The notes below the pieces were generated by a model. It was not told the origin of the DNA, ran no database searches, and saw nothing but the letters and a program-made list of their open reading frames with translations. A program made the position numbers and the translations under genes. Positions 1 to 64,000 of a stretch of DNA of 64,000 nucleotides are shown here, one piece after another. The stretch is from Emticicia oligotrophica DSM 17448 (lineage in GTDB: Bacteria > Bacteroidota > Bacteroidia > Cytophagales > Spirosomataceae): assembly GCF_000263195.1 (NCBI RefSeq), contig NC_018748.1, forward strand, positions 1,426,001-1,490,000, in the 5' to 3' direction. Every line of letters begins with the position of its first letter. The first letter of the stretch is position 1.

Positions 1-99
1 GGGACTTATTTCTATGTTTCACAAGTAACAATTCAGCGATTAGATAAAGCCGATGAAGTTCCGACTACCATCAAGGGTTGGGTAGAATTAATTAAATAA
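1..99 (+). CDS. C-terminal end of a secreted protein, probably CHU_C / T9SS type B sorting domain (partial)
   Basis: Only the last 32 codons lie in the window; the reading frame is open from base 1 to the TAA at 97-99. The residues begin GTYFYVSQVT and end KGWVELIK. A GTYFY strand followed by a closing KG-[WY]-[VI]-x-[LI]-[IL]-[KR] strand is how the gliding-motility-associated C-terminal domain (TIGR04131 family) of Bacteroidota ends. That domain targets large surface proteins to the type IX secretion system. The family call is inference from this short tail; the body of the protein lies outside the window. Confidence 0.5.
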   Translation, partial: GTYFYVSQVTIQRLDKADEVPTTIKGWVELIK

Positions 100-257
100 T
101 TGATAATCAGAAGACAAAATAAAGGTTTTTAATCTGTGCAAATGATACTTTTCTAACCGAATCAGCTATCTTTGCACCCCAATTTGGTATAGTTTTTGAA
201 GTTTTATATAAAAACATCAAATATCGGGTCTAACAAAAACCTTTTTAAGATTACATA

Positions 258-1145
258 ATGAAGAAATTAAGCAATTTTACGGCGAAGATTCTAAACAATT
301 TTACTGATTCTCTTAACAAACCGATGGCTACTTCAATTAGCTCTACTCGCGGGTTTATTATCTCGCTTTTAGTAGGTTTATTCGTAGCAATAGTAGCAAC
401 GGGTGTACAACCTTTCGGCCTTGCTGAATTTAATCATGAATCAAAAACGCTGTTTCTAGCAGGTTTTGGTTTAGTAGCATTTATTGGAATGCTCATTGCT
501 AAATTTATTTTTCCAATTGCTTTACCAAACTTCTACAACGACCAAACTTGGACGGTAGCTCGTCAGATTACTCACCTTACAGTAAGTGTATTCGTTGTTG
601 GAATTTTAATTATGTTTTACGCTCAAGTATTTGCTATCACGCAATTTTCAATTGTCAATATATTAGTAGCTACGGCCATAAGCATAATTCCAGCAGCAGT
701 CATTACTTTCATTCAACAAGGCTTGTTTCATAATAAGTTTACAAGCAATGCCGAGAACATTACAAGCAGCTTAGGTTCAATTAACCCACCTGCAAGCCAA
801 CAGTTATTTCCTGTAATGGTGTTTGGTGAAAGTGGGAAAAAGCTAAGTTTGGTACCCAATCAATTAATTTACGCTGAAACATCTAAAGATTCAACTGATT
901 TTTATTGGCAAAGCTTAATGGGCGTAGAAAAAACAACCATTCAAACGCCACTTTCACAAGTAGAGAAAGAGTTAGCGGCTCACCCACAATTTGTTCGCTT
1001 ACACCGTAATTTTGTAGTAAATATGCGTGGTATTCATAAAGTTGAAGGCAATGCTCGTGGCTATCGTTTACGAATTGCACGAACTAAACATGAAATTCCT
1101 GTTTCAAGAAAGTTTCATAAAAAACTAGAGCAATTAGGTCAATAA
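258..1145 (+). CDS. membrane-anchored LytTR-family DNA-binding regulator
   Basis: A 295-residue protein. The N-terminal half has four hydrophobic segments (about residues 33-53, 65-87, 104-126, 131-153), so it sits in the inner membrane. The C-terminal 100 residues form a LytTR DNA-binding domain. This is recognisable from the sequence RLHRNFVVNM at 247-256 and the following R-G-I-H and IPVSRKF elements, which are the conserved core of LytTR domains. No receiver domain is present, so it is not a classical two-component response regulator. Membrane-LytTR proteins are common in Bacteroidota, but their signals are mostly unknown. The gene stands alone, with a TATCTTTG box at 167-174 as a possible -7 element and a strong terminator just downstream. 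Confidence 0.8.
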   Translation: MKKLSNFTAKILNNFTDSLNKPMATSISSTRGFIISLLVGLFVAIVATGVQPFGLAEFNHESKTLFLAGFGLVAFIGMLIAKFIFPIALPNFYNDQTWTVARQITHLTVSVFVVGILIMFYAQVFAITQFSIVNILVATAISIIPAAVITFIQQGLFHNKFTSNAENITSSLGSINPPASQQLFPVMVFGESGKKLSLVPNQLIYAETSKDSTDFYWQSLMGVEKTTIQTPLSQVEKELAAHPQFVRLHRNFVVNMRGIHKVEGNARGYRLRIARTKHEIPVSRKFHKKLEQLGQ

Positions 1146-1162
1146 TTTATCAAGAGATATAG

Positions 1163-1200
1163 AAAACCCTCAGTTTGTTACATAACGAACTGAGGGTTTT
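1163..1200. terminator. bidirectional intrinsic terminator between LytTR gene and menB
   Basis: An 18-nt inverted repeat (1163-1180 and 1183-1200) pairs with a single G-T position and is flanked by A and T runs. It lies between two convergent genes and can serve both strands. Confidence 0.85.
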
Positions 1201-1226
1201 ATTTTACACTTTTATAAATGTATCAA

Positions 1227-2069
1227 TTATGAATATTTCGGAAATTTATCATAATCAGGTTTACGTTTCTCTAAAAAAGCATCACGACCCTCACGGGCTT
1301 CATCGGTCATATAACCTAAACGAGTAGCCTCTCCAGCAAAAATCTGCTGCCCTACTAAACCATCATCAATCATATTGAAAGCATATTTTAGCATTCGAAT
1401 AGCCATTGGGCTCTTTTCTAAAATCTCTTGTGCCCATTGATAAGCCGTTTCTTCTAATTCTTCATGCGGAATTACGGCATTCACCATCCCCATTTCGAAG
1501 GCTTCTTGTGCCGAATAGTTTCTGCCCAAAAAGAAAATCTCTCTTGCACGTTTTTGTCCTACTTGACGAGCCAAATACGCTGAGCCATAGCCCGCATCAT
1601 AACTGGCTACATTGGCATCTGTCTGCTTGAAAATGGCATGTTCTTTACTAGCTAGCGTCATGTCACATACCACGTGGAGGCTATGCCCACCACCCACTGC
1701 CCAACCAGTAACTACCGCAATGACAGGTTTTGTCATGAAACGAATTTGGCGTTGAACTTCCAAAATATTTAAGCGTCCTACCCCCATTTCGTCTTTATAG
1801 CCATCTTTTCCTCTCGCACGTTGGTCGCCGCCACTACAAAATGCCCAACCACCATCTTTAGGAGAAGGACCTTCTCCCGATAATAATACCACACCAATTG
1901 AAGCGTCATTTCGAGCATCCTCAAAAGCATCAATGAGTTCGAAAACAGTTTTTGGGCGAAATGCATTACGTACCTCTGGGCGATTAAATGCAATACGAGC
2001 TACGCCATTACGCTTCATGTAGGTCAAATCTTTGTATTCTTTGGCAACTTGCCATTCTGGACTGAGCAT
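1227..2069 (-). CDS. menB: 1,4-dihydroxy-2-naphthoyl-CoA synthase (MenB)
   Basis: A 280-residue crotonase-superfamily protein of the length usual for MenB. It converts o-succinylbenzoyl-CoA to 1,4-dihydroxy-2-naphthoyl-CoA in menaquinone synthesis, in the cytoplasm. The diagnostic segment GGWAFCSGGDQRARG (about residues 71-85) carries the oxyanion-hole/active-site loop of MenB rather than of generic enoyl-CoA hydratases. The GWAVGGGHSLHVVCD element follows, as does a C-terminal EGRDAFLEKRKPD tail typical of MenB. It is transcribed leftward, 89 nt downstream of the FAD oxidoreductase gene at 2159-3391, and may be co-transcribed with it. Other men genes are not in the window. Confidence 0.93.
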   Translation of the reverse strand: MLSPEWQVAKEYKDLTYMKRNGVARIAFNRPEVRNAFRPKTVFELIDAFEDARNDASIGVVLLSGEGPSPKDGGWAFCSGGDQRARGKDGYKDEMGVGRLNILEVQRQIRFMTKPVIAVVTGWAVGGGHSLHVVCDMTLASKEHAIFKQTDANVASYDAGYGSAYLARQVGQKRAREIFFLGRNYSAQEAFEMGMVNAVIPHEELEETAYQWAQEILEKSPMAIRMLKYAFNMIDDGLVGQQIFAGEATRLGYMTDEAREGRDAFLEKRKPDYDKFPKYS

Positions 2070-2158
2070 ATTCGGTTAATGTATATTTTAAAATGAGTAA
2101 TGTAAAAATTGTTTTCGCCCCAAAATCATCATTTAATATTAGAAATGATAAATTTTAA

Positions 2159-3391
2159 TTATTCCATAATCATCTGTGCTACTTCACGACCAGTTTTCAT
2201 AGCAGCATTGAGCGATGGATAGGCCAAGTAATCGCCGCAGCGATAAAGATTACCGCTTAGTTTTAATTGCTGAACTTCATCACCTGCTCGGTATTGCACC
2301 AATGATTCTGGGATATGGTAAGTTTTTAAGTGCTTCCAAACGTTTACTTGAGCACCAAACCACTCGAATAATTCACGTTTGATTCGGTTCGTTAGGTTAC
2401 GTTCATCTAATTTTTCTAAACCTTGTGTACTTACCGAAATCAATGTTTTGCCACCCTGACCATAATGCGAGGAAATATCACTCGGTACACATACATTATG
2501 CACGACACTCTTACGATTTGGATTCAAGGCTATAAATTTTTGTCCTTTCAACGGCGAAACTTCGGCTGAAAAATACGTACAGGTTGTTGTATTATATGCC
2601 CGTTCGGTGTTTTCACCTAAAAGTTCATCGCTTGTTTTAGGGTCAGTTGCTACCACAATTCTATCGGCTGTAATTACCTCACCCCCATCTAAAAATAATT
2701 GGTTTCCTTCAAAACCTTTCACACGTGCATTTTTACGAATACTAATTTTGGGCAACATCTCAGCAATTTGTTCAGGAATAGCCTGCATTCCTTCGGCGGG
2801 GATTGCGGCATCGCCTTTAAAAAATTGCTTAAATACAAACTGAAAGAAATTGCTTGAAGTAGCCAATTCATTTTCAAGAAATACACCCCCAAAAAATGGT
2901 TTGAAGAAATTATTAATCATTTTATCGCTCCAACCGTAGCTTCTTAAAAACGAAAGGGTATCAGTAGCATTCATATTGAAAATTTCATCCTCTGAAATTT
3001 CGGCTAATTCATTGGCAAATTTTCTTATTTTCAATTTATCACTAAGCGTACCAACCGATGAAAATGCCATTGTTAGATATGCCATTTTATTCTTGAAAGG
3101 GTTTTCCATTTTCATAAATCCCTTTTCAGTTTTTATCATAGCCCCAGAATTAAAATATCTTAAATCAAGGTTACTATAATTAAGTATTTTCTTTGCTTCT
3201 GGATAATTTGTTAATAAAATTTGAAAGCCCCTATCAAGTAAAAAACCATCTACATTATCGGTTCTTACACGCCCTCCTAAGGCATCTGAGCCTTCAAGTA
3301 ATAGAAAACTATAGCCTTTTTCATTCAAATATTTTGCACAGGTTAACCCCGATATTCCACCACCGATAATAACAGTTGAAAAATCATTCAT
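2159..3391 (-). CDS. FAD-dependent amine oxidase/desaturase-type oxidoreductase
   Basis: A 410-residue flavoprotein. A Rossmann FAD-binding motif, VIIGGGISGLTCA, is at the N-terminus (residues about 7-19), followed by LLLEGSDALGGRVRT, the second half of the dinucleotide-binding signature of the amino-oxidase / phytoene-desaturase superfamily. A C-terminal FAD motif, LYRCGDYLAYPSLNAAMKTG, completes the fold. No signal peptide or membrane segment is evident. Plant and bacterial homologues of this type are usually annotated as protoporphyrinogen-oxidase-like or amine oxidase; the substrate cannot be assigned here. It lies upstream of menB on the same strand, which may mean a shared transcript but does not prove a quinone role. 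Confidence 0.75.
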   Translation of the reverse strand: MNDFSTVIIGGGISGLTCAKYLNEKGYSFLLLEGSDALGGRVRTDNVDGFLLDRGFQILLTNYPEAKKILNYSNLDLRYFNSGAMIKTEKGFMKMENPFKNKMAYLTMAFSSVGTLSDKLKIRKFANELAEISEDEIFNMNATDTLSFLRSYGWSDKMINNFFKPFFGGVFLENELATSSNFFQFVFKQFFKGDAAIPAEGMQAIPEQIAEMLPKISIRKNARVKGFEGNQLFLDGGEVITADRIVVATDPKTSDELLGENTERAYNTTTCTYFSAEVSPLKGQKFIALNPNRKSVVHNVCVPSDISSHYGQGGKTLISVSTQGLEKLDERNLTNRIKRELFEWFGAQVNVWKHLKTYHIPESLVQYRAGDEVQQLKLSGNLYRCGDYLAYPSLNAAMKTGREVAQMIME

Positions 3392-3616
3392 AAACTTTTA
3401 TGGTAGGTTTGACGTTTTTAAATTAAAAGTTTTGAAAATTCGAATTTAAAGCCCTATTTTGTCTTTAATATCCACAAATATACCATCTTGTAAGTTACAA
3501 ATCATGCTTGGCTATCTGAATTTCTTTTAGCTTAACATTCACAAGAGGTATTTTGTTAGCGTACAATACAAAAACCATTATACTGGAAACAGTAGTTAGA
3601 ATTTTTAATTGAAAGA

Positions 3617-4390
3617 ATGAATTACGAAGTAAAACACGAAGGCGAGTTTAAATACATTGATGAAGGTCAAGGCGATACTTTATTGATTTTACACGGGCTT
3701 TTTGGAGCATTGAGTAACTTTGATGATGTAATCGAAGGTTTCAAACACCGTTGTAGAATAGTAATACCTGTAATGCCTATTTATGATATGCCCATGCGTG
3801 AGGCAAGTTTAGAAGGTTTACGGGCTTTTATCGAACGCTTCGTTACATATAAAGAACTCAAGGATTTTATCATTCTTGGTAACTCGCTTGGTGGCCATGT
3901 TGGTCTTCTTTATACACTTTCACACCAAGAGAATATCAAGGCATTGGTACTTACCGGTAGTTCGGGGCTATTCGAAAACACCATGGGGGGCTCGTTTCCT
4001 AAACGTGGTAGTTACGAATATATCAAGGAACGAGTAGCTTATACTTTCTACGACCCAAACACCGCAACAAAAGAATTAATTGACGAATGTTTTGAAATTA
4101 CATCGAGCATTCCGAAATGTATGAATATTGTGCAAATTGCCAAATCAGCTCAACGACACAATATGTCGAAAGAGATTCAAAGCATATATGTAAAAACTTG
4201 CTTAATTTGGGGGCTTAATGATACCATTACCCCTCCGCATGTAGGTTTCGAATTTAATCGACTCATAAAAAACTCTGAGCTCTACTTTATTGACAAATGC
4301 TGCCATGCCCCAATGATGGAGCGTCCAGCAGAATTTAATGTTTATCTTGAGAAATTTCTTGATAAAATTCAGGCTGAAGTAGCTGTTTAA
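3617..4390 (+). CDS. alpha/beta-hydrolase fold protein
   Basis: A 257-residue cytoplasmic hydrolase. A catalytic triad can be proposed: Ser90 in the nucleophile elbow GNSLGG, Asp202 in WGLNDTITPP, and His230 in CCHAPMMERP. The oxyanion HG motif is LHGLFG (residues 25-30). The order and spacing fit the standard alpha/beta-hydrolase fold, but this superfamily covers esterases, haloalkane dehalogenases and C-C hydrolases, so no substrate is assigned. The gene is followed after 35 nt by a CBS-domain gene on the same strand, a likely two-gene operon that ends at the 5089-5122 terminator. Confidence 0.85.
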   Translation: MNYEVKHEGEFKYIDEGQGDTLLILHGLFGALSNFDDVIEGFKHRCRIVIPVMPIYDMPMREASLEGLRAFIERFVTYKELKDFIILGNSLGGHVGLLYTLSHQENIKALVLTGSSGLFENTMGGSFPKRGSYEYIKERVAYTFYDPNTATKELIDECFEITSSIPKCMNIVQIAKSAQRHNMSKEIQSIYVKTCLIWGLNDTITPPHVGFEFNRLIKNSELYFIDKCCHAPMMERPAEFNVYLEKFLDKIQAEVAV

Positions 4391-4425
4391 CGATTTTATT
4401 AAACTATTTAGATATTTCATTTTCA

Positions 4426-5085
4426 ATGACAATTACCGAAATTATCAACCACGATTTGCCTGTTTTGAAGCCCTCTGATAGTGTTGGAGATGCTTTGAAT
4501 TGGATGGAAGAAAACCGTATTGGGCAATTAATTGTAGTCGATGCGGGAAAATATGCAGGAATTGTCAGTGAAGATATCTTGATGGATTATGATGAAGATA
4601 TGCCATTAGCTGATGTAATGCTTCAATTTTCAGAAATTACAATCAATGATTCTCAGCATATTTACGAATCACTAGGCCTCCTCTCGAAATATCATTTACA
4701 AGTACTTGCAGTTTTAGATGAAGAACAAAACTTTATAGGTCTTGTAGCTGCAACCGATGTTTACAACAAATTTGCTGAACTACTCGGTAGCCAAGAACCA
4801 GGGGCGGTTTTGGTTGTTTCAATCAAAAACCGTGATTATTCATTGGCCGAAATTAGTCGTTTGATAGAATCAGATAACGCTAAAGTACTTAGTAGTTATT
4901 TTTCGGGTAATACTTTCAATGACTCGGCAACTCTTACGCTTAAAATTAATCGAGAAAGCATCAACTCTATCATAGCCACTCTCGAAAGATTTGGTTATAC
5001 AGTAGAAGCTAGCTATGCCCACGAGCCCATCGATAGCATTGAGCAAGAACGGTATGATTTACTAATGAAATATTTAAGTATATAA
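4426..5085 (+). CDS. CBS-domain pair protein (AcuB-like)
   Basis: A 219-residue cytoplasmic protein. Residues about 5-60 and 65-120 form two CBS motifs; GLVAATDVYNKFAELLG is a typical end of the second. CBS pairs bind adenine nucleotides and act as energy-state sensors. The C-terminal half (about 130-195, beginning GAVLVVSIKNRDYSLAEISRLI) resembles an ACT-like fold as in AcuB proteins; this is inference. It forms a probable operon with the hydrolase upstream. No catalytic domain is present, so it most likely regulates an unidentified partner. Confidence 0.8.
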   Translation: MTITEIINHDLPVLKPSDSVGDALNWMEENRIGQLIVVDAGKYAGIVSEDILMDYDEDMPLADVMLQFSEITINDSQHIYESLGLLSKYHLQVLAVLDEEQNFIGLVAATDVYNKFAELLGSQEPGAVLVVSIKNRDYSLAEISRLIESDNAKVLSSYFSGNTFNDSATLTLKINRESINSIIATLERFGYTVEASYAHEPIDSIEQERYDLLMKYLSI

Positions 5086-5088
5086 ATG

Positions 5089-5122
5089 AAAAGGCTAAGA
5101 TTTGAAAATCTTAGCCTTTTTT
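5089..5122. terminator. intrinsic terminator after CBS gene
   Basis: Arms 5089-5103 and 5106-5120 (AAAAGGCTAAGATTT and its complement) are separated by 2 nt and followed by a T run. It lies between convergent genes, so it may stop transcription from both sides. Confidence 0.85.
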
Positions 5123-5143
5123 ATAAAACTCCACCTATTTTTC

Positions 5144-6358
5144 TTAGACTTTATCTTTATTCAGTGTTCTCACAATTAATAATAAACTTAATAAACTGAG
5201 CACTGCTGCCGCCATAAAAGGTGCACCCGGAAAATAAATAGGAGCTCCTTTTTCGGTAAACTTATAAAAAAGAGAAGTCATCAAAATTGGGCCGATAATG
5301 GCTGCTACACTATTTAAACTTGTCAGTGAACCTTGCAATTCTCCTTGTTCGTTGGCAGGAATTTGAGTAGAAATAATACCTTGCATAGCAGGCCCTGCTA
5401 AACCACCCAACGAAAATGGCACCATAATGGCATACATCATCCAACCTTGATTGGCAAAAGCATAAGTAATCGAACAAATAATTGTAAACATAAAGCCAAT
5501 ATATATTGAATTCTTTGCCCCTAATTTCGGAATAGCCACTCGCGTAAGTCCACCTTGTACTAAAGCAATCATACAACCAATGAATGTCAGTGACCAACCT
5601 ATTTCTTGATTCGTCCAATTAAACTTTTCTTTTACATAATATGACCAAGTTCCTTGAGTTGAAAAATTGGCAATATAAACCAAAAACAATGCCGCAACCA
5701 AGCCAATCAACATTGGGAAACGGCGTAAATTCAATAAAGCACCCACAGGATTTGCTCTTTTCCAATCAAATTTACGGCGATTTTCAAGCTTTAGTGATTC
5801 TGGTAAAATAAAGAATCCATAAAGCCAGTTTATCAGTGTTAAGACGCCCGACACCATAAATGGTACACGAGTACCGAAATCACTCGCTAAACCACCAATA
5901 ATTGGCCCAATGATAAAACCTAAGCCAAATGCCGCTCCAATCATACCAAAATTTTGGGCTCTTTTCTCTGGAGTACTAATATCGGCCATATACGCTGCAG
6001 CAGTTGTGAAACTTGCTCCCATCACCCCAGCAATCAAACGTCCTACAAATAACCACTCAATTGTGGGAGCAAAGATTAGCAATACATAATCAAGGCCAAA
6101 GCCAAATAATGAAGCCAATAAAACGGGTCTTCTACCATATTGGTCGCTCAATCCACCCACTATAGGTGAGCATATAAATTGCATAACGGAATAAGCCGCA
6201 AATAAAAATCCACCATAACGTGCAGCTCCACTAACATCAGTATGAGCTAATTCAGAAATCAACGAAGGCATTACGGGAATAATTATCCCAAACCCTATCG
6301 AATCAATCAACATTGTGATGAATATGAAAATGGTTGCTGCATTTCTTTTATCAGACAT
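5144..6358 (-). CDS. MFS transporter of the TCR/Tet (TetA-like) type
   Basis: A 404-residue inner-membrane transporter with about 12 hydrophobic segments. The first helix contains DSIGFGIIIPVMP, and loop 2-3 carries an MFS motif A variant, GGLSDQYGRRPVLLAS. A GPIIGG motif C in helix 5 is characteristic of drug:H+ antiporters. Overall it resembles the TetA group, but that group in environmental Bacteroidota is large, and sequence alone does not show tetracycline export. It is a single gene with its own upstream region at 6359-6662. Confidence 0.85.
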   Translation of the reverse strand: MSDKRNAATIFIFITMLIDSIGFGIIIPVMPSLISELAHTDVSGAARYGGFLFAAYSVMQFICSPIVGGLSDQYGRRPVLLASLFGFGLDYVLLIFAPTIEWLFVGRLIAGVMGASFTTAAAYMADISTPEKRAQNFGMIGAAFGLGFIIGPIIGGLASDFGTRVPFMVSGVLTLINWLYGFFILPESLKLENRRKFDWKRANPVGALLNLRRFPMLIGLVAALFLVYIANFSTQGTWSYYVKEKFNWTNQEIGWSLTFIGCMIALVQGGLTRVAIPKLGAKNSIYIGFMFTIICSITYAFANQGWMMYAIMVPFSLGGLAGPAMQGIISTQIPANEQGELQGSLTSLNSVAAIIGPILMTSLFYKFTEKGAPIYFPGAPFMAAAVLSLLSLLLIVRTLNKDKV

Positions 6359-6662
6359 ATTTTATAGTTTTTGTTCTTTAGTTTTTAGTTATTCTTCAAT
6401 CTCATGGTTTTTCCAAACAAATACTCATCAAATAGCATCTACTTTTTTAATCGTATCTAGTCATATAGTGATAGTATCTAAAAAATACTTTTCCCACGTA
6501 GAAAGTCTCTCTGAGCGAATGTAAGTAATTGGATTTAGAGTGATTACCTAAAATTTTGCTCTTTCTCTTATTCAGTAATTTTGTGCTTTAGGAATACTTA
6601 AACGCAAGTTAATCACAACTTTCCAAATCTCATGACATTTGATTTGAGTAATTATAAAAACA
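6359..6662. other. intergenic region between MFS gene and tuf
   Basis: No open reading frame of convincing coding character is visible. The left part must hold the promoter of the leftward MFS gene. On the + strand there is a promoter-like pair, TTTG at 6555-6558 and TAATTTTG at 6576-6583. Its 17-nt spacer is shorter than the 19-20 nt seen at the clear promoters in this window. A transcript from there would run about 100 nt into the 6663-6690 hairpin. Confidence 0.35.
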
Positions 6663-6690
6663 AAAAGCGTTCTCTTTCGAGAACGCTTTT
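6663..6690 (-). terminator. intrinsic terminator of tuf operon
   Basis: Perfect 12-bp stem (6663-6674 / 6679-6690, AAAAGCGTTCTC) with a TTTC loop. Read leftward, it is followed by a long T-rich tract. It sits about 30 nt past the tuf stop codon. Confidence 0.9.
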
Positions 6691-6719
6691 CTATATGAAT
6701 ATCTATTAATCTTGGAAGA

Positions 6720-7907
6720 TTAAGCGATGATTTCAGTTACCTGACCAGCACCTACTGTACGGCCACCTTCACGAATCGCGAAACGAAGACCTTTGTCCAT
6801 CGCGATAGCGTTGATTAATTTCACCTCAATAGTGATATTATCACCAGGCATAACCATTTCTACTCCAGCTGGTAACGTGATTTCACCAGTTACGTCAGTT
6901 GTACGGAAGTAGAATTGAGGACGGTATTTGTTAAAGAATGGCGTGTGACGACCACCTTCTTCTTTGCTCAATACGTAAACCTCAGCTTTGAAGTGATTGT
7001 GAGGCTTAACTGAACCTGGCTTACAGATAACCATACCACGCTTGATATCAGTTTTCTCAATACCACGAAGCAATAAACCTACGTTATCACCAGCTTCTCC
7101 ACGGTCAAGGATTTTACGGAACATCTCAACACCAGTTACAACTGATTTTAAGTTTTCAGCACCCATACCTAAGATTTCAACTGGCTCACCAGAGTTGATA
7201 ACACCTGTTTCAATACGACCTGTTGCTACAGTACCACGACCTGTGATAGAGAACACGTCTTCAACTGGCATCAAGAATGGTTTGTCTGTTGCACGTGGAG
7301 GAAGTGGAATCCAAGTGTCAACAGCTTCCATCAATTGCTCGATAGTTGCTACCCACTTAGCATCTCCGTTCAAACCACCAAGAGCAGAACCTTGAATTAC
7401 TGGGATATTATCACCGTCGAATTTGTAGAATGACAACAATTCGCGGATTTCCATTTCTACTAACTCTAATAATTCTGGGTCATCAACCATATCCACTTTG
7501 TTCATGAATACAACAAGTTGAGGAACACCTACCTGACGAGCAAGAAGGATGTGCTCACGAGTTTGTGGCATCGGACCGTCAGTAGCAGCAACTACAAGGA
7601 TAGCACCGTCCATCTGAGCAGCACCAGTTACCATGTTCTTAACGTAGTCAGCGTGACCAGGACAGTCAACGTGTGCATAGTGACGGTTCGCTGTTGCATA
7701 TTCTACGTGAGCAGTATTGATAGTAATACCACGCTCTTTTTCTTCAGGAGCATTGTCAATTGACGAGAAATCTCTTTTCTCTGCCAAACCTTTCTCTGCA
7801 AGTACTTTTGTGATGGCAGCCGTCAAAGTAGTTTTACCGTGGTCAACGTGACCGATGGTACCAATGTTTACGTGAGGCTTACTACGGTCAAAATTCTCTT
7901 TTGCCAT
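6720..7907 (-). CDS. tuf: elongation factor Tu
   Basis: A 395-residue EF-Tu, full length. It is the GTPase that delivers aminoacyl-tRNA to the ribosome. G1 motif GHVDHGKT is at residues 19-26, G3 is DCPGH, and G4 is NKVD. The switch I region contains [12 protein letters not shown], and the second and third beta-barrel domains are intact. The gene is the last in a leftward unit preceded by tRNA-Thr, tRNA-Gly and tRNA-Tyr. This order, tRNA-Tyr-Gly-Thr-tuf, is an old bacterial arrangement. Here a terminator follows directly and the tRNA-Trp, secE and nusG genes that often come next are absent. Confidence 0.98.
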
Positions 7908-8037
7908 GATTGATAAAGTCTATTATTGTTGTTCTTATATACTTAATTTAAAACTAATGCTTAATTTGGTTCTTGAAATCCTATCTGGACTCAAAATTTG
8001 GTAAGAAGTTCCTTAAAGTTAATTTAAGAAAGAAAAG

Positions 8038-8110
<73 letters not shown>

Positions 8111-8196
8111 TTTCAGTGAGCAGCTACGAGCGAAACAGCAATCAATCGGACCTGAAGATTAACAACTGTCATATTGTTAACTGTTTACTTACTAAG

Positions 8197-8269
8197 AGCG
8201 GGAGACGGGGCTCGAACCCGCCACCTATAGCTTGGAAGGCTATCGCTCTACCAAATGAGCTACTCCCGC
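8197..8269 (-). tRNA. tRNA-Gly (TCC)
   Basis: A 73-nt cloverleaf. Acceptor GCGGGAG pairs with CTCCCGC, anticodon stem-loop ATAGC-CTTCCAA-GCTAT (anticodon TCC), and T arm GGCGGGTTCGAGCCCCGTC. Second tRNA of the Tyr-Gly-Thr-tuf unit. Confidence 0.95.
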
Positions 8270-8291
8270 TTGGAATCATTAAAGTAAAGAG

Positions 8292-8374
8292 TGGGGGCGG
8301 ATGGATTCGAACCACCGTAAGCATACGCTAGCAGATTTACAGTCTGCCCCATTTGGCCACTCTGGTACACCCCC
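8292..8374 (-). tRNA. tRNA-Tyr (GTA)
   Basis: An 83-nt class II tRNA with a long variable arm. Acceptor GGGGGTG pairs with CGCCCCC (one G-T), and the anticodon loop is CTGTAAA (anticodon GTA). It is the first gene of the tuf unit, 56 nt from the promoter's predicted start. Confidence 0.95.
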
Positions 8375-8435
8375 TTGTTAAATTTCTTCCCTTTTCTTAA
8401 CGAGTCTTTTGTTGTGAACTCGTTGAATCGGAGTG

Positions 8436-8466
8436 CAAAATTATATTGTTTTTTTGTTTTGTCAAA
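8436..8466 (-). promoter_or_regulatory. Bacteroidota-type promoter of the tRNA-Tyr-Gly-Thr-tuf unit
   Basis: On the minus strand, TTTG (8466-8463) is followed after 19 nt by TAATTTTG (8443-8436). This matches the -33/-7 consensus TTTG-N19/21-TAnnTTTG of Bacteroidota primary sigma factor promoters. Transcription would start near 8430. A 7-bp hairpin (8399-8405 / 8418-8424) lies in the leader before tRNA-Tyr. The rest of 8467-8690 is AT-rich and I see no gene in it. Confidence 0.75.
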
Positions 8467-8692
8467 TAGTTGAGCAACTTTTTTTTATTTTTTTTTTATT
8501 TTTATTTCCCCTCTAACTAAGCTATCTAATACAAAACTTTATAAATCCACTGATAGACAATTATTTATGTAAAATACATCTAGCATAATTATCCATAAAT
8601 CATTCCGAATTTATAACTATTTTTAATATGGAATATTTATTCAGTAGCCTTGCAAGAAGGGAATATTTTCTAAAAGCTTAAGTTGACATTTG

Positions 8693-8726
8693 AAAAATAA
8701 AAAGGCTATCCCAAAAAGATAGCCTT
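8693..8726 (-). terminator. intrinsic terminator after the beta-barrel gene
   Basis: Stem 8702-8710 / 8718-8726 (AAGGCTATC). Read leftward, it is followed by a T-rich tract at 8703-8693. It ends the leftward sigma / anti-sigma-like / barrel unit. Confidence 0.8.
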
Positions 8727-8748
8727 AATACTTCGAAACTAATGCATT

Positions 8749-9795
8749 CTATAATCTTAAGCCAATACTCCATGCCTGTAAACCTTTGGCATTTATTTGC
8801 TCAACCTTGAAAGTTTCGCTTAAATCATAGCGAACAAAGAAAGTTAAGCCTTTTTTCTTTCCTAATTCGGCAGTTAAGCCATATCTAAAGTCTTCTAAAC
8901 CATAACTACCTTTTAACTTTTCTTTCTTGCCCCCATCATCATATTTAATTTTTCGATAACCACCAATACGGTAACCTACATAACCTCCCAAACCAATTCT
9001 AAATTTGGCTTCTTCAAAACCGAAATTAAGCAATATCGGAACATTCAGCATTGGCACTACCAATTTACTCTTAGAAAGGTTTTGTCCGAAATCTTTAAAA
9101 ACCACTTGTTTTCCAAGCATTTCAGTTACCGTATTCCCCTCAAACATAAAATTATTCCAAGCTACTTCTGGTCCATAGGTAATGGCCACATCTACTTGCT
9201 TACCATTGATAAGGGTAGCATTTCTTTGTAGAGAAAGAGCCACGTATCTTGAACCCCAAGTATCAAGCGATGAACCGGTGGTAGAGCCTTTAGCCCAATT
9301 ATTTAGACCTATATATAAACCAAAATCACTGCGTGAGAAGAATTTACCTGAACCTTTACTCTTTTTTTCTTTTTTATCATCATCCTCATTGCTCTCAGAT
9401 TTATAGGTGCGGTTTTCTCTACTCCAATGGTCTTCGTTATCATTCCGAGAAGTATCTTGTCGAGCTACCGATAGCTCTTTTGGAGCACGCAAAACAATTT
9501 TAATATCACGTCCATCGCGAGCTACTACTAAGATGGTATCCTGTTTCTCGCCGTTACTTCCTGCTAAAACAATAGCTTTTTTACGCTCCAAAGAATCCAC
9601 CCCCACGCTTTTCAATACATTTTCAAGGTCGAGTACTTTGGGTAAATCAAAATCTCTTTTGCTTGACGTATAAACCGTTACACGCTTTTTTACACCTTTA
9701 TCGGTAAATTCAACAATGGTGGTATCTGATTTAAAGTTAGCTTTCACTGATAATACGCTCATTATCAGGAGCAGGGTAAAGTGTAGTTTTTTCAT
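8749..9795 (-). CDS. secreted outer-membrane beta-barrel protein
   Basis: A 348-residue protein with a signal peptide (residues about 1-19). A soluble N-terminal part (20-120) rich in beta strands and a charged, low-complexity linker (about 125-150, many E, D, K and S) lead into a barrel-like C-terminal half. That half has alternating hydrophobic strands and ends in an aromatic strand, LQAWSIGLRL. This fits the outer-membrane beta-barrel (PorT/porin-like) family of Bacteroidota. No sequence-specific function can be assigned. It is the third gene in a leftward run behind an ECF sigma factor and a single-pass membrane protein, so it is a plausible target or sensor of that regulatory pair. Confidence 0.65.
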   Translation of the reverse strand: MKKLHFTLLLIMSVLSVKANFKSDTTIVEFTDKGVKKRVTVYTSSKRDFDLPKVLDLENVLKSVGVDSLERKKAIVLAGSNGEKQDTILVVARDGRDIKIVLRAPKELSVARQDTSRNDNEDHWSRENRTYKSESNEDDDKKEKKSKGSGKFFSRSDFGLYIGLNNWAKGSTTGSSLDTWGSRYVALSLQRNATLINGKQVDVAITYGPEVAWNNFMFEGNTVTEMLGKQVVFKDFGQNLSKSKLVVPMLNVPILLNFGFEEAKFRIGLGGYVGYRIGGYRKIKYDDGGKKEKLKGSYGLEDFRYGLTAELGKKKGLTFFVRYDLSETFKVEQINAKGLQAWSIGLRL

Positions 9796-9909
9796 CGTTG
9801 TATTCCTATAATCAATAAGTTAGTTCATTATTTATTTATTAGCAAAATCAGTTAGTTTCAAAGAATTAATCGTCAAGCCTAATCACTTATTTGCCTTTCT
9901 ATCCTTTAA

Positions 9910-10791
9910 TTAATCTCTTTTTTGTAAACGTCCGACACGACGCTGAAAGAAATCTCGCACATCGGTAATATCTTCTTTAATTACACTGTTATCTACACGT
10001 GCCATGACATCTTTCACTCCTAACTTTTGCAAATCAACTTTTTCGCCATATTTGAAATGTTTGTATTCTCCATACAATTTGGCAATAAACGACTTTTCTT
10101 TCTCGTCTTTTTCTTGACTCAATCGCTCAACTTCTTCTGCAGAAGTAGCAGAATCTTCATTGATGGCTGGTATTACTTCATTGGCAGCCATTGTAGGTTC
10201 AAGTATAACGACCACCGACTCTCCAACATCTGTTTTAAATACACCTTGATTTTTGGGGTCTTCGGTTGGCTGAGCAGCGGCAATTGCCGTATGAGTTTCA
10301 TCAAATATTGGCTGCGTGGTGGTTAAACTCACTAATTCCTCGGGTGAATCATCGAATTTCGGACTTGCAGCTGTCGTTGCTACCAAGCCGGATTTTTCTT
10401 CGGCCAAAACTCGTTCTATTAGCTTTCTTGAAGTTTTATGACTATTATTTGTCTGCACCTTAGCACCATCTGCTTTAGATAGTGTTGGAGTCATAGTTTG
10501 CGGTTCAACTGTTTTAGGCAATTCCACAGTAGTAGTTGATTGAACACTTGCTAAAGTTTGTACATCTGGAGAGCCTATCTGGCTCAAAAATCCAATCGAA
10601 AGAGCAATCGCCACCCCTGCAGCCGCAGCATAGTAAGTCCAGTTACGATTAACCCAGAAAAATCCACCTTTTGGTTTTTGTTGTTTTTCCTGCAAACGTG
10701 CCTGAAACTTCTCGAAAGCTTTCTGAGAAGGCTCTTGTCGATATTCCGCCAATTTTTTGGCAAAAAGTTCGTCAACTGGATGTTTTTTCAT
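9910..10791 (-). CDS. single-pass membrane protein, putative anti-sigma factor
   Basis: About 293 residues when started at the MKKHPVDELF methionine (10791); an upstream in-frame ATG at 10809 would add MNSIIK. The cytoplasmic N-terminus (about 50 residues, helical and charged) is followed by one transmembrane segment, YYAAAAGVAIALSIGFL. A long, Thr/Ser/Pro-rich, presumably periplasmic region follows, with a charged C-terminal domain. It is encoded directly downstream of an ECF sigma factor, as anti-sigma factors usually are, and the topology fits. No zinc-binding anti-sigma motif (HxxxCxxC) is visible, so the role is inferred from context. Confidence 0.5.
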   Translation of the reverse strand: MKKHPVDELFAKKLAEYRQEPSQKAFEKFQARLQEKQQKPKGGFFWVNRNWTYYAAAAGVAIALSIGFLSQIGSPDVQTLASVQSTTTVELPKTVEPQTMTPTLSKADGAKVQTNNSHKTSRKLIERVLAEEKSGLVATTAASPKFDDSPEELVSLTTTQPIFDETHTAIAAAQPTEDPKNQGVFKTDVGESVVVILEPTMAANEVIPAINEDSATSAEEVERLSQEKDEKEKSFIAKLYGEYKHFKYGEKVDLQKLGVKDVMARVDNSVIKEDITDVRDFFQRRVGRLQKRD

Positions 10792-10884
10792 TTTTATTAT
10801 CGAATTCATTTCCCGAATTGATTATTTGTTATTGGGAAATCTATTATTGAACATTTTATACTTTAATACTTTCTGATTTTGTAA

Positions 10885-11442
10885 TTATCCGAAAGCTTTA
10901 TTTTCGAGCTTCATGACTTTCGCCTGCAACATTGCTCTTGCTCGGCTTAATTGTGATTTTGAGGTACCTTCAGATATGCCAAGCATCTCGCCTATTTCGA
11001 TGTGGTTGTACCCTTCAATGGCATATAGATTGAAAACTGTTCGATAACCTACGGGCAACTCTTCAATTATTCTTAATAAATCGGCTGCTTCGAGGTCAGT
11101 GCTAAACGAAGATTCGTTGGGTTCTTCGATGGCATATTCTAAATCTACCACCAGCATTTTTTTGCTTCGAACATACATTAATGCTTCGTTGACCATAATT
11201 TTACGCACCCAGCCTTCAAAACTCCCTTGGAATGTAAACTGGTCGATTTTATCAAAAACCCGCATAAAACCATCTATCATCACATCTTCGGCCTCCATCT
11301 TATCTCCTACGTAGCGAGTACACACCGCCAACATCTTCGACGCAAACTTTTCGTAGAGTTTGGTCTGTGCTTTGGGGTCTTGTCGCTGTACGGCCTTTGC
11401 GAGGTCGTATTCGTTGGAAAAAAGTGATAAAAGTTTAGCCAT
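10885..11442 (-). CDS. ECF-type RNA polymerase sigma factor
   Basis: A 185-residue sigma-70 family protein of ECF length. Region 2 spans about residues 20-95, with AEDVMIDGFMRVFDKI and FEGWVRKIMVNEAL, the -10 recognition and core-binding helices. Region 4 spans about 125-178, with LPVGYRTVFNLYAIEGY and a helix-turn-helix, IGEMLGISEGTSKSQLSRAR. It directs RNA polymerase to a small regulon. It is the first gene of a leftward unit with a membrane protein (likely anti-sigma) and a beta-barrel protein, suggesting envelope-signal regulation. Confidence 0.92.
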   Translation of the reverse strand: MAKLLSLFSNEYDLAKAVQRQDPKAQTKLYEKFASKMLAVCTRYVGDKMEAEDVMIDGFMRVFDKIDQFTFQGSFEGWVRKIMVNEALMYVRSKKMLVVDLEYAIEEPNESSFSTDLEAADLLRIIEELPVGYRTVFNLYAIEGYNHIEIGEMLGISEGTSKSQLSRARAMLQAKVMKLENKAFG

Positions 11443-11622
11443 AAAATCTTGTGTTCAATACCAAGATGCAAAAAAATACAAATAGGGTTGCATGAAAATT
11501 AAGAATTAAGAATTGAGAATTAAGGGTTAGATTATAAATCTCTAATTATCAAATACTTACAAGCACACAATTCTTTGAGAATTTTATTTTCAAAGAAAAT
11601 TTATATTTTTTTCTACAAAATC

Positions 11623-11654
11623 TTTGGGAGTTTGGCATGAGTCTTGTACTTTTG
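11623..11654 (+). promoter_or_regulatory. promoter of tRNA-Cys
   Basis: TTTG at 11623-11626, 20-nt spacer, TACTTTTG at 11647-11654. This is an exact fit to the Bacteroidota -33/-7 pattern. The predicted start is near 11661, about 70 nt before the tRNA. Confidence 0.75.
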
Positions 11655-11729
11655 CAATCCGATTCCTCGGCTTCGCTCGGAAACCAAAATTGTTTAAATG
11701 GTAAGTGAGCGTTGTCAAACTCAAAATAT

Positions 11730-11800
11730 GGTCCTGTGGCCGAGAGGCTAGGCAGAGCTCTGCAAAAGCTTCTACAGCGGTTCGAATCCGCTCGGGACCT
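11730..11800 (+). tRNA. tRNA-Cys (GCA)
   Basis: A 71-nt cloverleaf. Acceptor GGTCCTG pairs with CGGGACC, the anticodon loop is CTGCAAA (anticodon GCA), the T arm is CAGCGGTTCGAATCCGCTC, and the discriminator base is T, as expected for cysteine tRNA. It is followed by its own terminator. The accessory region begins right after it. Confidence 0.93.
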
Positions 11801-11811
11801 CTGAAAAGTAC

Positions 11812-11840
11812 AAAAAGCACCTCAAAAGGGTGCTTTTTTT
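11812..11840 (+). terminator. intrinsic terminator of tRNA-Cys
   Basis: A 10-bp stem (AAAAAGCACC / GGTGCTTTTT) with a 7-nt loop and a run of seven T. Confidence 0.88.
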
Positions 11841-12174
11841 GTTGTTTACAATTTTTGGTGAACCTCAAAAAAGCAAAACACTCAACAAACCCAAAGTTCC
11901 TAATACTGTTAAAAGCAAAGCTAAAAAAGTATAAATCCAGAATCTTCTCCAAAGCCTTAAAATGAGTGAAACACTTCATTTTAAGGCTTTTTTGTTTTTA
12001 CACCATGATATTTTAAGTTTAGTAGTTCAAGCACTTCATTTTTTTCAAAGGTGTCCCCTCCTATTCTATCTCATCATCGTAGCATAGCATTTTTTAGACT
12101 TCTTTATTATCTTTGATATTTATTGATATTCACAACTGTCAATATACACTTTTACCTTAATACAACACAATGTA
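11841..12174. other. intergenic region between tRNA-Cys terminator and hsdR
   Basis: No gene is visible. It contains a second terminator-like hairpin at about 11954-11992 (GCCTTAAAATGA-GTG pairing with CACTTCATTTTAAGGC, followed by six T). No transcribed gene obviously ends there. The hsdR promoter should lie in the right part; I do not see a clear consensus. Confidence 0.4.
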
Positions 12175-14586
12175 ATGTTTAACAAAAAGCTGCTATCTGA
12201 AAGAGACATCTGCACGAAATACATTTCACCTGCCATCGAAAAAGCGGGTTGGAATAAGCACATTCACTACTTAGAGGAGGTAAACATTACCGCTGGTAAA
12301 ATCTTGGTTAAAGGCTCACTCACTACACGAGCCAAAAACAAACGAGCTGACTATATTCTGTACTACAAAGACAATCCTGTTGCAATCATTGAGGCAAAAG
12401 ACAATAACCATGCTATGGGTGCAGGTATGCAACAAGGTTTAGAATATGCCCGAATGCTTGATATTCCTTGCATTTTCAGTAGCAATGGCGATGGTTTTAT
12501 TTTCCATGACAAAACTGCTCAAGATGAAAACATCGAGGTCGAAATTGGCTTAGATGAGTTTCCGAGTCCCGAAGCAATTTGGCTTAAATACAAAACTTTC
12601 AAAGGGCTTGATACACCCATTACTGAAAAGGTAGCTTTACAAAAATATTACTCCGATGGCAGCGGACGAAAACCTCGCTACTATCAACAAATAGCCATTA
12701 ATCGCACGGTACAAGCTATTGCAAAAGGTAATAATCGCATTTTATTGATTATGGCCACTGGTACTGGTAAAACTTACACAGCGTTTCAAATAGCTTATAT
12801 TTTATGGAAGGCCAGCGTTAAGAAACGCATTTTGTTTTTAGCTGACCGAACCGCTCTAATCGACCAAACTCGTAAAGGAGATTTTAAGCATTTTAAAGAT
12901 AAAATGACGGTTGTAGAACATCGTCAGGTAGATAAAAGCTATGAAATCTATTTAGCACTCTATCAAGGCTTATCGGGCAATGAAGACGATAAAAATATCT
13001 ACAAACAATTTTCACCCGAATTCTTCGACCTAATCATTGTTGATGAGTGCCATCGTGGTAGTGCAAAGGATGATAGTGCTTGGCGTGAAATATTGGCGTA
13101 TTTCAGTAATGCCACACAAATCGGTTTGACAGCAACGCCTAAAGAAACCAAAGAAACAAGTAATATCGAATACTTTAAAGACCCTGTTTATACCTACTCG
13201 CTCAAACAAGGGATTGATGATGGTTTTTTAGCTCCGTATAAAGTCCTAAAAATGCAGTTTGGTATGAATTCGGGGGCGGAACAATGGCGACCCGAAAAAG
13301 ACAAACTCGACAAGCAGGGCAATCTGATAGAAGACAGGGTATATAACCTCAAAGACTTTGACCGAAACTTAGTGATTGAAGAACGAACTCGAAAAGTAGC
13401 GAAACGTATCAGTGATTTCTTGAAAGCAACTAACCGTTTTGACAAAACGATTATCTTTTGTGAGGATATTGAACACGCTGAAAGAATGAGGTCGGAGATA
13501 GTGAACCAAAACCCTGACCTTTGCCGAGCAAATGATAAGTATGTAGTGCGTATCACTGGGGATAATGACGAGGGCAAACGAGAATTAGACAATTTCATTA
13601 ACCCCGAAGAAACTTATCCTGTCATTGCCACTACATCGGAGTTAATGACCACTGGCGTTGATGCTCAGACCTGCAAATTGATTGTGTTAGATGCCAATAT
13701 TGGTTCAATGACCAAGTTTAAGCAAATCATCGGGCGTGGCACTCGCATCAATGAAGAGTTTGGTAAACGATTCTTTACTATCATGGATTTTAGAAGTGCG
13801 ACCGAGCTTTTTGCCGATAAAAACTTTGACGGTGAGCCGATTCGGATAAAAGAAATAAACGAAGAAACCGATTTTGAGGAGATTGTAGCGGAGGAAAACG
13901 ATTTAGAAGCTCCTATTTCGAGCGAATATGATGCAGAGGAAACGGTAGCACTCGAAAATGCTGTAAACGAAACAAAAGAGACTTATAAAACAAAAGATTT
14001 CTTTTCGGCAACACCTAACAAACGCACCAAAGTCTTTGTGAATGGCGTAGAAGTTACGCTATTGGTTGAGCGTGAAATGTATTTCGATAATGATGGTAAG
14101 CCGATTACTAAAAGTCTGAAAGATTACACCAAAGATATTATTCAGGCACGATATAATTCATTAGATGAATTTTTGAATAAATGGAATGCCACCGATAGAA
14201 AAGATGCCATCATTGCCGAACTCGAAGAACAAGGCATATTCATTGAACATTTAAAAGAAGCCGTAAACAAGGATTTTGATTTGTTCGACCTTATTTGCCA
14301 CATCGCATTTGAGCAGCCTCCATTGAGCCGTAAAGACCGAGTAGAAAGTGTAAAAAAACGCAATTATTTTACGAAGTATGGCGAACAAGCTCGCAAGATT
14401 CTCGAAACACTTTTAGAGAAATACGGAGAAGAGGGCATTGAGAATTTAGAAAACATTGATATTCTGAAAGTGCAGCCACTAAGCCAATTTGGTTCGGCTT
14501 ACGAGATTATCACTACTTTTGGGGGTAAAAGCAAGTATTTACAGGCTATTAAAGAATTAGAAAACGAAATTTATAAAACTGCATAA
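12175..14586 (+). CDS. hsdR: type I restriction enzyme, R (motor/nuclease) subunit
   Basis: An 803-residue HsdR of the EcoEI-like class. The N-terminal nuclease domain shows the PD-(D/E)xK pattern, ADYILYY...IIEAK (about residues 59-76). The superfamily 2 translocase follows: Walker A MATGTGKT at 193-200, DECH box at 290-293, motif III GLTATP, and motif VI QIIGRGTRINE. The C-terminal part would bind HsdM. The enzyme translocates DNA and cleaves unmodified DNA at a distance. It is first in a rightward cluster with fic, hsdM, a PIN TA pair, a transposase and hsdS. The start is the first ATG after a non-coding AT-rich leader. Confidence 0.93.
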   Translation: MFNKKLLSERDICTKYISPAIEKAGWNKHIHYLEEVNITAGKILVKGSLTTRAKNKRADYILYYKDNPVAIIEAKDNNHAMGAGMQQGLEYARMLDIPCIFSSNGDGFIFHDKTAQDENIEVEIGLDEFPSPEAIWLKYKTFKGLDTPITEKVALQKYYSDGSGRKPRYYQQIAINRTVQAIAKGNNRILLIMATGTGKTYTAFQIAYILWKASVKKRILFLADRTALIDQTRKGDFKHFKDKMTVVEHRQVDKSYEIYLALYQGLSGNEDDKNIYKQFSPEFFDLIIVDECHRGSAKDDSAWREILAYFSNATQIGLTATPKETKETSNIEYFKDPVYTYSLKQGIDDGFLAPYKVLKMQFGMNSGAEQWRPEKDKLDKQGNLIEDRVYNLKDFDRNLVIEERTRKVAKRISDFLKATNRFDKTIIFCEDIEHAERMRSEIVNQNPDLCRANDKYVVRITGDNDEGKRELDNFINPEETYPVIATTSELMTTGVDAQTCKLIVLDANIGSMTKFKQIIGRGTRINEEFGKRFFTIMDFRSATELFADKNFDGEPIRIKEINEETDFEEIVAEENDLEAPISSEYDAEETVALENAVNETKETYKTKDFFSATPNKRTKVFVNGVEVTLLVEREMYFDNDGKPITKSLKDYTKDIIQARYNSLDEFLNKWNATDRKDAIIAELEEQGIFIEHLKEAVNKDFDLFDLICHIAFEQPPLSRKDRVESVKKRNYFTKYGEQARKILETLLEKYGEEGIENLENIDILKVQPLSQFGSAYEIITTFGGKSKYLQAIKELENEIYKTA

Positions 14587-14595
14587 GTGGCATTT

Positions 14596-15198
14596 ATGAA
14601 ATATCAAACTTCTTATGACCAGAATGAAAACCTACCCAATAAGCAGGGACTTCTGAATAAAGATGAAATAGACTTAGCCGAATTTGAAGGTTTTTTAACT
14701 GCCGAAATCTTACTTACTGATAAGCTAACTTCAAAAACTAAATTCGACTTAAAATATATTCAAAACATACATTTGTTGGCATTGGGTGAACTTTACGACT
14801 TTGCAGGAAAATGGCGAACCGTAAATTTATCAAAAGGAGGTTATGTCTTTGCTTCGGCTCAGTTTTTAGACCAAACCATGCAATATTTTGAAGATGAAAT
14901 GCTGAAAAACTTACCTAAAAGATATGCTTCAAAAGAAGATTTATTGAATGATGTAGCAAAAATTCATGCTGAATTACTCTTTATACACCCTTTTAGAGAG
15001 GGGAATGGACGAGCAGCTCGGATATTAGCAAATTTGATGTGCAGAAAATACGGTTATGAGCCACCCAATTGGGAGTTGATAAGCAAAGATGAAAAAGAGC
15101 CTTTAAATTTCGGAATTTATGTAAAGGCTGTTCAACAGGCTGCTAATCAAGACTATACCCTCATGCAGCAAATTTTTAGGCAGATTTCTCTATCTTGA
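14596..15198 (+). CDS. Fic/DOC-family AMP-transferase-like toxin
   Basis: About 200 residues. The Fic core motif HPFREGNGRAAR (H at residue 131) is complete: catalytic His, the acidic residue, the GNGR phosphate-binding loop and the terminal Arg. A flap region with GGYVFAS precedes it. Fic enzymes usually transfer AMP from ATP to target proteins. The start is set at ATG 14596; a GTG at 14587, right after the hsdR stop, would add three residues. No SxxxE(G/N) inhibitory helix is visible inside the protein, so it would need a separate antitoxin. A matching small gene is encoded on the opposite strand at 15176-15334 and overlaps this gene's end by 23 nt. Its position between hsdR and hsdM is typical of accessory genes in type I loci. 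Confidence 0.9.
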   Translation: MKYQTSYDQNENLPNKQGLLNKDEIDLAEFEGFLTAEILLTDKLTSKTKFDLKYIQNIHLLALGELYDFAGKWRTVNLSKGGYVFASAQFLDQTMQYFEDEMLKNLPKRYASKEDLLNDVAKIHAELLFIHPFREGNGRAARILANLMCRKYGYEPPNWELISKDEKEPLNFGIYVKAVQQAANQDYTLMQQIFRQISLS

Positions 15199-15334
15199 TT
15201 AATACTTTTTGTAGTATCTTTTGGGCGGTATCTGGTGGAATATTAATTCCTTCCAAACTGCCTGAAGCAATAGCCGAGGCAAGGATAGAATTATAAAGTA
15301 TAGTATTTTTACTATTGTTTTTTGCCTTTATCAT
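15176..15334 (-). CDS. putative Fic antitoxin (VbhA-like), convergent with the Fic gene
   Basis: A 52-residue reading frame on the minus strand, ATG at 15334-15332 and TAA at 15178-15176. After a basic N-terminus (MIKAKNNSKN), the sequence ASAIASGSLEGINIPPDTA contains S24-G-S-L-E28-G29. This matches exactly the (S/T)xxxE(G/N) inhibitory-helix motif of class I Fic antitoxins, whose Glu blocks ATP binding. The surrounding A-x-A-S-x-x-LEGI pattern also resembles VbhA proteins. The gene is tail to tail with fic and overlaps it by 23 nt, whereas known VbhA-type antitoxins usually lie upstream on the same strand. Expression is unproven; the family call rests on the motif and location. Confidence 0.68.
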   Translation of the reverse strand: MIKAKNNSKNTILYNSILASAIASGSLEGINIPPDTAQKILQKVLIKIEKSA

Positions 15335-15479
15335 AACAATATTCTATATGAATCACATAAAAAGCAATCTTTTGTAAGTCGTGCCGATATTGTAGCAACC
15401 CCGACAGGTGTAGGTTATAGCATACAAAAATTGCTTATGTAAAGTTACAAAAATTATATTTTAAAACAAATTATAGTAA

Positions 15480-16895
15480 ATGACCAACATTTCAGGCACA
15501 ATAAAAAGTATCCGTGATATCATGTGGCAAGACACTGGCCTTAATGGCGATGCCCAACGTATTGAGCAGCTCGGATGGATGCTTTTCTTTAAGATTTTCT
15601 CGGATAAAGATAAAGAACTCGAACTCATTGACGATAATTATAAAAGCCCAATCCCCGACCATTTTCATTGGGAAGAATGGGCTGCCAACGACGAAGGAAT
15701 AACGGGCGACGAACTCCTCAGTTTTATTGACCGTGAGTTGTTTCCTGCTTTGCGTAATATTGATGTCTCGACTGGCAACCGTCGGGCTTTGATAGTGCGT
15801 GAGGTGTTTGAGGGCAACAACAACTACATGAAAAGCGGCACGAATATCCGCAAGGTGCTAAACAAGCTCAACGAAATTGATTTTAATATTGCCAAAGACC
15901 GCCACGCTTTTGGCGAGCTATATGAGGGTATCTTGAAAGAACTCCAAAGTGCGGGCAAAAGTGGCGAGTTTTATACCCCAAGAGCCATTACGCAGTTTAT
16001 TACCGACATCATCAACCCCAAAATTGGTGAGCGGATTCTCGACCCTGCTTGTGGCACTGGTGGGTATCTGACTTGTGCCATTGAGCATCTGAAAAAACAA
16101 GCCAATAACGTTGAGCAACTCAAAAGCATTACCGAAAACATTGCAGGTTGGGAATACAAACCACTGCCGTTTTTGTTGGCTACTACCAACCTGATTTTAC
16201 ACGATATTGAAGTACCAAACATTCGTTTTGGCGATGCTCTCGACCAACCTTTGAGCAATTTTACCGAAAAAGACCGAGTAAACGTAATCTTGGCAAATCC
16301 GCCGTTTGGTGGCATTGTAGCCAATGGCAATGAGTCGAATTTTCCGCAGAATTTCCGTACGAAAGAAAGTGCCGATTTGTTTTTGATTCTGATGATTCAT
16401 TTGCTCAAAGCTGGCGGACGTGCAGGCATTGTACTACCCGATGGTAGCCTCACGGGCGAGGGCGTGAAACAACGAGTACGTGAAAAACTACTGAAAGACT
16501 GTAACCTACACACCATCATAAGGCTACCACAGAGTGTTTTTGCCCCTTACGCCACCGTAAATACCAATCTTTTGTTTTTTGATAAAGGCACGCCAACCAA
16601 AGAGATTTGGTACTACGAACACACCCTACCCGAAGGACAAAAAGCATATAGCAAGACCAAAACCATAAAAGTTGAGGAGTTTGAGCCAATAAAACAATGG
16701 TGGCACAACCGCCAAGAAAGCGAGGTAGCTTGGAAGGTCTCGATTGATACCATCATTGAGCGAGGCTATGATTTGGATATTAAAAACCCGAATAAAGTGG
16801 TAGAGGAAGTGGTTTATGATAGAAAAGCGATTATCGAAAATCTTGAAAAATCGTTTAGGGCTTCTTTGGCGATTATTGAAGAACTAAAACTTTAA
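15480..16895 (+). CDS. hsdM: type I restriction-modification, M (methyltransferase) subunit
   Basis: A 471-residue HsdM. An N-terminal helical domain (HsdM_N, about residues 5-130) precedes an N6-adenine methyltransferase. The SAM-binding motif I DPACGTGGYL is at 188-197, and the catalytic motif IV NPPFGG is at about 273-278. With HsdS it methylates the recognition site; with HsdR it forms the restriction complex. It lies 281 nt after fic, so it may have its own promoter, ensuring methylation independent of hsdR. Confidence 0.95.
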   Translation: MTNISGTIKSIRDIMWQDTGLNGDAQRIEQLGWMLFFKIFSDKDKELELIDDNYKSPIPDHFHWEEWAANDEGITGDELLSFIDRELFPALRNIDVSTGNRRALIVREVFEGNNNYMKSGTNIRKVLNKLNEIDFNIAKDRHAFGELYEGILKELQSAGKSGEFYTPRAITQFITDIINPKIGERILDPACGTGGYLTCAIEHLKKQANNVEQLKSITENIAGWEYKPLPFLLATTNLILHDIEVPNIRFGDALDQPLSNFTEKDRVNVILANPPFGGIVANGNESNFPQNFRTKESADLFLILMIHLLKAGGRAGIVLPDGSLTGEGVKQRVREKLLKDCNLHTIIRLPQSVFAPYATVNTNLLFFDKGTPTKEIWYYEHTLPEGQKAYSKTKTIKVEEFEPIKQWWHNRQESEVAWKVSIDTIIERGYDLDIKNPNKVVEEVVYDRKAIIENLEKSFRASLAIIEELKL

Positions 16896-16942
16896 ATTTC
16901 AAGTTTATTTTGGAGAAATTCGTAAATTCGTAAAAAAACACT

Positions 16943-17179
16943 ATGCAAACTACCACAGCCCCCTTGTCGCCTTTGCAATTAGAGTTGCTCAAATCCTTTA
17001 GTCAGCAGTCGGTTACGGAGCAAGATTTGATACAAATCAAAATCTTGCTATCGAAGTTTTTTGCCCAAAAGGCATCAAAAGAAGCTCAAAAAGTGATCGA
17101 AACCAAAGGATTGAGCAAAGCCGAAGTAAATCAGTTGGCAGAGCAGCACCAACGCACACCTTATAAAACCACTAAATGA
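16943..17179 (+). CDS. small antitoxin-like protein paired with PIN toxin
   Basis: A 78-residue protein, helical and charged, with LSKAEVNQLAEQHQRTPYK near the C-terminus. Its stop overlaps the start of the PIN-domain gene by 4 nt (ATGA), the usual antitoxin-toxin arrangement. It has no recognised DNA-binding fold; the antitoxin role is inferred from position and size. Confidence 0.6.
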   Translation: MQTTTAPLSPLQLELLKSFSQQSVTEQDLIQIKILLSKFFAQKASKEAQKVIETKGLSKAEVNQLAEQHQRTPYKTTK

Positions 17180-17589
17180 GGATTGTTTTAGATACGAATG
17201 TACTTGTAAGTGCGATTTCGCCCATTTCTGATTATTATTGGATTTATGAAAGCATCTTTGATGGTAAACTGACGCTATGCGTAAGCACCGATATTTTGAC
17301 AGAATATGCCGAAATACTCGAACGTTTCTATGGCTACGTAGTTGCCGAAGCCACCCTTACTGCTCTTTCATACTCGCCTTTTGTAGAGCAGTTTAGCCCT
17401 TCTTACTTCTGGAATATGATTACGCAAGATGCCGACGACAACAAATTTGTTGATTGTGCCATTTCGGCAAGTGCCGACTACATCATTACGCTTGATAAAC
17501 ATTTCAATGTACTACAAAACATACCTTTTCCGAAGGTTTTGGTACTAAAACCTAATGAATTATTGATTAAATCGGAGGAGGAGAAATGA
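17176..17589 (+). CDS. PIN-domain toxin (COG1569-like)
   Basis: A 137-residue PIN-fold ribonuclease-like protein. Acidic metal-binding positions are visible: D7 in VLDTNVLVSA, the DADDNKFVDCAI segment (about residues 90-101) and D in YIITLDKHF (about 115). This matches the 'putative toxin-antitoxin system toxin component, PIN family' group. It would cleave RNA when not held by its antitoxin, presumably the 78-residue gene just upstream. The pair is inserted between hsdM and hsdS. Confidence 0.82.
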   Translation: MRIVLDTNVLVSAISPISDYYWIYESIFDGKLTLCVSTDILTEYAEILERFYGYVVAEATLTALSYSPFVEQFSPSYFWNMITQDADDNKFVDCAISASADYIITLDKHFNVLQNIPFPKVLVLKPNELLIKSEEEK

Positions 17590-17598
17590 AGAAAAGTT

Positions 17599-18042
17599 AT
17601 GCCATTTATTAAAGTCTATATTCATTTTGTTTGGAGTACCAAAAACCGAGAGCAATCTCTCGTTACCAAAGAGATTCGGCAGATGGTTTGGCAACATATC
17701 AGAGAAAATGCCCGAGAAAAAGGTGTTTTTATAGATTTCATCAATGGCTATTCCGACCACTGCCATTGCTTGGTTTCACTCGGAGTTGACCAAACTATTC
17801 AGAAAATAATGCAACTCATTAAGGGGGAATCTTCTTTTTGGATAAACAAGCATAAGATTATCGAACAAAAATTTGAATGGCAAGATGAATACTTTGCTGT
17901 ATCGGTTTCAGAATCGATGATTGATAAAGTTAGGAATTATATCAAAAACCAGGAAGAACATCATAAAACGAAGACATTTGAACAAGAATATGATGAATTT
18001 ATTTTGAAATATGGATTTGAAAAGTTTAAAGATAATCAATGA
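17599..18042 (+). CDS. IS200/RAYT-like HUH (Y1) transposase
   Basis: A 147-residue single-domain Y1 transposase. The HUH motif is visible as DHCHCLVS (about residues 54-61), and the catalytic tyrosine is in NYIKNQEEHH (about 114-123). It is full length for this family. No tnpB is associated. Hairpin-rich DNA follows directly (18045-18196), so a REP-associated tyrosine transposase (RAYT) is as likely as a classical IS200 enzyme. It sits between the PIN gene and hsdS without disrupting either. Confidence 0.82.
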   Translation: MPFIKVYIHFVWSTKNREQSLVTKEIRQMVWQHIRENAREKGVFIDFINGYSDHCHCLVSLGVDQTIQKIMQLIKGESSFWINKHKIIEQKFEWQDEYFAVSVSESMIDKVRNYIKNQEEHHKTKTFEQEYDEFILKYGFEKFKDNQ

Positions 18043-18044
18043 AT

Positions 18045-18196
18045 TTCGGCTAAAGCCAATTTTGTGATGATGTTATTTCTGTTTTCCTCCAGCTAAAGCA
18101 GGAGGCAATTCAGCAAGATGTAATTCAATGAATAGAATAGCCCCCATTTTCAAATGGGGTAACATAAAAACAATTATCCAATTGGCTTTAGCCAAA
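18045..18196. repeat. REP/REPIN-like inverted hairpin cluster downstream of the transposase
   Basis: Two inverted copies of a 17-bp unit containing the palindrome GGCTaaAGCC lie at 18045-18061 and 18180-18196, with one mismatch between arms. Between them are two more hairpins: 18086-18105 (CCTCC...GGAGG around GCTAAAGC) and 18142-18159 (CCCCATTT-TC-AAATGGGG). Paired inverted REP palindromes next to a RAYT gene form the known REPIN arrangement. The hsdS start codon lies 20 nt beyond the right arm. Confidence 0.65.
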
Positions 18197-18216
18197 TGAT
18201 AAATAGAGAGATATAA

Positions 18217-19506
18217 ATGAAATATAGATTAGGAGACATTTGTACCATCACCAAAGGCGAAACTGGCATTATGAAAGCCATTGATGGAGCTTACACGATG
18301 GTTACTTTGGGAGAAGCCAACAAAACACACAATGCTTATCAGTTTGATACTAAGGCGGTTATTATTCCTTTAGTTTCTTCTACTGGACACGGACACGCCA
18401 GCATGAAACGAGTAAAATACCAAGAAGGGAAATTTGCATTGGGCAGCATTCTTTGTGCAGTCATACCGAAAGATGAAAACTTTGTTTTGGCTAAATACCT
18501 GCACATTTATTTGCACTGGAATAGAGAAGAATTATTGGTTTCGCAGATGAAAGGAATGGCAAATGTAAGTTTGCCGATGAATAAAATTGCCGATGTAATT
18601 GTAACTGTACCGAGCCTTGAAAAGCAAAAAGAAATAGTTGAGTTGGAGAAAAAATTGGTTGAAAAAGAGCTTGAAGCCGACAAACTTTATACCCACCAAC
18701 TCACCCTCATAGAAAACCTAAACCAAGCTATTTTACAAGAAGCGGTGCAAGGGAAATTAGTACCACAAGACCCCACCGATGAGCCAGCCAGCCAATTATT
18801 GGAGCGAATAAAAGCAGAAAAAGCCAAAACAGGCAAAAAAGAAAAACCGCTACCACCCATCAAACCCGAAGAAATACCTTTTGAAATTCCTGACAATTGG
18901 GTTTGGTGTAGGTTGGGGGAAATTATTAACTTCATTTCGGGAAATAATTTTGAAAGTACCGATTTTTTTAAAGGAAATGGTGTAAAATGTATTAAAATAA
19001 CTAATGCAGGGGTTGGGCAAATTATTGAGACTGATGATGTTCTACCATTTGAATTTCTTGAAAAATATAGCCAATTCATTGTAAATGAAGGGGATTTAAT
19101 TCTTGCATTGACTCGTCCTTACATTTCGACAGGGTTAAAAATAAGTATTTGCCCTCCTTCATATCATCAATCTTTGCTAAATCAAAGAGTAGCTGTAATC
19201 CGACCAATTTCAGGTGTTATAAGTTCTTTCTTGTTTCAGTTTTTATCATCAAGTATAGTTTTAAAAATTTATCAAGATAAATTTGATGGACAAGGACAAC
19301 AACCAAATCTAAAAAAAGAGGATGTTACAAATTTATTTTTCCCTCTTCCGCCCCTATCCGAGCAGCAGCGAATAGTAGCCGAAATAGAAAAGCAATTGAG
19401 CAAAACCAAAGAACTAAAGGCACACATCATAGCCAACCAACAAGCCACCGAGCAATTGCTCAAAGCACTATTGCATGGGGCTTTTGAGGTGGAGGAGAAC
19501 GTGTAA
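18217..19506 (+). CDS. hsdS: type I restriction-modification, S (specificity) subunit
   Basis: A 429-residue HsdS. Target-recognition domain 1 covers about residues 1-135, followed by a coiled-coil spacer (about 136-200, KQKEIVELEKKLVEKELEAD then NLNQAILQEAVQGKLV). A second recognition domain begins at PDNWVWCRLGEI (about 227), and a second coiled coil, PLSEQQRIVAEIEKQLSKTK, is near the end. It determines the bipartite DNA site for HsdM and HsdR. The first recognition domain looks shorter than the second. It is the last gene of the cluster, displaced from hsdM by the TA pair and transposase. Confidence 0.92.
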   Translation: MKYRLGDICTITKGETGIMKAIDGAYTMVTLGEANKTHNAYQFDTKAVIIPLVSSTGHGHASMKRVKYQEGKFALGSILCAVIPKDENFVLAKYLHIYLHWNREELLVSQMKGMANVSLPMNKIADVIVTVPSLEKQKEIVELEKKLVEKELEADKLYTHQLTLIENLNQAILQEAVQGKLVPQDPTDEPASQLLERIKAEKAKTGKKEKPLPPIKPEEIPFEIPDNWVWCRLGEIINFISGNNFESTDFFKGNGVKCIKITNAGVGQIIETDDVLPFEFLEKYSQFIVNEGDLILALTRPYISTGLKISICPPSYHQSLLNQRVAVIRPISGVISSFLFQFLSSSIVLKIYQDKFDGQGQQPNLKKEDVTNLFFPLPPLSEQQRIVAEIEKQLSKTKELKAHIIANQQATEQLLKALLHGAFEVEENV

Positions 19507-19517
19507 ATAGATTTATT

Positions 19518-19607
19518 ATGCAATAAAAAGATTTACATAACTTAATTGATAGTTTACTCCAAGAACCCGAAGAAAAGGTGTGGTTGAAGTATAAAGCCAA
19601 TATGTAA
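19518..19607 (+). pseudogene. remnant of an AlbA_2/Schlafen-type ATP-binding protein N-terminus
   Basis: From ATG 19518 the frame reads MQ, a stop, then KDLHNLIDSLLQEPEEKVW followed by LKYKANM and another stop. The pattern of a short helix, LLxxPEExxWLEYK and N resembles the N-terminus of AlbA_2-domain proteins often found in restriction-modification loci. One in-frame stop and abrupt truncation indicate decay. The assignment rests on about 26 residues. Confidence 0.35.
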
Positions 19608-20410
19608 GTAATGTAAATATTACAAATAAACTTTGGGTAATTTACAAATAAAGCACAAACAAACTCTCAACAAAAAACTGATAATCAACAACTTATAGAT
19701 TGTTTTATTTGTAGATTTAGAAAGAAATATTATTATTTTTAGAAACAAAGTACAAATAAATCAAATCTATATTTTTTGAAAACTTCTGGATGCAATCAAA
19801 TTATGATTGATGCAGATTTATAGTTTTAGCCTTATATTTTTCTCAAACAGTAAAAATTCAATTAATTTTTTAGAGTGGGTAATTGAAAGTATGGACTTTT
19901 TCACCCATTTTATTTTAGATAATCTACGGAAAAAAGCTTTTGAATTTTCAATTAATATTTCTCTTAATCCAAGCATTTTTCAATAATCAATTGCACAAAA
20001 CCTCCTTCTTTACTCACCCATCTCTTATCCTTATTGTCTCCAGTAGGTTATATTCTTTATAAATGTGACAATCTGCAATTCTAAAGTCATAATAATAATT
20101 TCCTGAAAAATACAATCACAACATTATGACCATAAAATTACTAATTCCACTACCGTTCCAGACTTTATATTCAGAGCTGTCTGCTTTACTCTACATGATA
20201 TTTCAGTTCTGAGATGATGCTACAAAAATCAATTGTTGAAGATAATTTTTGCCAATCAAACATCCATCATTTTTCGCTGTGTATTAATTCTGAAAATCAA
20301 CGATAACTCTGATTCACAAATGATGCCGCATAGAATGCTTGGAGCTATCTCATACAACCAATCCGTGTGATTCAATGAAAATAAATAACATACAATGAAA
20401 AACACTAACC
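19608..20410. other. long AT-rich intergenic region upstream of the giant adhesin/toxin gene
   Basis: About 800 nt without a credible gene. The left part carries four exact copies of TACAAATAAA: 19621-19630, 19643-19652, 19751-19760, and inverted at 19704-19713. The right part presumably contains the promoter and leader of the gene at 20411; no clear -33/-7 pair stands out. Confidence 0.5.
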
Positions 20411-23400
20411 ATGACTATCAATTACGCTATAAAATCCATTACAAAAAGAATTGGAAAAACACCTCTTTTAGTTCAATTACTACTCTCAACTTGTTTTGGG
20501 GTTGTTTTTGCACAGAATTATCCCGTTACTTGTACGCCCATTGTCAAGCCGAGTTATTCGTTGAAATGGTCAGAGTTGAGTACCAGTACCGATATGTTCA
20601 AGGTGCATTTATTACTCAAAGACCTCACTAAACATTCGGTGGATGTGTATCTAAAAATCCGTTTGTCGGGCGTTGGGATTGATATTCGTACCGTAGATGG
20701 CTTTATTCCAAATCAGACCTTGACACTAATCCCTGGACAACCAAGAATGCTGACCACCAGTGATTTAGCCGAGTATTTCAATATCTCTAATTTAGTCGTC
20801 GATGGCGTGGATATTAGTGCTTTGTATAATGGTGGACGTTTGCCTGAAGGACTCTACACTTGGACAGTAGAAGCCTACGAAATTGACAGAAATCGACAAG
20901 TATCGAATACGGGTATGGCCTTGATGAATGTATTCAAAAACTATCCGCCCATCATCAATATCCCGCAGGATGGGGCGATTCTGCCCGTAACCACCCCCCA
21001 AAATGTGTTGTTTTCTTGGACAAGTCGCAGCACGGCTTCCTTGAATGCCGCCCAAGGAAAAACCTATAAACTTAGAATTTACCCACTTAATAATGATGAT
21101 GACCCCAATGTAGTAGCCAATAGCGGAATTCAGCCCATCGAAATTACCACTACCAATCCTTATTTTAATTATGTAGCAGGGAATATTCCGCTGGAGAAAG
21201 GAAAACGCTATGCCGTACAGGTACAAGAAAGCGATGCCAATGGAGCCGATGAGTACGAAAATGAGGGAAAAAGTCAAGTGGTTACTTTTAGCTATGGCAA
21301 GCCCTGCATAGCCCCCGAAGGTTTGGTGGTTAATCCAATTGGTAAAGGAAGAGTGCAAATCACTTGTGAAGCCACTGCCGAAGATGCCGAGACTTATCCC
21401 ATTACGGGTTGGTATAAGCAGGCAAGCACAGCTGTTTGGAACTCATTGCCTTTGAATAATAACAATGCGGTCATTAGTGGATTGAAAGATAAAACAGTCT
21501 ATGAATTCAAATTAAGTTCGGCTTGTGGAGATAATACCAATACGATGACCGCCCTCAGTGCAGGAGATTTGCTTCCTTCGGGTGATGCCAGTACTGACCC
21601 TGTCACATTTAAAATTGATGATTCGGAGTTTGATGAAGAAGTGGAAGAACTTGACCCTGCTATTCTTGACCCTTACACCATTGGCGTAACACTCAACGCC
21701 GATGGTACGACAAGACCCGTGGAAACATTGGAAGGTATTTTCAACAAAATCATCAAACCCAAATGTGTGACGGATGCCGATGCTTATGCCGAATGTAGTC
21801 CTAATCATCCATTCGTTGACTTGCCACCAGTTGATGCCGAAGACCTTCGCTCGCTCAATGTAGGCGATGTACTGGGTATTTACGATTACGCTGTTTTAGT
21901 AACTGCAACCAATGGAAGTAGTCCCTTTTCTGGTAAGGGGCTTGTCCGATTACCCTTCCTTGATAACGCTTTCATGGCCGTTGAGTTTTCGGGTATCAAG
22001 GCAAAAAAAGGTGAAGCAGGTACACAAGGCGGCTGTGTCTATGAGGTGGGGGATTATTTCCGCACTTGCCAAATTAGCCAAACTGACTTGCAAAATGAGC
22101 AAGTTAGAACCATTGCCGATATTATTAAACTCACCGAACCTACGGTTTTTCATGGTGATTTAGAAGTAGCCATAAAAAAATACCAAGAAAAAGGTAGCGA
22201 AATAGCGACCAAAGGAACAGCAAGCCCACAAGAAAAACAGGATTTACTGACTTATACAAAAGGCGTAGAAACCGCAGTAGGTACTTGGAAAGATAAGTTT
22301 TCGGAGGTATTTGGTTCGGGCGAAACTGACCCTAAAATAGCCGAAATTCTGGGCGATATGACGGCCATCTTGACCCAACTCAATGCCGACAAACAAACCA
22401 TTGAAGGCGGAACGCCGCCCGCAGGAACAAGTTATCCGACTATTCCTGATTTAAAGGCTAAAATTGATGCCATTATTGAGAAAATAAAGGCATTACAGCA
22501 AGAAAACTCACCTAAACCGCCCAAAATACAAAATGTATTGGCTACTAATATTGGCTATAACGAAGCTACCCTCACTTGGCAAGGCGACCCTCGTTTTACG
22601 AAATACGTAATTAGTTACAAAACCGCTGATGGTGGGGAATTACTTGAAACCGTTTATTCAAATCGTTTAGACATCAAAAAACTACAAGAAAACAGCCAGT
22701 ATGGTTTTAAGATTGAAGGATATGTGGGGGATGAAGTGGTGGACAGGTATGAGAAAGGAGCATTTAAGACATTAATGCATAAATTACCACCTCCAATTAA
22801 TTTACTTAGCACTAAATTAACTGGAAAATCCACAAAACTATCATGGGACAAAGACCCTAAACATAAAAGTTATAAGTTGATTTATAAAAGTAGAGATGGT
22901 GAATTGCATACCATTTTCCCTCAAACAAATGAAGTGATTATTGATAATTTAGACCCAACAGAAGTTTATCCATATGAAGTAATAGCTCTTAGTGATAATT
23001 TGGTAAGTGACGCAGCAAATAGTGAGTTTACAACAGGTCTGTTATGTAGTGTTTCTTTAAAAGTTAGTAACTTAAATATATCAAAAGGAGAACAAACAAC
23101 GCTCACTGCCAGTTGTGGCAGTACAATTAGTTGGTACAATGGTGGAGAAGACGTGGGAGTTATTCAAGGAAACATAATTTCTTGGCAAAATGGAGAAACT
23201 GCCACTATTTCTTCCGATAAAAAAATGTTAGTCGTTACTCCACCACAAAATACAAGCTATACTGTAGTATGTGAAATAACAGACGGCATTGAAACAAAGT
23301 CTTGTACAAGTACAAGTTTAATTAGCGTACAACCTGAAATATGTAAATACTTCACTCTCAATGCCTCAAAAAATATTGTAGAGTCAGGCTCTCCTATAAT

Positions 23401-26400
23401 TTTAACCGCAAATGGTTGTGTTGGAAACTTTTCTTGGGATAACCAAATAGGCTATGAAAAAATCATCACAGTAAGACCTGTTGATAATTCTTCATTCTCT
23501 GCCACATGTAAAACAGAAGAAAGTACCTGCATCGCTAAAGTAGATGTTGGAATTATGGAGGAAGAAAAATGTGCTTGTTCAATAAGTCAAACAATAAATT
23601 ATAATTTAAGTTGTGGTTTTTGGGGCTTAGGCCAATGTGACCACTACGTTTTTTCACTTAAATGTTTTGCGGCATATCCAAGTGCTTTAAAAACATCTTG
23701 GGATTATAGTGGTAAATCAAAAGACATTCAAGAATACACTAAGAATATTGAACAGAGTTATTCAATAAAAGTTTTTGAAGTTGTTGAGCCGAAAAGCTCA
23801 GGTATTGTTACAGCAACTTACTCTTTTATGGATGGAATGATTTGTAAAAAATCCACAATTATAAACACAAAAGAAAAAAACTGCGATTTCAGTATCACTC
23901 AAAAAATAGAATCAGACGGAGGAATAACACTAACACAAGCAGGATGTAGTGCAGGTAATACTGTAATATGGGATGATGGTACTGGAGGTATTAAAGGCGT
24001 TTTAACTCAACAACCAAGTATCACCGTACCTCCAATTGATAAAAAATATACTGCAATCTGTGGACGTAGCTCGTGCGTAGCAGAAACTTATGTAAAGAAT
24101 CCAGTTAGTTTAGGATTACTCGTCACGGCTCAAGACTTATCAGGTAATCCAAAAACGTATAATAATGGCAAAGTGCTTGATATTCCAGTTACCGAATATC
24201 CAGTAAAAATAGATGCTCTTTATTGTAATGGAAATTTAACATGGAGTAGCTCGCCACAAGTTGAGTTAAATATCAATAATAATAGTATTAGTATCAGCAC
24301 TCCACCAATACAAACAACAACCTATATTGCTACTTGTATTAAAGATAATATTGTTATGCAACAAAGCGTAACAATCAATATTTTAAGTAAAAGCTGTTTT
24401 GCACTCGAAGCTCCAGCAACCATTGAAATGGGAGAGGATGTAGCACTAACAGTAACTGAAAATTCTGGTTGTGTAGGTGATATAACTTGGTTTCAAGGAG
24501 ATGCACTGATTGATGAAGGAACTGAGATATTTGTAACGCCTTTGCAAAACACTACTTACACCGCCAAATGTAGCAACCCACAATGTGCAGAATCGGTAAC
24601 AATAAAAGTAAAACCATGTAGCCTTGATATTGCTTCTTCTACGGGTAAAAACAGTGTAAAAATGGGTGAGACGGCTACCCTAACAGTTGAAGGTTGTTCG
24701 GCTGGAACAATCAATTGGCAAGGAGGTGATGCCGATGGAGAGAGTGGAAATGAGATAATTGTCAGACCATTTGAAAAAACAACCTACACAGCCACCTGTG
24801 ATATTGTTGATGGTTGCAGTAAAACAATAATTATTGATGTAATTACAGATTTACCACCTAAAATTCCATGTGAAAATTTCACACTTACGGCCAATAAAAC
24901 AGAAGCAAACATCGGCGAAAACATTACGCTTACAGCCAATGGTTGTACTGGTGGAACAATTTCTTGGCCAAATAATAGTACCATAGTTAGTGTAAATACT
25001 GCAAAAGTAACTATTTCTACTTGTGGAGAGAATAATTACGCAGCTACTTGCCAAAAAGGAGGACAAGTAGGTACATCACAAGTTAAAATCAACGGTAACC
25101 TTAATTTTACAGTTGAGCCAATTACAGCTTCTATTCCGATAAATTCATCAAAAAGTGTAATAATTACAGCCAATGGTTGTGAAAGTGGCTCTATTAACTG
25201 GACGACAGCAGAAGCCACAAAAAGCATTACCGTTACACAGGTGGGGAATTATGCGGCTACATGTACTTTGGAAGGTTGCCCAACAACTACAAAAAATAGC
25301 ACCGTGTCTTCCTCATGCCCAGATTTAAAAATATTGGCATCGAAAAATGCCATCGAAACTACAACCGATATTACTATGACGGTAGTGGGATGTAGTGGGG
25401 GAACTGTTACATGGAACGATGGATTAGTAGCCACAAGTATGGTTAGAACTCTTTCTATAACACCACCAACAAGCCCACAAATTTTTACTGTAACCTGCTC
25501 GCTCTGTACAGTTAATAATAAAGCATCTACAACCATTACCAAACTGATTAGACCAACTCCCACAGATTGTGCAAGGGCTGGCTTTGCTACTCTTGCTTCA
25601 AGAGATGTGTATTATGAAAACGAAGAATATCCAATTTCGCTTGGTATTACTAATAGTTATAATTGCCCAGGTACTATCTCTTGGAACGTTCCAGACCCCA
25701 ATAATGTAAGACCAACCGTTAGTAATAATACCTATTATGCTACCTGTACTTACGAAGGACAACAGTGCGATGCCAGCAAGGTAACCATAACTGTTCGCCC
25801 ATGCAGTGATTTTAGGGTGGAACCTATTCAGAGTTATACCACAACAACAACCGTCAAGGGTTTGGGTTGTTATGGTTCGATTTCTTGGAACAATATAGTA
25901 AAATTGGGAGGTCTTAATGGTGGTAGTTTTCAGTTTGAAGTACCGACATCAGCAGGCATAGGGAAAGTGACATGTGATTTACCAAAATGCGAACGCCAAA
26001 TAACCATTTCTACAAAAAAAGACTGCCCAACCCTAACTTGGGGCGAATCTCCGACCTGTTTTCAAGAAAGAGGTTGGGATGGCAGATACTATACCAGCGA
26101 CCAACATACCTTTACACTTGATAATAATGCTTGCCCGTATTATGCTATTACATTAGCAAACGAAACAGGAGAGTTTGCTAATGAACGAACATCTAAAACA
26201 TTAAGAATTGTTAGAAGTGCTACTGCTCCAAGAAAGCTAATATTACGATGCTTTAGTGATGCTACTCATAGTAAAGAGGTATGTAAAACAGAGACACCGT
26301 ATTTACCACTGGGACCATTGGGTACCAACTCATGTCCTATTACAACTACGGCGAGTGCCGACCCTAATTCAGAAACTGAACCCAATAGCAGAATCCTAAA

Positions 26401-28042
26401 CTCAGCAACTATTGATGGAACGGAGACTTATTTATGTAATGCCCCAATACCGATGAGCACAGCAGCCACTGGCTATTTAGCCAAGCTATGTGAAGATATT
26501 GGACAGCTTAAAGACGAAAATGGCAAAAGTTTTCTAAAGAATGCAGATGGCACCATGAGCGAAGCCAATGCCAAACAGATGTTTGCTTTGGTAGAGCAAG
26601 CTCTCAAAAATAGTGATAACAGCGACCTTAGTAATTTTACGACTCCAACTGACCAAGCAGCTATTTTGGCAGCCTTACAGACAGGAAACTGCACAGCCTT
26701 TGGCACCGAAATGGCCAAAGGTTACAGCAATACAATAACAGCTGGGGGCTATAATACAACCATACTAAGTACGTTTGAGGAAACAGAGCGAACAGCTTTA
26801 AAAGTACTTTATCAACTACCCGAAGCCATAAAGGCAATATTGGCACGCATACGCCAAGGCAATATTGATAAAAAAGAGAGTATCAGCATTAGTGATATTA
26901 TTCATAACTATGAAATAGCGTTTGGTATGGTAAAGAAAAAAGACGGTGTGATGGAATATTATCAACCATTGGTATTATCAGATGGAATAACTACTGTAAG
27001 TGCCATACAGCTACTCTTTAGTGATAATATCGTGAAGGTAAATCCAGTACCATTACCACCAGCAGTTGATATATCATTAAAAGATAGACATGAGAAAGAA
27101 ACAACAATAGGTTATGGATATGAAAGTAGGGCTTCAGCTAACTGGATTACAATTACTAATAATAACAAAGAGGAATTTCAAGCTTTGAAGCAATATCTTA
27201 ATCCACCTTCTTATACAGCTACTTTCCCGATTACGGGCGAACAATTAAGAGAAATATATTGTGATGATGTAAATAAATGTAAAAAGCCTTCATTGGACAA
27301 ATGTATTGAGGTAGCCAACTTAATTAATAAATATAGTGATAAGTTTGGCATAAACTCATCTCTCAGAATGAGTCATTTTTTGGGTCAAATTGGATGGGAG
27401 TCAGGTAGGCTTACAGCTATGGGTGCAAAAAGTGGTGAGGGTACTTGTTTTAAAGAATCAAGTAAAGGTTGGAGAATTTGGTTTGGATTAACATGGAAGG
27501 AAATACCATTTGATAAAGAAGGATGCCCAGATGCTCCCTCAAATGCAAATAAACCAAGAAAGAAAAAAAATGATTGGTCTGATATTTCAGAAGTACCCAA
27601 GAAATATATATGTGATGGGGGAGAAGTAGATGCGAAAACTGCGGGAAAAAACTTGTATTGTTATGTATATCGATGCGAAGGAGGAAATGGAGATGAGAAT
27701 AGTTGCGATGGATTCCGTTACAGAGGACATGGGATTATGCAGCTAACCTGGAAAAAACAATATGTGGCATTTGATAATTGGCTCCAAAAAAATGGATTTA
27801 GCCACGATTACAATAAAGTTCTCTCGGAACCAGACGAAGGTTTCAAGAATATAGAATTAGAAATATTATCGGGAATGTGGTTTTGGGATAAAACTGATTG
27901 TAATGAAACCGCTGATAATATAGAAAGCGGCTCTACACAAGATGAGTTCGATAAAATTACCAAAAAAATTAATACTGGATTAGATGCCAGCGAGAAAAGA
28001 AAAGAGATATTTGAAAAAGCATATTCCAAATTAAAAAAATAA
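20411..28042 (+). CDS. giant secreted Ig-repeat protein with C-terminal GH19 lytic domain (polymorphic-toxin-like)
   Basis: A 2,543-residue protein. A signal peptide covers residues 1-35 (ending CFGVVFAQ). An N-terminal beta-rich region (36-300) and an FN3-like domain (about 298-393) follow. A helical stretch (about 590-700) leads to two further FN3-like domains (about 702-877). About a dozen Cys-containing Ig-like repeats of 70-90 residues follow (about 878-1970), typified by LTANGC...ISW and TYTATC. A pre-terminal region contains the junction repeated downstream (about 2136-2264). The tip is GH19-like, with MSHFLGQIGWESG around the catalytic Glu and RGHGIMQLTW (about 2265-2543). GH19 enzymes cut chitin or peptidoglycan glycans. 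No T9SS sorting domain is seen at the C-terminus. Base composition turns clearly more AT-rich near 22,700. It is followed 5 nt later by a secreted SH3-type protein. Confidence 0.8.
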   Translation: MTINYAIKSITKRIGKTPLLVQLLLSTCFGVVFAQNYPVTCTPIVKPSYSLKWSELSTSTDMFKVHLLLKDLTKHSVDVYLKIRLSGVGIDIRTVDGFIPNQTLTLIPGQPRMLTTSDLAEYFNISNLVVDGVDISALYNGGRLPEGLYTWTVEAYEIDRNRQVSNTGMALMNVFKNYPPIINIPQDGAILPVTTPQNVLFSWTSRSTASLNAAQGKTYKLRIYPLNNDDDPNVVANSGIQPIEITTTNPYFNYVAGNIPLEKGKRYAVQVQESDANGADEYENEGKSQVVTFSYGKPCIAPEGLVVNPIGKGRVQITCEATAEDAETYPITGWYKQASTAVWNSLPLNNNNAVISGLKDKTVYEFKLSSACGDNTNTMTALSAGDLLPSGDASTDPVTFKIDDSEFDEEVEELDPAILDPYTIGVTLNADGTTRPVETLEGIFNKIIKPKCVTDADAYAECSPNHPFVDLPPVDAEDLRSLNVGDVLGIYDYAVLVTATNGSSPFSGKGLVRLPFLDNAFMAVEFSGIKAKKGEAGTQGGCVYEVGDYFRTCQISQTDLQNEQVRTIADIIKLTEPTVFHGDLEVAIKKYQEKGSEIATKGTASPQEKQDLLTYTKGVETAVGTWKDKFSEVFGSGETDPKIAEILGDMTAILTQLNADKQTIEGGTPPAGTSYPTIPDLKAKIDAIIEKIKALQQENSPKPPKIQNVLATNIGYNEATLTWQGDPRFTKYVISYKTADGGELLETVYSNRLDIKKLQENSQYGFKIEGYVGDEVVDRYEKGAFKTLMHKLPPPINLLSTKLTGKSTKLSWDKDPKHKSYKLIYKSRDGELHTIFPQTNEVIIDNLDPTEVYPYEVIALSDNLVSDAANSEFTTGLLCSVSLKVSNLNISKGEQTTLTASCGSTISWYNGGEDVGVIQGNIISWQNGETATISSDKKMLVVTPPQNTSYTVVCEITDGIETKSCTSTSLISVQPEICKYFTLNASKNIVESGSPIILTANGCVGNFSWDNQIGYEKIITVRPVDNSSFSATCKTEESTCIAKVDVGIMEEEKCACSISQTINYNLSCGFWGLGQCDHYVFSLKCFAAYPSALKTSWDYSGKSKDIQEYTKNIEQSYSIKVFEVVEPKSSGIVTATYSFMDGMICKKSTIINTKEKNCDFSITQKIESDGGITLTQAGCSAGNTVIWDDGTGGIKGVLTQQPSITVPPIDKKYTAICGRSSCVAETYVKNPVSLGLLVTAQDLSGNPKTYNNGKVLDIPVTEYPVKIDALYCNGNLTWSSSPQVELNINNNSISISTPPIQTTTYIATCIKDNIVMQQSVTINILSKSCFALEAPATIEMGEDVALTVTENSGCVGDITWFQGDALIDEGTEIFVTPLQNTTYTAKCSNPQCAESVTIKVKPCSLDIASSTGKNSVKMGETATLTVEGCSAGTINWQGGDADGESGNEIIVRPFEKTTYTATCDIVDGCSKTIIIDVITDLPPKIPCENFTLTANKTEANIGENITLTANGCTGGTISWPNNSTIVSVNTAKVTISTCGENNYAATCQKGGQVGTSQVKINGNLNFTVEPITASIPINSSKSVIITANGCESGSINWTTAEATKSITVTQVGNYAATCTLEGCPTTTKNSTVSSSCPDLKILASKNAIETTTDITMTVVGCSGGTVTWNDGLVATSMVRTLSITPPTSPQIFTVTCSLCTVNNKASTTITKLIRPTPTDCARAGFATLASRDVYYENEEYPISLGITNSYNCPGTISWNVPDPNNVRPTVSNNTYYATCTYEGQQCDASKVTITVRPCSDFRVEPIQSYTTTTTVKGLGCYGSISWNNIVKLGGLNGGSFQFEVPTSAGIGKVTCDLPKCERQITISTKKDCPTLTWGESPTCFQERGWDGRYYTSDQHTFTLDNNACPYYAITLANETGEFANERTSKTLRIVRSATAPRKLILRCFSDATHSKEVCKTETPYLPLGPLGTNSCPITTTASADPNSETEPNSRILNSATIDGTETYLCNAPIPMSTAATGYLAKLCEDIGQLKDENGKSFLKNADGTMSEANAKQMFALVEQALKNSDNSDLSNFTTPTDQAAILAALQTGNCTAFGTEMAKGYSNTITAGGYNTTILSTFEETERTALKVLYQLPEAIKAILARIRQGNIDKKESISISDIIHNYEIAFGMVKKKDGVMEYYQPLVLSDGITTVSAIQLLFSDNIVKVNPVPLPPAVDISLKDRHEKETTIGYGYESRASANWITITNNNKEEFQALKQYLNPPSYTATFPITGEQLREIYCDDVNKCKKPSLDKCIEVANLINKYSDKFGINSSLRMSHFLGQIGWESGRLTAMGAKSGEGTCFKESSKGWRIWFGLTWKEIPFDKEGCPDAPSNANKPRKKKNDWSDISEVPKKYICDGGEVDAKTAGKNLYCYVYRCEGGNGDENSCDGFRYRGHGIMQLTWKKQYVAFDNWLQKNGFSHDYNKVLSEPDEGFKNIELEILSGMWFWDKTDCNETADNIESGSTQDEFDKITKKINTGLDASEKRKEIFEKAYSKLKK
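26817..27200 (+). repeat. junction repeat, copy 1 (inside the giant gene)
   Basis: About 384 nt, encoding the segment just before the GH19 tip. Copy 2 at 28841-29223 is about 95% identical by eye; copy 3 at 31012-31167 covers the last part. Identity stops abruptly at the start of the tip domain. Confidence 0.9.
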
Positions 28043-28047
28043 AATTT

Positions 28048-28836
28048 ATGAAAAAAAACAAGAAAATTAAATACTTCATTTTGTTGTATGTATGTTTCTC
28101 TTTCGACGCTATTTCACAAGAAAGAGTTAAAATTGAAGATTTGTTAAATAAGATTTGGAAATTAGATACTGAAAACTTGGCCCCAAAATATAAATATGAG
28201 AATTATGAACAATTTGTATTTTTTGAAAAAAATATAAGATATCATGCTAACTATTATCCAAAAGATAAAGAGACTTTTAAAGGAAGCCTTCAAGAGGTTG
28301 AATACCACTTTTTATCAGACAGTGTTATGAATATTTTTATTTCAAAAGAATATGATAATGATAGCTTAATCATAAAATTCTTCAATGATATACAAAATAA
28401 AAGTTTTTTAAGAGATACCCTGTCTTTAGATTTTACAAATAAAATGATGAGTGCCAATATCATTCATATCAAAAGAGAGGGTTTTAAAATTATAGATGCA
28501 CACTTATATACGTATGACTTTTATAATGAAAATATATTTATTCAATATGGATATGGTTGGACACCGGGACAACCTCAAAGCGGATTGGTTTATAGTAGTG
28601 TAAATAGTATTCCCGCAGAAATTATTAAAAAAATTAAAGAATTAAGAAGAAAAAGGTTGAAAACAATATTGGTTCCTAAATCTAATTTGTTTAATACTCC
28701 CAATGTAGCAACTAAAATGTATTTAGTAAAAGGGAATGAGATAGAGATTTTAGAAAAAAAGAGTGAATGGTTAAAAATAAGATATTATGGCAAAAAGATA
28801 GTTGAAGGGTGGATTAAGAAGAGTGATGTGGAGTAG
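28048..28836 (+). CDS. secreted SH3-type protein, candidate immunity protein 1
   Basis: A 262-residue protein that starts 5 nt after the giant gene. It has a basic N-terminus and hydrophobic core ending at AISQE (signal peptide, about residues 1-25). A central domain of unknown family (about 26-205) follows. The C-terminal bacterial SH3-like domain (about 208-262) has NLFNTPNVATKMYLVKGNE and EWLKIRYYGK...EGWI. SH3b domains often bind cell wall. Export plus tight linkage to a peptidoglycan-type hydrolase tip suggest a periplasmic immunity or inhibitor protein; this is inference. The coding sequence is very AT-rich with many lysines and asparagines, unlike the flanking chromosome. Confidence 0.55.
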   Translation: MKKNKKIKYFILLYVCFSFDAISQERVKIEDLLNKIWKLDTENLAPKYKYENYEQFVFFEKNIRYHANYYPKDKETFKGSLQEVEYHFLSDSVMNIFISKEYDNDSLIIKFFNDIQNKSFLRDTLSLDFTNKMMSANIIHIKREGFKIIDAHLYTYDFYNENIFIQYGYGWTPGQPQSGLVYSSVNSIPAEIIKKIKELRRKRLKTILVPKSNLFNTPNVATKMYLVKGNEIEILEKKSEWLKIRYYGKKIVEGWIKKSDVE

Positions 28837-28840
28837 GATT

Positions 28841-29223
28841 TACCCGAAGCCATAAGGTAATATTGGCACGCATACGCCAAGGCAATATTGATAAAAAAGA
28901 GAGTGTCAGCATTAGTGATATTATTCATAACTATGAAATAGCGTTTGGTATGGTAAAGAAAAAAGACGGTGTGATGGAATATTATCAACCATTGGTATTA
29001 TCGGATGGAACAACTAACGTAAGTGCCATACAGCTACTCTTTAGTGATAATATCGTGAAGGTAAACCCAGTACCTTTACCACCAGCGATAGATATTAGTT
29101 TAAAAGATAGACATGAGAAAGAAACAACAATAGGTTATGGATATGAAAGTAGGGCTTCAGCTAACTGGATTACAATTACTAATAATAACAAAGAGGAATT
29201 TCAAGACTTAAAGCAGTATCTTG
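28841..29223 (+). repeat. junction repeat, copy 2 (start of orphan cassette)
   Basis: Direct repeat of 26817-27200 beginning 5 nt after the stop codon of the preceding gene. By my reading it has about 18 substitutions and one single-base deletion near 28855. The deletion puts a stop (TAA) into the original frame; the frame is open again downstream of it. Confidence 0.9.
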
Positions 29224-30047
29224 GAGGAGAAGCTAATTGTGATATGGCTAAAGATTTGACGCTTGAACAATTAAAAACAATAGCTCCACATGCCAGCAAA
29301 GCCAATAGAGTAAAATATTTAGAACCTCTTAACCAGACTATGCTTGCTAATGAAATAAATACTATTTTGAGAAAAGCTCATTTTTTAGGTACTCTTCTAC
29401 ACGAATCTGGAAGTTTTCGTTATAATCGAGAAAGTGGAAAAAGTAATGATTCTTATGGCGGATTTCCAGGCAGAGGATTAATTCAGATTACAGGTAAAGA
29501 TAATTACACTAAGTATGGTCTTTTTGCCAATGAAGATGTTACCTCTACACAAGAAAACAAAGAAAAAATGGAAAAATTGCCACACAGCGTTTATTCAGCA
29601 GGATGGTTTTGGAGTGAAACAAATTTAAATCCAATAGCTGATGATAACGACTTATTGTATATTTCTTATAAAGTTAATGGTGCCTATAATAATATTGATG
29701 ATAGAAACGATAGGTTCACGGATGCTATGTCTGGATTAGATGCTTCTGTATGCTTAAATAAAAAAAATTCTGAACTCTTAAGTTTTCCTTTTGAAAGGAG
29801 TAGGATATATAACAATGCAGATGCTGCTTTTAAATGGGGAATTTGGCACGATAGTACCCCTAAAATGTATAACCCATTAGGTGCAAAAAAAGACACAAAT
29901 GAGGCACTAAAAGGTTACTTAAGGGCCAAAGAATTATGGGATATTGACAAAGTAAATGCTATTTTAGCAAAACCTGAAAATAAAATGACTAATAAAGAAA
30001 AAATATATATAAAAAAATGGAACATTATTTTAGAAGAAACCAATTAA
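28863..30047 (+). CDS. orphan toxin-tip cassette: junction segment fused to a second GH19-like domain
   Basis: An open frame of about 394 codons with no convincing start: it begins at a TTG inside the repeat, the first ATG is about 28 codons further on, and no signal peptide is present. Residues 1-120 repeat the pre-tip region of the giant protein. The rest is a different GH19-like domain, with RKAHFLGTLLHESGSF (catalytic Glu), GFPGRGLIQITGKDNYTKYG, AGWFWSE and a VNGAYNNIDDR element. It shares the fold but little sequence with the giant protein's own tip. It is best read as a silent alternative C-terminus that could replace tip 1 by recombination in the repeat. It could instead be a decayed duplicate or a separately expressed cytoplasmic enzyme. 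Confidence 0.7.
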   Translation: MARIRQGNIDKKESVSISDIIHNYEIAFGMVKKKDGVMEYYQPLVLSDGTTNVSAIQLLFSDNIVKVNPVPLPPAIDISLKDRHEKETTIGYGYESRASANWITITNNNKEEFQDLKQYLGGEANCDMAKDLTLEQLKTIAPHASKANRVKYLEPLNQTMLANEINTILRKAHFLGTLLHESGSFRYNRESGKSNDSYGGFPGRGLIQITGKDNYTKYGLFANEDVTSTQENKEKMEKLPHSVYSAGWFWSETNLNPIADDNDLLYISYKVNGAYNNIDDRNDRFTDAMSGLDASVCLNKKNSELLSFPFERSRIYNNADAAFKWGIWHDSTPKMYNPLGAKKDTNEALKGYLRAKELWDIDKVNAILAKPENKMTNKEKIYIKKWNIILEETN

Positions 30048-30049
30048 AT

Positions 30050-31000
30050 ATGAAAGTCATGGCAACGCTTGCTTTTGTTATGTTTATGCTTGGAGAAGTT
30101 AAAGCCCAATACATGGAAAAAATTAATTTTATTAATAATAATAGATTTGACGGTATTTCATTGTCTAATAAAATACTCAATGAAGAGAAGGTTAAAAAAA
30201 AGTTTGTCATAGCTTATAAGAACGAAAAAAAAATTGATTCAGTAAAAAAAGAAAATGAGATATTTTTTAGTAAAAATAAAGCAAAAAACCAATATACTTT
30301 ACGTGGCTTTTATCCTACAATTCCATTTTCAAGTGTTGATACTGTCAAAAATACCTTTTTTAATCTTGTATATACTTACACCATAGGCGGTTGGTATTAT
30401 AGTGAATTGCAATTTATATATAAAAATGATCTTCGTCTCAATAGATGGTCTTTAGCCTTTGTCCGAGTGATTGAGAATAAAACTAATTTTCAAAAAGATA
30501 TAGAGGAAGTAGGTTTTGAACCTAATCCTACAATCATTTCATGGAGAAGACCAAATAAAGTTATTGATTTTTTCTCATTAGATAAAATCAATCTTGATTC
30601 AACACAGACTCTCTCGTACTTACCAGTTTTAGTTTATAACAAAAAAATAAAAGAGGAATATCAAAGAAAAAACTATTCTTTCTTTAAAAATACTTTTACT
30701 GAGTCAGAGATAGAATATTTACTCTGTTTATATCAGAGAACTCCAGACTCAATTGAGTTTTTTAATAATTTAGGCTACTACTTAGAAGAAATCAATATGA
30801 ATAAAGAGGCTATCTATCTTTTAAATATTGTAATTGGTTTTGACAAATTCCGAACTGTTGCCTACCTAAATTTGGGTGATGCGTATTGGGCAGCGAAAGA
30901 TTTTGCAAAAGCCAAAGAGATGTATAAAATCTATCAGACACAGATGATAAATAATAGAAGCGAAGACCGAATTCCTAATAGGGTCTTGAAAAGATTATGA
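30050..31000 (+). CDS. secreted TPR-containing protein, candidate immunity protein 2
   Basis: A 316-residue protein starting at ATG 30050, 2 nt after the cassette stop. An in-frame ATG at 30017 lies inside the cassette and would spoil the signal peptide. The signal peptide is MKVMATLAFVMFMLGEVKAQ. The middle is of unknown family. The C-terminal third has TPR-like helical repeats (EFFNNLGYYLEEINMNKEA and AYLNLGDAYWAAKDFAKAKE). It occupies the same position relative to tip 2 that the SH3 protein has relative to tip 1, but is unrelated to it, as expected of cognate immunity proteins. It is strongly AT-rich. Function is inferred only from arrangement and export signal. Confidence 0.5.
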   Translation: MKVMATLAFVMFMLGEVKAQYMEKINFINNNRFDGISLSNKILNEEKVKKKFVIAYKNEKKIDSVKKENEIFFSKNKAKNQYTLRGFYPTIPFSSVDTVKNTFFNLVYTYTIGGWYYSELQFIYKNDLRLNRWSLAFVRVIENKTNFQKDIEEVGFEPNPTIISWRRPNKVIDFFSLDKINLDSTQTLSYLPVLVYNKKIKEEYQRKNYSFFKNTFTESEIEYLLCLYQRTPDSIEFFNNLGYYLEEINMNKEAIYLLNIVIGFDKFRTVAYLNLGDAYWAAKDFAKAKEMYKIYQTQMINNRSEDRIPNRVLKRL

Positions 31001-31218
31001 TAGATACTCCTCTACTCTTTAGTGATAATATCGTGAAGGTAAACCCAGTACCTTTACCACCAGCGATAGATATTAGTTTAAAAGATAGACATGAGAAAGG
31101 AACGACAATAGGTTATGGATATGAAAGTAGGGCTTCAACTAACTGGATTACAATTACTGATAATAACGGCGGTGTTCCAAATTTGAGGATAAGCATTTTA
31201 GAGAAAATTGAGCATTAA
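30997..31218 (+). pseudogene. third junction fragment with truncated tip
   Basis: A 73-codon frame overlapping the previous stop by 4 nt. Bases 31012-31167 are a third copy of the junction, closest to copy 2. After that the frame continues only as GGVPNLRISILEKIEH and stops. No lytic domain follows. It looks like the stub of another cassette, later truncated by insertion-sequence activity at 31326 onward. Confidence 0.7.
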
Positions 31219-31325
31219 ATCAAAATATTTCAAAGCAAAAAACCAATAATTAAAGAATAGAATTAGAAATTCACCGATAAATATATATTTAATGGCAGCA
31301 TCCTTAGAGCATTCGTGTTACAGAT

Positions 31326-31840
31326 TTGGGGATGAGCCTATCAGATGCTCAACAATGTAGTGGTAATATTGTAAAAAATGGAAAAATATTGGGTAAACAG
31401 CAATATAAATGCAAAGAATGCAACAAAAGATTTCAGTTAGATTATACCTATAAGGCTTGTGAGCCTTGCACCAGCCCGAATATTGTTGCACTGATAAAAG
31501 AAGGCTATGGTATTCGCTCAATAGCAAGGCTTTTAAGTATTTTGGCAAGCTCGGTTTTAGTACGAATTCGTAAAATTGAAGCGAAAATCCAACAAACAAC
31601 CATCGTAAAAGGAAAAGAATTTGAAGTCGATGAACTCAGAACCTATATCAAAAAGAAAGATAAACCTATTTGGATTGTGTTGGCATTAGAGCGAAGTACC
31701 AAAAAGATAGTGACTTTTAATATCGGTATCTAATAAACAACAAAATCCATAGTACGAAGCAGTATAGTACAAATCACGTCGAAAGGGTCAATTTAAACTT
31801 ACGGACGAACTTGAAAATATATTTTTGGTATTGAAATACA
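31326..31840 (+). pseudogene. IS1-family transposase remnant
   Basis: Codons 31326-31733 encode a zinc-finger-like N-terminus (YKCKECNKRFQ), YGIRSIARLL and a catalytic-domain start, EFEVDELRTYIKKKDKPIW. This is the layout of IS1-type transposases. The frame then stops. A separate fragment at about 31763-31815 reads STNHVERVNLNLRTNLK, and KIYFW follows at about 31816-31830, both matching the family's C-terminus. The middle of the catalytic domain is missing, so the element is inactive. I do not see intact terminal inverted repeats. Confidence 0.75.
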
Positions 31841-31850
31841 CCTTCTTATT

Positions 31851-31882
31851 CCCTCAGGGTCTTCGGCTCGAGACCCTGAGGG
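31851..31882. repeat. REP-like hairpin, copy A
   Basis: Perfect 12-bp stem (31851-31862 / 31871-31882, CCCTCAGGGTCT) with an 8-nt loop. A related hairpin with the same CTCAGrGTCT...CGAGACCCTGAGG core lies at 33409-33440. It sits just upstream of a decayed RAYT-like gene. Confidence 0.65.
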
Positions 31883-31933
31883 AACATTGGTCTAAGCAAA
31901 TAGGGATAATCTAAAAACACAAAGAACAAAAAC

Positions 31934-32503
31934 ATGGCAGTAAAGGTAAGACAAGACCAGCGAGCAACAATCTACTTTGTAACATTTACTTGCTATAAAT
32001 GGCTACCTCTTTTTGAAGAAACCACGTTATATGACAATATCTATAATTGGTTAAGCTGCTGAACGAGAAAGGCATTAAAACAGTAGGTTATGTACTCATG
32101 CCAAATTATTTACATTGTATGCTTTATTTACCCAAAGAAGCATCCGAATTATATGGGGATGCCCATTTAAAATCATCAGTAATGCTAAGCGTTTGATGGC
32201 TTATGAAATTGTCAAAAGATTAGAGCAAGCAGGTAAATCAGCATTATTAGCAAAACTCGAAGAGGGCGTAAAAGTCAAAGAAGACAAAAAGGGAAAATTG
32301 CACCAAGTATTTAAAGAAAGCTTTGATGCAAAGGAGTGCTTTAATCAAAATTTTATCATTCAAAAATTAGATTATCCAATTAGTAGATTATGGGATTCAA
32401 TCAGTGATTATTTACTATATCCTCTCCTTCAGCAAGGTTTTATGATTTGAATGAAGTAAATGAACTCGTAGTTTTAACCTATTATCAAGATGTCTGTGTT
32501 TGA
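31934..32503 (+). pseudogene. RAYT/IS200-like transposase pseudogene
   Basis: Three or more frames must be joined to read it. They are MAVKVRQDQRATIYFVTFTC (31934 on), GIKTVGYVLMPNYLHCML, NAKRLMAYEIVKRLEQAGK...KGKLHQVFKESFDAKEC...FIIQKLDY, and RFYDLNEVNELVVLTYYQDV ending at TGA 32501. This is the usual order of REP-associated tyrosine transposases. The HUH motif is damaged (PNYLH instead of HxH), and part of the sequence before NAKR appears deleted. Inactive. Confidence 0.75.
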
Positions 32504-32603
32504 TAGTACAATACCATCAATATCCTTAGCCAAAGATCCTGATGGAACGGAAAATACCAATGAAAAACGGAGGCTTTAAGGAAACTCTGAATCATGATAT
32601 AAA

Positions 32604-33338
32604 CTATTGAAACACCAACCTCAACCCAAAACTAATAATTCTATAATCGGGGCTAAAATTATTACGATAAGTAACACGACAGTATTCCGCACCATCTAAA
32701 AAACTACCCCCACGCAAAACCCTTTGATTAAGTTTCCCCTGCTCTTCATAGGCACTTCCATCTACAGGCTTATCTTTCAAATAACCATACCTATCCTCAC
32801 ACCATTCCCATACATTTCCACTCATATCATAAATACCCAATGCATTAGGTAACTTTAAGCCAACTGACATAGTTTGCTTATTTGAATTTTCAGAATACCA
32901 AGCTAAATCGTTGATTTCTGTTCCTCCAGAATATTCTAATTTGGGTTTATCCCACCATTTACCTCCTCGGGCAGCATATTCCCATTGTGCTTCACTCGGT
33001 AAGCAAAACTCTCCTTTTAAATCAGGATATTTTTCTTTAATTTCCACATTTAACTTTGACAAAAAACTATATTTCCCATCGCCGATATCATCGTATGAAA
33101 CCATTGTTACGGGATGATGATGACCTTTAATTCTTGATGGGTCTAAGCCCGTAACCTCTTTATACAATTCTTGCGTAACTAAATACTTACCAATATAATA
33201 GCCCTCTTCGAAACAAATTGCTAATTCATTATCTCCCATCATAAAATCACCCGGCTCAACATACACCAGCTCGGTAAAATCTAAGCCAAATAATCTTAAA
33301 GGTTTCCCTTCGTAGATCAGTAAACCGCCTTCTTGCAT
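32604..33338 (-). CDS. SUMF1/FGE-sulfatase-domain protein
   Basis: A 244-residue protein with the formylglycine-generating-enzyme fold. Motifs are PGDFMMGDNE, VTQELYKEVTG, CLPSEAQWEYAARGGKWW, LGIYDMSGNVWEWCEDRYG, RVLRGGSFLDGAEYCRVTYRNN and a final SFGLRLV. True FGEs have two catalytic cysteines near the C-terminus; only one Cys is seen in that segment (the common CRxxxR position). A binding or other enzymatic role is therefore more likely than formylglycine synthesis. No signal peptide is evident. It is the first ordinary gene after the decayed mobile elements. Confidence 0.85.
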   Translation of the reverse strand: MQEGGLLIYEGKPLRLFGLDFTELVYVEPGDFMMGDNELAICFEEGYYIGKYLVTQELYKEVTGLDPSRIKGHHHPVTMVSYDDIGDGKYSFLSKLNVEIKEKYPDLKGEFCLPSEAQWEYAARGGKWWDKPKLEYSGGTEINDLAWYSENSNKQTMSVGLKLPNALGIYDMSGNVWEWCEDRYGYLKDKPVDGSAYEEQGKLNQRVLRGGSFLDGAEYCRVTYRNNFSPDYRIISFGLRLVFQ

Positions 33339-33408
33339 AAAAAAATTGTTTTTTCAAAAATCGAATTTATCAAAGCCTTATTAAACAAATTAGAATCAAT
33401 TCTATTTT

Positions 33409-33440
33409 CTCAGAGTCTCAGTTTTTCGCGAGACCCTGAG
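33409..33440. repeat. REP-like hairpin, copy B
   Basis: Stem 33409-33418 / 33431-33440 (CTCAGAGTCT / AGACCCTGAG, one G-T-type mismatch). It has the same core as the hairpin at 31851-31882. It lies between the leftward SUMF1 and DUF1080 genes. Confidence 0.6.
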
Positions 33441-33450
33441 GAAATACAAA

Positions 33451-34083
33451 TTACTTCAAAATCTTAATCTTAATATCTTTGAAATAAACAATGCTCTTAG
33501 GGTCATGACCTTGGAGGGCGATTGTGCCAGAGCTGAGATGCTTCAAACCGCGTTTTTCTGGTAGTGGGTCTGGCTCGGTATAATCAACTGCCACTTTATC
33601 ATCAATCTTGATGGTTATGTGTTTATCTTGTACAATAATGTGGTATTCGTACCATTCATTGTCTTTTGCAAAATTTTCTTTTACATCTTCAAAACTATAT
33701 AAACTACCCGTTTTACGCCAGTCGGTGTGCGTTTGGTTGACTTGAACTTCATAGCCTTTTTCGGGCCACCCCTTGGCCTGATAATCTGTATGAATAAAAA
33801 TACCTGAGTTTGAGCCAGGTAATGTTTTGGCTTTGATTTTTAATTCAAAATTTTTGAAGTCGTGATTACCCACTTCTCCTTCATAAAACATGTGGGCACG
33901 CTCACCCGCTACTTTAATCGTGCCATCTTCAATAGAGAATGTGGCGGGATGGTCTTCGTTGATGTGCCAGCCATTGAAGGTTTTGCCATCAAAGAGCGAA
34001 ATCCAGCCTTTTTTTTCTTTTTTCTGGGCGAAAGTGAAGCTTACTGTACATAGAAAGAAGAGTAAGAACGAAAGTTTTTTCAT
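33451..34083 (-). CDS. secreted DUF1080 (3-keto-disaccharide hydrolase-type) protein
   Basis: A 210-residue protein with a signal peptide (about residues 1-19, ending SFTFAQ). The mature part is a lectin-like jelly-roll of the DUF1080 family: GWISLFDGKTFNGWHI near the start, FELKIKAKTLPGSNSGIFIH in the middle, and IALQGHDPKSIVYFKDIKI at the end. DUF1080 proteins include 3-keto-glucoside hydrolases and uncharacterised sugar-binding proteins. It probably acts in the periplasm. Single gene, leftward. Confidence 0.88.
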   Translation of the reverse strand: MKKLSFLLFFLCTVSFTFAQKKEKKGWISLFDGKTFNGWHINEDHPATFSIEDGTIKVAGERAHMFYEGEVGNHDFKNFELKIKAKTLPGSNSGIFIHTDYQAKGWPEKGYEVQVNQTHTDWRKTGSLYSFEDVKENFAKDNEWYEYHIIVQDKHITIKIDDKVAVDYTEPDPLPEKRGLKHLSSGTIALQGHDPKSIVYFKDIKIKILK

Positions 34084-34292
34084 GTTAAGCTAATTTTTGG
34101 AAGGGATGAATATTTATTTTACGACTCTAATTTACAATTTTCTTATATTTCCGAATAAGTTTTCGAGGTAATACTTTGATTATATCGACTAATTGCCACC
34201 AAATTGCTTCATTCAGGCTATTTATTTCTATTTGTGCTACCCTCGCTCTTTATCTTTACCTACTTTTGCAAAAAATAGCGGATTTTACCCCA

Positions 34293-35213
34293 ATGAGTCA
34301 AACCAATAGTGTTTTTATTCTCACCCTCGCCATTATCAGCTTAGGGTTTTTCTTGAAAAAGTATCAATTCATTACCGAAAAAGAAGGTAAAACAATTTCG
34401 AAGTTTCTAATGCACACCACTTTTCCGGCCTTGATGATTATTTCAACAGCTCGTGTGAAGTTAGACACCTCTCTTCTATTACTTCCATTATTTTGTATTA
34501 CTTTTTGTTCTATCATGATAGCCATTGCGTGGGTTTGGTTTGCCAAATACCCTAATGATTTGCGTGGGATTCTGACTATGGGTGCGGGTGGTCTCAATGT
34601 TGGGTTGTTTGGTTTTCCGATTATCGAAGGCTTGTTTGGCAAAGAGGCGATGGTTTATGCTGTAATGTTTGATATCGGTAATACAATCATGACTTTCGGG
34701 GTAGTTTATCCGATTGGGAGTTATTTTTCTGCTAATCATAAAGGTTTACCCGAATTTAAAACTTTAATCAAAAAAATATTTAGTTTGCCGCCAGTTTTAG
34801 GTATGTTTATCGGACTAACAATTAATATATCGGCCGTTGAAATGCCTCCGTTTTTCTTCGATTTTTTAGATACAATCGCCAAAGCCAATAAGCCTCTGGT
34901 TTTATTATTGATGGGCATTTACTTGAGTTTCGAGCTAAATAAAAAGCAATTCTTGGCTATTTCAAAGGTCTTGGTAATTCGCTACGTTGTGGGTCTTTTA
35001 TTTGTTTTGGGTCTTTATTTTAGTTTATCGCACGATACGCTACTTTACGCTGTGCTTGTTGTATGCGTAACTTTACCTTCGGGATTAACAATTTTACCTT
35101 TTTCTGATGAACTTAACTTTGATTCCCGAATTGCGGGTACGCTCATTAATATCTCGCTACTGATTAGTTTTGTACTTATGTGGGGGCTTGTATTAGGCCT
35201 ACATTTGACCTAA
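34293..35213 (+). CDS. AEC-family (auxin efflux carrier-like) transporter
   Basis: A 306-residue inner-membrane protein with about ten hydrophobic segments, matching the PIN/AEC permease family. Conserved features are LMHTTFPALMI near helix 2, a helix-break GAGGLNVGLFGFPIIEGLFG in the N-terminal half, and LPSGLTILPF in the C-terminal half. The start is placed at ATG 34293, which gives the family's normal length. A frame extension to 34176 would put a poorly conserved extra hydrophobic segment in front, and a TACTTTTG -7-like element (34261-34268) lies inside that extension. Substrate unknown. Confidence 0.85.
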   Translation: MSQTNSVFILTLAIISLGFFLKKYQFITEKEGKTISKFLMHTTFPALMIISTARVKLDTSLLLLPLFCITFCSIMIAIAWVWFAKYPNDLRGILTMGAGGLNVGLFGFPIIEGLFGKEAMVYAVMFDIGNTIMTFGVVYPIGSYFSANHKGLPEFKTLIKKIFSLPPVLGMFIGLTINISAVEMPPFFFDFLDTIAKANKPLVLLLMGIYLSFELNKKQFLAISKVLVIRYVVGLLFVLGLYFSLSHDTLLYAVLVVCVTLPSGLTILPFSDELNFDSRIAGTLINISLLISFVLMWGLVLGLHLT

Positions 35214-35258
35214 GCTATTCGTTCATCCTGAATTTTATATAAAGATTTTAATGGGTAA

Positions 35259-35308
35259 TTTTTTTAGTTCATTGCCATCATTAAACTGATGGCAATGAAC
35301 TAAAAAAA
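35259..35308. repeat. long perfect inverted repeat between AEC and phosphoesterase genes
   Basis: Two 22-nt arms (35259-35280 and 35287-35308) pair perfectly across a 6-nt loop. The T-run is at the 5' end of each strand's stem rather than the 3' end, so it is not a textbook terminator, though it lies between convergent genes. Confidence 0.8.
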
Positions 35309-35352
35309 TGAATCGCCTTTTAGTAAATAGCCTCGGAATGACTCATGTTTTC

Positions 35353-38061
35353 TTAATCATCATCTTCGTCTTCCTCTTCTTCGCTACCTGACATCTTCGC
35401 TGGATATGGTTTTGTACCTTTGGCTGAAAACCAGATAATGCGATTCAACATATTATCATTTCCACGGTCAATTCGATTAAAAGCAAACTTGATTGACTGA
35501 TTCGTGAATTTCAAAGCTGCTCCCTTTTGTTTTTCGGCAGGTTTATTCATCTCATCTAGAGGAACGAGGTTTTTCTTGTGCGTAAACTTATAATCAGTAT
35601 TGAGTTTATCAGTAAAACAATCAAACATTGGCGAGGCGGTGGCATCAAGGATATTCATCGGAGGTAAACCCAAGATTTGCTCAATTGTACGCAATAATGA
35701 TGTTTGATTATAATTGGTATGTACTGTTTTTTGTAGACGAGAATAGTTACTTACCACAAAGCCAGTCGTGCGGTAGGCACTTACGTGGTCCCAGCCCGCT
35801 TGCGAATCATCTTCACTGATAAAAATTACAGTAGAATCTGCAAAGCGACTATTCATGATGGCTTCCACAATACGCCCCACCGCCAAATCATTATCGGCAA
35901 CCATTGCTCTCGGCGTTGGGAATTTAGGGTTTAGGCCCGTAGTATGGTCATTTGGCAACGACATAATCATTAAATTCGGCAAAGAAGCATTAGGGTTTGC
36001 CTCAATAGCTTTAAATTCTTTCAAGAAAGCATCAGTTCGCATTTGGTCGCTAATTACTTCATTATCACAGCCCGGAAAATCACTTGCTAAAATTGGTCTT
36101 ACCCTCGAAATTGTGGTTGTATTTGTATAAGGAAAAGTCTCACCTTTTTGTTGTAATTCGTATAGTTTTGCCCAATCGTAGGCTTTTTCATCGAATTCAC
36201 AGGTGCAAGCTTCTCCATAAATTCGCACAGTTTTTCCGTGGTCGAGAGCACTATTCCAAATCAATCCTTTTTTATTGTAAACCAAGGCATCATACAACAC
36301 GTGCGGATAACTTCTAAACCAAGCACGGACACTTTTTTCAGTATAATCAGTCACCATACCCGCACTTGCCCAGTGGTGACCTTCGGCCGAAGCTTTCCCC
36401 GAAACGTGGTAATTATCCATCAATAAATATTCTCTTGCAATACTGTGCTGGTTTGGCGTAATGCTATCGCCAAAAATACAGAGCGATTCCATGCCATTTC
36501 CTTCTTTCATATCGCCCAAAACTTGGTCGTAAGTGCGATTTTCTTTGATAATGTATAGCACATGTTTAAAAACTGAAGGTTCCCCAATGCGTTCGGGAAC
36601 AGGCCTCGGAGCTACATTTTTTCGAGGTAGAAGTTCCGCCAATTTTGCTCTTTTATATAAGCTTTGGTTTTTTACTTTTTCGGTGAAAGTTTTGAGTAAA
36701 GTTTCATCGGGTAAAGGAATAAATGAAATAGAAGCCAATTGTTTGTGGGAATTATACGCTTTATCAGCCTTGATACCATCGTTTAATTTATGAGCAGCCC
36801 TTGCTCCTACCGCCTCTAAATTGGTAATATATAGTTCATTTTCATTGACTATAATTCCTGATGGATACGCTTGTGTTGGAATATATCCTTTCACTAAACT
36901 TTGTCCTGAGCCAGTATTACTCACACGTTTTCCTAAAGAAACTACCGCCACAGCATTATCTAAACCATTGGCTACATAAAGTATCGAACCTGTTTTATCT
37001 AAAGCTAATGCATTGGGAGTGCTACCAATCAGTTTTTCATTGTCTTTGAATAGTCCAACATAAATCGAATCTATCACTTGCAGTTGTTGGGCATCAATCA
37101 CCGAAACGTGGTCGCTATTACCATTGGCTACGTATAAAAACTGATTATCAGCACTTGCAATAATGGCATTGGGGTGGAGTCCTACGTTGAGTTCTTTGAT
37201 GGATTTTCCAGAATAAATATCAAAAACCGAAACCGTACCTCTCGAAATCGCCCCAGTTTGTGGGTTGATGTAAGCACTTCCCCAAGGTACCCCCGCAGTT
37301 TCTTTACCATCGGCAGGATTAGTTATTGGGCCTGCCCAGTTGGTTACAAAAGCCTGATTACCAACAATCTTTAAACCATAAGGTGCAACTCCTGTGGTTT
37401 GTTTCCATACTTCTTCGCCCGTATTGACATTTACTTTTACAATTTGATTGTTTCCATTCAAAACTGTATAAAGAAATAACTCCCCATTTTCGAGCTTTAC
37501 TTCTACTTCATTTGGCAAAGCAATAGCAGCAGGAGCTTCTGCTTTGAATGTAAAGGCTTTTAAAAACTTAATTTCTTTACCAGTCCACGTTGCTTGCATG
37601 ACGTATGAATTTGGTGTTTCACGGCCACCAGTTCCCCAAAAAATATAAGTTGAATCTTTGAAAGTAACGGTTTTAATGCCCGAAAACGAACTCATATAAT
37701 TTTTATACTGAGATACTTTATCATAACTCCAACGATTTACCAATTTGTGGGTTTTTGCATCAAAAACGGCCAAACCGTAACGGTCTTCAACCAAAACCAA
37801 TGAAGTATTCGGAATCATCACTAAATCGAGGCTATGATTTTCAAGGTCGGGATTTCCAAAATTAACCGACTCACCAGCACCATCAATGATGCGATTGTAA
37901 GGCATTAAAAAAGGAGAATTTTCGGCGAAAAGAGTAGTATCATCATAACGAGGCTGTGATTGATTAACAGCTATGTAAGTATTCTTGACCGATTTACAAG
38001 CCCAAAAACTACTAATCATAACCAAGGCTAAGGCTAGTAGTAAACTGCTATTTTTTTTCAT
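35353..38061 (-). CDS. YncE-type beta-propeller / phosphoesterase lipoprotein
   Basis: A 902-residue protein. The signal sequence ends in SSFWAC (lipobox Cys at about 22), so it is a lipoprotein. Residues about 50-430 form a YVTN/YncE-like beta-propeller (GLHPNAIIASADNQFLYVAN and TPNALALDKTGSILYVAN). About 490-850 is an alkaline-phosphatase-superfamily phosphoesterase (HVLYIIKENRTYDQVLGDM, DNYHVSGKASAEGHHWASAG, FISEDDSQAGWDHVSAYRT). This two-domain architecture is known in Bacteroidota; the substrate is not established. The C-terminus is very acidic (EEEEDEDDD). It probably hydrolyses phosphate esters at the cell surface or periplasm. Confidence 0.87.
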   Translation of the reverse strand: MKKNSSLLLALALVMISSFWACKSVKNTYIAVNQSQPRYDDTTLFAENSPFLMPYNRIIDGAGESVNFGNPDLENHSLDLVMIPNTSLVLVEDRYGLAVFDAKTHKLVNRWSYDKVSQYKNYMSSFSGIKTVTFKDSTYIFWGTGGRETPNSYVMQATWTGKEIKFLKAFTFKAEAPAAIALPNEVEVKLENGELFLYTVLNGNNQIVKVNVNTGEEVWKQTTGVAPYGLKIVGNQAFVTNWAGPITNPADGKETAGVPWGSAYINPQTGAISRGTVSVFDIYSGKSIKELNVGLHPNAIIASADNQFLYVANGNSDHVSVIDAQQLQVIDSIYVGLFKDNEKLIGSTPNALALDKTGSILYVANGLDNAVAVVSLGKRVSNTGSGQSLVKGYIPTQAYPSGIIVNENELYITNLEAVGARAAHKLNDGIKADKAYNSHKQLASISFIPLPDETLLKTFTEKVKNQSLYKRAKLAELLPRKNVAPRPVPERIGEPSVFKHVLYIIKENRTYDQVLGDMKEGNGMESLCIFGDSITPNQHSIAREYLLMDNYHVSGKASAEGHHWASAGMVTDYTEKSVRAWFRSYPHVLYDALVYNKKGLIWNSALDHGKTVRIYGEACTCEFDEKAYDWAKLYELQQKGETFPYTNTTTISRVRPILASDFPGCDNEVISDQMRTDAFLKEFKAIEANPNASLPNLMIMSLPNDHTTGLNPKFPTPRAMVADNDLAVGRIVEAIMNSRFADSTVIFISEDDSQAGWDHVSAYRTTGFVVSNYSRLQKTVHTNYNQTSLLRTIEQILGLPPMNILDATASPMFDCFTDKLNTDYKFTHKKNLVPLDEMNKPAEKQKGAALKFTNQSIKFAFNRIDRGNDNMLNRIIWFSAKGTKPYPAKMSGSEEEEDEDDD

Positions 38062-38190
38062 AAGAGTTGTTTAAAATGAATATTCTCCAAAATTAATCAA
38101 CAAAGCTTAATTTTTAGAGAATTGTAAGATTAAGGAATTTTTATAAAATAGAAGAAGTGGAACACATTAAATAATATCGAGTAAAAGATA

Positions 38191-38278
38191 TGCCATTAGG
38201 CACTCTATTTTAACATTATTACTAGGTCGCCAATATTTAGGCATATTGTATCCAGAAAATTAAATGCGTTTAACCTAA
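38191..38278. repeat. dispersed intergenic repeat elements, left copy
   Basis: TGCCATTAGGCACTCTAT (38191-38208) recurs inverted and identical at 40856-40873. TTAAATGCGTTTAACCTAA (38260-38278) recurs directly with two changes at 40899-40917. The copies flank the penicillin-acylase gene. Confidence 0.7.
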
Positions 38279-38294
38279 TTGATGAAAGCATAGG

Positions 38295-38325
38295 TTTATT
38301 CAATAGAAAATTCTTTCTATATTTG
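38295..38325 (+). promoter_or_regulatory. probable promoter of the penicillin acylase gene
   Basis: TTTA (38295-38298), 19 nt, TATATTTG (38318-38325). A near match to the Bacteroidota consensus; the start would be about 38332, 17 nt before the ATG. Confidence 0.5.
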
Positions 38326-38348
38326 AGTAATTCAAACTACGCCTAAAC

Positions 38349-40721
38349 ATGAAAAACTTCATCAAAATTGTACTGCTCATCTTACAGTCTTATGCTACAT
38401 TTGCTCAATCTATTAATATCAAAATCTTAAAACAATCCGTTGAGGTTTACAAAGACCAATGGGGAGTCTCGCATATTTATGCCCAAAACGAGCATGATTT
38501 GTTTGTTACGCAAGGTTATGTGGCTGCTTCTGACCGATTATTTCAACTCGAAATGTGGCGACGCCAAGCCACAGGTACAGTAGCCGAACTACTCGGCGAA
38601 CGTGAACTCAAGCGAGATATTGGTACCAGAGTTTTCAAATTTCGAGGAAATCTGGATGCTGAACTTCAGCATTATCACCCACGTAGTAAGCAAATTATTG
38701 AGGCCTTTGTGGCAGGTATAAACGCCTACATTGCTGAAGCTCGCCAAAACCCAGCAAATCTGCCCTTTGAATTCCAAATACTCCATACTCTACCCGAATT
38801 TTGGACGCCCGAAATTGTCATTAGTCGCCATCAAGGACTTTTGGGCAATATCGAAGAAGAAATAAATACGGCTCGCTTGGTTAAGCTCATTGGGGCAGAT
38901 AAAGTAAGAGAACTTTCGTGGTTTCATCCAAAAAATTCAGATAACGAACCAAACCTCGAACTTGATAAAATGCTCGATAATGATGTGCTTTTTGAGCATA
39001 TTTTAGAATATTATGAAGCCTTCAGAAGTCCACTAAAGTTTCCTAAACCAGATAATAAAATAGGCCTTTTAGAGGGTTTTGACGATTGGTACAAAGATGA
39101 AAAAGCAAACGTGGGCTCGAATAATTGGATTATTTCGGGGAAACTTTCTGAAAGTGGCTACCCAATGTTGGCCAACGACCCTCATCGAGCACAATCTACA
39201 CCATCGCTAAGATATTGGGTACACTTAAATGCTCCCGGCTGGAATGTAATAGGCGGTGGCGAACCAACACTCCCAGGTGTTTCGATTGGCCATAACGAAT
39301 ACGGTGCTTGGGGTTTAACTATTTTTGAGACTGATAATGAAGATTTATATGTCTATGAACAAAACCCTAAAAATCCGAATCAATATAAGCACAATGGCAT
39401 CTGGAAAAACATCAAAATCATCACTGATACCATTCGTATCAAAGGGCAAGCACCAAAGATTGTTCAATTAAAATATACGCATCATGGCCCAATTGTTTAT
39501 GAAGATGCTACCCACCAGCATATTTATGCTGTAAGGGCAGGTTGGCAAGAAGTAGGTTGTGCCCCATATTTGGCAAGTTTACGCATGAATCAAGCAAAAA
39601 ATTGGGAGGAATTTAGAAAAGCCTGCACCTTTAGTCGCATTCCAGGTGAAAACATGATTTGGGCTGATAAAAAAGGTCATATTGGCTGGCAAGCCGTTGG
39701 TATCTCGCCGATTCGTAAAAATTGGTCAGGATTAGTGCCTGTTCCGGGTGATGGCCGCTACGAGTGGGCGGGTTATTTACCCATTGAACTTTTACCCAAC
39801 AAATTCGACCCCAACGAAGGTTTTGTTGTAACTGCTAACAATAATCTTACGCCCGCTAATTTTCCGAATCGAAATGCCATTGGCTGGCGATGGGCTACAC
39901 CCGTAAGAGCCCATCGAATTGAAGAGGTTTTGGCCTCGGGTAAAAAGCATACCTTAGAATCGTTTGCGACTTTACAAAGCGATTACGTTTCGCTCACTGC
40001 ACGTGTTTTAGTACCGATCTTGAAGCGTTTGAGCATTGACGAAAAGTATAAATCCTATCATTCAAAACTCGGCGAATGGAATACGTTTGAACTTAGTCCA
40101 GAATCAACGACGGCTACGATGTATGTAGAATGGGAAAATCTTTTACAAAAAGCTGTGCATAAAATGGCCGTTCCAGAAAAAGCACAGAAATATTTAAAGA
40201 CTATTCCAACCAAACGCCTTACCGATTGGCTTGTAACACCGCCTCCATTTTTTGGAGCAAATCCTGTTGTAAGTCGTGATTCTATACTCATTACTTGCTT
40301 CAAGCAAGCCATTGATAACCTCCAAACAAGGTTAGGCAAGGATGAGAGCAAATGGCAATATGGACAAGCTGATAATAAGCACATTAAACTTACGCATGCT
40401 TTATCAGATTGGGTAACTGACCCTGCTCTGAAAGCAAAAATAAATCTTGGCCCGATTCCAAGAGGGGGATATGGTGAAACTGTGAATAATACCAGCAATA
40501 ATCTTAATCAAACGCACGGAGCATCATTTAAAATAATTGTGGATACTGAAAATTGGGATAGAACTTTGGGCATCAATAACCCTGGGCAATCGGGCGACCC
40601 ACGTTCGCCGCATTATGGTGATTTATTTAATTTATGGGGAAAAGGTGGATATTTTCCTGTATATTTTACCAAATCAAAAATAATGGCTGTTTCAGAAAAA
40701 GTTTTGGTTTTGAAACCTTAA
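38349..40721 (+). CDS. secreted penicillin-acylase-family Ntn hydrolase
   Basis: A 790-residue protein with a signal peptide (about residues 1-19, ending YATFAQ). The alpha-chain region begins with VEVYKDQWGVSHIYAQNEHDL. Autocatalytic cleavage would expose Ser257 in VGSNNWIISG, the N-terminal nucleophile. The beta chain contains YPMLANDPHR (usual LANDPHL motif), PGVSIGHNEYGAWGLT and the C-terminal PGQSGDPRSPHYGD segment. The family hydrolyses amide bonds in beta-lactams and acyl-homoserine lactones; which applies here is not known. It acts in the periplasm. It is a single gene flanked by dispersed repeats. Confidence 0.92.
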   Translation: MKNFIKIVLLILQSYATFAQSINIKILKQSVEVYKDQWGVSHIYAQNEHDLFVTQGYVAASDRLFQLEMWRRQATGTVAELLGERELKRDIGTRVFKFRGNLDAELQHYHPRSKQIIEAFVAGINAYIAEARQNPANLPFEFQILHTLPEFWTPEIVISRHQGLLGNIEEEINTARLVKLIGADKVRELSWFHPKNSDNEPNLELDKMLDNDVLFEHILEYYEAFRSPLKFPKPDNKIGLLEGFDDWYKDEKANVGSNNWIISGKLSESGYPMLANDPHRAQSTPSLRYWVHLNAPGWNVIGGGEPTLPGVSIGHNEYGAWGLTIFETDNEDLYVYEQNPKNPNQYKHNGIWKNIKIITDTIRIKGQAPKIVQLKYTHHGPIVYEDATHQHIYAVRAGWQEVGCAPYLASLRMNQAKNWEEFRKACTFSRIPGENMIWADKKGHIGWQAVGISPIRKNWSGLVPVPGDGRYEWAGYLPIELLPNKFDPNEGFVVTANNNLTPANFPNRNAIGWRWATPVRAHRIEEVLASGKKHTLESFATLQSDYVSLTARVLVPILKRLSIDEKYKSYHSKLGEWNTFELSPESTTATMYVEWENLLQKAVHKMAVPEKAQKYLKTIPTKRLTDWLVTPPPFFGANPVVSRDSILITCFKQAIDNLQTRLGKDESKWQYGQADNKHIKLTHALSDWVTDPALKAKINLGPIPRGGYGETVNNTSNNLNQTHGASFKIIVDTENWDRTLGINNPGQSGDPRSPHYGDLFNLWGKGGYFPVYFTKSKIMAVSEKVLVLKP

Positions 40722-40855
40722 CAGGTTAAACACACTTAATTTTATGGTTAAAACATGCCACTTTAGGAGCTAAATATTGGTAACCGACGCTCTGTAGTAT
40801 ATCGTAATAAAGTTGCGTACCTATGGCACGCTGATACTTATTCGTTTCTACCGAT

Positions 40856-40917
40856 ATAGAGTGCCTAATGGCACATTTCTTAACCAAATTAGAGGATATT
40901 GAATGCGTTCAACCTAA
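40856..40917. repeat. dispersed intergenic repeat elements, right copy
   Basis: Right-hand partners of the repeats at 38191-38278: an 18-bp perfect inverted copy at 40856-40873 and a 19-nt direct copy (two mismatches) at 40899-40917. The preceding 40750-40855 carries related fragments such as CTATGGCACG. Confidence 0.7.
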
Positions 40918-40932
40918 AAGTTTGATAAAGAT

Positions 40933-40970
40933 TTGTTTAGGTGTTGGCTATTGAGTCAACACCTAAACAA
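40933..40970 (-). terminator. intrinsic terminator after the amine oxidase gene
   Basis: A 14-bp stem (40933-40946 / 40957-40970, TTGTTTAGGTGTTG) with a 10-nt loop, just past the leftward stop codon at 40976. Confidence 0.75.
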
Positions 40971-40975
40971 TTTTA

Positions 40976-42316
40976 TTAACCCAAAATCTCTCTAGCCACT
41001 CTTTCTCCCGAGCGAATCGCTCCATCAATATAGCCATTCCAAATATCAGAAGTTTCAGTTCCTGCCCAGTGAATATTACCCACGGGTTCACGTAATGCTT
41101 TTCCGAGCGATGTCCACGCACCAGTAGGCATTAGCCCAGCATAACACCCACGAGTAAATTCTTCAGTTGCCCAACTATGGTCAATATACGTAATCGGATG
41201 ACGAGCCTTTTCACCATAGAATTTTGCAAACGAATCTAATATAGAATTTCTACGCTCTTCTTCTGAAAGATTAGCAAAAGCTTTTGCTTGATTTCCCAAA
41301 ACAAAGCCCATCATAATTCCCTTACTACCATCTTTCGGAGAATTATCGAAAGTTACCGTTGTAAAGCCGTCATTCGTTGCCGACAGACCATTTAAACCTG
41401 CCTCTCGCCAAAAAGGTTTATCATAAATGGCATAGGTTTTCCAGACTGTTCCCATGGGCATTCGTTGGGTTAGTTGCTCTCGGTTAGCAGGCATTATTGG
41501 CAAGTAATTGATTCGTCCTGCTAAAGTTGGCGGTAAAGCTACTACTACTTTCTTAGCCACAAACTCGAAGCCTTCGCCTTGTATTTTTACTAATTCTCCC
41601 TCTTGAATGATATTTTTTACTACAGAATTGAGTCTGATTTTATCTTGAAAAGTTTCAGCCAAACGCAAAGCTGGTAAAGAAGCTCCGCCCAAGATACGTT
41701 CTTCTTGAGCTCCATTTTTTACATTAATTAAAGTGTCTAAGTCTCTACCAGATTTGGTATAGAAAAGAGCATGTAGCATCGAAATTTCATTAGGGTCTGC
41801 CGCCCAAATAGCCTCGGCAGCGAGTTTAAACATAATACGAGCTGTTTTGAAACTCATTTGTTTTTGCATCCATGTAGCCAAGGTCATGGAATCATAGTAA
41901 GCAGCATTCGGTGAATCCCAAGGCTTTTCTAAATCAATGGTTTTTGAAAGTTTATTCATTCGCTTGATGGCAAAATCTAAACTGAGCAAAGAGCCAATCG
42001 GCAAAGGAGGAATAATGCCTTTATAATGTTTTACTTTTCCATTGAAATATAGGGTGCTTTTCCCTTCATCATAAGTTGGAAAAGTGCCCACACCAAACTC
42101 TCTAGCTAATGCATATATTTTATCTTGAGTGGGCCCGACCCACGCAGCACCCAAATCGAGGTACGAACCATCATCGTAGTATTTTGTATAAACTCGCCCT
42201 CCCACTCTATCACGGGCTTCAAGCAATAATACATCTTTTTCGGCTTTGAGGAGTTCACGGGTAGCAGTTAGTCCAGCGTAGCCTGCTCCAATGACAATGG
42301 CATCGTAGATTTTCAT
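40976..42316 (-). CDS. flavin monoamine oxidase family protein
   Basis: A 446-residue FAD enzyme. The N-terminal dinucleotide motif AIVIGAGYAGLTATRELLKA is followed by LLLEARDRVGGRVYT. The C-terminal FAD-binding motif is IHWAGTETSDIWNGYIDGAI, which is characteristic of monoamine oxidases, including WAGTET. No signal peptide. It would oxidise a primary or polyamine, producing aldehyde, ammonia and peroxide; the substrate is unknown. Separated by 87 nt and a terminator from the upstream gene lhgO, so probably independently transcribed. Confidence 0.88.
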   Translation of the reverse strand: MKIYDAIVIGAGYAGLTATRELLKAEKDVLLLEARDRVGGRVYTKYYDDGSYLDLGAAWVGPTQDKIYALAREFGVGTFPTYDEGKSTLYFNGKVKHYKGIIPPLPIGSLLSLDFAIKRMNKLSKTIDLEKPWDSPNAAYYDSMTLATWMQKQMSFKTARIMFKLAAEAIWAADPNEISMLHALFYTKSGRDLDTLINVKNGAQEERILGGASLPALRLAETFQDKIRLNSVVKNIIQEGELVKIQGEGFEFVAKKVVVALPPTLAGRINYLPIMPANREQLTQRMPMGTVWKTYAIYDKPFWREAGLNGLSATNDGFTTVTFDNSPKDGSKGIMMGFVLGNQAKAFANLSEEERRNSILDSFAKFYGEKARHPITYIDHSWATEEFTRGCYAGLMPTGAWTSLGKALREPVGNIHWAGTETSDIWNGYIDGAIRSGERVAREILG

Positions 42317-42352
42317 GTTTTTTTGAAGGTTGAATTATTGGGTGTAATATAC

Positions 42353-42384
42353 AAAAAAGGTCACAGAGTAATTCTGTGACCTTT
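42353..42384 (-). terminator. intrinsic terminator after lhgO
   Basis: A 12-bp perfect stem (42356-42367 / 42373-42384, AAAGGTCACAGA) with a 5-nt loop. Read leftward, it is followed by a T run. Confidence 0.88.
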
Positions 42385-42403
42385 GTATTAAAAGCAAAAT
42401 TTC

Positions 42404-43603
42404 TTAAAATCTCTTCAAAACTAACTCACTGACAGTCTGCCCGATAGAAAGTGAAGAAGTAGCCGCTGGTGATGGAGCATTACAGACATTGATTGCTTGC
42501 TGATTTTCGAAAATAGCAAAATCATCTAATAGTCCACCATCACGGTCGCACGCTTGGGCACGCACACCAGCTCCACCCGGAATGAGGTCGTCGGACTGAA
42601 TTTCGGGAATAAGTTCTTGTAATGCCTTCGTAAAAGCTGCTTTTGAAAACGAACGATACATTTCGCCCAAACCTGTCTGCCAATATTTAGCAGCCACTTT
42701 TTGAAATCCTGGCCAAGTGAGCGTTTCAAACAATTCTTTGAAATTAATATCAAGCTTTTTATAGCCTTCTCTTCTAAACGCCAAAACGGCATTCGGACCT
42801 GCTTCTACACCACCATGAATCATGCGTGTAAAATGCACGCCCAAGAATGGAAAATTAGGGTCTGGAACTGGATAAATTAAGTTTTTGACAAGGTATTGTT
42901 TTTCAGGTTTTATCTCGAAATATTCTCCTCTAAATGGCGTAATTCGTAGATTATTAGCTCTTTCATCGGTCATTTGCCCAACTTTGTCTGAATACAAACC
43001 CGCACAATTAACCACCAACTTAGTTTCGTAGATATTCTTAGAGGTTTTCACTACTGAAATACCATTTTTAGTAGTAATGCCTTCTACTTTTTCTCCAAAA
43101 GCAATCTCACCGCCAAGTTTTTGAGTTTTGGCTAAATATTTTTTACAGACATCCGTATAGTCAATGATACCCGTTTGGGGCACAAAAAATCCTTTAAGGC
43201 CATTTACGTGGGGTTCATAATCTTTCATCTGCTCTGGTGTAAGCATCTTGAAACCATCTAAACCATTTTGTTTACCACGCTCAAATAGTCCATCAAGAAT
43301 AGAAATTTGTTCGGGGCGGGTAGCCACCACAATCTTTCCGCAGAGTTCGTATTTCACTTCTTCTTTCTCACAAAAATCCAACAACATGTGGTAGCCTTTG
43401 ATACAGTTGGTGGCCTTCAAGCTACCTGGCTTATAATACAAGCCCGAATGAATGACACCACTATTATGCCCTGTTTGATGTTTGGCTACAACATCTTCTT
43501 TTTCAATAATCAGTAATTTTAAATTCGGATTTTGCTCTTTAGTTCGCAAAGCAGTGGCCAATCCGACGATACCACCACCAACTACGATTACATCATAAAT
43601 CAT
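42404..43603 (-). CDS. lhgO: L-2-hydroxyglutarate oxidase/dehydrogenase
   Basis: A 399-residue FAD-dependent enzyme of the DAO superfamily. The N-terminal motif DVIVVGGGIVGLATAL and the diagnostic KHQTGHNSGVIHSGLYYKPGS segment mark the LhgO/L2HGDH group. FLGVHFTRMIHGGVEAGPNA and a C-terminal GGAGVRAQACDRDGGLLDDF are further family hallmarks. It oxidises L-2-hydroxyglutarate to 2-oxoglutarate and passes electrons to the respiratory chain. No csiD or other glutarate-pathway gene is nearby, so metabolite repair is the likely role. Confidence 0.93.
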   Translation of the reverse strand: MIYDVIVVGGGIVGLATALRTKEQNPNLKLLIIEKEDVVAKHQTGHNSGVIHSGLYYKPGSLKATNCIKGYHMLLDFCEKEEVKYELCGKIVVATRPEQISILDGLFERGKQNGLDGFKMLTPEQMKDYEPHVNGLKGFFVPQTGIIDYTDVCKKYLAKTQKLGGEIAFGEKVEGITTKNGISVVKTSKNIYETKLVVNCAGLYSDKVGQMTDERANNLRITPFRGEYFEIKPEKQYLVKNLIYPVPDPNFPFLGVHFTRMIHGGVEAGPNAVLAFRREGYKKLDINFKELFETLTWPGFQKVAAKYWQTGLGEMYRSFSKAAFTKALQELIPEIQSDDLIPGGAGVRAQACDRDGGLLDDFAIFENQQAINVCNAPSPAATSSLSIGQTVSELVLKRF

Positions 43604-43769
43604 TGTTTTAATTTTTGCATTCAGCCACTAACAATAAGCCATTGACTAAAAATGTTTCGAAACATTAGGTTTATTTTTCTAAAAAAGTACGTTATTTAAT
43701 TAAAAACTAAGCACTATAAGCAAAAAGCCAATTGTTCTTAGGGGTATTAATTTAAAAAGTACAATTTTT

Positions 43770-43801
43770 TTTGGCGTTTTGAATTACCAAACTTAAATTT
43801 G
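43770..43801 (+). promoter_or_regulatory. promoter of the small lipoprotein gene
   Basis: TTTG at 43770-43773, 20-nt spacer, TAAATTTG at 43794-43801. An exact match to the Bacteroidota pattern; start near 43808, 20 nt before the ATG. Confidence 0.75.
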
Positions 43802-43827
43802 TGCAAATTTAATTACAACATTCAGAC

Positions 43828-44076
43828 ATGAAAAAGTTTAGTGTTTTATTATTTGCAGTTGCAGCGGTTTCGTTGACTTCATGCGATTATCAAAAAAACA
43901 ATCATATCGAGCAGAAAGATGTTCGTGCGGGAGATGAGTGGGTATATGGTGTAAGTCCAGATTCTGCGGCACGCCAATTAAAAAATAAATATACAGCTAA
44001 CCCTGAGCTTGAGAAAAGAACTAACGCGATTCGTGAGAAACTTTTTGGTTCAGGAAAAGTAAATGAGGGAGCTTAA
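43828..44076 (+). CDS. small lipoprotein of unknown function
   Basis: An 82-residue protein. The signal sequence ends in the lipobox LTSC (Cys at about 19), giving a mature lipoprotein of about 64 residues. It is hydrophilic, with an N-terminal KNNHIEQKDVRAG segment and a helical C-terminus. No family is recognised. It has its own strong promoter and a likely terminator (44095-44160), so it may be well expressed. Confidence 0.75.
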   Translation: MKKFSVLLFAVAAVSLTSCDYQKNNHIEQKDVRAGDEWVYGVSPDSAARQLKNKYTANPELEKRTNAIREKLFGSGKVNEGA

Positions 44077-44094
44077 TTTTTTTAGAGCTTTCGC

Positions 44095-44160
44095 AAAATA
44101 GGCAGTTTACAGTTTATCTTAGCAATTTTTGCTACGTCTGCTGTGATGTGCCTATTTTTT
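44095..44160 (+). terminator. probable terminator with branched stem
   Basis: Outer stem 44095-44104 / 44149-44158 (AAAATAGGCA) encloses an inner hairpin at 44121-44133 (AGCAA-TTT-TTGCT). A T-rich tract follows. Confidence 0.5.
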
Positions 44161-44216
44161 ATTTTTTTAATACTTGATGATACTTCAAGCATCATTTATC
44201 CTAGAAACTTCAACAA

Positions 44217-45278
44217 ATGAACATAGCATTGGTAACAGGCTCGGCAGGATTGATTGGTAGTGAATCCGTTGCCTTTTTCGCCGAAAAATTCGACTTAGTC
44301 ATTGGTATTGATAATAATCTTCGCTCTTATTTCTTTGGTGCAGAAGCATCTACTGATTGGAATCGCCAAGGTTTAGAAGAAAAGTTTAGCAATTACAAGC
44401 ACTACAAAGCTGATATCCGTTCGGAAGAAGAAATTGGTAAAATCTTCGCAGAATATGGTGCAGATATTAAATTGGTTGTTCATACAGCTGCTCAACCAAG
44501 CCACGACTGGGCTGCTCGTGAACCATTCACCGATTTTACGGTAAATGCCAATGGTACACTTGTATTACTTGAGTCAACACGTAAATATTGCCCAGAAGCA
44601 GTATTCATTTTCACTTCTACAAATAAGGTGTATGGCGATACGCCAAATTATCTACCTTTAGTAGAACAAGAAACTCGCTGGGAAATTGACCAAAATCACC
44701 CATATTTCACCAATGGTATTGATGAGTTGATGTCGATTGACCACTCAAAACACTCTATTTTTGGAGCTTCAAAAGTGGCTGCCGATGTAATGGTACAGGA
44801 ATATGGTAGATATTTCGGCATGAAAACCGCGGTATTTCGTGGAGGTTGCTTAACTGGCCCGAATCACTCTGGTGCTCAGCTACATGGTTTCTTGGCTTAT
44901 TTAATGAAATGTGCAATTACTGGCAATCATTATACCATTTTCGGCTACAAAGGCAAACAAGTACGTGATAATATCCATAGCTGGGACTTAGTGAATATGT
45001 TCTGGCATTTCTACCAAAACCCACGTGCGGGCGAGGTTTATAATGCAGGTGGTGGCCGTTTCTCGAACTGTTCGATGCAAGAAGGTATTACTTTGTGCGA
45101 AGAAATCACGGGTAATAAAATGAAATATAGCTACGCCGAAGATAATCGTAGTGGCGACCACATCTGGTATATCTCTGACCTTACGAAGTTTAAGAGTCAT
45201 TATCCAGATTGGACTTGGAAATATGACCTCAAAACAACGCTCACGCAGATGTATGATAATATCAGCAAACGTGTTTAA
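44217..45278 (+). CDS. NAD-dependent sugar epimerase/dehydratase (extended SDR)
   Basis: A 353-residue extended SDR with the NAD-binding motif [10 protein letters not shown] at residues 6-15. It resembles CDP-paratose/tyvelose 2-epimerase-type proteins: [21 protein letters not shown] and [20 protein letters not shown]. The catalytic YxxxK position reads FGASK in [14 protein letters not shown], so the usual tyrosine appears to be phenylalanine. It modifies a nucleotide-linked sugar in the cytoplasm. It is followed by a GT2 glycosyltransferase, a polytopic membrane protein and a secreted glycosidase-like protein, pointing to surface glycan synthesis. Confidence 0.85.
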
Positions 45279-45316
45279 ATATTCATACTTTAGGTCTAAT
45301 GGCCTATCGTAAATTA

Positions 45317-45370
45317 TACACCGCAGATTTGACAATTTTCGCAAGTTCGAAACGTCAGACCTGCGGTGTA
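45317..45370. repeat. imperfect inverted repeat, REP-like
   Basis: A 17-bp stem (45317-45333 / 45354-45370, TACACCGCAG...CTGCGGTGTA) with two G-T-type mismatches and an inner TTTCG...CGAAA hairpin. No T run follows on either strand. It lies between the epimerase and GT2 genes. Confidence 0.65.
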
Positions 45371-45491
45371 ATTGTTTAAATCCTAGCAATCTTAGCGTTC
45401 TATCTAAGTTTTTATGTATTTTTGCAGCCTTATTATTATAAAAACTTAGTTAATAAAGTTTGAACCCGTTAATTTTTGATAATCGCACTCA

Positions 45492-46226
45492 ATGAAATTA
45501 AGCGTTGTAATTCCTGCCTATAACGAAGAAGAAAGTATCTCCGAGACTCTCAGAAGTTTATATAGTACTTTAAAAAAGTATGATATTCCACACGAAATTT
45601 GGGTAACTAACGATAACTCAAAAGATAATACCTTAGGGGTTTTAGCAGCTTTACAACAAGAAATTCCAACTTTAGTTTTTGAAACGAATAAGGGCCCAAA
45701 TGGCTTTGGTTATGCTGTTCGCTATGGTTTAGAGCGTTTTTCGGGTGATTGTGTGGCTGTTTTTATGGCCGATATGTCTGACGACCCCGAAGATTTGGTT
45801 AAATACTATCAAACCATGCTTACCGAAAATGTAGATGCAGTTTTTGGAAGCCGATGGATTAAAGGTGGAAAAGTAATTGATTATCCGATAATCAAAAAGG
45901 TCATTAACCGCGTAGCAAATTTTGTCATCAAAATGATGATGGGTATTAAATACAACGATACAACCAATGCCTTTAAACTCTACAAACGCGAAACTATGGA
46001 AGGGCTAAAACCTTTTCTTTCACCGCATTTTAACCTTACGGTGGAACTTCCATTAAAAACAATCGTAAGAGGGTATTCTTACAGTGTAGTTCCGAATAGT
46101 TGGACAAACAGAAAATACGGTGTTTCGAAACTCAAAATCAAAGAAATGGGTAGCCGTTATTTCTTTATTCTAATTTACTGTTTTGTAGAGAAATATTTTT
46201 CCCGTGGCGATTACATGAAGAAATAA
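45492..46226 (+). CDS. family 2 glycosyltransferase (dolichol-phosphate-mannose-synthase-like)
   Basis: A 244-residue GT-A enzyme. The N-terminal SVVIPAYNEEESISETL motif and ADMSDDPEDLV (DxD-type metal site) define GT2. GSRWIKGGKVIDYP and ATNAFKLYKRE-like segments (here TTNAFKLYKRETMEG) are typical of the polyprenyl-phosphate sugar transferase subgroup. No C-terminal membrane helices. It probably transfers a sugar to an undecaprenyl-type carrier. A TATTTTTG -7-like box lies at 45417-45424. Shares direction with the epimerase and the following membrane protein. Confidence 0.88.
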   Translation: MKLSVVIPAYNEEESISETLRSLYSTLKKYDIPHEIWVTNDNSKDNTLGVLAALQQEIPTLVFETNKGPNGFGYAVRYGLERFSGDCVAVFMADMSDDPEDLVKYYQTMLTENVDAVFGSRWIKGGKVIDYPIIKKVINRVANFVIKMMMGIKYNDTTNAFKLYKRETMEGLKPFLSPHFNLTVELPLKTIVRGYSYSVVPNSWTNRKYGVSKLKIKEMGSRYFFILIYCFVEKYFSRGDYMKK

Positions 46227-46275
46227 TTGATTCCGCAGTAGAAAATTAGTCGAAACTGTGGTTTTTGTATCCTAT

Positions 46276-48195
46276 ATGAAGAAATTACTGACATGGCAAG
46301 TTGATAGCTTTTGGCTAAAACTTGCCTATTTATTATTGCTGATTATTCTTTTATTTCCTTACTATCAAATCTCAAATATTCCGAGTGCTGGAATTGATAA
46401 TTCTTGGCGAATTGCTTTAGAGATGGCCTATCAAAAAGGCTTAATTTTTGGAAAAGATATTATTTATACTTATGGCCCACTTGGTCGACTCACCCAACGA
46501 ATCTCCATCCAAACAAGTAATTTCCAATTCTTCCTTTTTGATTTATTTTGTTTCGGAAATATTGGTTTTTTCCTCTATCATTTATTACCTAAACCACTGA
46601 AAGTCTTTCAGCTAATCATACATTTTGTATTATTTATGCTGCTATCTTCTATGTTTGGTGGCGAATGGCTTAGTTTTCTTTTGTTTTTTATTAGTATTTT
46701 TTCAGGTTTATTGTTTCTAAAAAAAGGCAATCAAATCTTTTTGGCTCATGCCATCTTGATGGGCATCATTAATTTCTACATAAAAGCAAATTATGGGGTA
46801 ATTGCCTTCGGCTTCGTTTTTATTTTGCTTTCATATAGCTTCATTTCAAAACGCTTATCTTTAAAGAACACGCTTACCTTCTTGCTTGGAAGTATTATTT
46901 TGACAATTTCTTTAGCCTATCTCCTAAAAACCGACCTACTCGAATACCTCATTTCAAGCATAGAGATTATTAAAGGCTATAACGAATCTCAATCGTTTTT
47001 TCCCAATCATCGTATGATGGCTGTGGCGTCTTCGTATGGTATTTTTATGCTATTCGTAATTGTATTTATAGGATTTGTGGGGCAAAAATTAGTCAAGCGA
47101 AGTTTTTCTTTTGCCACTTTCGATTCATTTTTTGTGCTGGGGTGTGTGGGCGTTTGCTCATTTGTACTACTTAAATACGCCTTTGTGCGTGCCGACGACG
47201 GACATCTGATGTCGTTCGTAAAAAATGCATCTTTACCTTTTCTACTTTTAGTTTTTTTCTGCCATGAAAATTGGTTGAAACAAAGCGGTTGGGTATTGAT
47301 TTCGCTCAATATTTTGAGTTATTTATTATTTTATCAATCAATTTACGGAAAAATGTCTTTTTCTGTAACCGATAATGTACGCACCAAGACTTATATTTTT
47401 AATGATTATTTTCAAGCTATTTTTAAATCGAATGCAACTCACTATCAACCTACTTATCCAAAAGAAGTTTTGAATTTGATAGACAACAAAACAGTTGATT
47501 TAGTACCCAACGAAATATCTGAAATTTACCTCAATAAACTCCATTATAACCCCCGTCCGATTATTCAATCATATCAAGCGTATAATGAATATTTAGATAA
47601 GAAAAATCAAGAAAAATATTTATCAGCATCCGCACCTGACTTTGTAATTTATAGCATCGAAAGTACCGATAATAAGTATCCTCTGAGCGATGAAAATCTA
47701 ACCTTTTTAGCTTTACTCCAACGCTACGAACCCATCAAGGTTTGGAAGAATCATTTATTACTTCAAAAGAAAGAAAAAACAAAATCGCTCAAACTAATTA
47801 AGGCCACTGAGCACCAATGGCAGTTGAATAAAGATTTTTCGATTAATTCGAAAGATTCGCTCAAAAACAACCAATTATCGGTCATTAAAGTCAAGACCAC
47901 ATATAATTGGTTTGGTAATTTGCTAAATTTGCTTTTTCAGCCGCCACATCTGAATATGCTTATTGCCACTGAAAATGGCCAAAGAACTGCATACAGAAGT
48001 ATTCCTATTATTTTACAAAAAGGAATGCTAACCAAAACAAAACTTGATAGTGTAGAAGAAGTAAAAATGTTTTTTGAGCAAGGATTTGTTCAAAACAAAG
48101 CCATAAAGAATATCCGATTAGAGGAAATTGTACGAGGGAAAGTTGGTTTTAATAACGAAATTATAATTACCGAAGAGATTTACGAGCTAAATTAA
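46276..48195 (+). CDS. polytopic membrane protein, possibly GT-C-like
   Basis: About 639 residues from ATG 46276; a GTG at 46258 would add six. The N-terminal two-thirds have about ten hydrophobic segments (the first at about 13-33). The first periplasmic loop contains D-NSWRIALEMA and FGKDIIYTYGPLGRL, an acidic loop of the kind seen in lipid-linked-sugar-dependent GT-C transferases; that link is inference. The C-terminal third (about 430-639) is soluble and unrecognised. It lies 49 nt after GT2, a likely acceptor-side partner in glycan assembly or protein glycosylation. No family can be named confidently. Confidence 0.6.
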   Translation: MKKLLTWQVDSFWLKLAYLLLLIILLFPYYQISNIPSAGIDNSWRIALEMAYQKGLIFGKDIIYTYGPLGRLTQRISIQTSNFQFFLFDLFCFGNIGFFLYHLLPKPLKVFQLIIHFVLFMLLSSMFGGEWLSFLLFFISIFSGLLFLKKGNQIFLAHAILMGIINFYIKANYGVIAFGFVFILLSYSFISKRLSLKNTLTFLLGSIILTISLAYLLKTDLLEYLISSIEIIKGYNESQSFFPNHRMMAVASSYGIFMLFVIVFIGFVGQKLVKRSFSFATFDSFFVLGCVGVCSFVLLKYAFVRADDGHLMSFVKNASLPFLLLVFFCHENWLKQSGWVLISLNILSYLLFYQSIYGKMSFSVTDNVRTKTYIFNDYFQAIFKSNATHYQPTYPKEVLNLIDNKTVDLVPNEISEIYLNKLHYNPRPIIQSYQAYNEYLDKKNQEKYLSASAPDFVIYSIESTDNKYPLSDENLTFLALLQRYEPIKVWKNHLLLQKKEKTKSLKLIKATEHQWQLNKDFSINSKDSLKNNQLSVIKVKTTYNWFGNLLNLLFQPPHLNMLIATENGQRTAYRSIPIILQKGMLTKTKLDSVEEVKMFFEQGFVQNKAIKNIRLEEIVRGKVGFNNEIIITEEIYELN

Positions 48196-48296
48196 ATTCA
48201 AATACCAATCTCAAACCTCAAAATTTCGTTATATATCAAAGTTCCATTTCTAAAACCCTTAATAATTGTATTTTGGGTTTTTTATATCCAAACAAT

Positions 48297-50630
48297 ATGA
48301 GGAAAATTTATATTAAATACATACAACTATTATTATTGATTGTTAGCAGCTTTCAAAATTTCGCTCAACAACAAACTTCCGTAAAATACGTTTGCCAAGG
48401 AATTCTCAACTTAGATTCTGATGCAAATTTTGCTATTTCGAGTATGAACCGCATGGCAGCTATTGGCTGTAATTCTGCTCTTCTAACGGTCTGGTGGGAG
48501 CGTGTTTACCCACAACCCAACTCAAAGCCTAATTGGGCACAACTCGATAATCAAATCAATCATGCAGTCAATAAATTAGGTCATAAAGTTGCTATTCGCA
48601 TTCATTTGGGCAGAAATTATAGTCTTACGAAAGGTTTTTGGGAAGAAGAAGAAGCCGTAAAAGATTTTAAAGGCAAAGTTCTAACCAATTATTATGATAA
48701 TAACCACTTTAGTTTCGCACATCAGCCATCAGTTGACAAAGCTCGTGGATTTGTGAAAGAAGTTTGTGAACGATATAAAAGCTACCAACAAAGTGGAAAG
48801 ATTATTTTTATTTCAGTTGTAAATACACCTCAACAAGAATTAGGTTTTACTTACCAAAATCAACAATGGCCTGAAAAAGAATATCCAGCTATTTTCGACC
48901 ATTCAAAGTGGGCTATGATTAAGTTTAAAGATTGGGCGAGAGAAAAATATACCACTATTCGTACACTCAACACTTATTGGGGAACCAACTACAAAAGCTT
49001 TTTGGAAGTGGAGCCCTACGTAAACTGGTGGAATATAAACGATTCGTTCAGAGGCCGTCGTGGTAAAGATTGGTTCATCTTTAGGCATTTAATGATAAAG
49101 AACTATTACGAACAAATGGTCGAGACTATTAAGTCGGTAGATAGTTCTTATAAAGTAGCGAGCGAGTATGGTGGTGTGTCAGATAATTTAAGTATTCTCC
49201 GTAATACACTCGCATTTAAAGATTTATCCGTAAAAAGCGATTACCTAAAAACTTCCATTGAAGGTTTTCAGGGTGATATTACTTACAGCAATACCAGCCC
49301 GAACCAAAAACTATATACCGAAGTAGCGTTTTTTGATTTACCTACCTCCGATGAACTAAAAAATTATGTAAAGCGTGCGGCAAGTTATAACATTGAATTT
49401 ATTATGCTCATCATAGAATCTGATAACCAATCAGAGTATGATAAATTTTTACCTGCATTTCAAGAAGCAGTAAAAGCCATGAAGAGTCCGCCGAGCAACA
49501 TAGTTTTTACTGACTCCGTAAAATATCGAGTTTCGCAGTTGACTGATAGTCGAGAATTGGTCGTTAATGATTGGAAAACACGTTCGAATAATGGTCAGCA
49601 GAAGGTAAAAGTAATTTTGGAAGAAGATTTGATTCTTGAAAACAAAAAAATCGAGAATCCTCTACCTGATATTGTTGAAACCAACCCAATTATTCCTCCA
49701 CCGCCAATTGTTACTCCTCCGAGCAATACACCTAATCAATTACCAAAAGAGAGTATTACAGCCTATACCAAAGAAATTGTTGTTAATCAGAATTTTCAAT
49801 TCAGAATTCCTGAAAATTTGTACTATGATACCGATGGATTTATTGCCTATATTGAAATGATTGAAGCTCCCAGATGGATTGATTTTAATCGTTTTGAATT
49901 GAATTTCTACGGAAAAGCTCCATACTTAGGCAAATACAAAATTCGAGTGAAGGTTTATGACAATGCTGGTGGATTCATAGAATCGGCCATTTATGTAGAG
50001 ATAGTTCCTCCAATAATTGATTTTGAGCTCATCAAAGGTGATTATTTCGATGTGCCTATTCAACCCTATGGTTATATTTTCAACAAACGAACACTCTACT
50101 TAGACGCTTTACCCGATTTAACGAATATTATTGCTCATTGCAACCTCGATACCATTAATATGGTTTTTGAGCTCAATGGACCTTATAAATTCAAAAGAAG
50201 CTCTGATAAAATTCCGTATAATCTCTTTGGCGAAGGCCGTGGTTTGAAGTTCCCAGTAGGAACCTACACGCTCAGTGCCAAGGCTTATAAATTAGATTCG
50301 GTTATTTCTTCTAAAACTATTCAGTTTTATGTGAAAGCATCTACTCAGACCGAACACAGCATGATTAATGATTGGGTTGTTTATCCGAATCCTTTTCAGA
50401 AAATTTGTAATCTTAGAATTCCCGACGTGGAAGATACCGAAAAGCTAAGTTTTGTGTATTATACTATAGGCGGAAAAAAACACCCAATTAAGAAAGAACA
50501 CATCAATATTGTCGATAAAATAGCCTACATTGATTTAAGCGAACCAAGTATGCCTGCTGGAAATTATATCTTAGAAGTAAGTCGAGGTACAGAAGTTATA
50601 AAAACGATTAAAATCACAAAAAACGATTGA
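48297..50630 (+). CDS. secreted glycoside-hydrolase-like protein with T9SS sorting domain
   Basis: About 777 residues from ATG 48297 (the frame opens earlier at a TTG). The signal peptide ends FQNFAQQ. Residues about 25-400 look like a TIM-barrel of the beta-galactosidase/GH42-like type (GCNSALLTVWWERVYPQPN, ISVVNTPQQELGF, REKYTTIRTLNTYWGTNY). A Pro-rich linker at about 470-500, an Ig/cadherin-like domain (about 505-590) and another beta domain follow. It ends in a type IX sorting domain (WVVYPNPF...NLRI; final PAGNYILEVSRG...IKTIKI). It is exported through T9SS to the surface. The substrate is unknown; it is the fourth gene of the glycan cluster and may process that polymer. Confidence 0.75.
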   Translation: MRKIYIKYIQLLLLIVSSFQNFAQQQTSVKYVCQGILNLDSDANFAISSMNRMAAIGCNSALLTVWWERVYPQPNSKPNWAQLDNQINHAVNKLGHKVAIRIHLGRNYSLTKGFWEEEEAVKDFKGKVLTNYYDNNHFSFAHQPSVDKARGFVKEVCERYKSYQQSGKIIFISVVNTPQQELGFTYQNQQWPEKEYPAIFDHSKWAMIKFKDWAREKYTTIRTLNTYWGTNYKSFLEVEPYVNWWNINDSFRGRRGKDWFIFRHLMIKNYYEQMVETIKSVDSSYKVASEYGGVSDNLSILRNTLAFKDLSVKSDYLKTSIEGFQGDITYSNTSPNQKLYTEVAFFDLPTSDELKNYVKRAASYNIEFIMLIIESDNQSEYDKFLPAFQEAVKAMKSPPSNIVFTDSVKYRVSQLTDSRELVVNDWKTRSNNGQQKVKVILEEDLILENKKIENPLPDIVETNPIIPPPPIVTPPSNTPNQLPKESITAYTKEIVVNQNFQFRIPENLYYDTDGFIAYIEMIEAPRWIDFNRFELNFYGKAPYLGKYKIRVKVYDNAGGFIESAIYVEIVPPIIDFELIKGDYFDVPIQPYGYIFNKRTLYLDALPDLTNIIAHCNLDTINMVFELNGPYKFKRSSDKIPYNLFGEGRGLKFPVGTYTLSAKAYKLDSVISSKTIQFYVKASTQTEHSMINDWVVYPNPFQKICNLRIPDVEDTEKLSFVYYTIGGKKHPIKKEHINIVDKIAYIDLSEPSMPAGNYILEVSRGTEVIKTIKITKND

Positions 50631-50637
50631 AGTTGAT

Positions 50638-51084
50638 TTATTTAAAAATCAAATCTTTCGCAAAGTAAAAGAATAAAGTTTGAGCCAAGGCCCAAGCCAT
50701 GGCACTAATCAACATATTAATAATTATTGCTTTCTTTTCGTACCTAAAGGCAACACTTAAGGCTGCTCCTAAAGGTGGTGTAAACAAAATAGGCGTAAGT
50801 AAAGCTATGCCTGAAAGCCCAAATTGTTTTCTGATTTTTACACCAAAACGAGTCAATCTAGTAAACTTTTTAGGTTTTTTTTTCTGAAAAATCTTACTAA
50901 CAAAATCACCAGCAAAAACAATTAACACAACAGTAGCCATCATTCCCACTACCGAACAGATGGCTGTTTCAACCCAAGATAGTTGAATAGCCAAACCTGT
51001 AAGGGGGCCTCCCATAAACTTTAACATACTGACAGCTATTACCGAAATATATTTTGCAAAATTCATGGTCATATCAATGCTCAA
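50638..51084 (-). CDS. small integral membrane protein (small multidrug export-like)
   Basis: A 148-residue membrane protein with about four hydrophobic segments and a basic loop, KIFQKKKPKKFTRLTR. The C-terminal half contains FGLSGIALLTPILFTPPLGA, a re-entrant-like Pro-rich helix pair similar to the 'small multi-drug export' (PF06695-like) and DedA-type proteins. The family call is tentative and no transport function is shown. Convergent with the secreted glycosidase gene, 7 nt apart. Confidence 0.55.
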   Translation of the reverse strand: MSIDMTMNFAKYISVIAVSMLKFMGGPLTGLAIQLSWVETAICSVVGMMATVVLIVFAGDFVSKIFQKKKPKKFTRLTRFGVKIRKQFGLSGIALLTPILFTPPLGAALSVAFRYEKKAIIINMLISAMAWALAQTLFFYFAKDLIFK

Positions 51085-51277
51085 ATGGTGGACGTCGCTT
51101 GGTGGTTTTGTTAGTTTAATCTACAGACAGCTTTTTAATCAAACGAATATTTAGATAAATATTGTTTTTTCGCAAAGAAATGTAATTTTTGTTCAAAAAT
51201 AAAACAAAGCTCTTGAAAGACTAAATGATAGCCCTACAAACAGTTTTGTTAATTATGAATACTCTAAACTTAAGCAA

Positions 51278-52135
51278 ATGAAACTAAAATTACTAACCTG
51301 TTTGTTATTATTTTTTTATTTTAACACAAAAGCCCAAGATGCCCCTGCTGATACACTTCAGCCTATCAAATCTGATTCTGTGATGCCCGCTGATAGTACT
51401 TCCGAGGAGGAGGAAGAAGGAGAAGACGAAGAGGGTGAAGAAGAGGAGGAAGAACAAGATAGCACTCCAGCAAAGTTTCGTTATCGCATCGGAGCTGACG
51501 GCACTTATACTTCAGGAAACGTGAATCGTGCTTTAATTCAATTTGTATCAAATTTTGACCTAAACAGCAACAAAATTATCAAATTTTCGAGTAGTCCATC
51601 CTACATTTACGGACAACAAAACAAGGTTCTAGCCGAAAAAGAAGTTTTTCTCGACCTCCGAACGAGTATTTTGCATGAACGAAAGTTTTATTATTTAGCT
51701 TTTACATCTTTTGAAAAGAGTAATTTACGAAAGATTAACAATCGTTTTATTGGGGCGGGAGGTGTTGGCCTAAAACTTATACAAAAAGACCACGCCTATG
51801 TTTCGGTAACGAATGTTTTACTTTATGAAAAAACTGATTTTGTGATTAATGAGAAATTCCCAGACCGAAATCTTTGGCGTAATTCTACGCGATTATTCGG
51901 AGAATATACTTTTAAAGGTAGTAAGGCCAGTATTTCGCATACTTTGTTTATTCAGCCCGGTATTACTGAAAAGAACTTCCGTTGGAATGGCAACCTCATT
52001 TTAAAGTACCAACTTTCTAAACATGTAAGTTTCCGTAGTACGGTTGAAAACTCTTACGAAAGTATTGTAGTGCCCGGCCGCCAAAACAATGACTTTAGAT
52101 GGACATTTGGAGTAGTGTATGAAGGAAAGAAATAA
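51278..52135 (+). CDS. outer-membrane DUF481-family beta-barrel
   Basis: A 285-residue protein with a signal peptide (about 1-19). A strikingly acidic stretch (about residues 43-62, almost all Glu and Asp) precedes a beta-barrel domain that starts at FRYRIGADGTYTSGNVNR and ends with TFGVVYEGKK. The spacing of aromatic-ended strands and the TSGNV motif fit DUF481 proteins (salt-induced outer membrane protein group). The acidic linker may bind cations; that is speculation. Single gene ending at a perfect bidirectional hairpin. Confidence 0.78.
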   Translation: MKLKLLTCLLLFFYFNTKAQDAPADTLQPIKSDSVMPADSTSEEEEEGEDEEGEEEEEEQDSTPAKFRYRIGADGTYTSGNVNRALIQFVSNFDLNSNKIIKFSSSPSYIYGQQNKVLAEKEVFLDLRTSILHERKFYYLAFTSFEKSNLRKINNRFIGAGGVGLKLIQKDHAYVSVTNVLLYEKTDFVINEKFPDRNLWRNSTRLFGEYTFKGSKASISHTLFIQPGITEKNFRWNGNLILKYQLSKHVSFRSTVENSYESIVVPGRQNNDFRWTFGVVYEGKK

Positions 52136-52138
52136 ACA

Positions 52139-52173
52139 ATTAGGGCTAATTTCTTGCTGAAATTAGCCCTAAT
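52139..52173. terminator. hairpin between convergent DUF481 and DUF983 genes
   Basis: A 15-bp perfect stem (52139-52153 / 52159-52173, ATTAGGGCTAATTTC) with a TTGCT loop. The T-tract is weak. Confidence 0.7.
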
Positions 52174-52175
52174 TA

Positions 52176-52532
52176 CTATTTATAAAATATTTGTAACCAT
52201 ATCGACCGCGACATTCGGAACATCACTGGGGCAATCAAAACCGTGAATAGTAGATACCCTCCGATGTAGAGTTTCCAATCTATGCTTTCTTCAAAAAACA
52301 TATAATAGCTTACAAGTGCAATCACAAAAAAAGCGATATTAAACATATAACTTACATACATAGCTCCATAAAAAAAGCCTGTTTCTTTCTCATAACGAAG
52401 GCCACAATTCGGGCAATTTTCGTGCATTGCAGTAATTTTCCCAAAAGCATAAGGATTATTATTATTTTCAAATAAATCACCTTTATGGCATTTAGGACAT
52501 TTCATTTTAACGGTTGCTTCTAATTTATTCAT
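52176..52532 (-). CDS. DUF983 family membrane protein
   Basis: A 118-residue protein. An N-terminal zinc-ribbon-like region has two CxxC pairs (CPKCHKGDLFE and CPNCGLRYEKETGFFYGAMYVSYM). Two transmembrane segments follow (about 58-80 and 88-108). This is the standard DUF983 layout. Function unknown; some relatives sit near cytochrome oxidase genes, but none are here. It lies 48 nt downstream of a TauE/SafE transporter on the same strand, possibly in one transcript. Confidence 0.88.
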   Translation of the reverse strand: MNKLEATVKMKCPKCHKGDLFENNNNPYAFGKITAMHENCPNCGLRYEKETGFFYGAMYVSYMFNIAFFVIALVSYYMFFEESIDWKLYIGGYLLFTVLIAPVMFRMSRSIWLQIFYK

Positions 52533-52580
52533 TTTATGGCTCTCTCCGAAGGAGCTTTAAATAGTAAAAACTTTTAGAAT

Positions 52581-53375
52581 TTAGTGTAGAAATAGTTCCT
52601 TAATAATCACCCAGCAGCCTACCACCAAAACAAACCATCCGAAGGCGGGCTTTAAATGCTCACCATTTATTTTTTTAGATAAATATCCACCAGTTAGAAT
52701 TCCAGCAATGGTAAGAACTGCAAATTTCGTTAAAAAATACCAGTCGAGCGATACTCCTGCCGAAAAATCACCAATGGCACCAAAAATTGAATTGATGGTA
52801 ATAATCAATAAGGAAGTTCCAACCGCTTTTTTCATGGGTAATTTGGCAAAAACAACCATGGCTGGTATAATCATGAAGCCTCCTCCAGCACCCACAAAAC
52901 CCGTGAGGATTCCCACCAAAATTCCTTCTAAAAAAATCATCCAATAACTCACCTGATGCCCTACTTGCTCATTTGGTTTCTTATTGCTGCGTATCATCGA
53001 ATAAGAAGCCCCAATCATTAGCAAAGCAAAAAAGAGCATCACCAATAGATTTTTAGACAATATAAAATTAGCTGTTTGCCAAACAACTTCGGGAATTTCG
53101 TGCATGACAAACTTCCGCATCAAAAAGACCATGACAAAAGCAGGGAATGAAAAAAACAACCCCTTTTTTAAATCGACTAAGCCTTTTCTAAAATAATCTA
53201 TTGAACCTACTAGCGAAGTAATACCTACGATAAATAACGAATAGGTAGTTGCCATCGTAGGCGATATTTGGAGCACATATACCAAAACCGTAACGGTGAG
53301 TATTGAGCCCCCCGCCCCCACCAAACCCAATGTAATTCCAATAACAAAAGCTAATATAAACCCTATAATTTCCAT
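52581..53375 (-). CDS. TauE/SafE-family permease
   Basis: A 264-residue inner-membrane protein with about eight hydrophobic segments in two similar halves. The halves carry GLVGAGGSILTVTVLVYVL and the matching GFVGAGGGFMIIPAMVVFA, hallmark repeats of the TauE/SafE (sulfite exporter) family. Substrates in this family are sulfite, sulfonates or other organic anions; none can be chosen here. It is followed by the DUF983 gene. Confidence 0.9.
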   Translation of the reverse strand: MEIIGFILAFVIGITLGLVGAGGSILTVTVLVYVLQISPTMATTYSLFIVGITSLVGSIDYFRKGLVDLKKGLFFSFPAFVMVFLMRKFVMHEIPEVVWQTANFILSKNLLVMLFFALLMIGASYSMIRSNKKPNEQVGHQVSYWMIFLEGILVGILTGFVGAGGGFMIIPAMVVFAKLPMKKAVGTSLLIITINSIFGAIGDFSAGVSLDWYFLTKFAVLTIAGILTGGYLSKKINGEHLKPAFGWFVLVVGCWVIIKELFLH

Positions 53376-53550
53376 AGATTTTAGTCGATATTCAATATTT
53401 CAGAATGCCGCAATTTAAAGAATTTAAAACTCTACTGATGGGTTTTAAGTGTATTTTAATTAATAAAAAATATGTCTATGATAAAATTTCACTAAAATCT
53501 ATGAATACAATAAATGATGCTTAAATTTGCTAAAAACCTACCGATATACT

Positions 53551-55164
53551 ATGCTAAAAAAAATTACACTTCTCCTAAGCTTAAGCAGTACTATTGTATT
53601 TGCTCAAATTGAAAAAGCTCCTAACCGTGCCGAAGGCGAATCAGCTAATCGCACTATTATTCGGGGTGTCACGCTCATCAATAGTACAGGGGCACCACCA
53701 ATGGGGCCAGTAGATATTGTTATCGAAAAAAATAAAATTGCCCAAATTAAGCAAGTAGGTTATCCGGGTGTACCGATTGACCCTAAAAGTCGCCCTAAAC
53801 TAAATGAGGGAGACAAAGAACTCGACTGCACAGGAATGTATCTGATGCCTGGGTTTATTGATATGCACGGACATATCGGTGGAAAATCACAAGGTACTCC
53901 AGCAGAATATGTATTCAAACTTTGGCTTGCTCACGGCATAACTACCATCCGTGACCCTTCGGCGGGCAATGGTTTAGATTGGACGCTCGACCAAAAACGC
54001 AGAAGTGAAAAAAATGAAATTACCGCTCCACGTATAAAAGCTTATACAGCTTTCGGTATGGGAAGCGATAAACCTATTACTACGCCTGAAGAAGCACGCC
54101 AGTGGGTAAGAGATAACGCAGCGAAAGGAGCTGACGGCATTAAGTTTTTTGGGGCTGAACCTGCTGTTTTCAGAGCTGCATTAGAAGAAAATAAGAAAAT
54201 AGGTCTTCGTTCGGCTTGTCATCATGCACAATTAGAGGTTGCACGCATGAATGTGTTGGCAACAGCGAAAGCTGGACTTACTTCGATGGAGCACTGGTAT
54301 GGTTTACCTGAGGCACTTTTTGATGACCGAACGCTGCAAAATTACCCTGCTGATTATAACTATAATAACGAACAAAATCGTTTTGAAGAGGCGGGTAAAT
54401 TATGGAAACAAGCTGCTGAACCGGGTTCTGAAAAATGGAATCAAGTGATGGATGAACTCATAAAAATAGATTTCACACTCGACCCAACTTTCAATATTTA
54501 CGAAGCGAATCGTGAGTTAATGCTTGCCCGAAGAGCCGAATGGCACGATGAATATACCTTACCATCAGTTTGGCGTTTTTATGGTCCAAGTCGCATCTCA
54601 CACGGTTCTTATTGGTTAAACTGGGGAACAGAGCAGGAAGTTGCTTGGAAAGAAAATTACCGTATTTGGATGCGTTTTGTGAATGAATATAAAAATAAAG
54701 GTGGCCGCGTGACGACAGGTTCTGACTCTGGCTTTATTTATCAACTTTATGGATTTGCTTATATTCGTGAGTTGGAGCTTTTGCGTGAAGCAGGTTTTCA
54801 TCCACTTGAGGTAATTCGTGCGGCTACAATTAAAGGTGCAGAAGCACTTGGTATGGCCGACCAAATTGGTTCGGTAGAAGTAGGAAAATTAGCCGACTTT
54901 GTGATTACAGAAGAAAATCCATTAGCTAACCTAAAAACACTTTATGGTACTGGAGCAATCAAAGTAAATGATAAAAATGAAGTGACAAGAGTAGGTGGTG
55001 TAAAATACACTGTTAAAGATGGGGTTGTTTACGATGCGAAGAAACTTTTAGCCGATGTACGCAAAATTGTAGCTGATGCTAAAGCTAAAGAAAACTTTGA
55101 GATTACTCAACCAGGAATGCCACAAAAGGGAGCTGCTAAAATGCAAGGAGCGGGCAAAAATTAA
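53551..55164 (+). CDS. secreted amidohydrolase
   Basis: About 537 residues from ATG 53551, with a signal peptide ending TIVFAQ. An in-frame TTG at 53527 lies upstream, but a TAAATTTG -7-like element at 53522-53529 and the signal peptide favour 53551. Metal-dependent amidohydrolase motifs: GMYLMPGFIDMHGHIG (first HxH), GADGIKFFGAEP (metal-bridging Lys), SACHHAQLEVA and TTGSDSGF (catalytic Asp). Ends with a basic, Ala/Gly-rich tail. Imidazolonepropionase-type and prolidase-type relatives exist; the substrate is unknown. Convergent with lon across a strong terminator. Confidence 0.87.
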   Translation: MLKKITLLLSLSSTIVFAQIEKAPNRAEGESANRTIIRGVTLINSTGAPPMGPVDIVIEKNKIAQIKQVGYPGVPIDPKSRPKLNEGDKELDCTGMYLMPGFIDMHGHIGGKSQGTPAEYVFKLWLAHGITTIRDPSAGNGLDWTLDQKRRSEKNEITAPRIKAYTAFGMGSDKPITTPEEARQWVRDNAAKGADGIKFFGAEPAVFRAALEENKKIGLRSACHHAQLEVARMNVLATAKAGLTSMEHWYGLPEALFDDRTLQNYPADYNYNNEQNRFEEAGKLWKQAAEPGSEKWNQVMDELIKIDFTLDPTFNIYEANRELMLARRAEWHDEYTLPSVWRFYGPSRISHGSYWLNWGTEQEVAWKENYRIWMRFVNEYKNKGGRVTTGSDSGFIYQLYGFAYIRELELLREAGFHPLEVIRAATIKGAEALGMADQIGSVEVGKLADFVITEENPLANLKTLYGTGAIKVNDKNEVTRVGGVKYTVKDGVVYDAKKLLADVRKIVADAKAKENFEITQPGMPQKGAAKMQGAGKN

Positions 55165-55187
55165 TCTCTATTGCTTATTTTTTATAG

Positions 55188-55227
55188 AAAAATACCCCTC
55201 AGGAAATTAACTTGAGGGGTATTTTTT
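55188..55227. terminator. bidirectional terminator between amidohydrolase gene and lon
   Basis: A 14-bp perfect stem (55188-55201 / 55213-55226, AAAAATACCCCTCA) flanked by A and T runs. Confidence 0.9.
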
Positions 55228-55252
55228 ATATTTACTAGCAAATAGCTTTATT

Positions 55253-57751
55253 TTATATAACAGCTACTTCCATAGGTGAAGAACTGGTTTCTTTCTTTTC
55301 TTCTGGTAAAATAAACTTCAATGGGTTAGCTACTTTTTCTTCCAAAAGTGCGATTTCAAGCACTTCCTCAACATAATCGACATAATGGAAAGTAAGTCCT
55401 TTTGTATATGCCTCGCCTACTTCTTCTACATCTTTGCGGTTTTTATAACACATGATGATATCTTTAATACCAGCACGTTTGGCAGCTAAGATTTTCTCTT
55501 TAATTCCACCCACAGGAAGCACTTTTCCACGAAGCGTAATCTCTCCTGTCATCGCCGTATTAGGCTTAATCTTTCTTTGGGTAAACATCGAAGCCATAGA
55601 GGTAAGCATCGTGATACCCGCCGATGGGCCATCTTTCGGAACAGCACCTTGCGGTACGTGAACGTGGAGGTCATAGTTTTGGAAAATTCTATAGTCTATA
55701 CCTAAATTATCAGCGTGTGATTTTAGGTAAGAAAGAGCTGTAATAGCCGACTCTTTCATTACATCTCCTAGCTGACCAGATAAAGTGAGTTGACCACGAC
55801 CACGGCTTAAACTCGATTCGATGAATAAAATATCTCCACCAACCGATGTCCACGCCAAACCAGTCACCACACCCGGTACCTCATTTCCTTCGTAGAGGTC
55901 TTTATCAAAGACTACTGCTCCAAGCATTTTTTCGATATGCTCTGGTTTAATAATTTTCGGGTAGTCTTCTCCTAAAGCAATCGACTTAGCCACTTTTCTA
56001 ACCAATGAGCCAATCTGCTGCTCTAATTTACGCACACCCGACTCACGCGTATAGCCTTCAATAATTTTCTGAATGGCTTTATCATCAACTTTCAAATCTT
56101 TCACTTTAATACCATGCTGCTCTAACTGCTTAGGTATTAAATGTTTACGAGCAATTTCTGTCTTTTCTTCTACTGTATAGCCCGAAATCTCAATAATTTC
56201 CATTCTATCTCTCAATGGGCCTTGAATAGTATCAAGCGAGTTGGCAGTAGCGATGAAAAGTACTTTCGAGAGGTCGAAATCTACTTCTAAGTAATTGTCT
56301 TTAAATGCATTATTTTGCTCTGGGTCAAGTACTTCAAGCAAAGCAGAAGAAGGGTCTCCACGGTGGTCACGATTCACTTTATCAATTTCATCTAAAACAA
56401 AAACTGGGTTCGATGATTTTGATTTCTGCAAATTCGTAATCAACTTTCCGGGCATTGCCCCAATGTATGTTTTGCGGTGTCCACGAATTTCTGCTTCATC
56501 GTGTAAACCACCAAGAGCCATACGCACATAATTACGCCCAAGAGCTTTAGCAATAGATTTCCCTAAAGAAGTTTTACCAACACCTGGAGGGCCATACAAG
56601 CATAAGATTGGAGCTTTCATATCATTTCTTAGCTTTAATACTGCTAAATATTCAATGATACGCTCTTTTACTTTTTCGAGGCCTGAGTGGTCAGAATCTA
56701 AGATTTTCTTCGCACGCTTTAAATCGAAATTATCTTTGGTATATTCACCCCAAGGTAAATCAACCATTGTTTCAGCATAATGCAACGACACCCCATATTC
56801 GGGCGACATTGAATTCATGCGAAGAATTTTATTCAGTTCTTTATTAAAGTGGTCGTTTACTTCCTTGGGCCATTTTTTCTTTGCACCCTTCGTACGCAGT
56901 TTTTCTACCTCTTGGTCTGGGGTTTCCATGCCCAATTCTTCCTGCAAAACTTTTATCTGCTGGCGTAAATAATATTCTTTTTGTTGTTGGTCAATATCAC
57001 TGCTAGCTTTATTCTGAATATCACGCTTAATTTCAAGTACCTGAATTTCCTTCATCATGTGTTCGAGCAACTTATGAGCTTGCTCTCCACCATCAAAAGT
57101 TTCTAACAATGCCTGTTTTTCGCTAATTTCAATATTGAGATTTGATGAGAGAAAATGCGTCAAAAAGCTTGGACTATCAATGTTATTAATAGCCATTTGT
57201 GCATCACGTGGAATATCGGGATTGAGATTTAAAATTTTGAAAGACGCATCTTTTAAACTCTGAATCAAAGCTTTAGTTTCTTTCTTTCTTACATTCGGAA
57301 AGCTCTCAGCTATATATTTAACATTAGCAATAAGATGTGGCTCTGTTTGCGTATATTCTAAAATCTGAAAACGACGTCGCCCCTGAATGATAACCGTTAC
57401 GTTACCATCGGGTAAAACTATCATCTTCAAAATATGAGCAATAGTACCAACCTTAAATAAATCCTCAGGAGTAGGTTCGTTTTGTGTTTGGCGTACTTGA
57501 GCCACTACGCCAACTGTTCGGTCAGTGCGGTAGGCTTTTTTCACCATTTTAATAAACTTCTGTCGAGTTACTGTTACCGGAATTACTATACCCGGAAATA
57601 GCACAGTATTACGTAAAGATAAAATAGGCAAATTAGCCGGTAAATTATCTTCATTTTCCATTACTTCTTCTGGCGAAGCAATTTCTATCATTTCAACGTT
57701 TTCAACGTCTTGTCTTGCCATTACGAGCTTTGAGATAAGTTCTCTATTCAT
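55253..57751 (-). CDS. lon: ATP-dependent protease Lon
   Basis: An 832-residue Lon (endopeptidase La), full length. The N-terminal LON substrate-binding domain (about 40-245) begins at [20 protein letters not shown] central coiled region leads to the AAA+ module with Walker [10 protein letters not shown] at 387-395. The C-terminal protease has the Ser-Lys dyad in [10 protein letters not shown] (Ser about 710) and GGIKEK (Lys about 753). It degrades misfolded and regulatory proteins in the cytoplasm, including many antitoxins, which is notable given the two toxin-antitoxin modules in this window. Single leftward gene. Confidence 0.97.
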
Positions 57752-58157
57752 TCACCACTATATTTATTACCGTCGATTTGAAACTGACTCTATTGATTTG
57801 GCTGATTTAAGCAGTGGAGTCTTTATTATCGAATTTTTAGTACGGCGGCCGTTCTTTTTTAATCTTTATGCTAGTTGTTTATTCGGTCTTATTTGATAAT
57901 CAAGCTCTTAATCAAATAAATAGAAAATCTGTCACATTGTCATAGTGAATGTAAAAAACTTTTCTGACAATTAAAACATTTATTGGGAAATTTAATAGTT
58001 CAATACTTATGCCAAGGGCTTGGAGTATGGCAATTTGGCAGAGAAATATTATCTAATGGTCAATAGTTATATTTGTTTACATGATACTAATGTATTAAAT
58101 AAAAATCTTAGCCGTTCGGTATAATCTCTGTCATTATTTTAATTCAAAAATTAAACT
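57752..58157. other. intergenic region upstream of lon
   Basis: No gene is visible. It holds the lon promoter region. A 9-bp perfect inverted repeat (TTATTTGAT at 57889-57897, ATCAAATAA at 57911-57919) lies about 140 nt upstream of lon and could be an operator. The right part is the leader of the small gene at 58158. Confidence 0.4.
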
Positions 58158-58448
58158 ATGGTTTCATTCAGAAAAAGAATATTGATTAGTCTGTTACTAC
58201 TGTTTACGAGCATACTTAGTTTCTCTCAAGATAATACCACAATCTTTCACGAAGATAGCCTAAGGTATCTTCGTGATAATGGCATAATTAAGATGGGTTT
58301 TGGCAAAAGAATAGGAGAAACAATTAGTTATTTTGAGCGAAAATCCCAAGGAGAAAATCTCATCAATAACCACGATGCTGGTAGCTTCTATCAACAAAAA
58401 TTAAAAGTGTATCATTCTCAAACCAAACGCTCGTACCTAAATACTTAG
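58158..58448 (+). CDS. small secreted protein of unknown function
   Basis: A 96-residue protein with a clear signal peptide (basic KRILISLLLLFTSILSFSQ). The mature part of about 73 residues is polar, with HEDSLRYLRDNGIIKMGFGKRIGETI. No family recognised and no lipobox. It lies 144 nt upstream of the GH3/serine hydrolase gene on the same strand; a functional tie is not shown. Confidence 0.6.
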   Translation: MVSFRKRILISLLLLFTSILSFSQDNTTIFHEDSLRYLRDNGIIKMGFGKRIGETISYFERKSQGENLINNHDAGSFYQQKLKVYHSQTKRSYLNT

Positions 58449-58592
58449 CTATAAGTGTGAAATCATTTTCATTTTTCATCTACTATGCTCCCTGCTTAGA
58501 TTTAGTACAGGTTTTTTGGGGATTTTTTATTTACTTTGAATGATATAAACATAGGCTCACAAGAGAATTTCCTTATCAAACCTAAATAATTA

Positions 58593-61500
58593 ATGAAAAA
58601 AATATTCTTATCATTCTTCTTATTTTTTAGTGTCTTCGGAAGTTTTGCTCAAAAAGACCCTGATTTCTTGACCAATTACAATAAACGCTGGGTCGATTCG
58701 GTTTTTGCAACGCTAACTTTAGAAGAAAAAATCGGTCAATTACTCATGCCTCGTGGCAATACTTCAGGCAAGCCACACGATGTAGAAAAACTCAAACGTT
58801 GGGTAAAAGATAGTCGCATTGGGGGTATTGTGATGTTTGCCGCTCCGCCAACTATTCAAGCTCGCATCGTGAATGAATTGCAGGCATTATCGAAAGTACC
58901 ACTTCTGATAGGAATGGATTTAGAATGGGGGCTCGCTATGCGATTAGACAGCACCGTACGTTTCCCTTACCAAATGACACTTGGAGCTATGAAAGGCAAT
59001 GAAAAATTGCTATTTGATATGGGTGTGGAAGTTGCAAAACAATGTCGCCGAATGGGTGTGCATATTAATTATGCTCCTGTTGTTGATGTAAACATTAATC
59101 CAAATAACCCTGTGATCAACTTCCGCTCATTTGGTGAAAACCCTGTGGATGTTGCCAATAAGGCTCTTGCATATATGCAAGGTATGAATAGCCAAAATTT
59201 ACTGACGTCAGCCAAACACTTTCCAGGGCATGGCGATACAGGTGTTGATTCTCACTTCGATTTACCACTCATTCCACATGACCGCAAACGATTGAATGAA
59301 GTAGAATTTTATCCTTACAAAAAGCTTATAGAGAATGGTTTGAGCGGTATCATGACTTCTCACTTGAGTGTTCCGATACTAGATACAACCAAAAATTTGG
59401 CAGCTACTTTCTCGAAAAAAATCGTAACAGATGTTTTGCGTAAAGACCTCAATTTCAAGGGTTTGACCTTTACTGATGCGATGGATATGCAGGGAGCGAT
59501 TAAGTATTTCTCAAAAGGAGAAGCTAATGTCAGAGCCGTTTTAGCAGGAAATGATATTCTCGAAACTTTTGAAGATGCCGAAGGAGCAATTGCAGCCATC
59601 AAAACGGCTTTGGCAAATAAAGAAATTTCGATGGAAGAAATTGATTTCAGAGTAAGAAAAATCTTAATGGCTAAATCGTGGGTTGGTTTAGATAAATATC
59701 GTCCGACAGAACTTAACAATTTACTTTTAGATTTGAATACAATCCAATCTGATTTATTGAATCGTCAGTTGGCAGAAGCAAGCATTACTTTGGTTAAAAA
59801 CAATGATAAAATTCTACCAATTAAAGATTTAACTCAGAAAATTGCTACCGTTTCAATTGATGCCATACAACCAACGGCTTTCCAAAAAATGACCGATAAT
59901 TACACGACTATCGACCATTTTATATTACCGCCTAACGCTGCTGATTCGAGTATTAATAAAGTTTTAGAACAGGTAAAAAATTACGATTTGATTTTGGTCG
60001 GATTACACCTTAATAACATTCGTCCAGCGGCAAAATATGGTATTACAGATGGCAATAAAAAAGCTTTAAAAGCCCTTACAAATACAGGTAAAGCCATCAC
60101 TACGATTTTCGGGAATCCGTATACTTTAGATAAGTTTGATGATTTAGAAAAGTCTAAAGCTATCGTAATGGCCTATCAATTAACCAATTACATGGAAGAG
60201 GCCGCTGCTCAAGCTATTTTTGGTGCGATTCCGATGGTTGGAAAACTTCCTGTTTCGGTAAATAGCACTTACAGAATTGATATGGGAGAAAATACCCAAG
60301 CGATGGGCCGTTTGGCCTATGGTATTCCAGAGATGGTTGGCCTCAATGGCATCGAACTTAATAGTAGAATTGATTCTGTGATTAACCTTGGTCTCCGTGA
60401 AAAAGCTTATCCTGGAGCAACCATGGAGATTGCGAAAGATGGCCGTGTGATTTACCAAAAGGCATTTGGGTATCATACTTACGAAGCCGCTCAGAATAGT
60501 AACAATGTAACAACCACAGATAATAAATTTAAAGCCGATAGCAAAAATGATGTAATGGATGAAGCCGTGAAAAAATCGGCGATTGCCAACAACGCTCAAA
60601 ACGCCACTAAAGGCACTAAAGGGGCTGTTCGTCTGACCGACCTTTACGATCTTGCTTCAGTTACAAAAGTAAGTACTTCTGCCTTGGCCGTTATGCAATT
60701 AATGAGTGAAGGAAAGTTTGATTTAGACAAAACATTCAAAGATTATTATCCAGAATTTGCTGATGGTAATAAAGCAAATTTACGATTCCGTGATATGCTT
60801 ACGCACAAATCAGGTTTGAAAGCCTGGATTCCATTTTGGATGGATTGTATAGACTCTGTCAAAACGGTGAAAAGTAGTGTTGTTTTCAAAGAAAAATATG
60901 CTTCACAATACAAAAAGAAGCTATTTATGAGCAAGAAAAAATACAACCTGATTATTGCAAAAGCTATCAAAGAAAATAAAACACTTTGGAAAGATTGCCT
61001 TTCGCCAAAAACATTGGTTTGGAAACCAAACACGCTCTCTACCAAACAAAATGCTGATTATACCGTACAAGTAGCTGACTCGCTATGGCTACACAAAGAT
61101 TATAGAAAAGTAATTTTTGATGCCATCGAAAATTCTCCAGTAAAACCAGAACAAGGATACGTTTACAGTGATTTACACTATTACACCTATCCTACATTTA
61201 TCGCAAACATTGTGGGCATGCCTTGGGAAGATTATCTGAAGAAAACCTACAAGCAAATGGGAGCAAACTCACTAACATATAATCCTCTACGTTTTTATTC
61301 GAGAGAACAAATTGTACCAAGTGAGCGTGATACACTTTTCAGAAAAACCCTTATTCATGGACGTGTGCATGATGAAGGAGCAGGATTGTTAGATGGTATC
61401 TCTGGGCACGCTGGTCTTTTCGGGAATGTCAATGACCTTACAAAATTGATGCAGATGTATTTACAAAAAGGGTATTATGGTGGGAAACAATTCATCAAAC

Positions 61501-61799
61501 CAGAAGTAATTGCCGAGTGTACAAAATACCAATTCCCAGAAATTAAAAACCGTCGTGCGATTGCTTTTGATAAATTAGATTTTAATCCAAAAGTAGGAAA
61601 TGGGCCAACCTTGGCTTCACCTCAAAGCTACGGACACTCAGGCTTCACGGGTACATTTGTTTGGGTAGAACCAAAGTATAACTTTGTTTATACATTCCTA
61701 TCCAATCGAGTATATCCAACGCGTGATAATACTAAGATAAGTTCGCTTAATATTCGCACCGAAGTAGGCGACCAGATTTACAAAATGCTTCAGAAGTAA
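58593..61799 (+). CDS. GH3 beta-N-acetylglucosaminidase / serine beta-lactamase-type hydrolase fusion
   Basis: A 1,068-residue two-enzyme protein with a signal peptide (ending GSFAQK). Residues about 30-370 form a NagZ-like GH3 domain with KHFPGHGDTGVDSHFDLPLI (about 208-227), including the His and Asp used in catalysis, and MTSHLSVP. About 370-580 is the GH3 C-terminal domain. About 590-1068 is a class C beta-lactamase/penicillin-binding fold: S689-V-T-K692 (SxxK), a YSD (usual YxN position) at GYVYSDLHYY, and HSGFTGT. This fusion is known from Bacteroidota and is presumed to process peptidoglycan muropeptides in the periplasm. It has its own terminator. Confidence 0.9.
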   Translation: MKKIFLSFFLFFSVFGSFAQKDPDFLTNYNKRWVDSVFATLTLEEKIGQLLMPRGNTSGKPHDVEKLKRWVKDSRIGGIVMFAAPPTIQARIVNELQALSKVPLLIGMDLEWGLAMRLDSTVRFPYQMTLGAMKGNEKLLFDMGVEVAKQCRRMGVHINYAPVVDVNINPNNPVINFRSFGENPVDVANKALAYMQGMNSQNLLTSAKHFPGHGDTGVDSHFDLPLIPHDRKRLNEVEFYPYKKLIENGLSGIMTSHLSVPILDTTKNLAATFSKKIVTDVLRKDLNFKGLTFTDAMDMQGAIKYFSKGEANVRAVLAGNDILETFEDAEGAIAAIKTALANKEISMEEIDFRVRKILMAKSWVGLDKYRPTELNNLLLDLNTIQSDLLNRQLAEASITLVKNNDKILPIKDLTQKIATVSIDAIQPTAFQKMTDNYTTIDHFILPPNAADSSINKVLEQVKNYDLILVGLHLNNIRPAAKYGITDGNKKALKALTNTGKAITTIFGNPYTLDKFDDLEKSKAIVMAYQLTNYMEEAAAQAIFGAIPMVGKLPVSVNSTYRIDMGENTQAMGRLAYGIPEMVGLNGIELNSRIDSVINLGLREKAYPGATMEIAKDGRVIYQKAFGYHTYEAAQNSNNVTTTDNKFKADSKNDVMDEAVKKSAIANNAQNATKGTKGAVRLTDLYDLASVTKVSTSALAVMQLMSEGKFDLDKTFKDYYPEFADGNKANLRFRDMLTHKSGLKAWIPFWMDCIDSVKTVKSSVVFKEKYASQYKKKLFMSKKKYNLIIAKAIKENKTLWKDCLSPKTLVWKPNTLSTKQNADYTVQVADSLWLHKDYRKVIFDAIENSPVKPEQGYVYSDLHYYTYPTFIANIVGMPWEDYLKKTYKQMGANSLTYNPLRFYSREQIVPSERDTLFRKTLIHGRVHDEGAGLLDGISGHAGLFGNVNDLTKLMQMYLQKGYYGGKQFIKPEVIAECTKYQFPEIKNRRAIAFDKLDFNPKVGNGPTLASPQSYGHSGFTGTFVWVEPKYNFVYTFLSNRVYPTRDNTKISSLNIRTEVGDQIYKMLQK

Positions 61800-61800
61800 T

Positions 61801-61862
61801 ACAAGTCTCCAGACTTGTACAAGCACAAAAAAGGCTTAGAAGTTAATTTCTAAGCCTTTTTT
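61801..61862. terminator. palindrome plus bidirectional terminator between GH3 and ABC genes
   Basis: The terminator is a 15-bp stem (61827-61841 / 61848-61862) with A and T flanks. Directly before it, 61801-61818 is a palindromic hairpin (ACAAGTCT-CC-AGACTTGT) of unknown purpose. Confidence 0.85.
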
Positions 61863-61867
61863 ATTCA

Positions 61868-62620
61868 TTACTTTTCTCCCCTCATCAAGCTCAAGGCTCG
61901 ATTACAGAAAACAAACTCCTCTAATTCTGGAACAGTTGCTCCTAAAATTGTTTGACTATTGCCTTCCCAAAGTTTTTTGCCTTTATAGAGAAACATAATT
62001 TTATCACCTATCGAAAGTACTGAATTCATATCGTGCGTAATTACTACCGTCGTTATATTAAACTCATCTGTAATTTCTTTAATTAACTCATCTATTTTGA
62101 TTGAAGTTAAAGGGTCAAGACCCGAATTGGGTTCATCACAAAATAAGTATTTAGGATTCATTACAATTGCACGAGCAATACCTACACGCTTTTTCATTCC
62201 TCCCGAAATCTCCGAAGGCATTCTGCCACCTGTTCCTTCCAAACCTACTCTTTGTAAACAAAACTCCACACGGTCTTTTTTCTCGCCTGCTCCCATATTT
62301 GTGAGCATATCTAGCGGAAACTGAATATTTTCGTGAACGGTCTTTGAATCAAATAATGCACCGCCTTGAAAAAGCACCCCCATTTCTCGGCGAATATCTT
62401 TTTTATCCTCTTCATCGCCTATATAGAAATCTCTTCCATCGTATAAAGTACTGCCCGACTCCGGACGAACCAAATCGAGCATACATTTCAAAAGTACACT
62501 TTTTCCTGTTCCGCTGGCCCCAATGACTAAGCTGGTTTCACCTTTTTTAAACTCCCCACTCACATTATCTAAAACCACTCGACCATTGAAAGCTTTCGAT
62601 ATATTTTTTATTTCAATCAT
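61868..62620 (-). CDS. ABC transporter ATPase, MlaF-like
   Basis: A 250-residue nucleotide-binding subunit. Walker A GASGTGKS at 34-41, signature EISGGMKKRVGIARAI, Walker B YLFCDEPNSGLDP, and a TTVVITHDMNS H-loop. The SGGMKKRV signature and the MlaE-type permease encoded just upstream indicate the phospholipid/retrograde lipid (Mla/Mce) transport family. It powers lipid traffic between the membranes. The downstream MlaD/Mce substrate-binding gene, often adjacent, is not seen on this side. Spacing to the permease is 83 nt. Confidence 0.92.
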   Translation of the reverse strand: MIEIKNISKAFNGRVVLDNVSGEFKKGETSLVIGASGTGKSVLLKCMLDLVRPESGSTLYDGRDFYIGDEEDKKDIRREMGVLFQGGALFDSKTVHENIQFPLDMLTNMGAGEKKDRVEFCLQRVGLEGTGGRMPSEISGGMKKRVGIARAIVMNPKYLFCDEPNSGLDPLTSIKIDELIKEITDEFNITTVVITHDMNSVLSIGDKIMFLYKGKKLWEGNSQTILGATVPELEEFVFCNRALSLMRGEK

Positions 62621-62703
62621 TTGAAAAATAATCTAAAATGAAAAATGGATAATGAAGAATGAAAAAACATTCGCAGTTTAATCATTCGTTCAAGCGGTAG
62701 CTA

Positions 62704-63435
62704 TTAAGTCAATAACTCCGCCAATAAATAATCGGCAATCAATACAGCAATACAACTATTGGTTACAGCCGATGTACTCGACTGCCCAACCTCTAATGCT
62801 CCGCCACGAGTATTATACCCTTGAAATGCCGAAATTGTTGAAATCAAAAACCCAAAAACAACGGCCTTAATGATAGAAATAAATACATTGAATGGTAAAA
62901 ATGAATATCGGATTCCGTAAATATAATCTTCTGGCGTAATGATTCCTGTCAGTGTTCCAGCAATATATCCACCCAAAATACCTAAGAATCCAGAGATAAT
63001 AGCCAATAATGGGAAAGTAAAAACCGCAGCTAATAATTTAGGCAAAACCAAATAAGAGGCCGAATTGATACCCATTACTTCAAGAGCATCTATTTGCTCA
63101 GTAATTTTCATTGTACCTAATTCTCCCGCAATATTCGAGCCCACTTTTCCTGCTAAAACCACGCACATAAAGGTCGATGATAATTCGAGCAAGGTCATAT
63201 CTCTTACGATATTACTTACCACGTAAATCGGTATCACTGGGCTAACTAAGTTAGCTCGGGTTTGCACACAAACTACCGCTCCAATAAACACCGCCACAAT
63301 AGCCACGATAAATACTGAGCTGATACCAATATTTATACATTCGTCTATAAATCTTTCCCAATAAACCTTAAACGATTCTCTCCGAGTGAATAACCTTCCC
63401 AGAAATATTAAATATCTTCCTGTAACTGATAACAT
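62704..63435 (-). CDS. MlaE-family ABC permease
   Basis: A 243-residue inner-membrane permease with about five to six hydrophobic segments. The family's conserved region is present: VVLAGKVGSNIAGELGTMKITEQIDALEVMGI, including the E-L-G-T-M core (residues about 105-135). It pairs with the ATPase gene downstream as an Mla-type lipid transporter. No signal peptide. Its upstream region (63436-63555) is shared divergently with the SDR gene. Confidence 0.92.
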   Translation of the reverse strand: MLSVTGRYLIFLGRLFTRRESFKVYWERFIDECINIGISSVFIVAIVAVFIGAVVCVQTRANLVSPVIPIYVVSNIVRDMTLLELSSTFMCVVLAGKVGSNIAGELGTMKITEQIDALEVMGINSASYLVLPKLLAAVFTFPLLAIISGFLGILGGYIAGTLTGIITPEDYIYGIRYSFLPFNVFISIIKAVVFGFLISTISAFQGYNTRGGALEVGQSSTSAVTNSCIAVLIADYLLAELLT

Positions 63436-63555
63436 GGTTTTTGCCTAAATTTTAACGATATTTGCAAAGATAACGATTTGTTTAGGGTTCATAGTTCTAT
63501 TCACAAAGGTTTTTCTGAGAAATCAGCAAGCCTATTCATCAGATTTCTTCAATCA

Positions 63556-64000
63556 ATGAGCAGAAAATTAGCAGTAATTTCGGGTGGCACACGAGGAATT
63601 GGGCGAGCAATTGCCGAAGAATTTGCTAAAAATAATTTTGATATAGTAATTTCGGCCCGTAATGAAGCCGATTTGGCCGAAGCCAAACAAAACATTGAGC
63701 AAACCTACGGTGTCAAATGTTTTACCCAAAAGGCCGACTTATCGAATAAAGAACAAGCCATTGCTTTTGCCGAATTTGTCAAATCACTAAATCAACCCAT
63801 TGGAATGCTCACCAATAATGCTGGTACTTTTATTCCAGGAAATGTTCATGAAGAAGCCGATGGTGTATTAGAACAACTCATCGAAACCAATCTTTACAGT
63901 GCCTATCACCTTACTCGTGGGTTGATTCCAACCATGATAACTCAAAAAAGTGGTCATATTTTTAATATCTGTTCAGTCGCCAGTCTAAAAGCTTATCCAA
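63556..64000 (+). CDS. short-chain dehydrogenase/reductase (partial, runs off the window)
   Basis: The first 148 codons are visible. The nucleotide-binding motif SGGTRGIGRAIAEEF (TGxxxGxG-type) is at about residues 9-23, the NNAG motif at about 87-90, and the catalytic Ser region is NICSVAS near the edge. The YxxxK pair lies beyond base 64000. It is a classical SDR of 3-ketoacyl-ACP-reductase-like type; the substrate is unknown. It is divergent from the MlaE gene. The coding frame is in good order with no disruption. Confidence 0.88.
   Translation, partial: MSRKLAVISGGTRGIGRAIAEEFAKNNFDIVISARNEADLAEAKQNIEQTYGVKCFTQKADLSNKEQAIAFAEFVKSLNQPIGMLTNNAGTFIPGNVHEEADGVLEQLIETNLYSAYHLTRGLIPTMITQKSGHIFNICSVASLKAYP

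Follow-up and report, generated by a model that had tools for sequence, protein, structure and literature searches.

The question raised by this locus is whether a Fic toxin gene of Emticicia oligotrophica DSM 17448, which lacks the upstream, co-directional antitoxin in one operon that is the usual class I FicTA layout, is held in check by a 52-aa protein encoded convergently at its 3' end. In the 64,000-nucleotide stretch of DNA that was analysed (hereafter the window), we found that both genes are real, that the small frame is conserved and under protein-level selection, and that the convergent arrangement most likely has a single origin. The locus is very likely a class I Fic toxin-antitoxin pair, complete and in tail-to-tail order, in which the 52-aa protein would inhibit Fic; we infer binding, inhibition, target and growth effect from analogy with characterized relatives.

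The fic gene (14596..15198, + strand) encodes a 200-aa class I Fic (FIC-domain AMP-transferase) toxin that matched Pfam Fic (PF02661) at 7e-18 and, over nearly its whole length, PADLOC PDC-S04 at 1.9e-59. Its ATG lies 9 nt beyond the stop of hsdR (12175..14586, + strand; type I restriction subunit, NCBIfam NF046051, E=0), directly upstream, and is a likelier start than the alternative GTG at 14587 because homologues begin MKYQ. The predicted FicA-type antitoxin gene (15176..15334, - strand) runs convergently from an ATG and encodes 52 aa, MIKAKNNSKNTILYNSILASAIASGSLEGINIPPDTAQKILQKVLIKIEKSA; its tail-to-tail coding overlap with fic, whose ORF stops at 15198, is 23 nt (15176..15198). The start, stop, 52-codon length and overlap given for this frame in the earlier note were exact in every coordinate. 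Downstream of the pair lies hsdM (15480..16895, + strand; type I methyltransferase subunit, Pfam N6_Mtase 2.6e-70), and hsdS begins at 18217. The surroundings of the pair are a type I restriction locus, with the hsdRMS strand antisense to the antitoxin gene. Between hsdM and hsdS (16943-18042) we observed a second toxin-antitoxin-like pair, a 78-aa ORF and a PIN toxin (TIGR00305), together with an IS200-like transposase. A long imperfect inverted repeat between the antitoxin gene and hsdM (15372-15440) is unique in the genome, and its fold was not significant. As a structured RNA, the interval 15335-15479 was rejected (z -1.3, no Rfam family, unique in the genome).

The window Fic is a class I protein. 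It conforms to HxFx(D/E)GNGRxxR with the active-site motif HPFREGNGRAAR (14986..15021, + strand), read from the sequence, which includes the second Arg predicted to partner the antitoxin Glu, and the H, P, N, G, R and R of this motif were invariant in Fic alignment A2. The motif [ST]xxxE[GN] is absent from the window Fic protein sequence. Our model (pLDDT 73.5) has seven core helices, a non-helical stretch of 21 N-terminal residues and a chain that stops after helix 7, and it matched solved Fic structures including VbhT and EcFicT; because only the seven core helices appear in it, the protein seems to lack a built-in inhibitory helix. Motif and model alike bear out the earlier note's description of an intact active site without an internal inhibitory helix. 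In the closest relative (locus L001, 6001-6600), the motif reads HPFREVNGR, with Gly changed to Val in the active-site loop and the antitoxin retained, and because of this damage some convergent pairs may be inactive. A sub-branch comprising L010, L011, L047, L052, L069, L070 and L072-L075 has HPFxNGNGR, in which Asn replaces the metal-binding Asp/Glu; its antitoxin motifs are of the SMxLE or TMxLE type followed by N, E or G, and its chemistry is possibly different.

Conservation of the small frame was judged by a fixed rule that asked for a start codon, a length of 40-110 aa and the motif [ST]xxxE[GNKET] in an ORF on the minus strand, with its stop between -60 and +20 nt from the fic stop. 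The loci came from searches of whole Bacteroidota genomes, which returned about 40 fic relatives with identity down to 30%. A convergent ORF of this kind was present at the fic 3' end in 42 of 43 loci, compared with 15 of 860 shuffled downstream sequences (1.7%); with the strict motif [ST]xxxE[GN] the counts were 36/43 and 13/860. Among the ends of other genes 1/193 fit the rule, and this one was the true antitoxin of the L071 Fic, whose odd motif had initially placed it outside the fic filter; without L071, none of 192 fit. At the 43rd locus (L007), fic is broken by internal stops and the convergent antitoxin frame is intact. Since [ST]xxxE formed part of the selection rule, invariance of the motif is partly circular; no such circularity attaches to position, length, overlap or codon pattern. 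A distant Fic outside the 43-locus set (L024), with a degenerate active site (HPFFEFNGR), had no such convergent ORF. The frame was kept wherever a relative of the window Fic gene occurred, one of the points on which the earlier note had staked its reading.

The closest comparison is with L001, from Emticicia sp. 21SJ11W-3, whose Fic is 73% identical to the window Fic but has other surroundings, in which no hsd match was found. Its convergent frame stops at the corresponding position, with an identical 23-nt overlap, and encodes an antitoxin 72% identical to that of the window over 43 aa. The two antitoxins differ at codon positions 1/2/3 by 8/7/24, with dN 0.21 and a saturated dS of 2.5; the same third-position pattern was found for L014/L015, where dS is unsaturated (dN 0.07, dS 0.44), and the same codon-position pattern in the close pairs L060/L061 and L069/L074. 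The antitoxin frame is under protein-level selection. It also co-diverged with fic (Mantel r 0.82, 0/999 permutations), although linkage alone would yield such an r. A chance minus-strand ORF in the shadow of fic, carrying a motif common enough to arise by accident, would account for the failure of single-sequence profile searches to find a match, but it sits badly with the recurrence of the frame at nearly every fic locus, with the bias towards third codon positions in the antitoxin frame, with the co-divergence so qualified and with the fact that the bulk of the 52-aa ORF lies outside fic. We give this explanation practically no credence: the 52-aa frame is a real, conserved gene, beyond chance.

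The inhibitory motif S-G-S-L-E-G occupies residues 24-29 of the antitoxin (15248..15265, - strand). Ser24 and Glu28 were the only invariant columns in antitoxin alignments A1 and A7, and the S/T and E of the motif were invariant across 44 sequences. The earlier note had recognized here the (S/T)xxxE(G/N) motif in a VbhA-like A-x-A-S-x-x-LEGI context, and we agree on both counts, as the motif stands at the end of predicted helix 8-23 and AIASGSLEGI of the window corresponds to ALASQRLEGL of VbhA. The modelled protein has two helices (8-23 and 34-51), the first ending at the motif, in agreement with the description of FicA proteins (PMC8401265); confidence in the model was low to modest (pLDDT 69), and it was built from the window and Emticicia sequences alone because alignment A4 misplaces the motif.

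As a single sequence, the 52-aa protein had no family match in Pfam, NCBIfam, PADLOC or PHROGs and none in the PDB, and neither tblastn against plasmids nor Foldseek with the model returned a match. A profile of 17 antitoxins had VbhA as its best PDB match (3shg_B, E=0.033), and hhalign to six upstream FicA-type antitoxins gave a probability of 81.5 and an E of 1.1e-5. With a second profile (A7), interferon-gamma fragments scored above an antitoxin in the PDB and were set aside as short-motif noise. The cut-off of Pfam VbhA (PF18495) was reached neither by the window protein nor by A1 members; the upstream antitoxin L046 does match this family. The kinship with VbhA-type antitoxins was seen in profile-based comparisons but not at the Pfam threshold, and this link is weak and alignment-dependent. 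Because the A7 profile was noisier, we base the identification on the motif, its conservation and the pairing with fic, and take the profile match as support. Profile A1 also weakly matched parts of 430-475-aa proteins in related genomes (L031-L045).

In the Fic tree, a 99/97 branch separated all 38 convergent rows from six upstream-type Fics and a single class III Fic; EcFicT was included and lay outside the convergent branch, and FicY and Fic-1 were not among the rows. Because all pairs share this one branch, the convergent arrangement most likely arose once. About 4-5% of sampled Bacteroidota species carry such a pair. Convergent ORFs with STAIET or SSAIET were found in records of Citrobacter, Marinomonas, Proteus and Aeromonas and in prophage contigs, in E. 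coli NCTC9064 a 'hypothetical protein' is encoded convergently at the corresponding position by fic, and 29 of 5,426 E. coli genomes carry the convergent pair, as do enterobacterial plasmids and prophage contigs. Scans of viral contigs for Bacteroidota relatives found none; the viral contigs recovered with A2 held gammaproteobacterial-type pairs. A probable function can thus be given to a mostly unannotated 'hypothetical protein' of Bacteroidota and enterobacteria, and Fic genes that look like orphan toxins because nothing precedes them are accompanied by an antitoxin gene on the opposite strand. For this reason, screens restricted to upstream genes or to Fic alone miss half of the system.

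FicA has been placed upstream of Fic (PMC3667792, PMC5033356), and the earlier note's view that such antitoxins are normally upstream and co-directional holds for VbhA, EcFicA and AntF. It overlooks FicY/AntY of Yersinia pseudotuberculosis, for which convergent transcription from independent promoters has already been noted (PMC7479194). Because FicY/AntY is accepted as class I, an upstream antitoxin is usual for the class, not defining. The window pair shares with FicY/AntY a class I Fic and a convergent downstream antitoxin, and the STAIET of AntY recurs as the motif in gammaproteobacterial members of the window pair's branch. In contrast to FicY/AntY, the window pair belongs to the Bacteroidota branch, with a Fic about 30% identical to gammaproteobacterial Fics; its antitoxin motif is SGSLEG where AntY has STAIET, its genes overlap by 23 nt, and it sits in a type I restriction locus. 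It is most likely a distant cousin of FicY/AntY, with FicY placed by its motif only. VbhT/VbhA of Bartonella has the same Fic fold, HPFxEGNGR and a small antitoxin with a helix ending in (S/T)xxxE(G/N), and EcFicT/EcFicA (YhfG) and Fic-1/AntF are likewise class I with a separate small antitoxin and the same motif, but in all three the antitoxin is upstream, and VbhA is co-directional where the window antitoxin is convergent. The models found for PADLOC PDC-S04 cover the Fic protein; the window antitoxin matches no PADLOC model. The convergent arrangement is already published, and the window pair has a real antitoxin of a known kind. What is new is that these pairs form one ancient family across two phyla, that their 3' ends nearly always overlap, that leaderless-type promoters are frequent in Bacteroidota, and that pairs are also found within type I restriction loci and within an integron. 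A type II pair that is convergent also makes it testable how toxin and antitoxin are balanced without a shared operon.

The two genes probably have separate promoters, as has been described for ficY and antY. A TAnnTTT box ends 2-12 nt upstream of the ATG in 18 of 31 Bacteroidota antitoxins, and exactly 4 nt before it in 11 of them, among which are L014, L015, L059, L060, L061, L064, L065, L067, L068 and others. By shuffling, 1.4 would be expected, and the box was present at 15 of 202 other ORFs (8/202 at 4 nt); the resulting p-values, 2.6e-10 and 1.5e-6, are optimistic because start codons were chosen by rule and the loci are related. The box stood at 4 nt in 6/27 fic genes. In a flavobacterium, the -7 box spans -12 to -5 and leaderless mRNAs make up only 5.5% of the total (PMC9723704); with this spacing a 4-nt gap would put the ATG at +1, which suggests that the Bacteroidota antitoxins with that gap have leaderless mRNAs. 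The window antitoxin has no TAnnTTT box near its ATG. Its best candidate promoter, TTTG-N19-TAACTTTA (15440..15470, - strand), 105 nt upstream of the ATG, is a weak match to consensus that 24% of shuffles equalled in score, and is not significant alone.

For the protein, the convergent antitoxin that the earlier note had proposed for this class I Fic is backed by the conserved frame, protein-level selection, the FicA/VbhA profile similarity and the AntY counterpart (PMC7479194), and by analogy it almost certainly keeps the Fic toxin off. We propose that the + strand fic yields an AMP-transferase whose active site is intact and which carries no inhibitory helix itself, and the - strand gene a two-helix antitoxin of 52 aa whose first helix, ending S24-x-x-x-E28-G, would bind Fic as in VbhA, EcFicA, AntF and above all AntY. 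Glu28 would pair with the second Arg of HPFREGNGRAAR, ATP would be bound unproductively and the toxin would be off; upon a shortfall of antitoxin, Fic would stop growth by AMPylating ParE and/or GyrB, a subunit of type IIA topoisomerases. The small protein might also do more than lock Fic, binding it as a chaperone or turning it into a de-AMPylase, a reading we hold to be somewhat doubtful and which is compatible with inhibition. The Fic-1-AntF complex is reported to de-AMPylate GyrB (PMC13327609), and the inhibitory helix may be crucial to de-AMPylation (PMC8401265), but AntY (motif S22TAIET27) by itself fully blocked AMPylation of ParE by FicY in vitro at 1:3 (PMC7479194).

Protein inhibition could also be combined with an RNA component, the 3'-overlapping transcripts acting as mutual antisense RNAs as in type I toxin-antitoxin systems. 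Of 42 pairs, 41 have overlapping coding ends, with a median of 20.5 nt, and a scan for simple intrinsic terminators between and around the two stops of the window found no terminator-like site, so the two transcripts probably overlap; the 9-nt spacing of fic behind hsdR and the antisense orientation of the hsdRMS strand would favour such coupling as well. A long RNA duplex is not conserved, however, as the L048 pair has no overlap and other gammaproteobacterial pairs overlap by 4 nt, and compactness would explain the overlap. We consider this mixed system unlikely: the antisense overlap probably stems from compactness, and may also regulate. A more elaborate proposal, in which an ancient branch was selected to stay tail to tail with its own, often leaderless promoters, with transcript overlap adding an RNA-level switch to the protein lock and read-through from the hsd side shifting the toxin-to-antitoxin ratio, seems to us quite improbable. 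We judge it similarly improbable that the type I restriction system around the pair uses it as an anti-phage or guard module. In favour of this reading, fic follows hsdR in the window and an hsdS-like gene in L094, with a further hsd gene next, and PADLOC lists the Fic family as candidate PDC-S04; by tblastn, however, just one of 20 other loci (L094, in G147) lies, like the window, in a type I locus, a PDC-S04 system in its native host gave no defence (PMC12409345), though that system may be of another branch, and a mobile addiction cassette is simpler. A general link of the pairs to type I restriction was accordingly set aside as unsupported beyond these two loci. The gene order in L094 is hsdM, hsdS-like gene, fic, antitoxin (other strand) and hsdR, with the fic start overlapping the end of the preceding gene by 1 nt.

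Convergent pairs were found stand-alone, in the type I restriction loci of the window and L094, and beside integrases in enterobacteria; together with an integron, these varied contexts fit a mobile addiction module. In L096 (7913-8889), two attC-like repeats, 98% identical and spaced by about 0.94 kb, flank a fic-antitoxin pair at a distance of 1.1 kb from an integron integrase (TIGR02249, 3.8e-132); judging from this arrangement, the two convergent genes probably make up one integron cassette.
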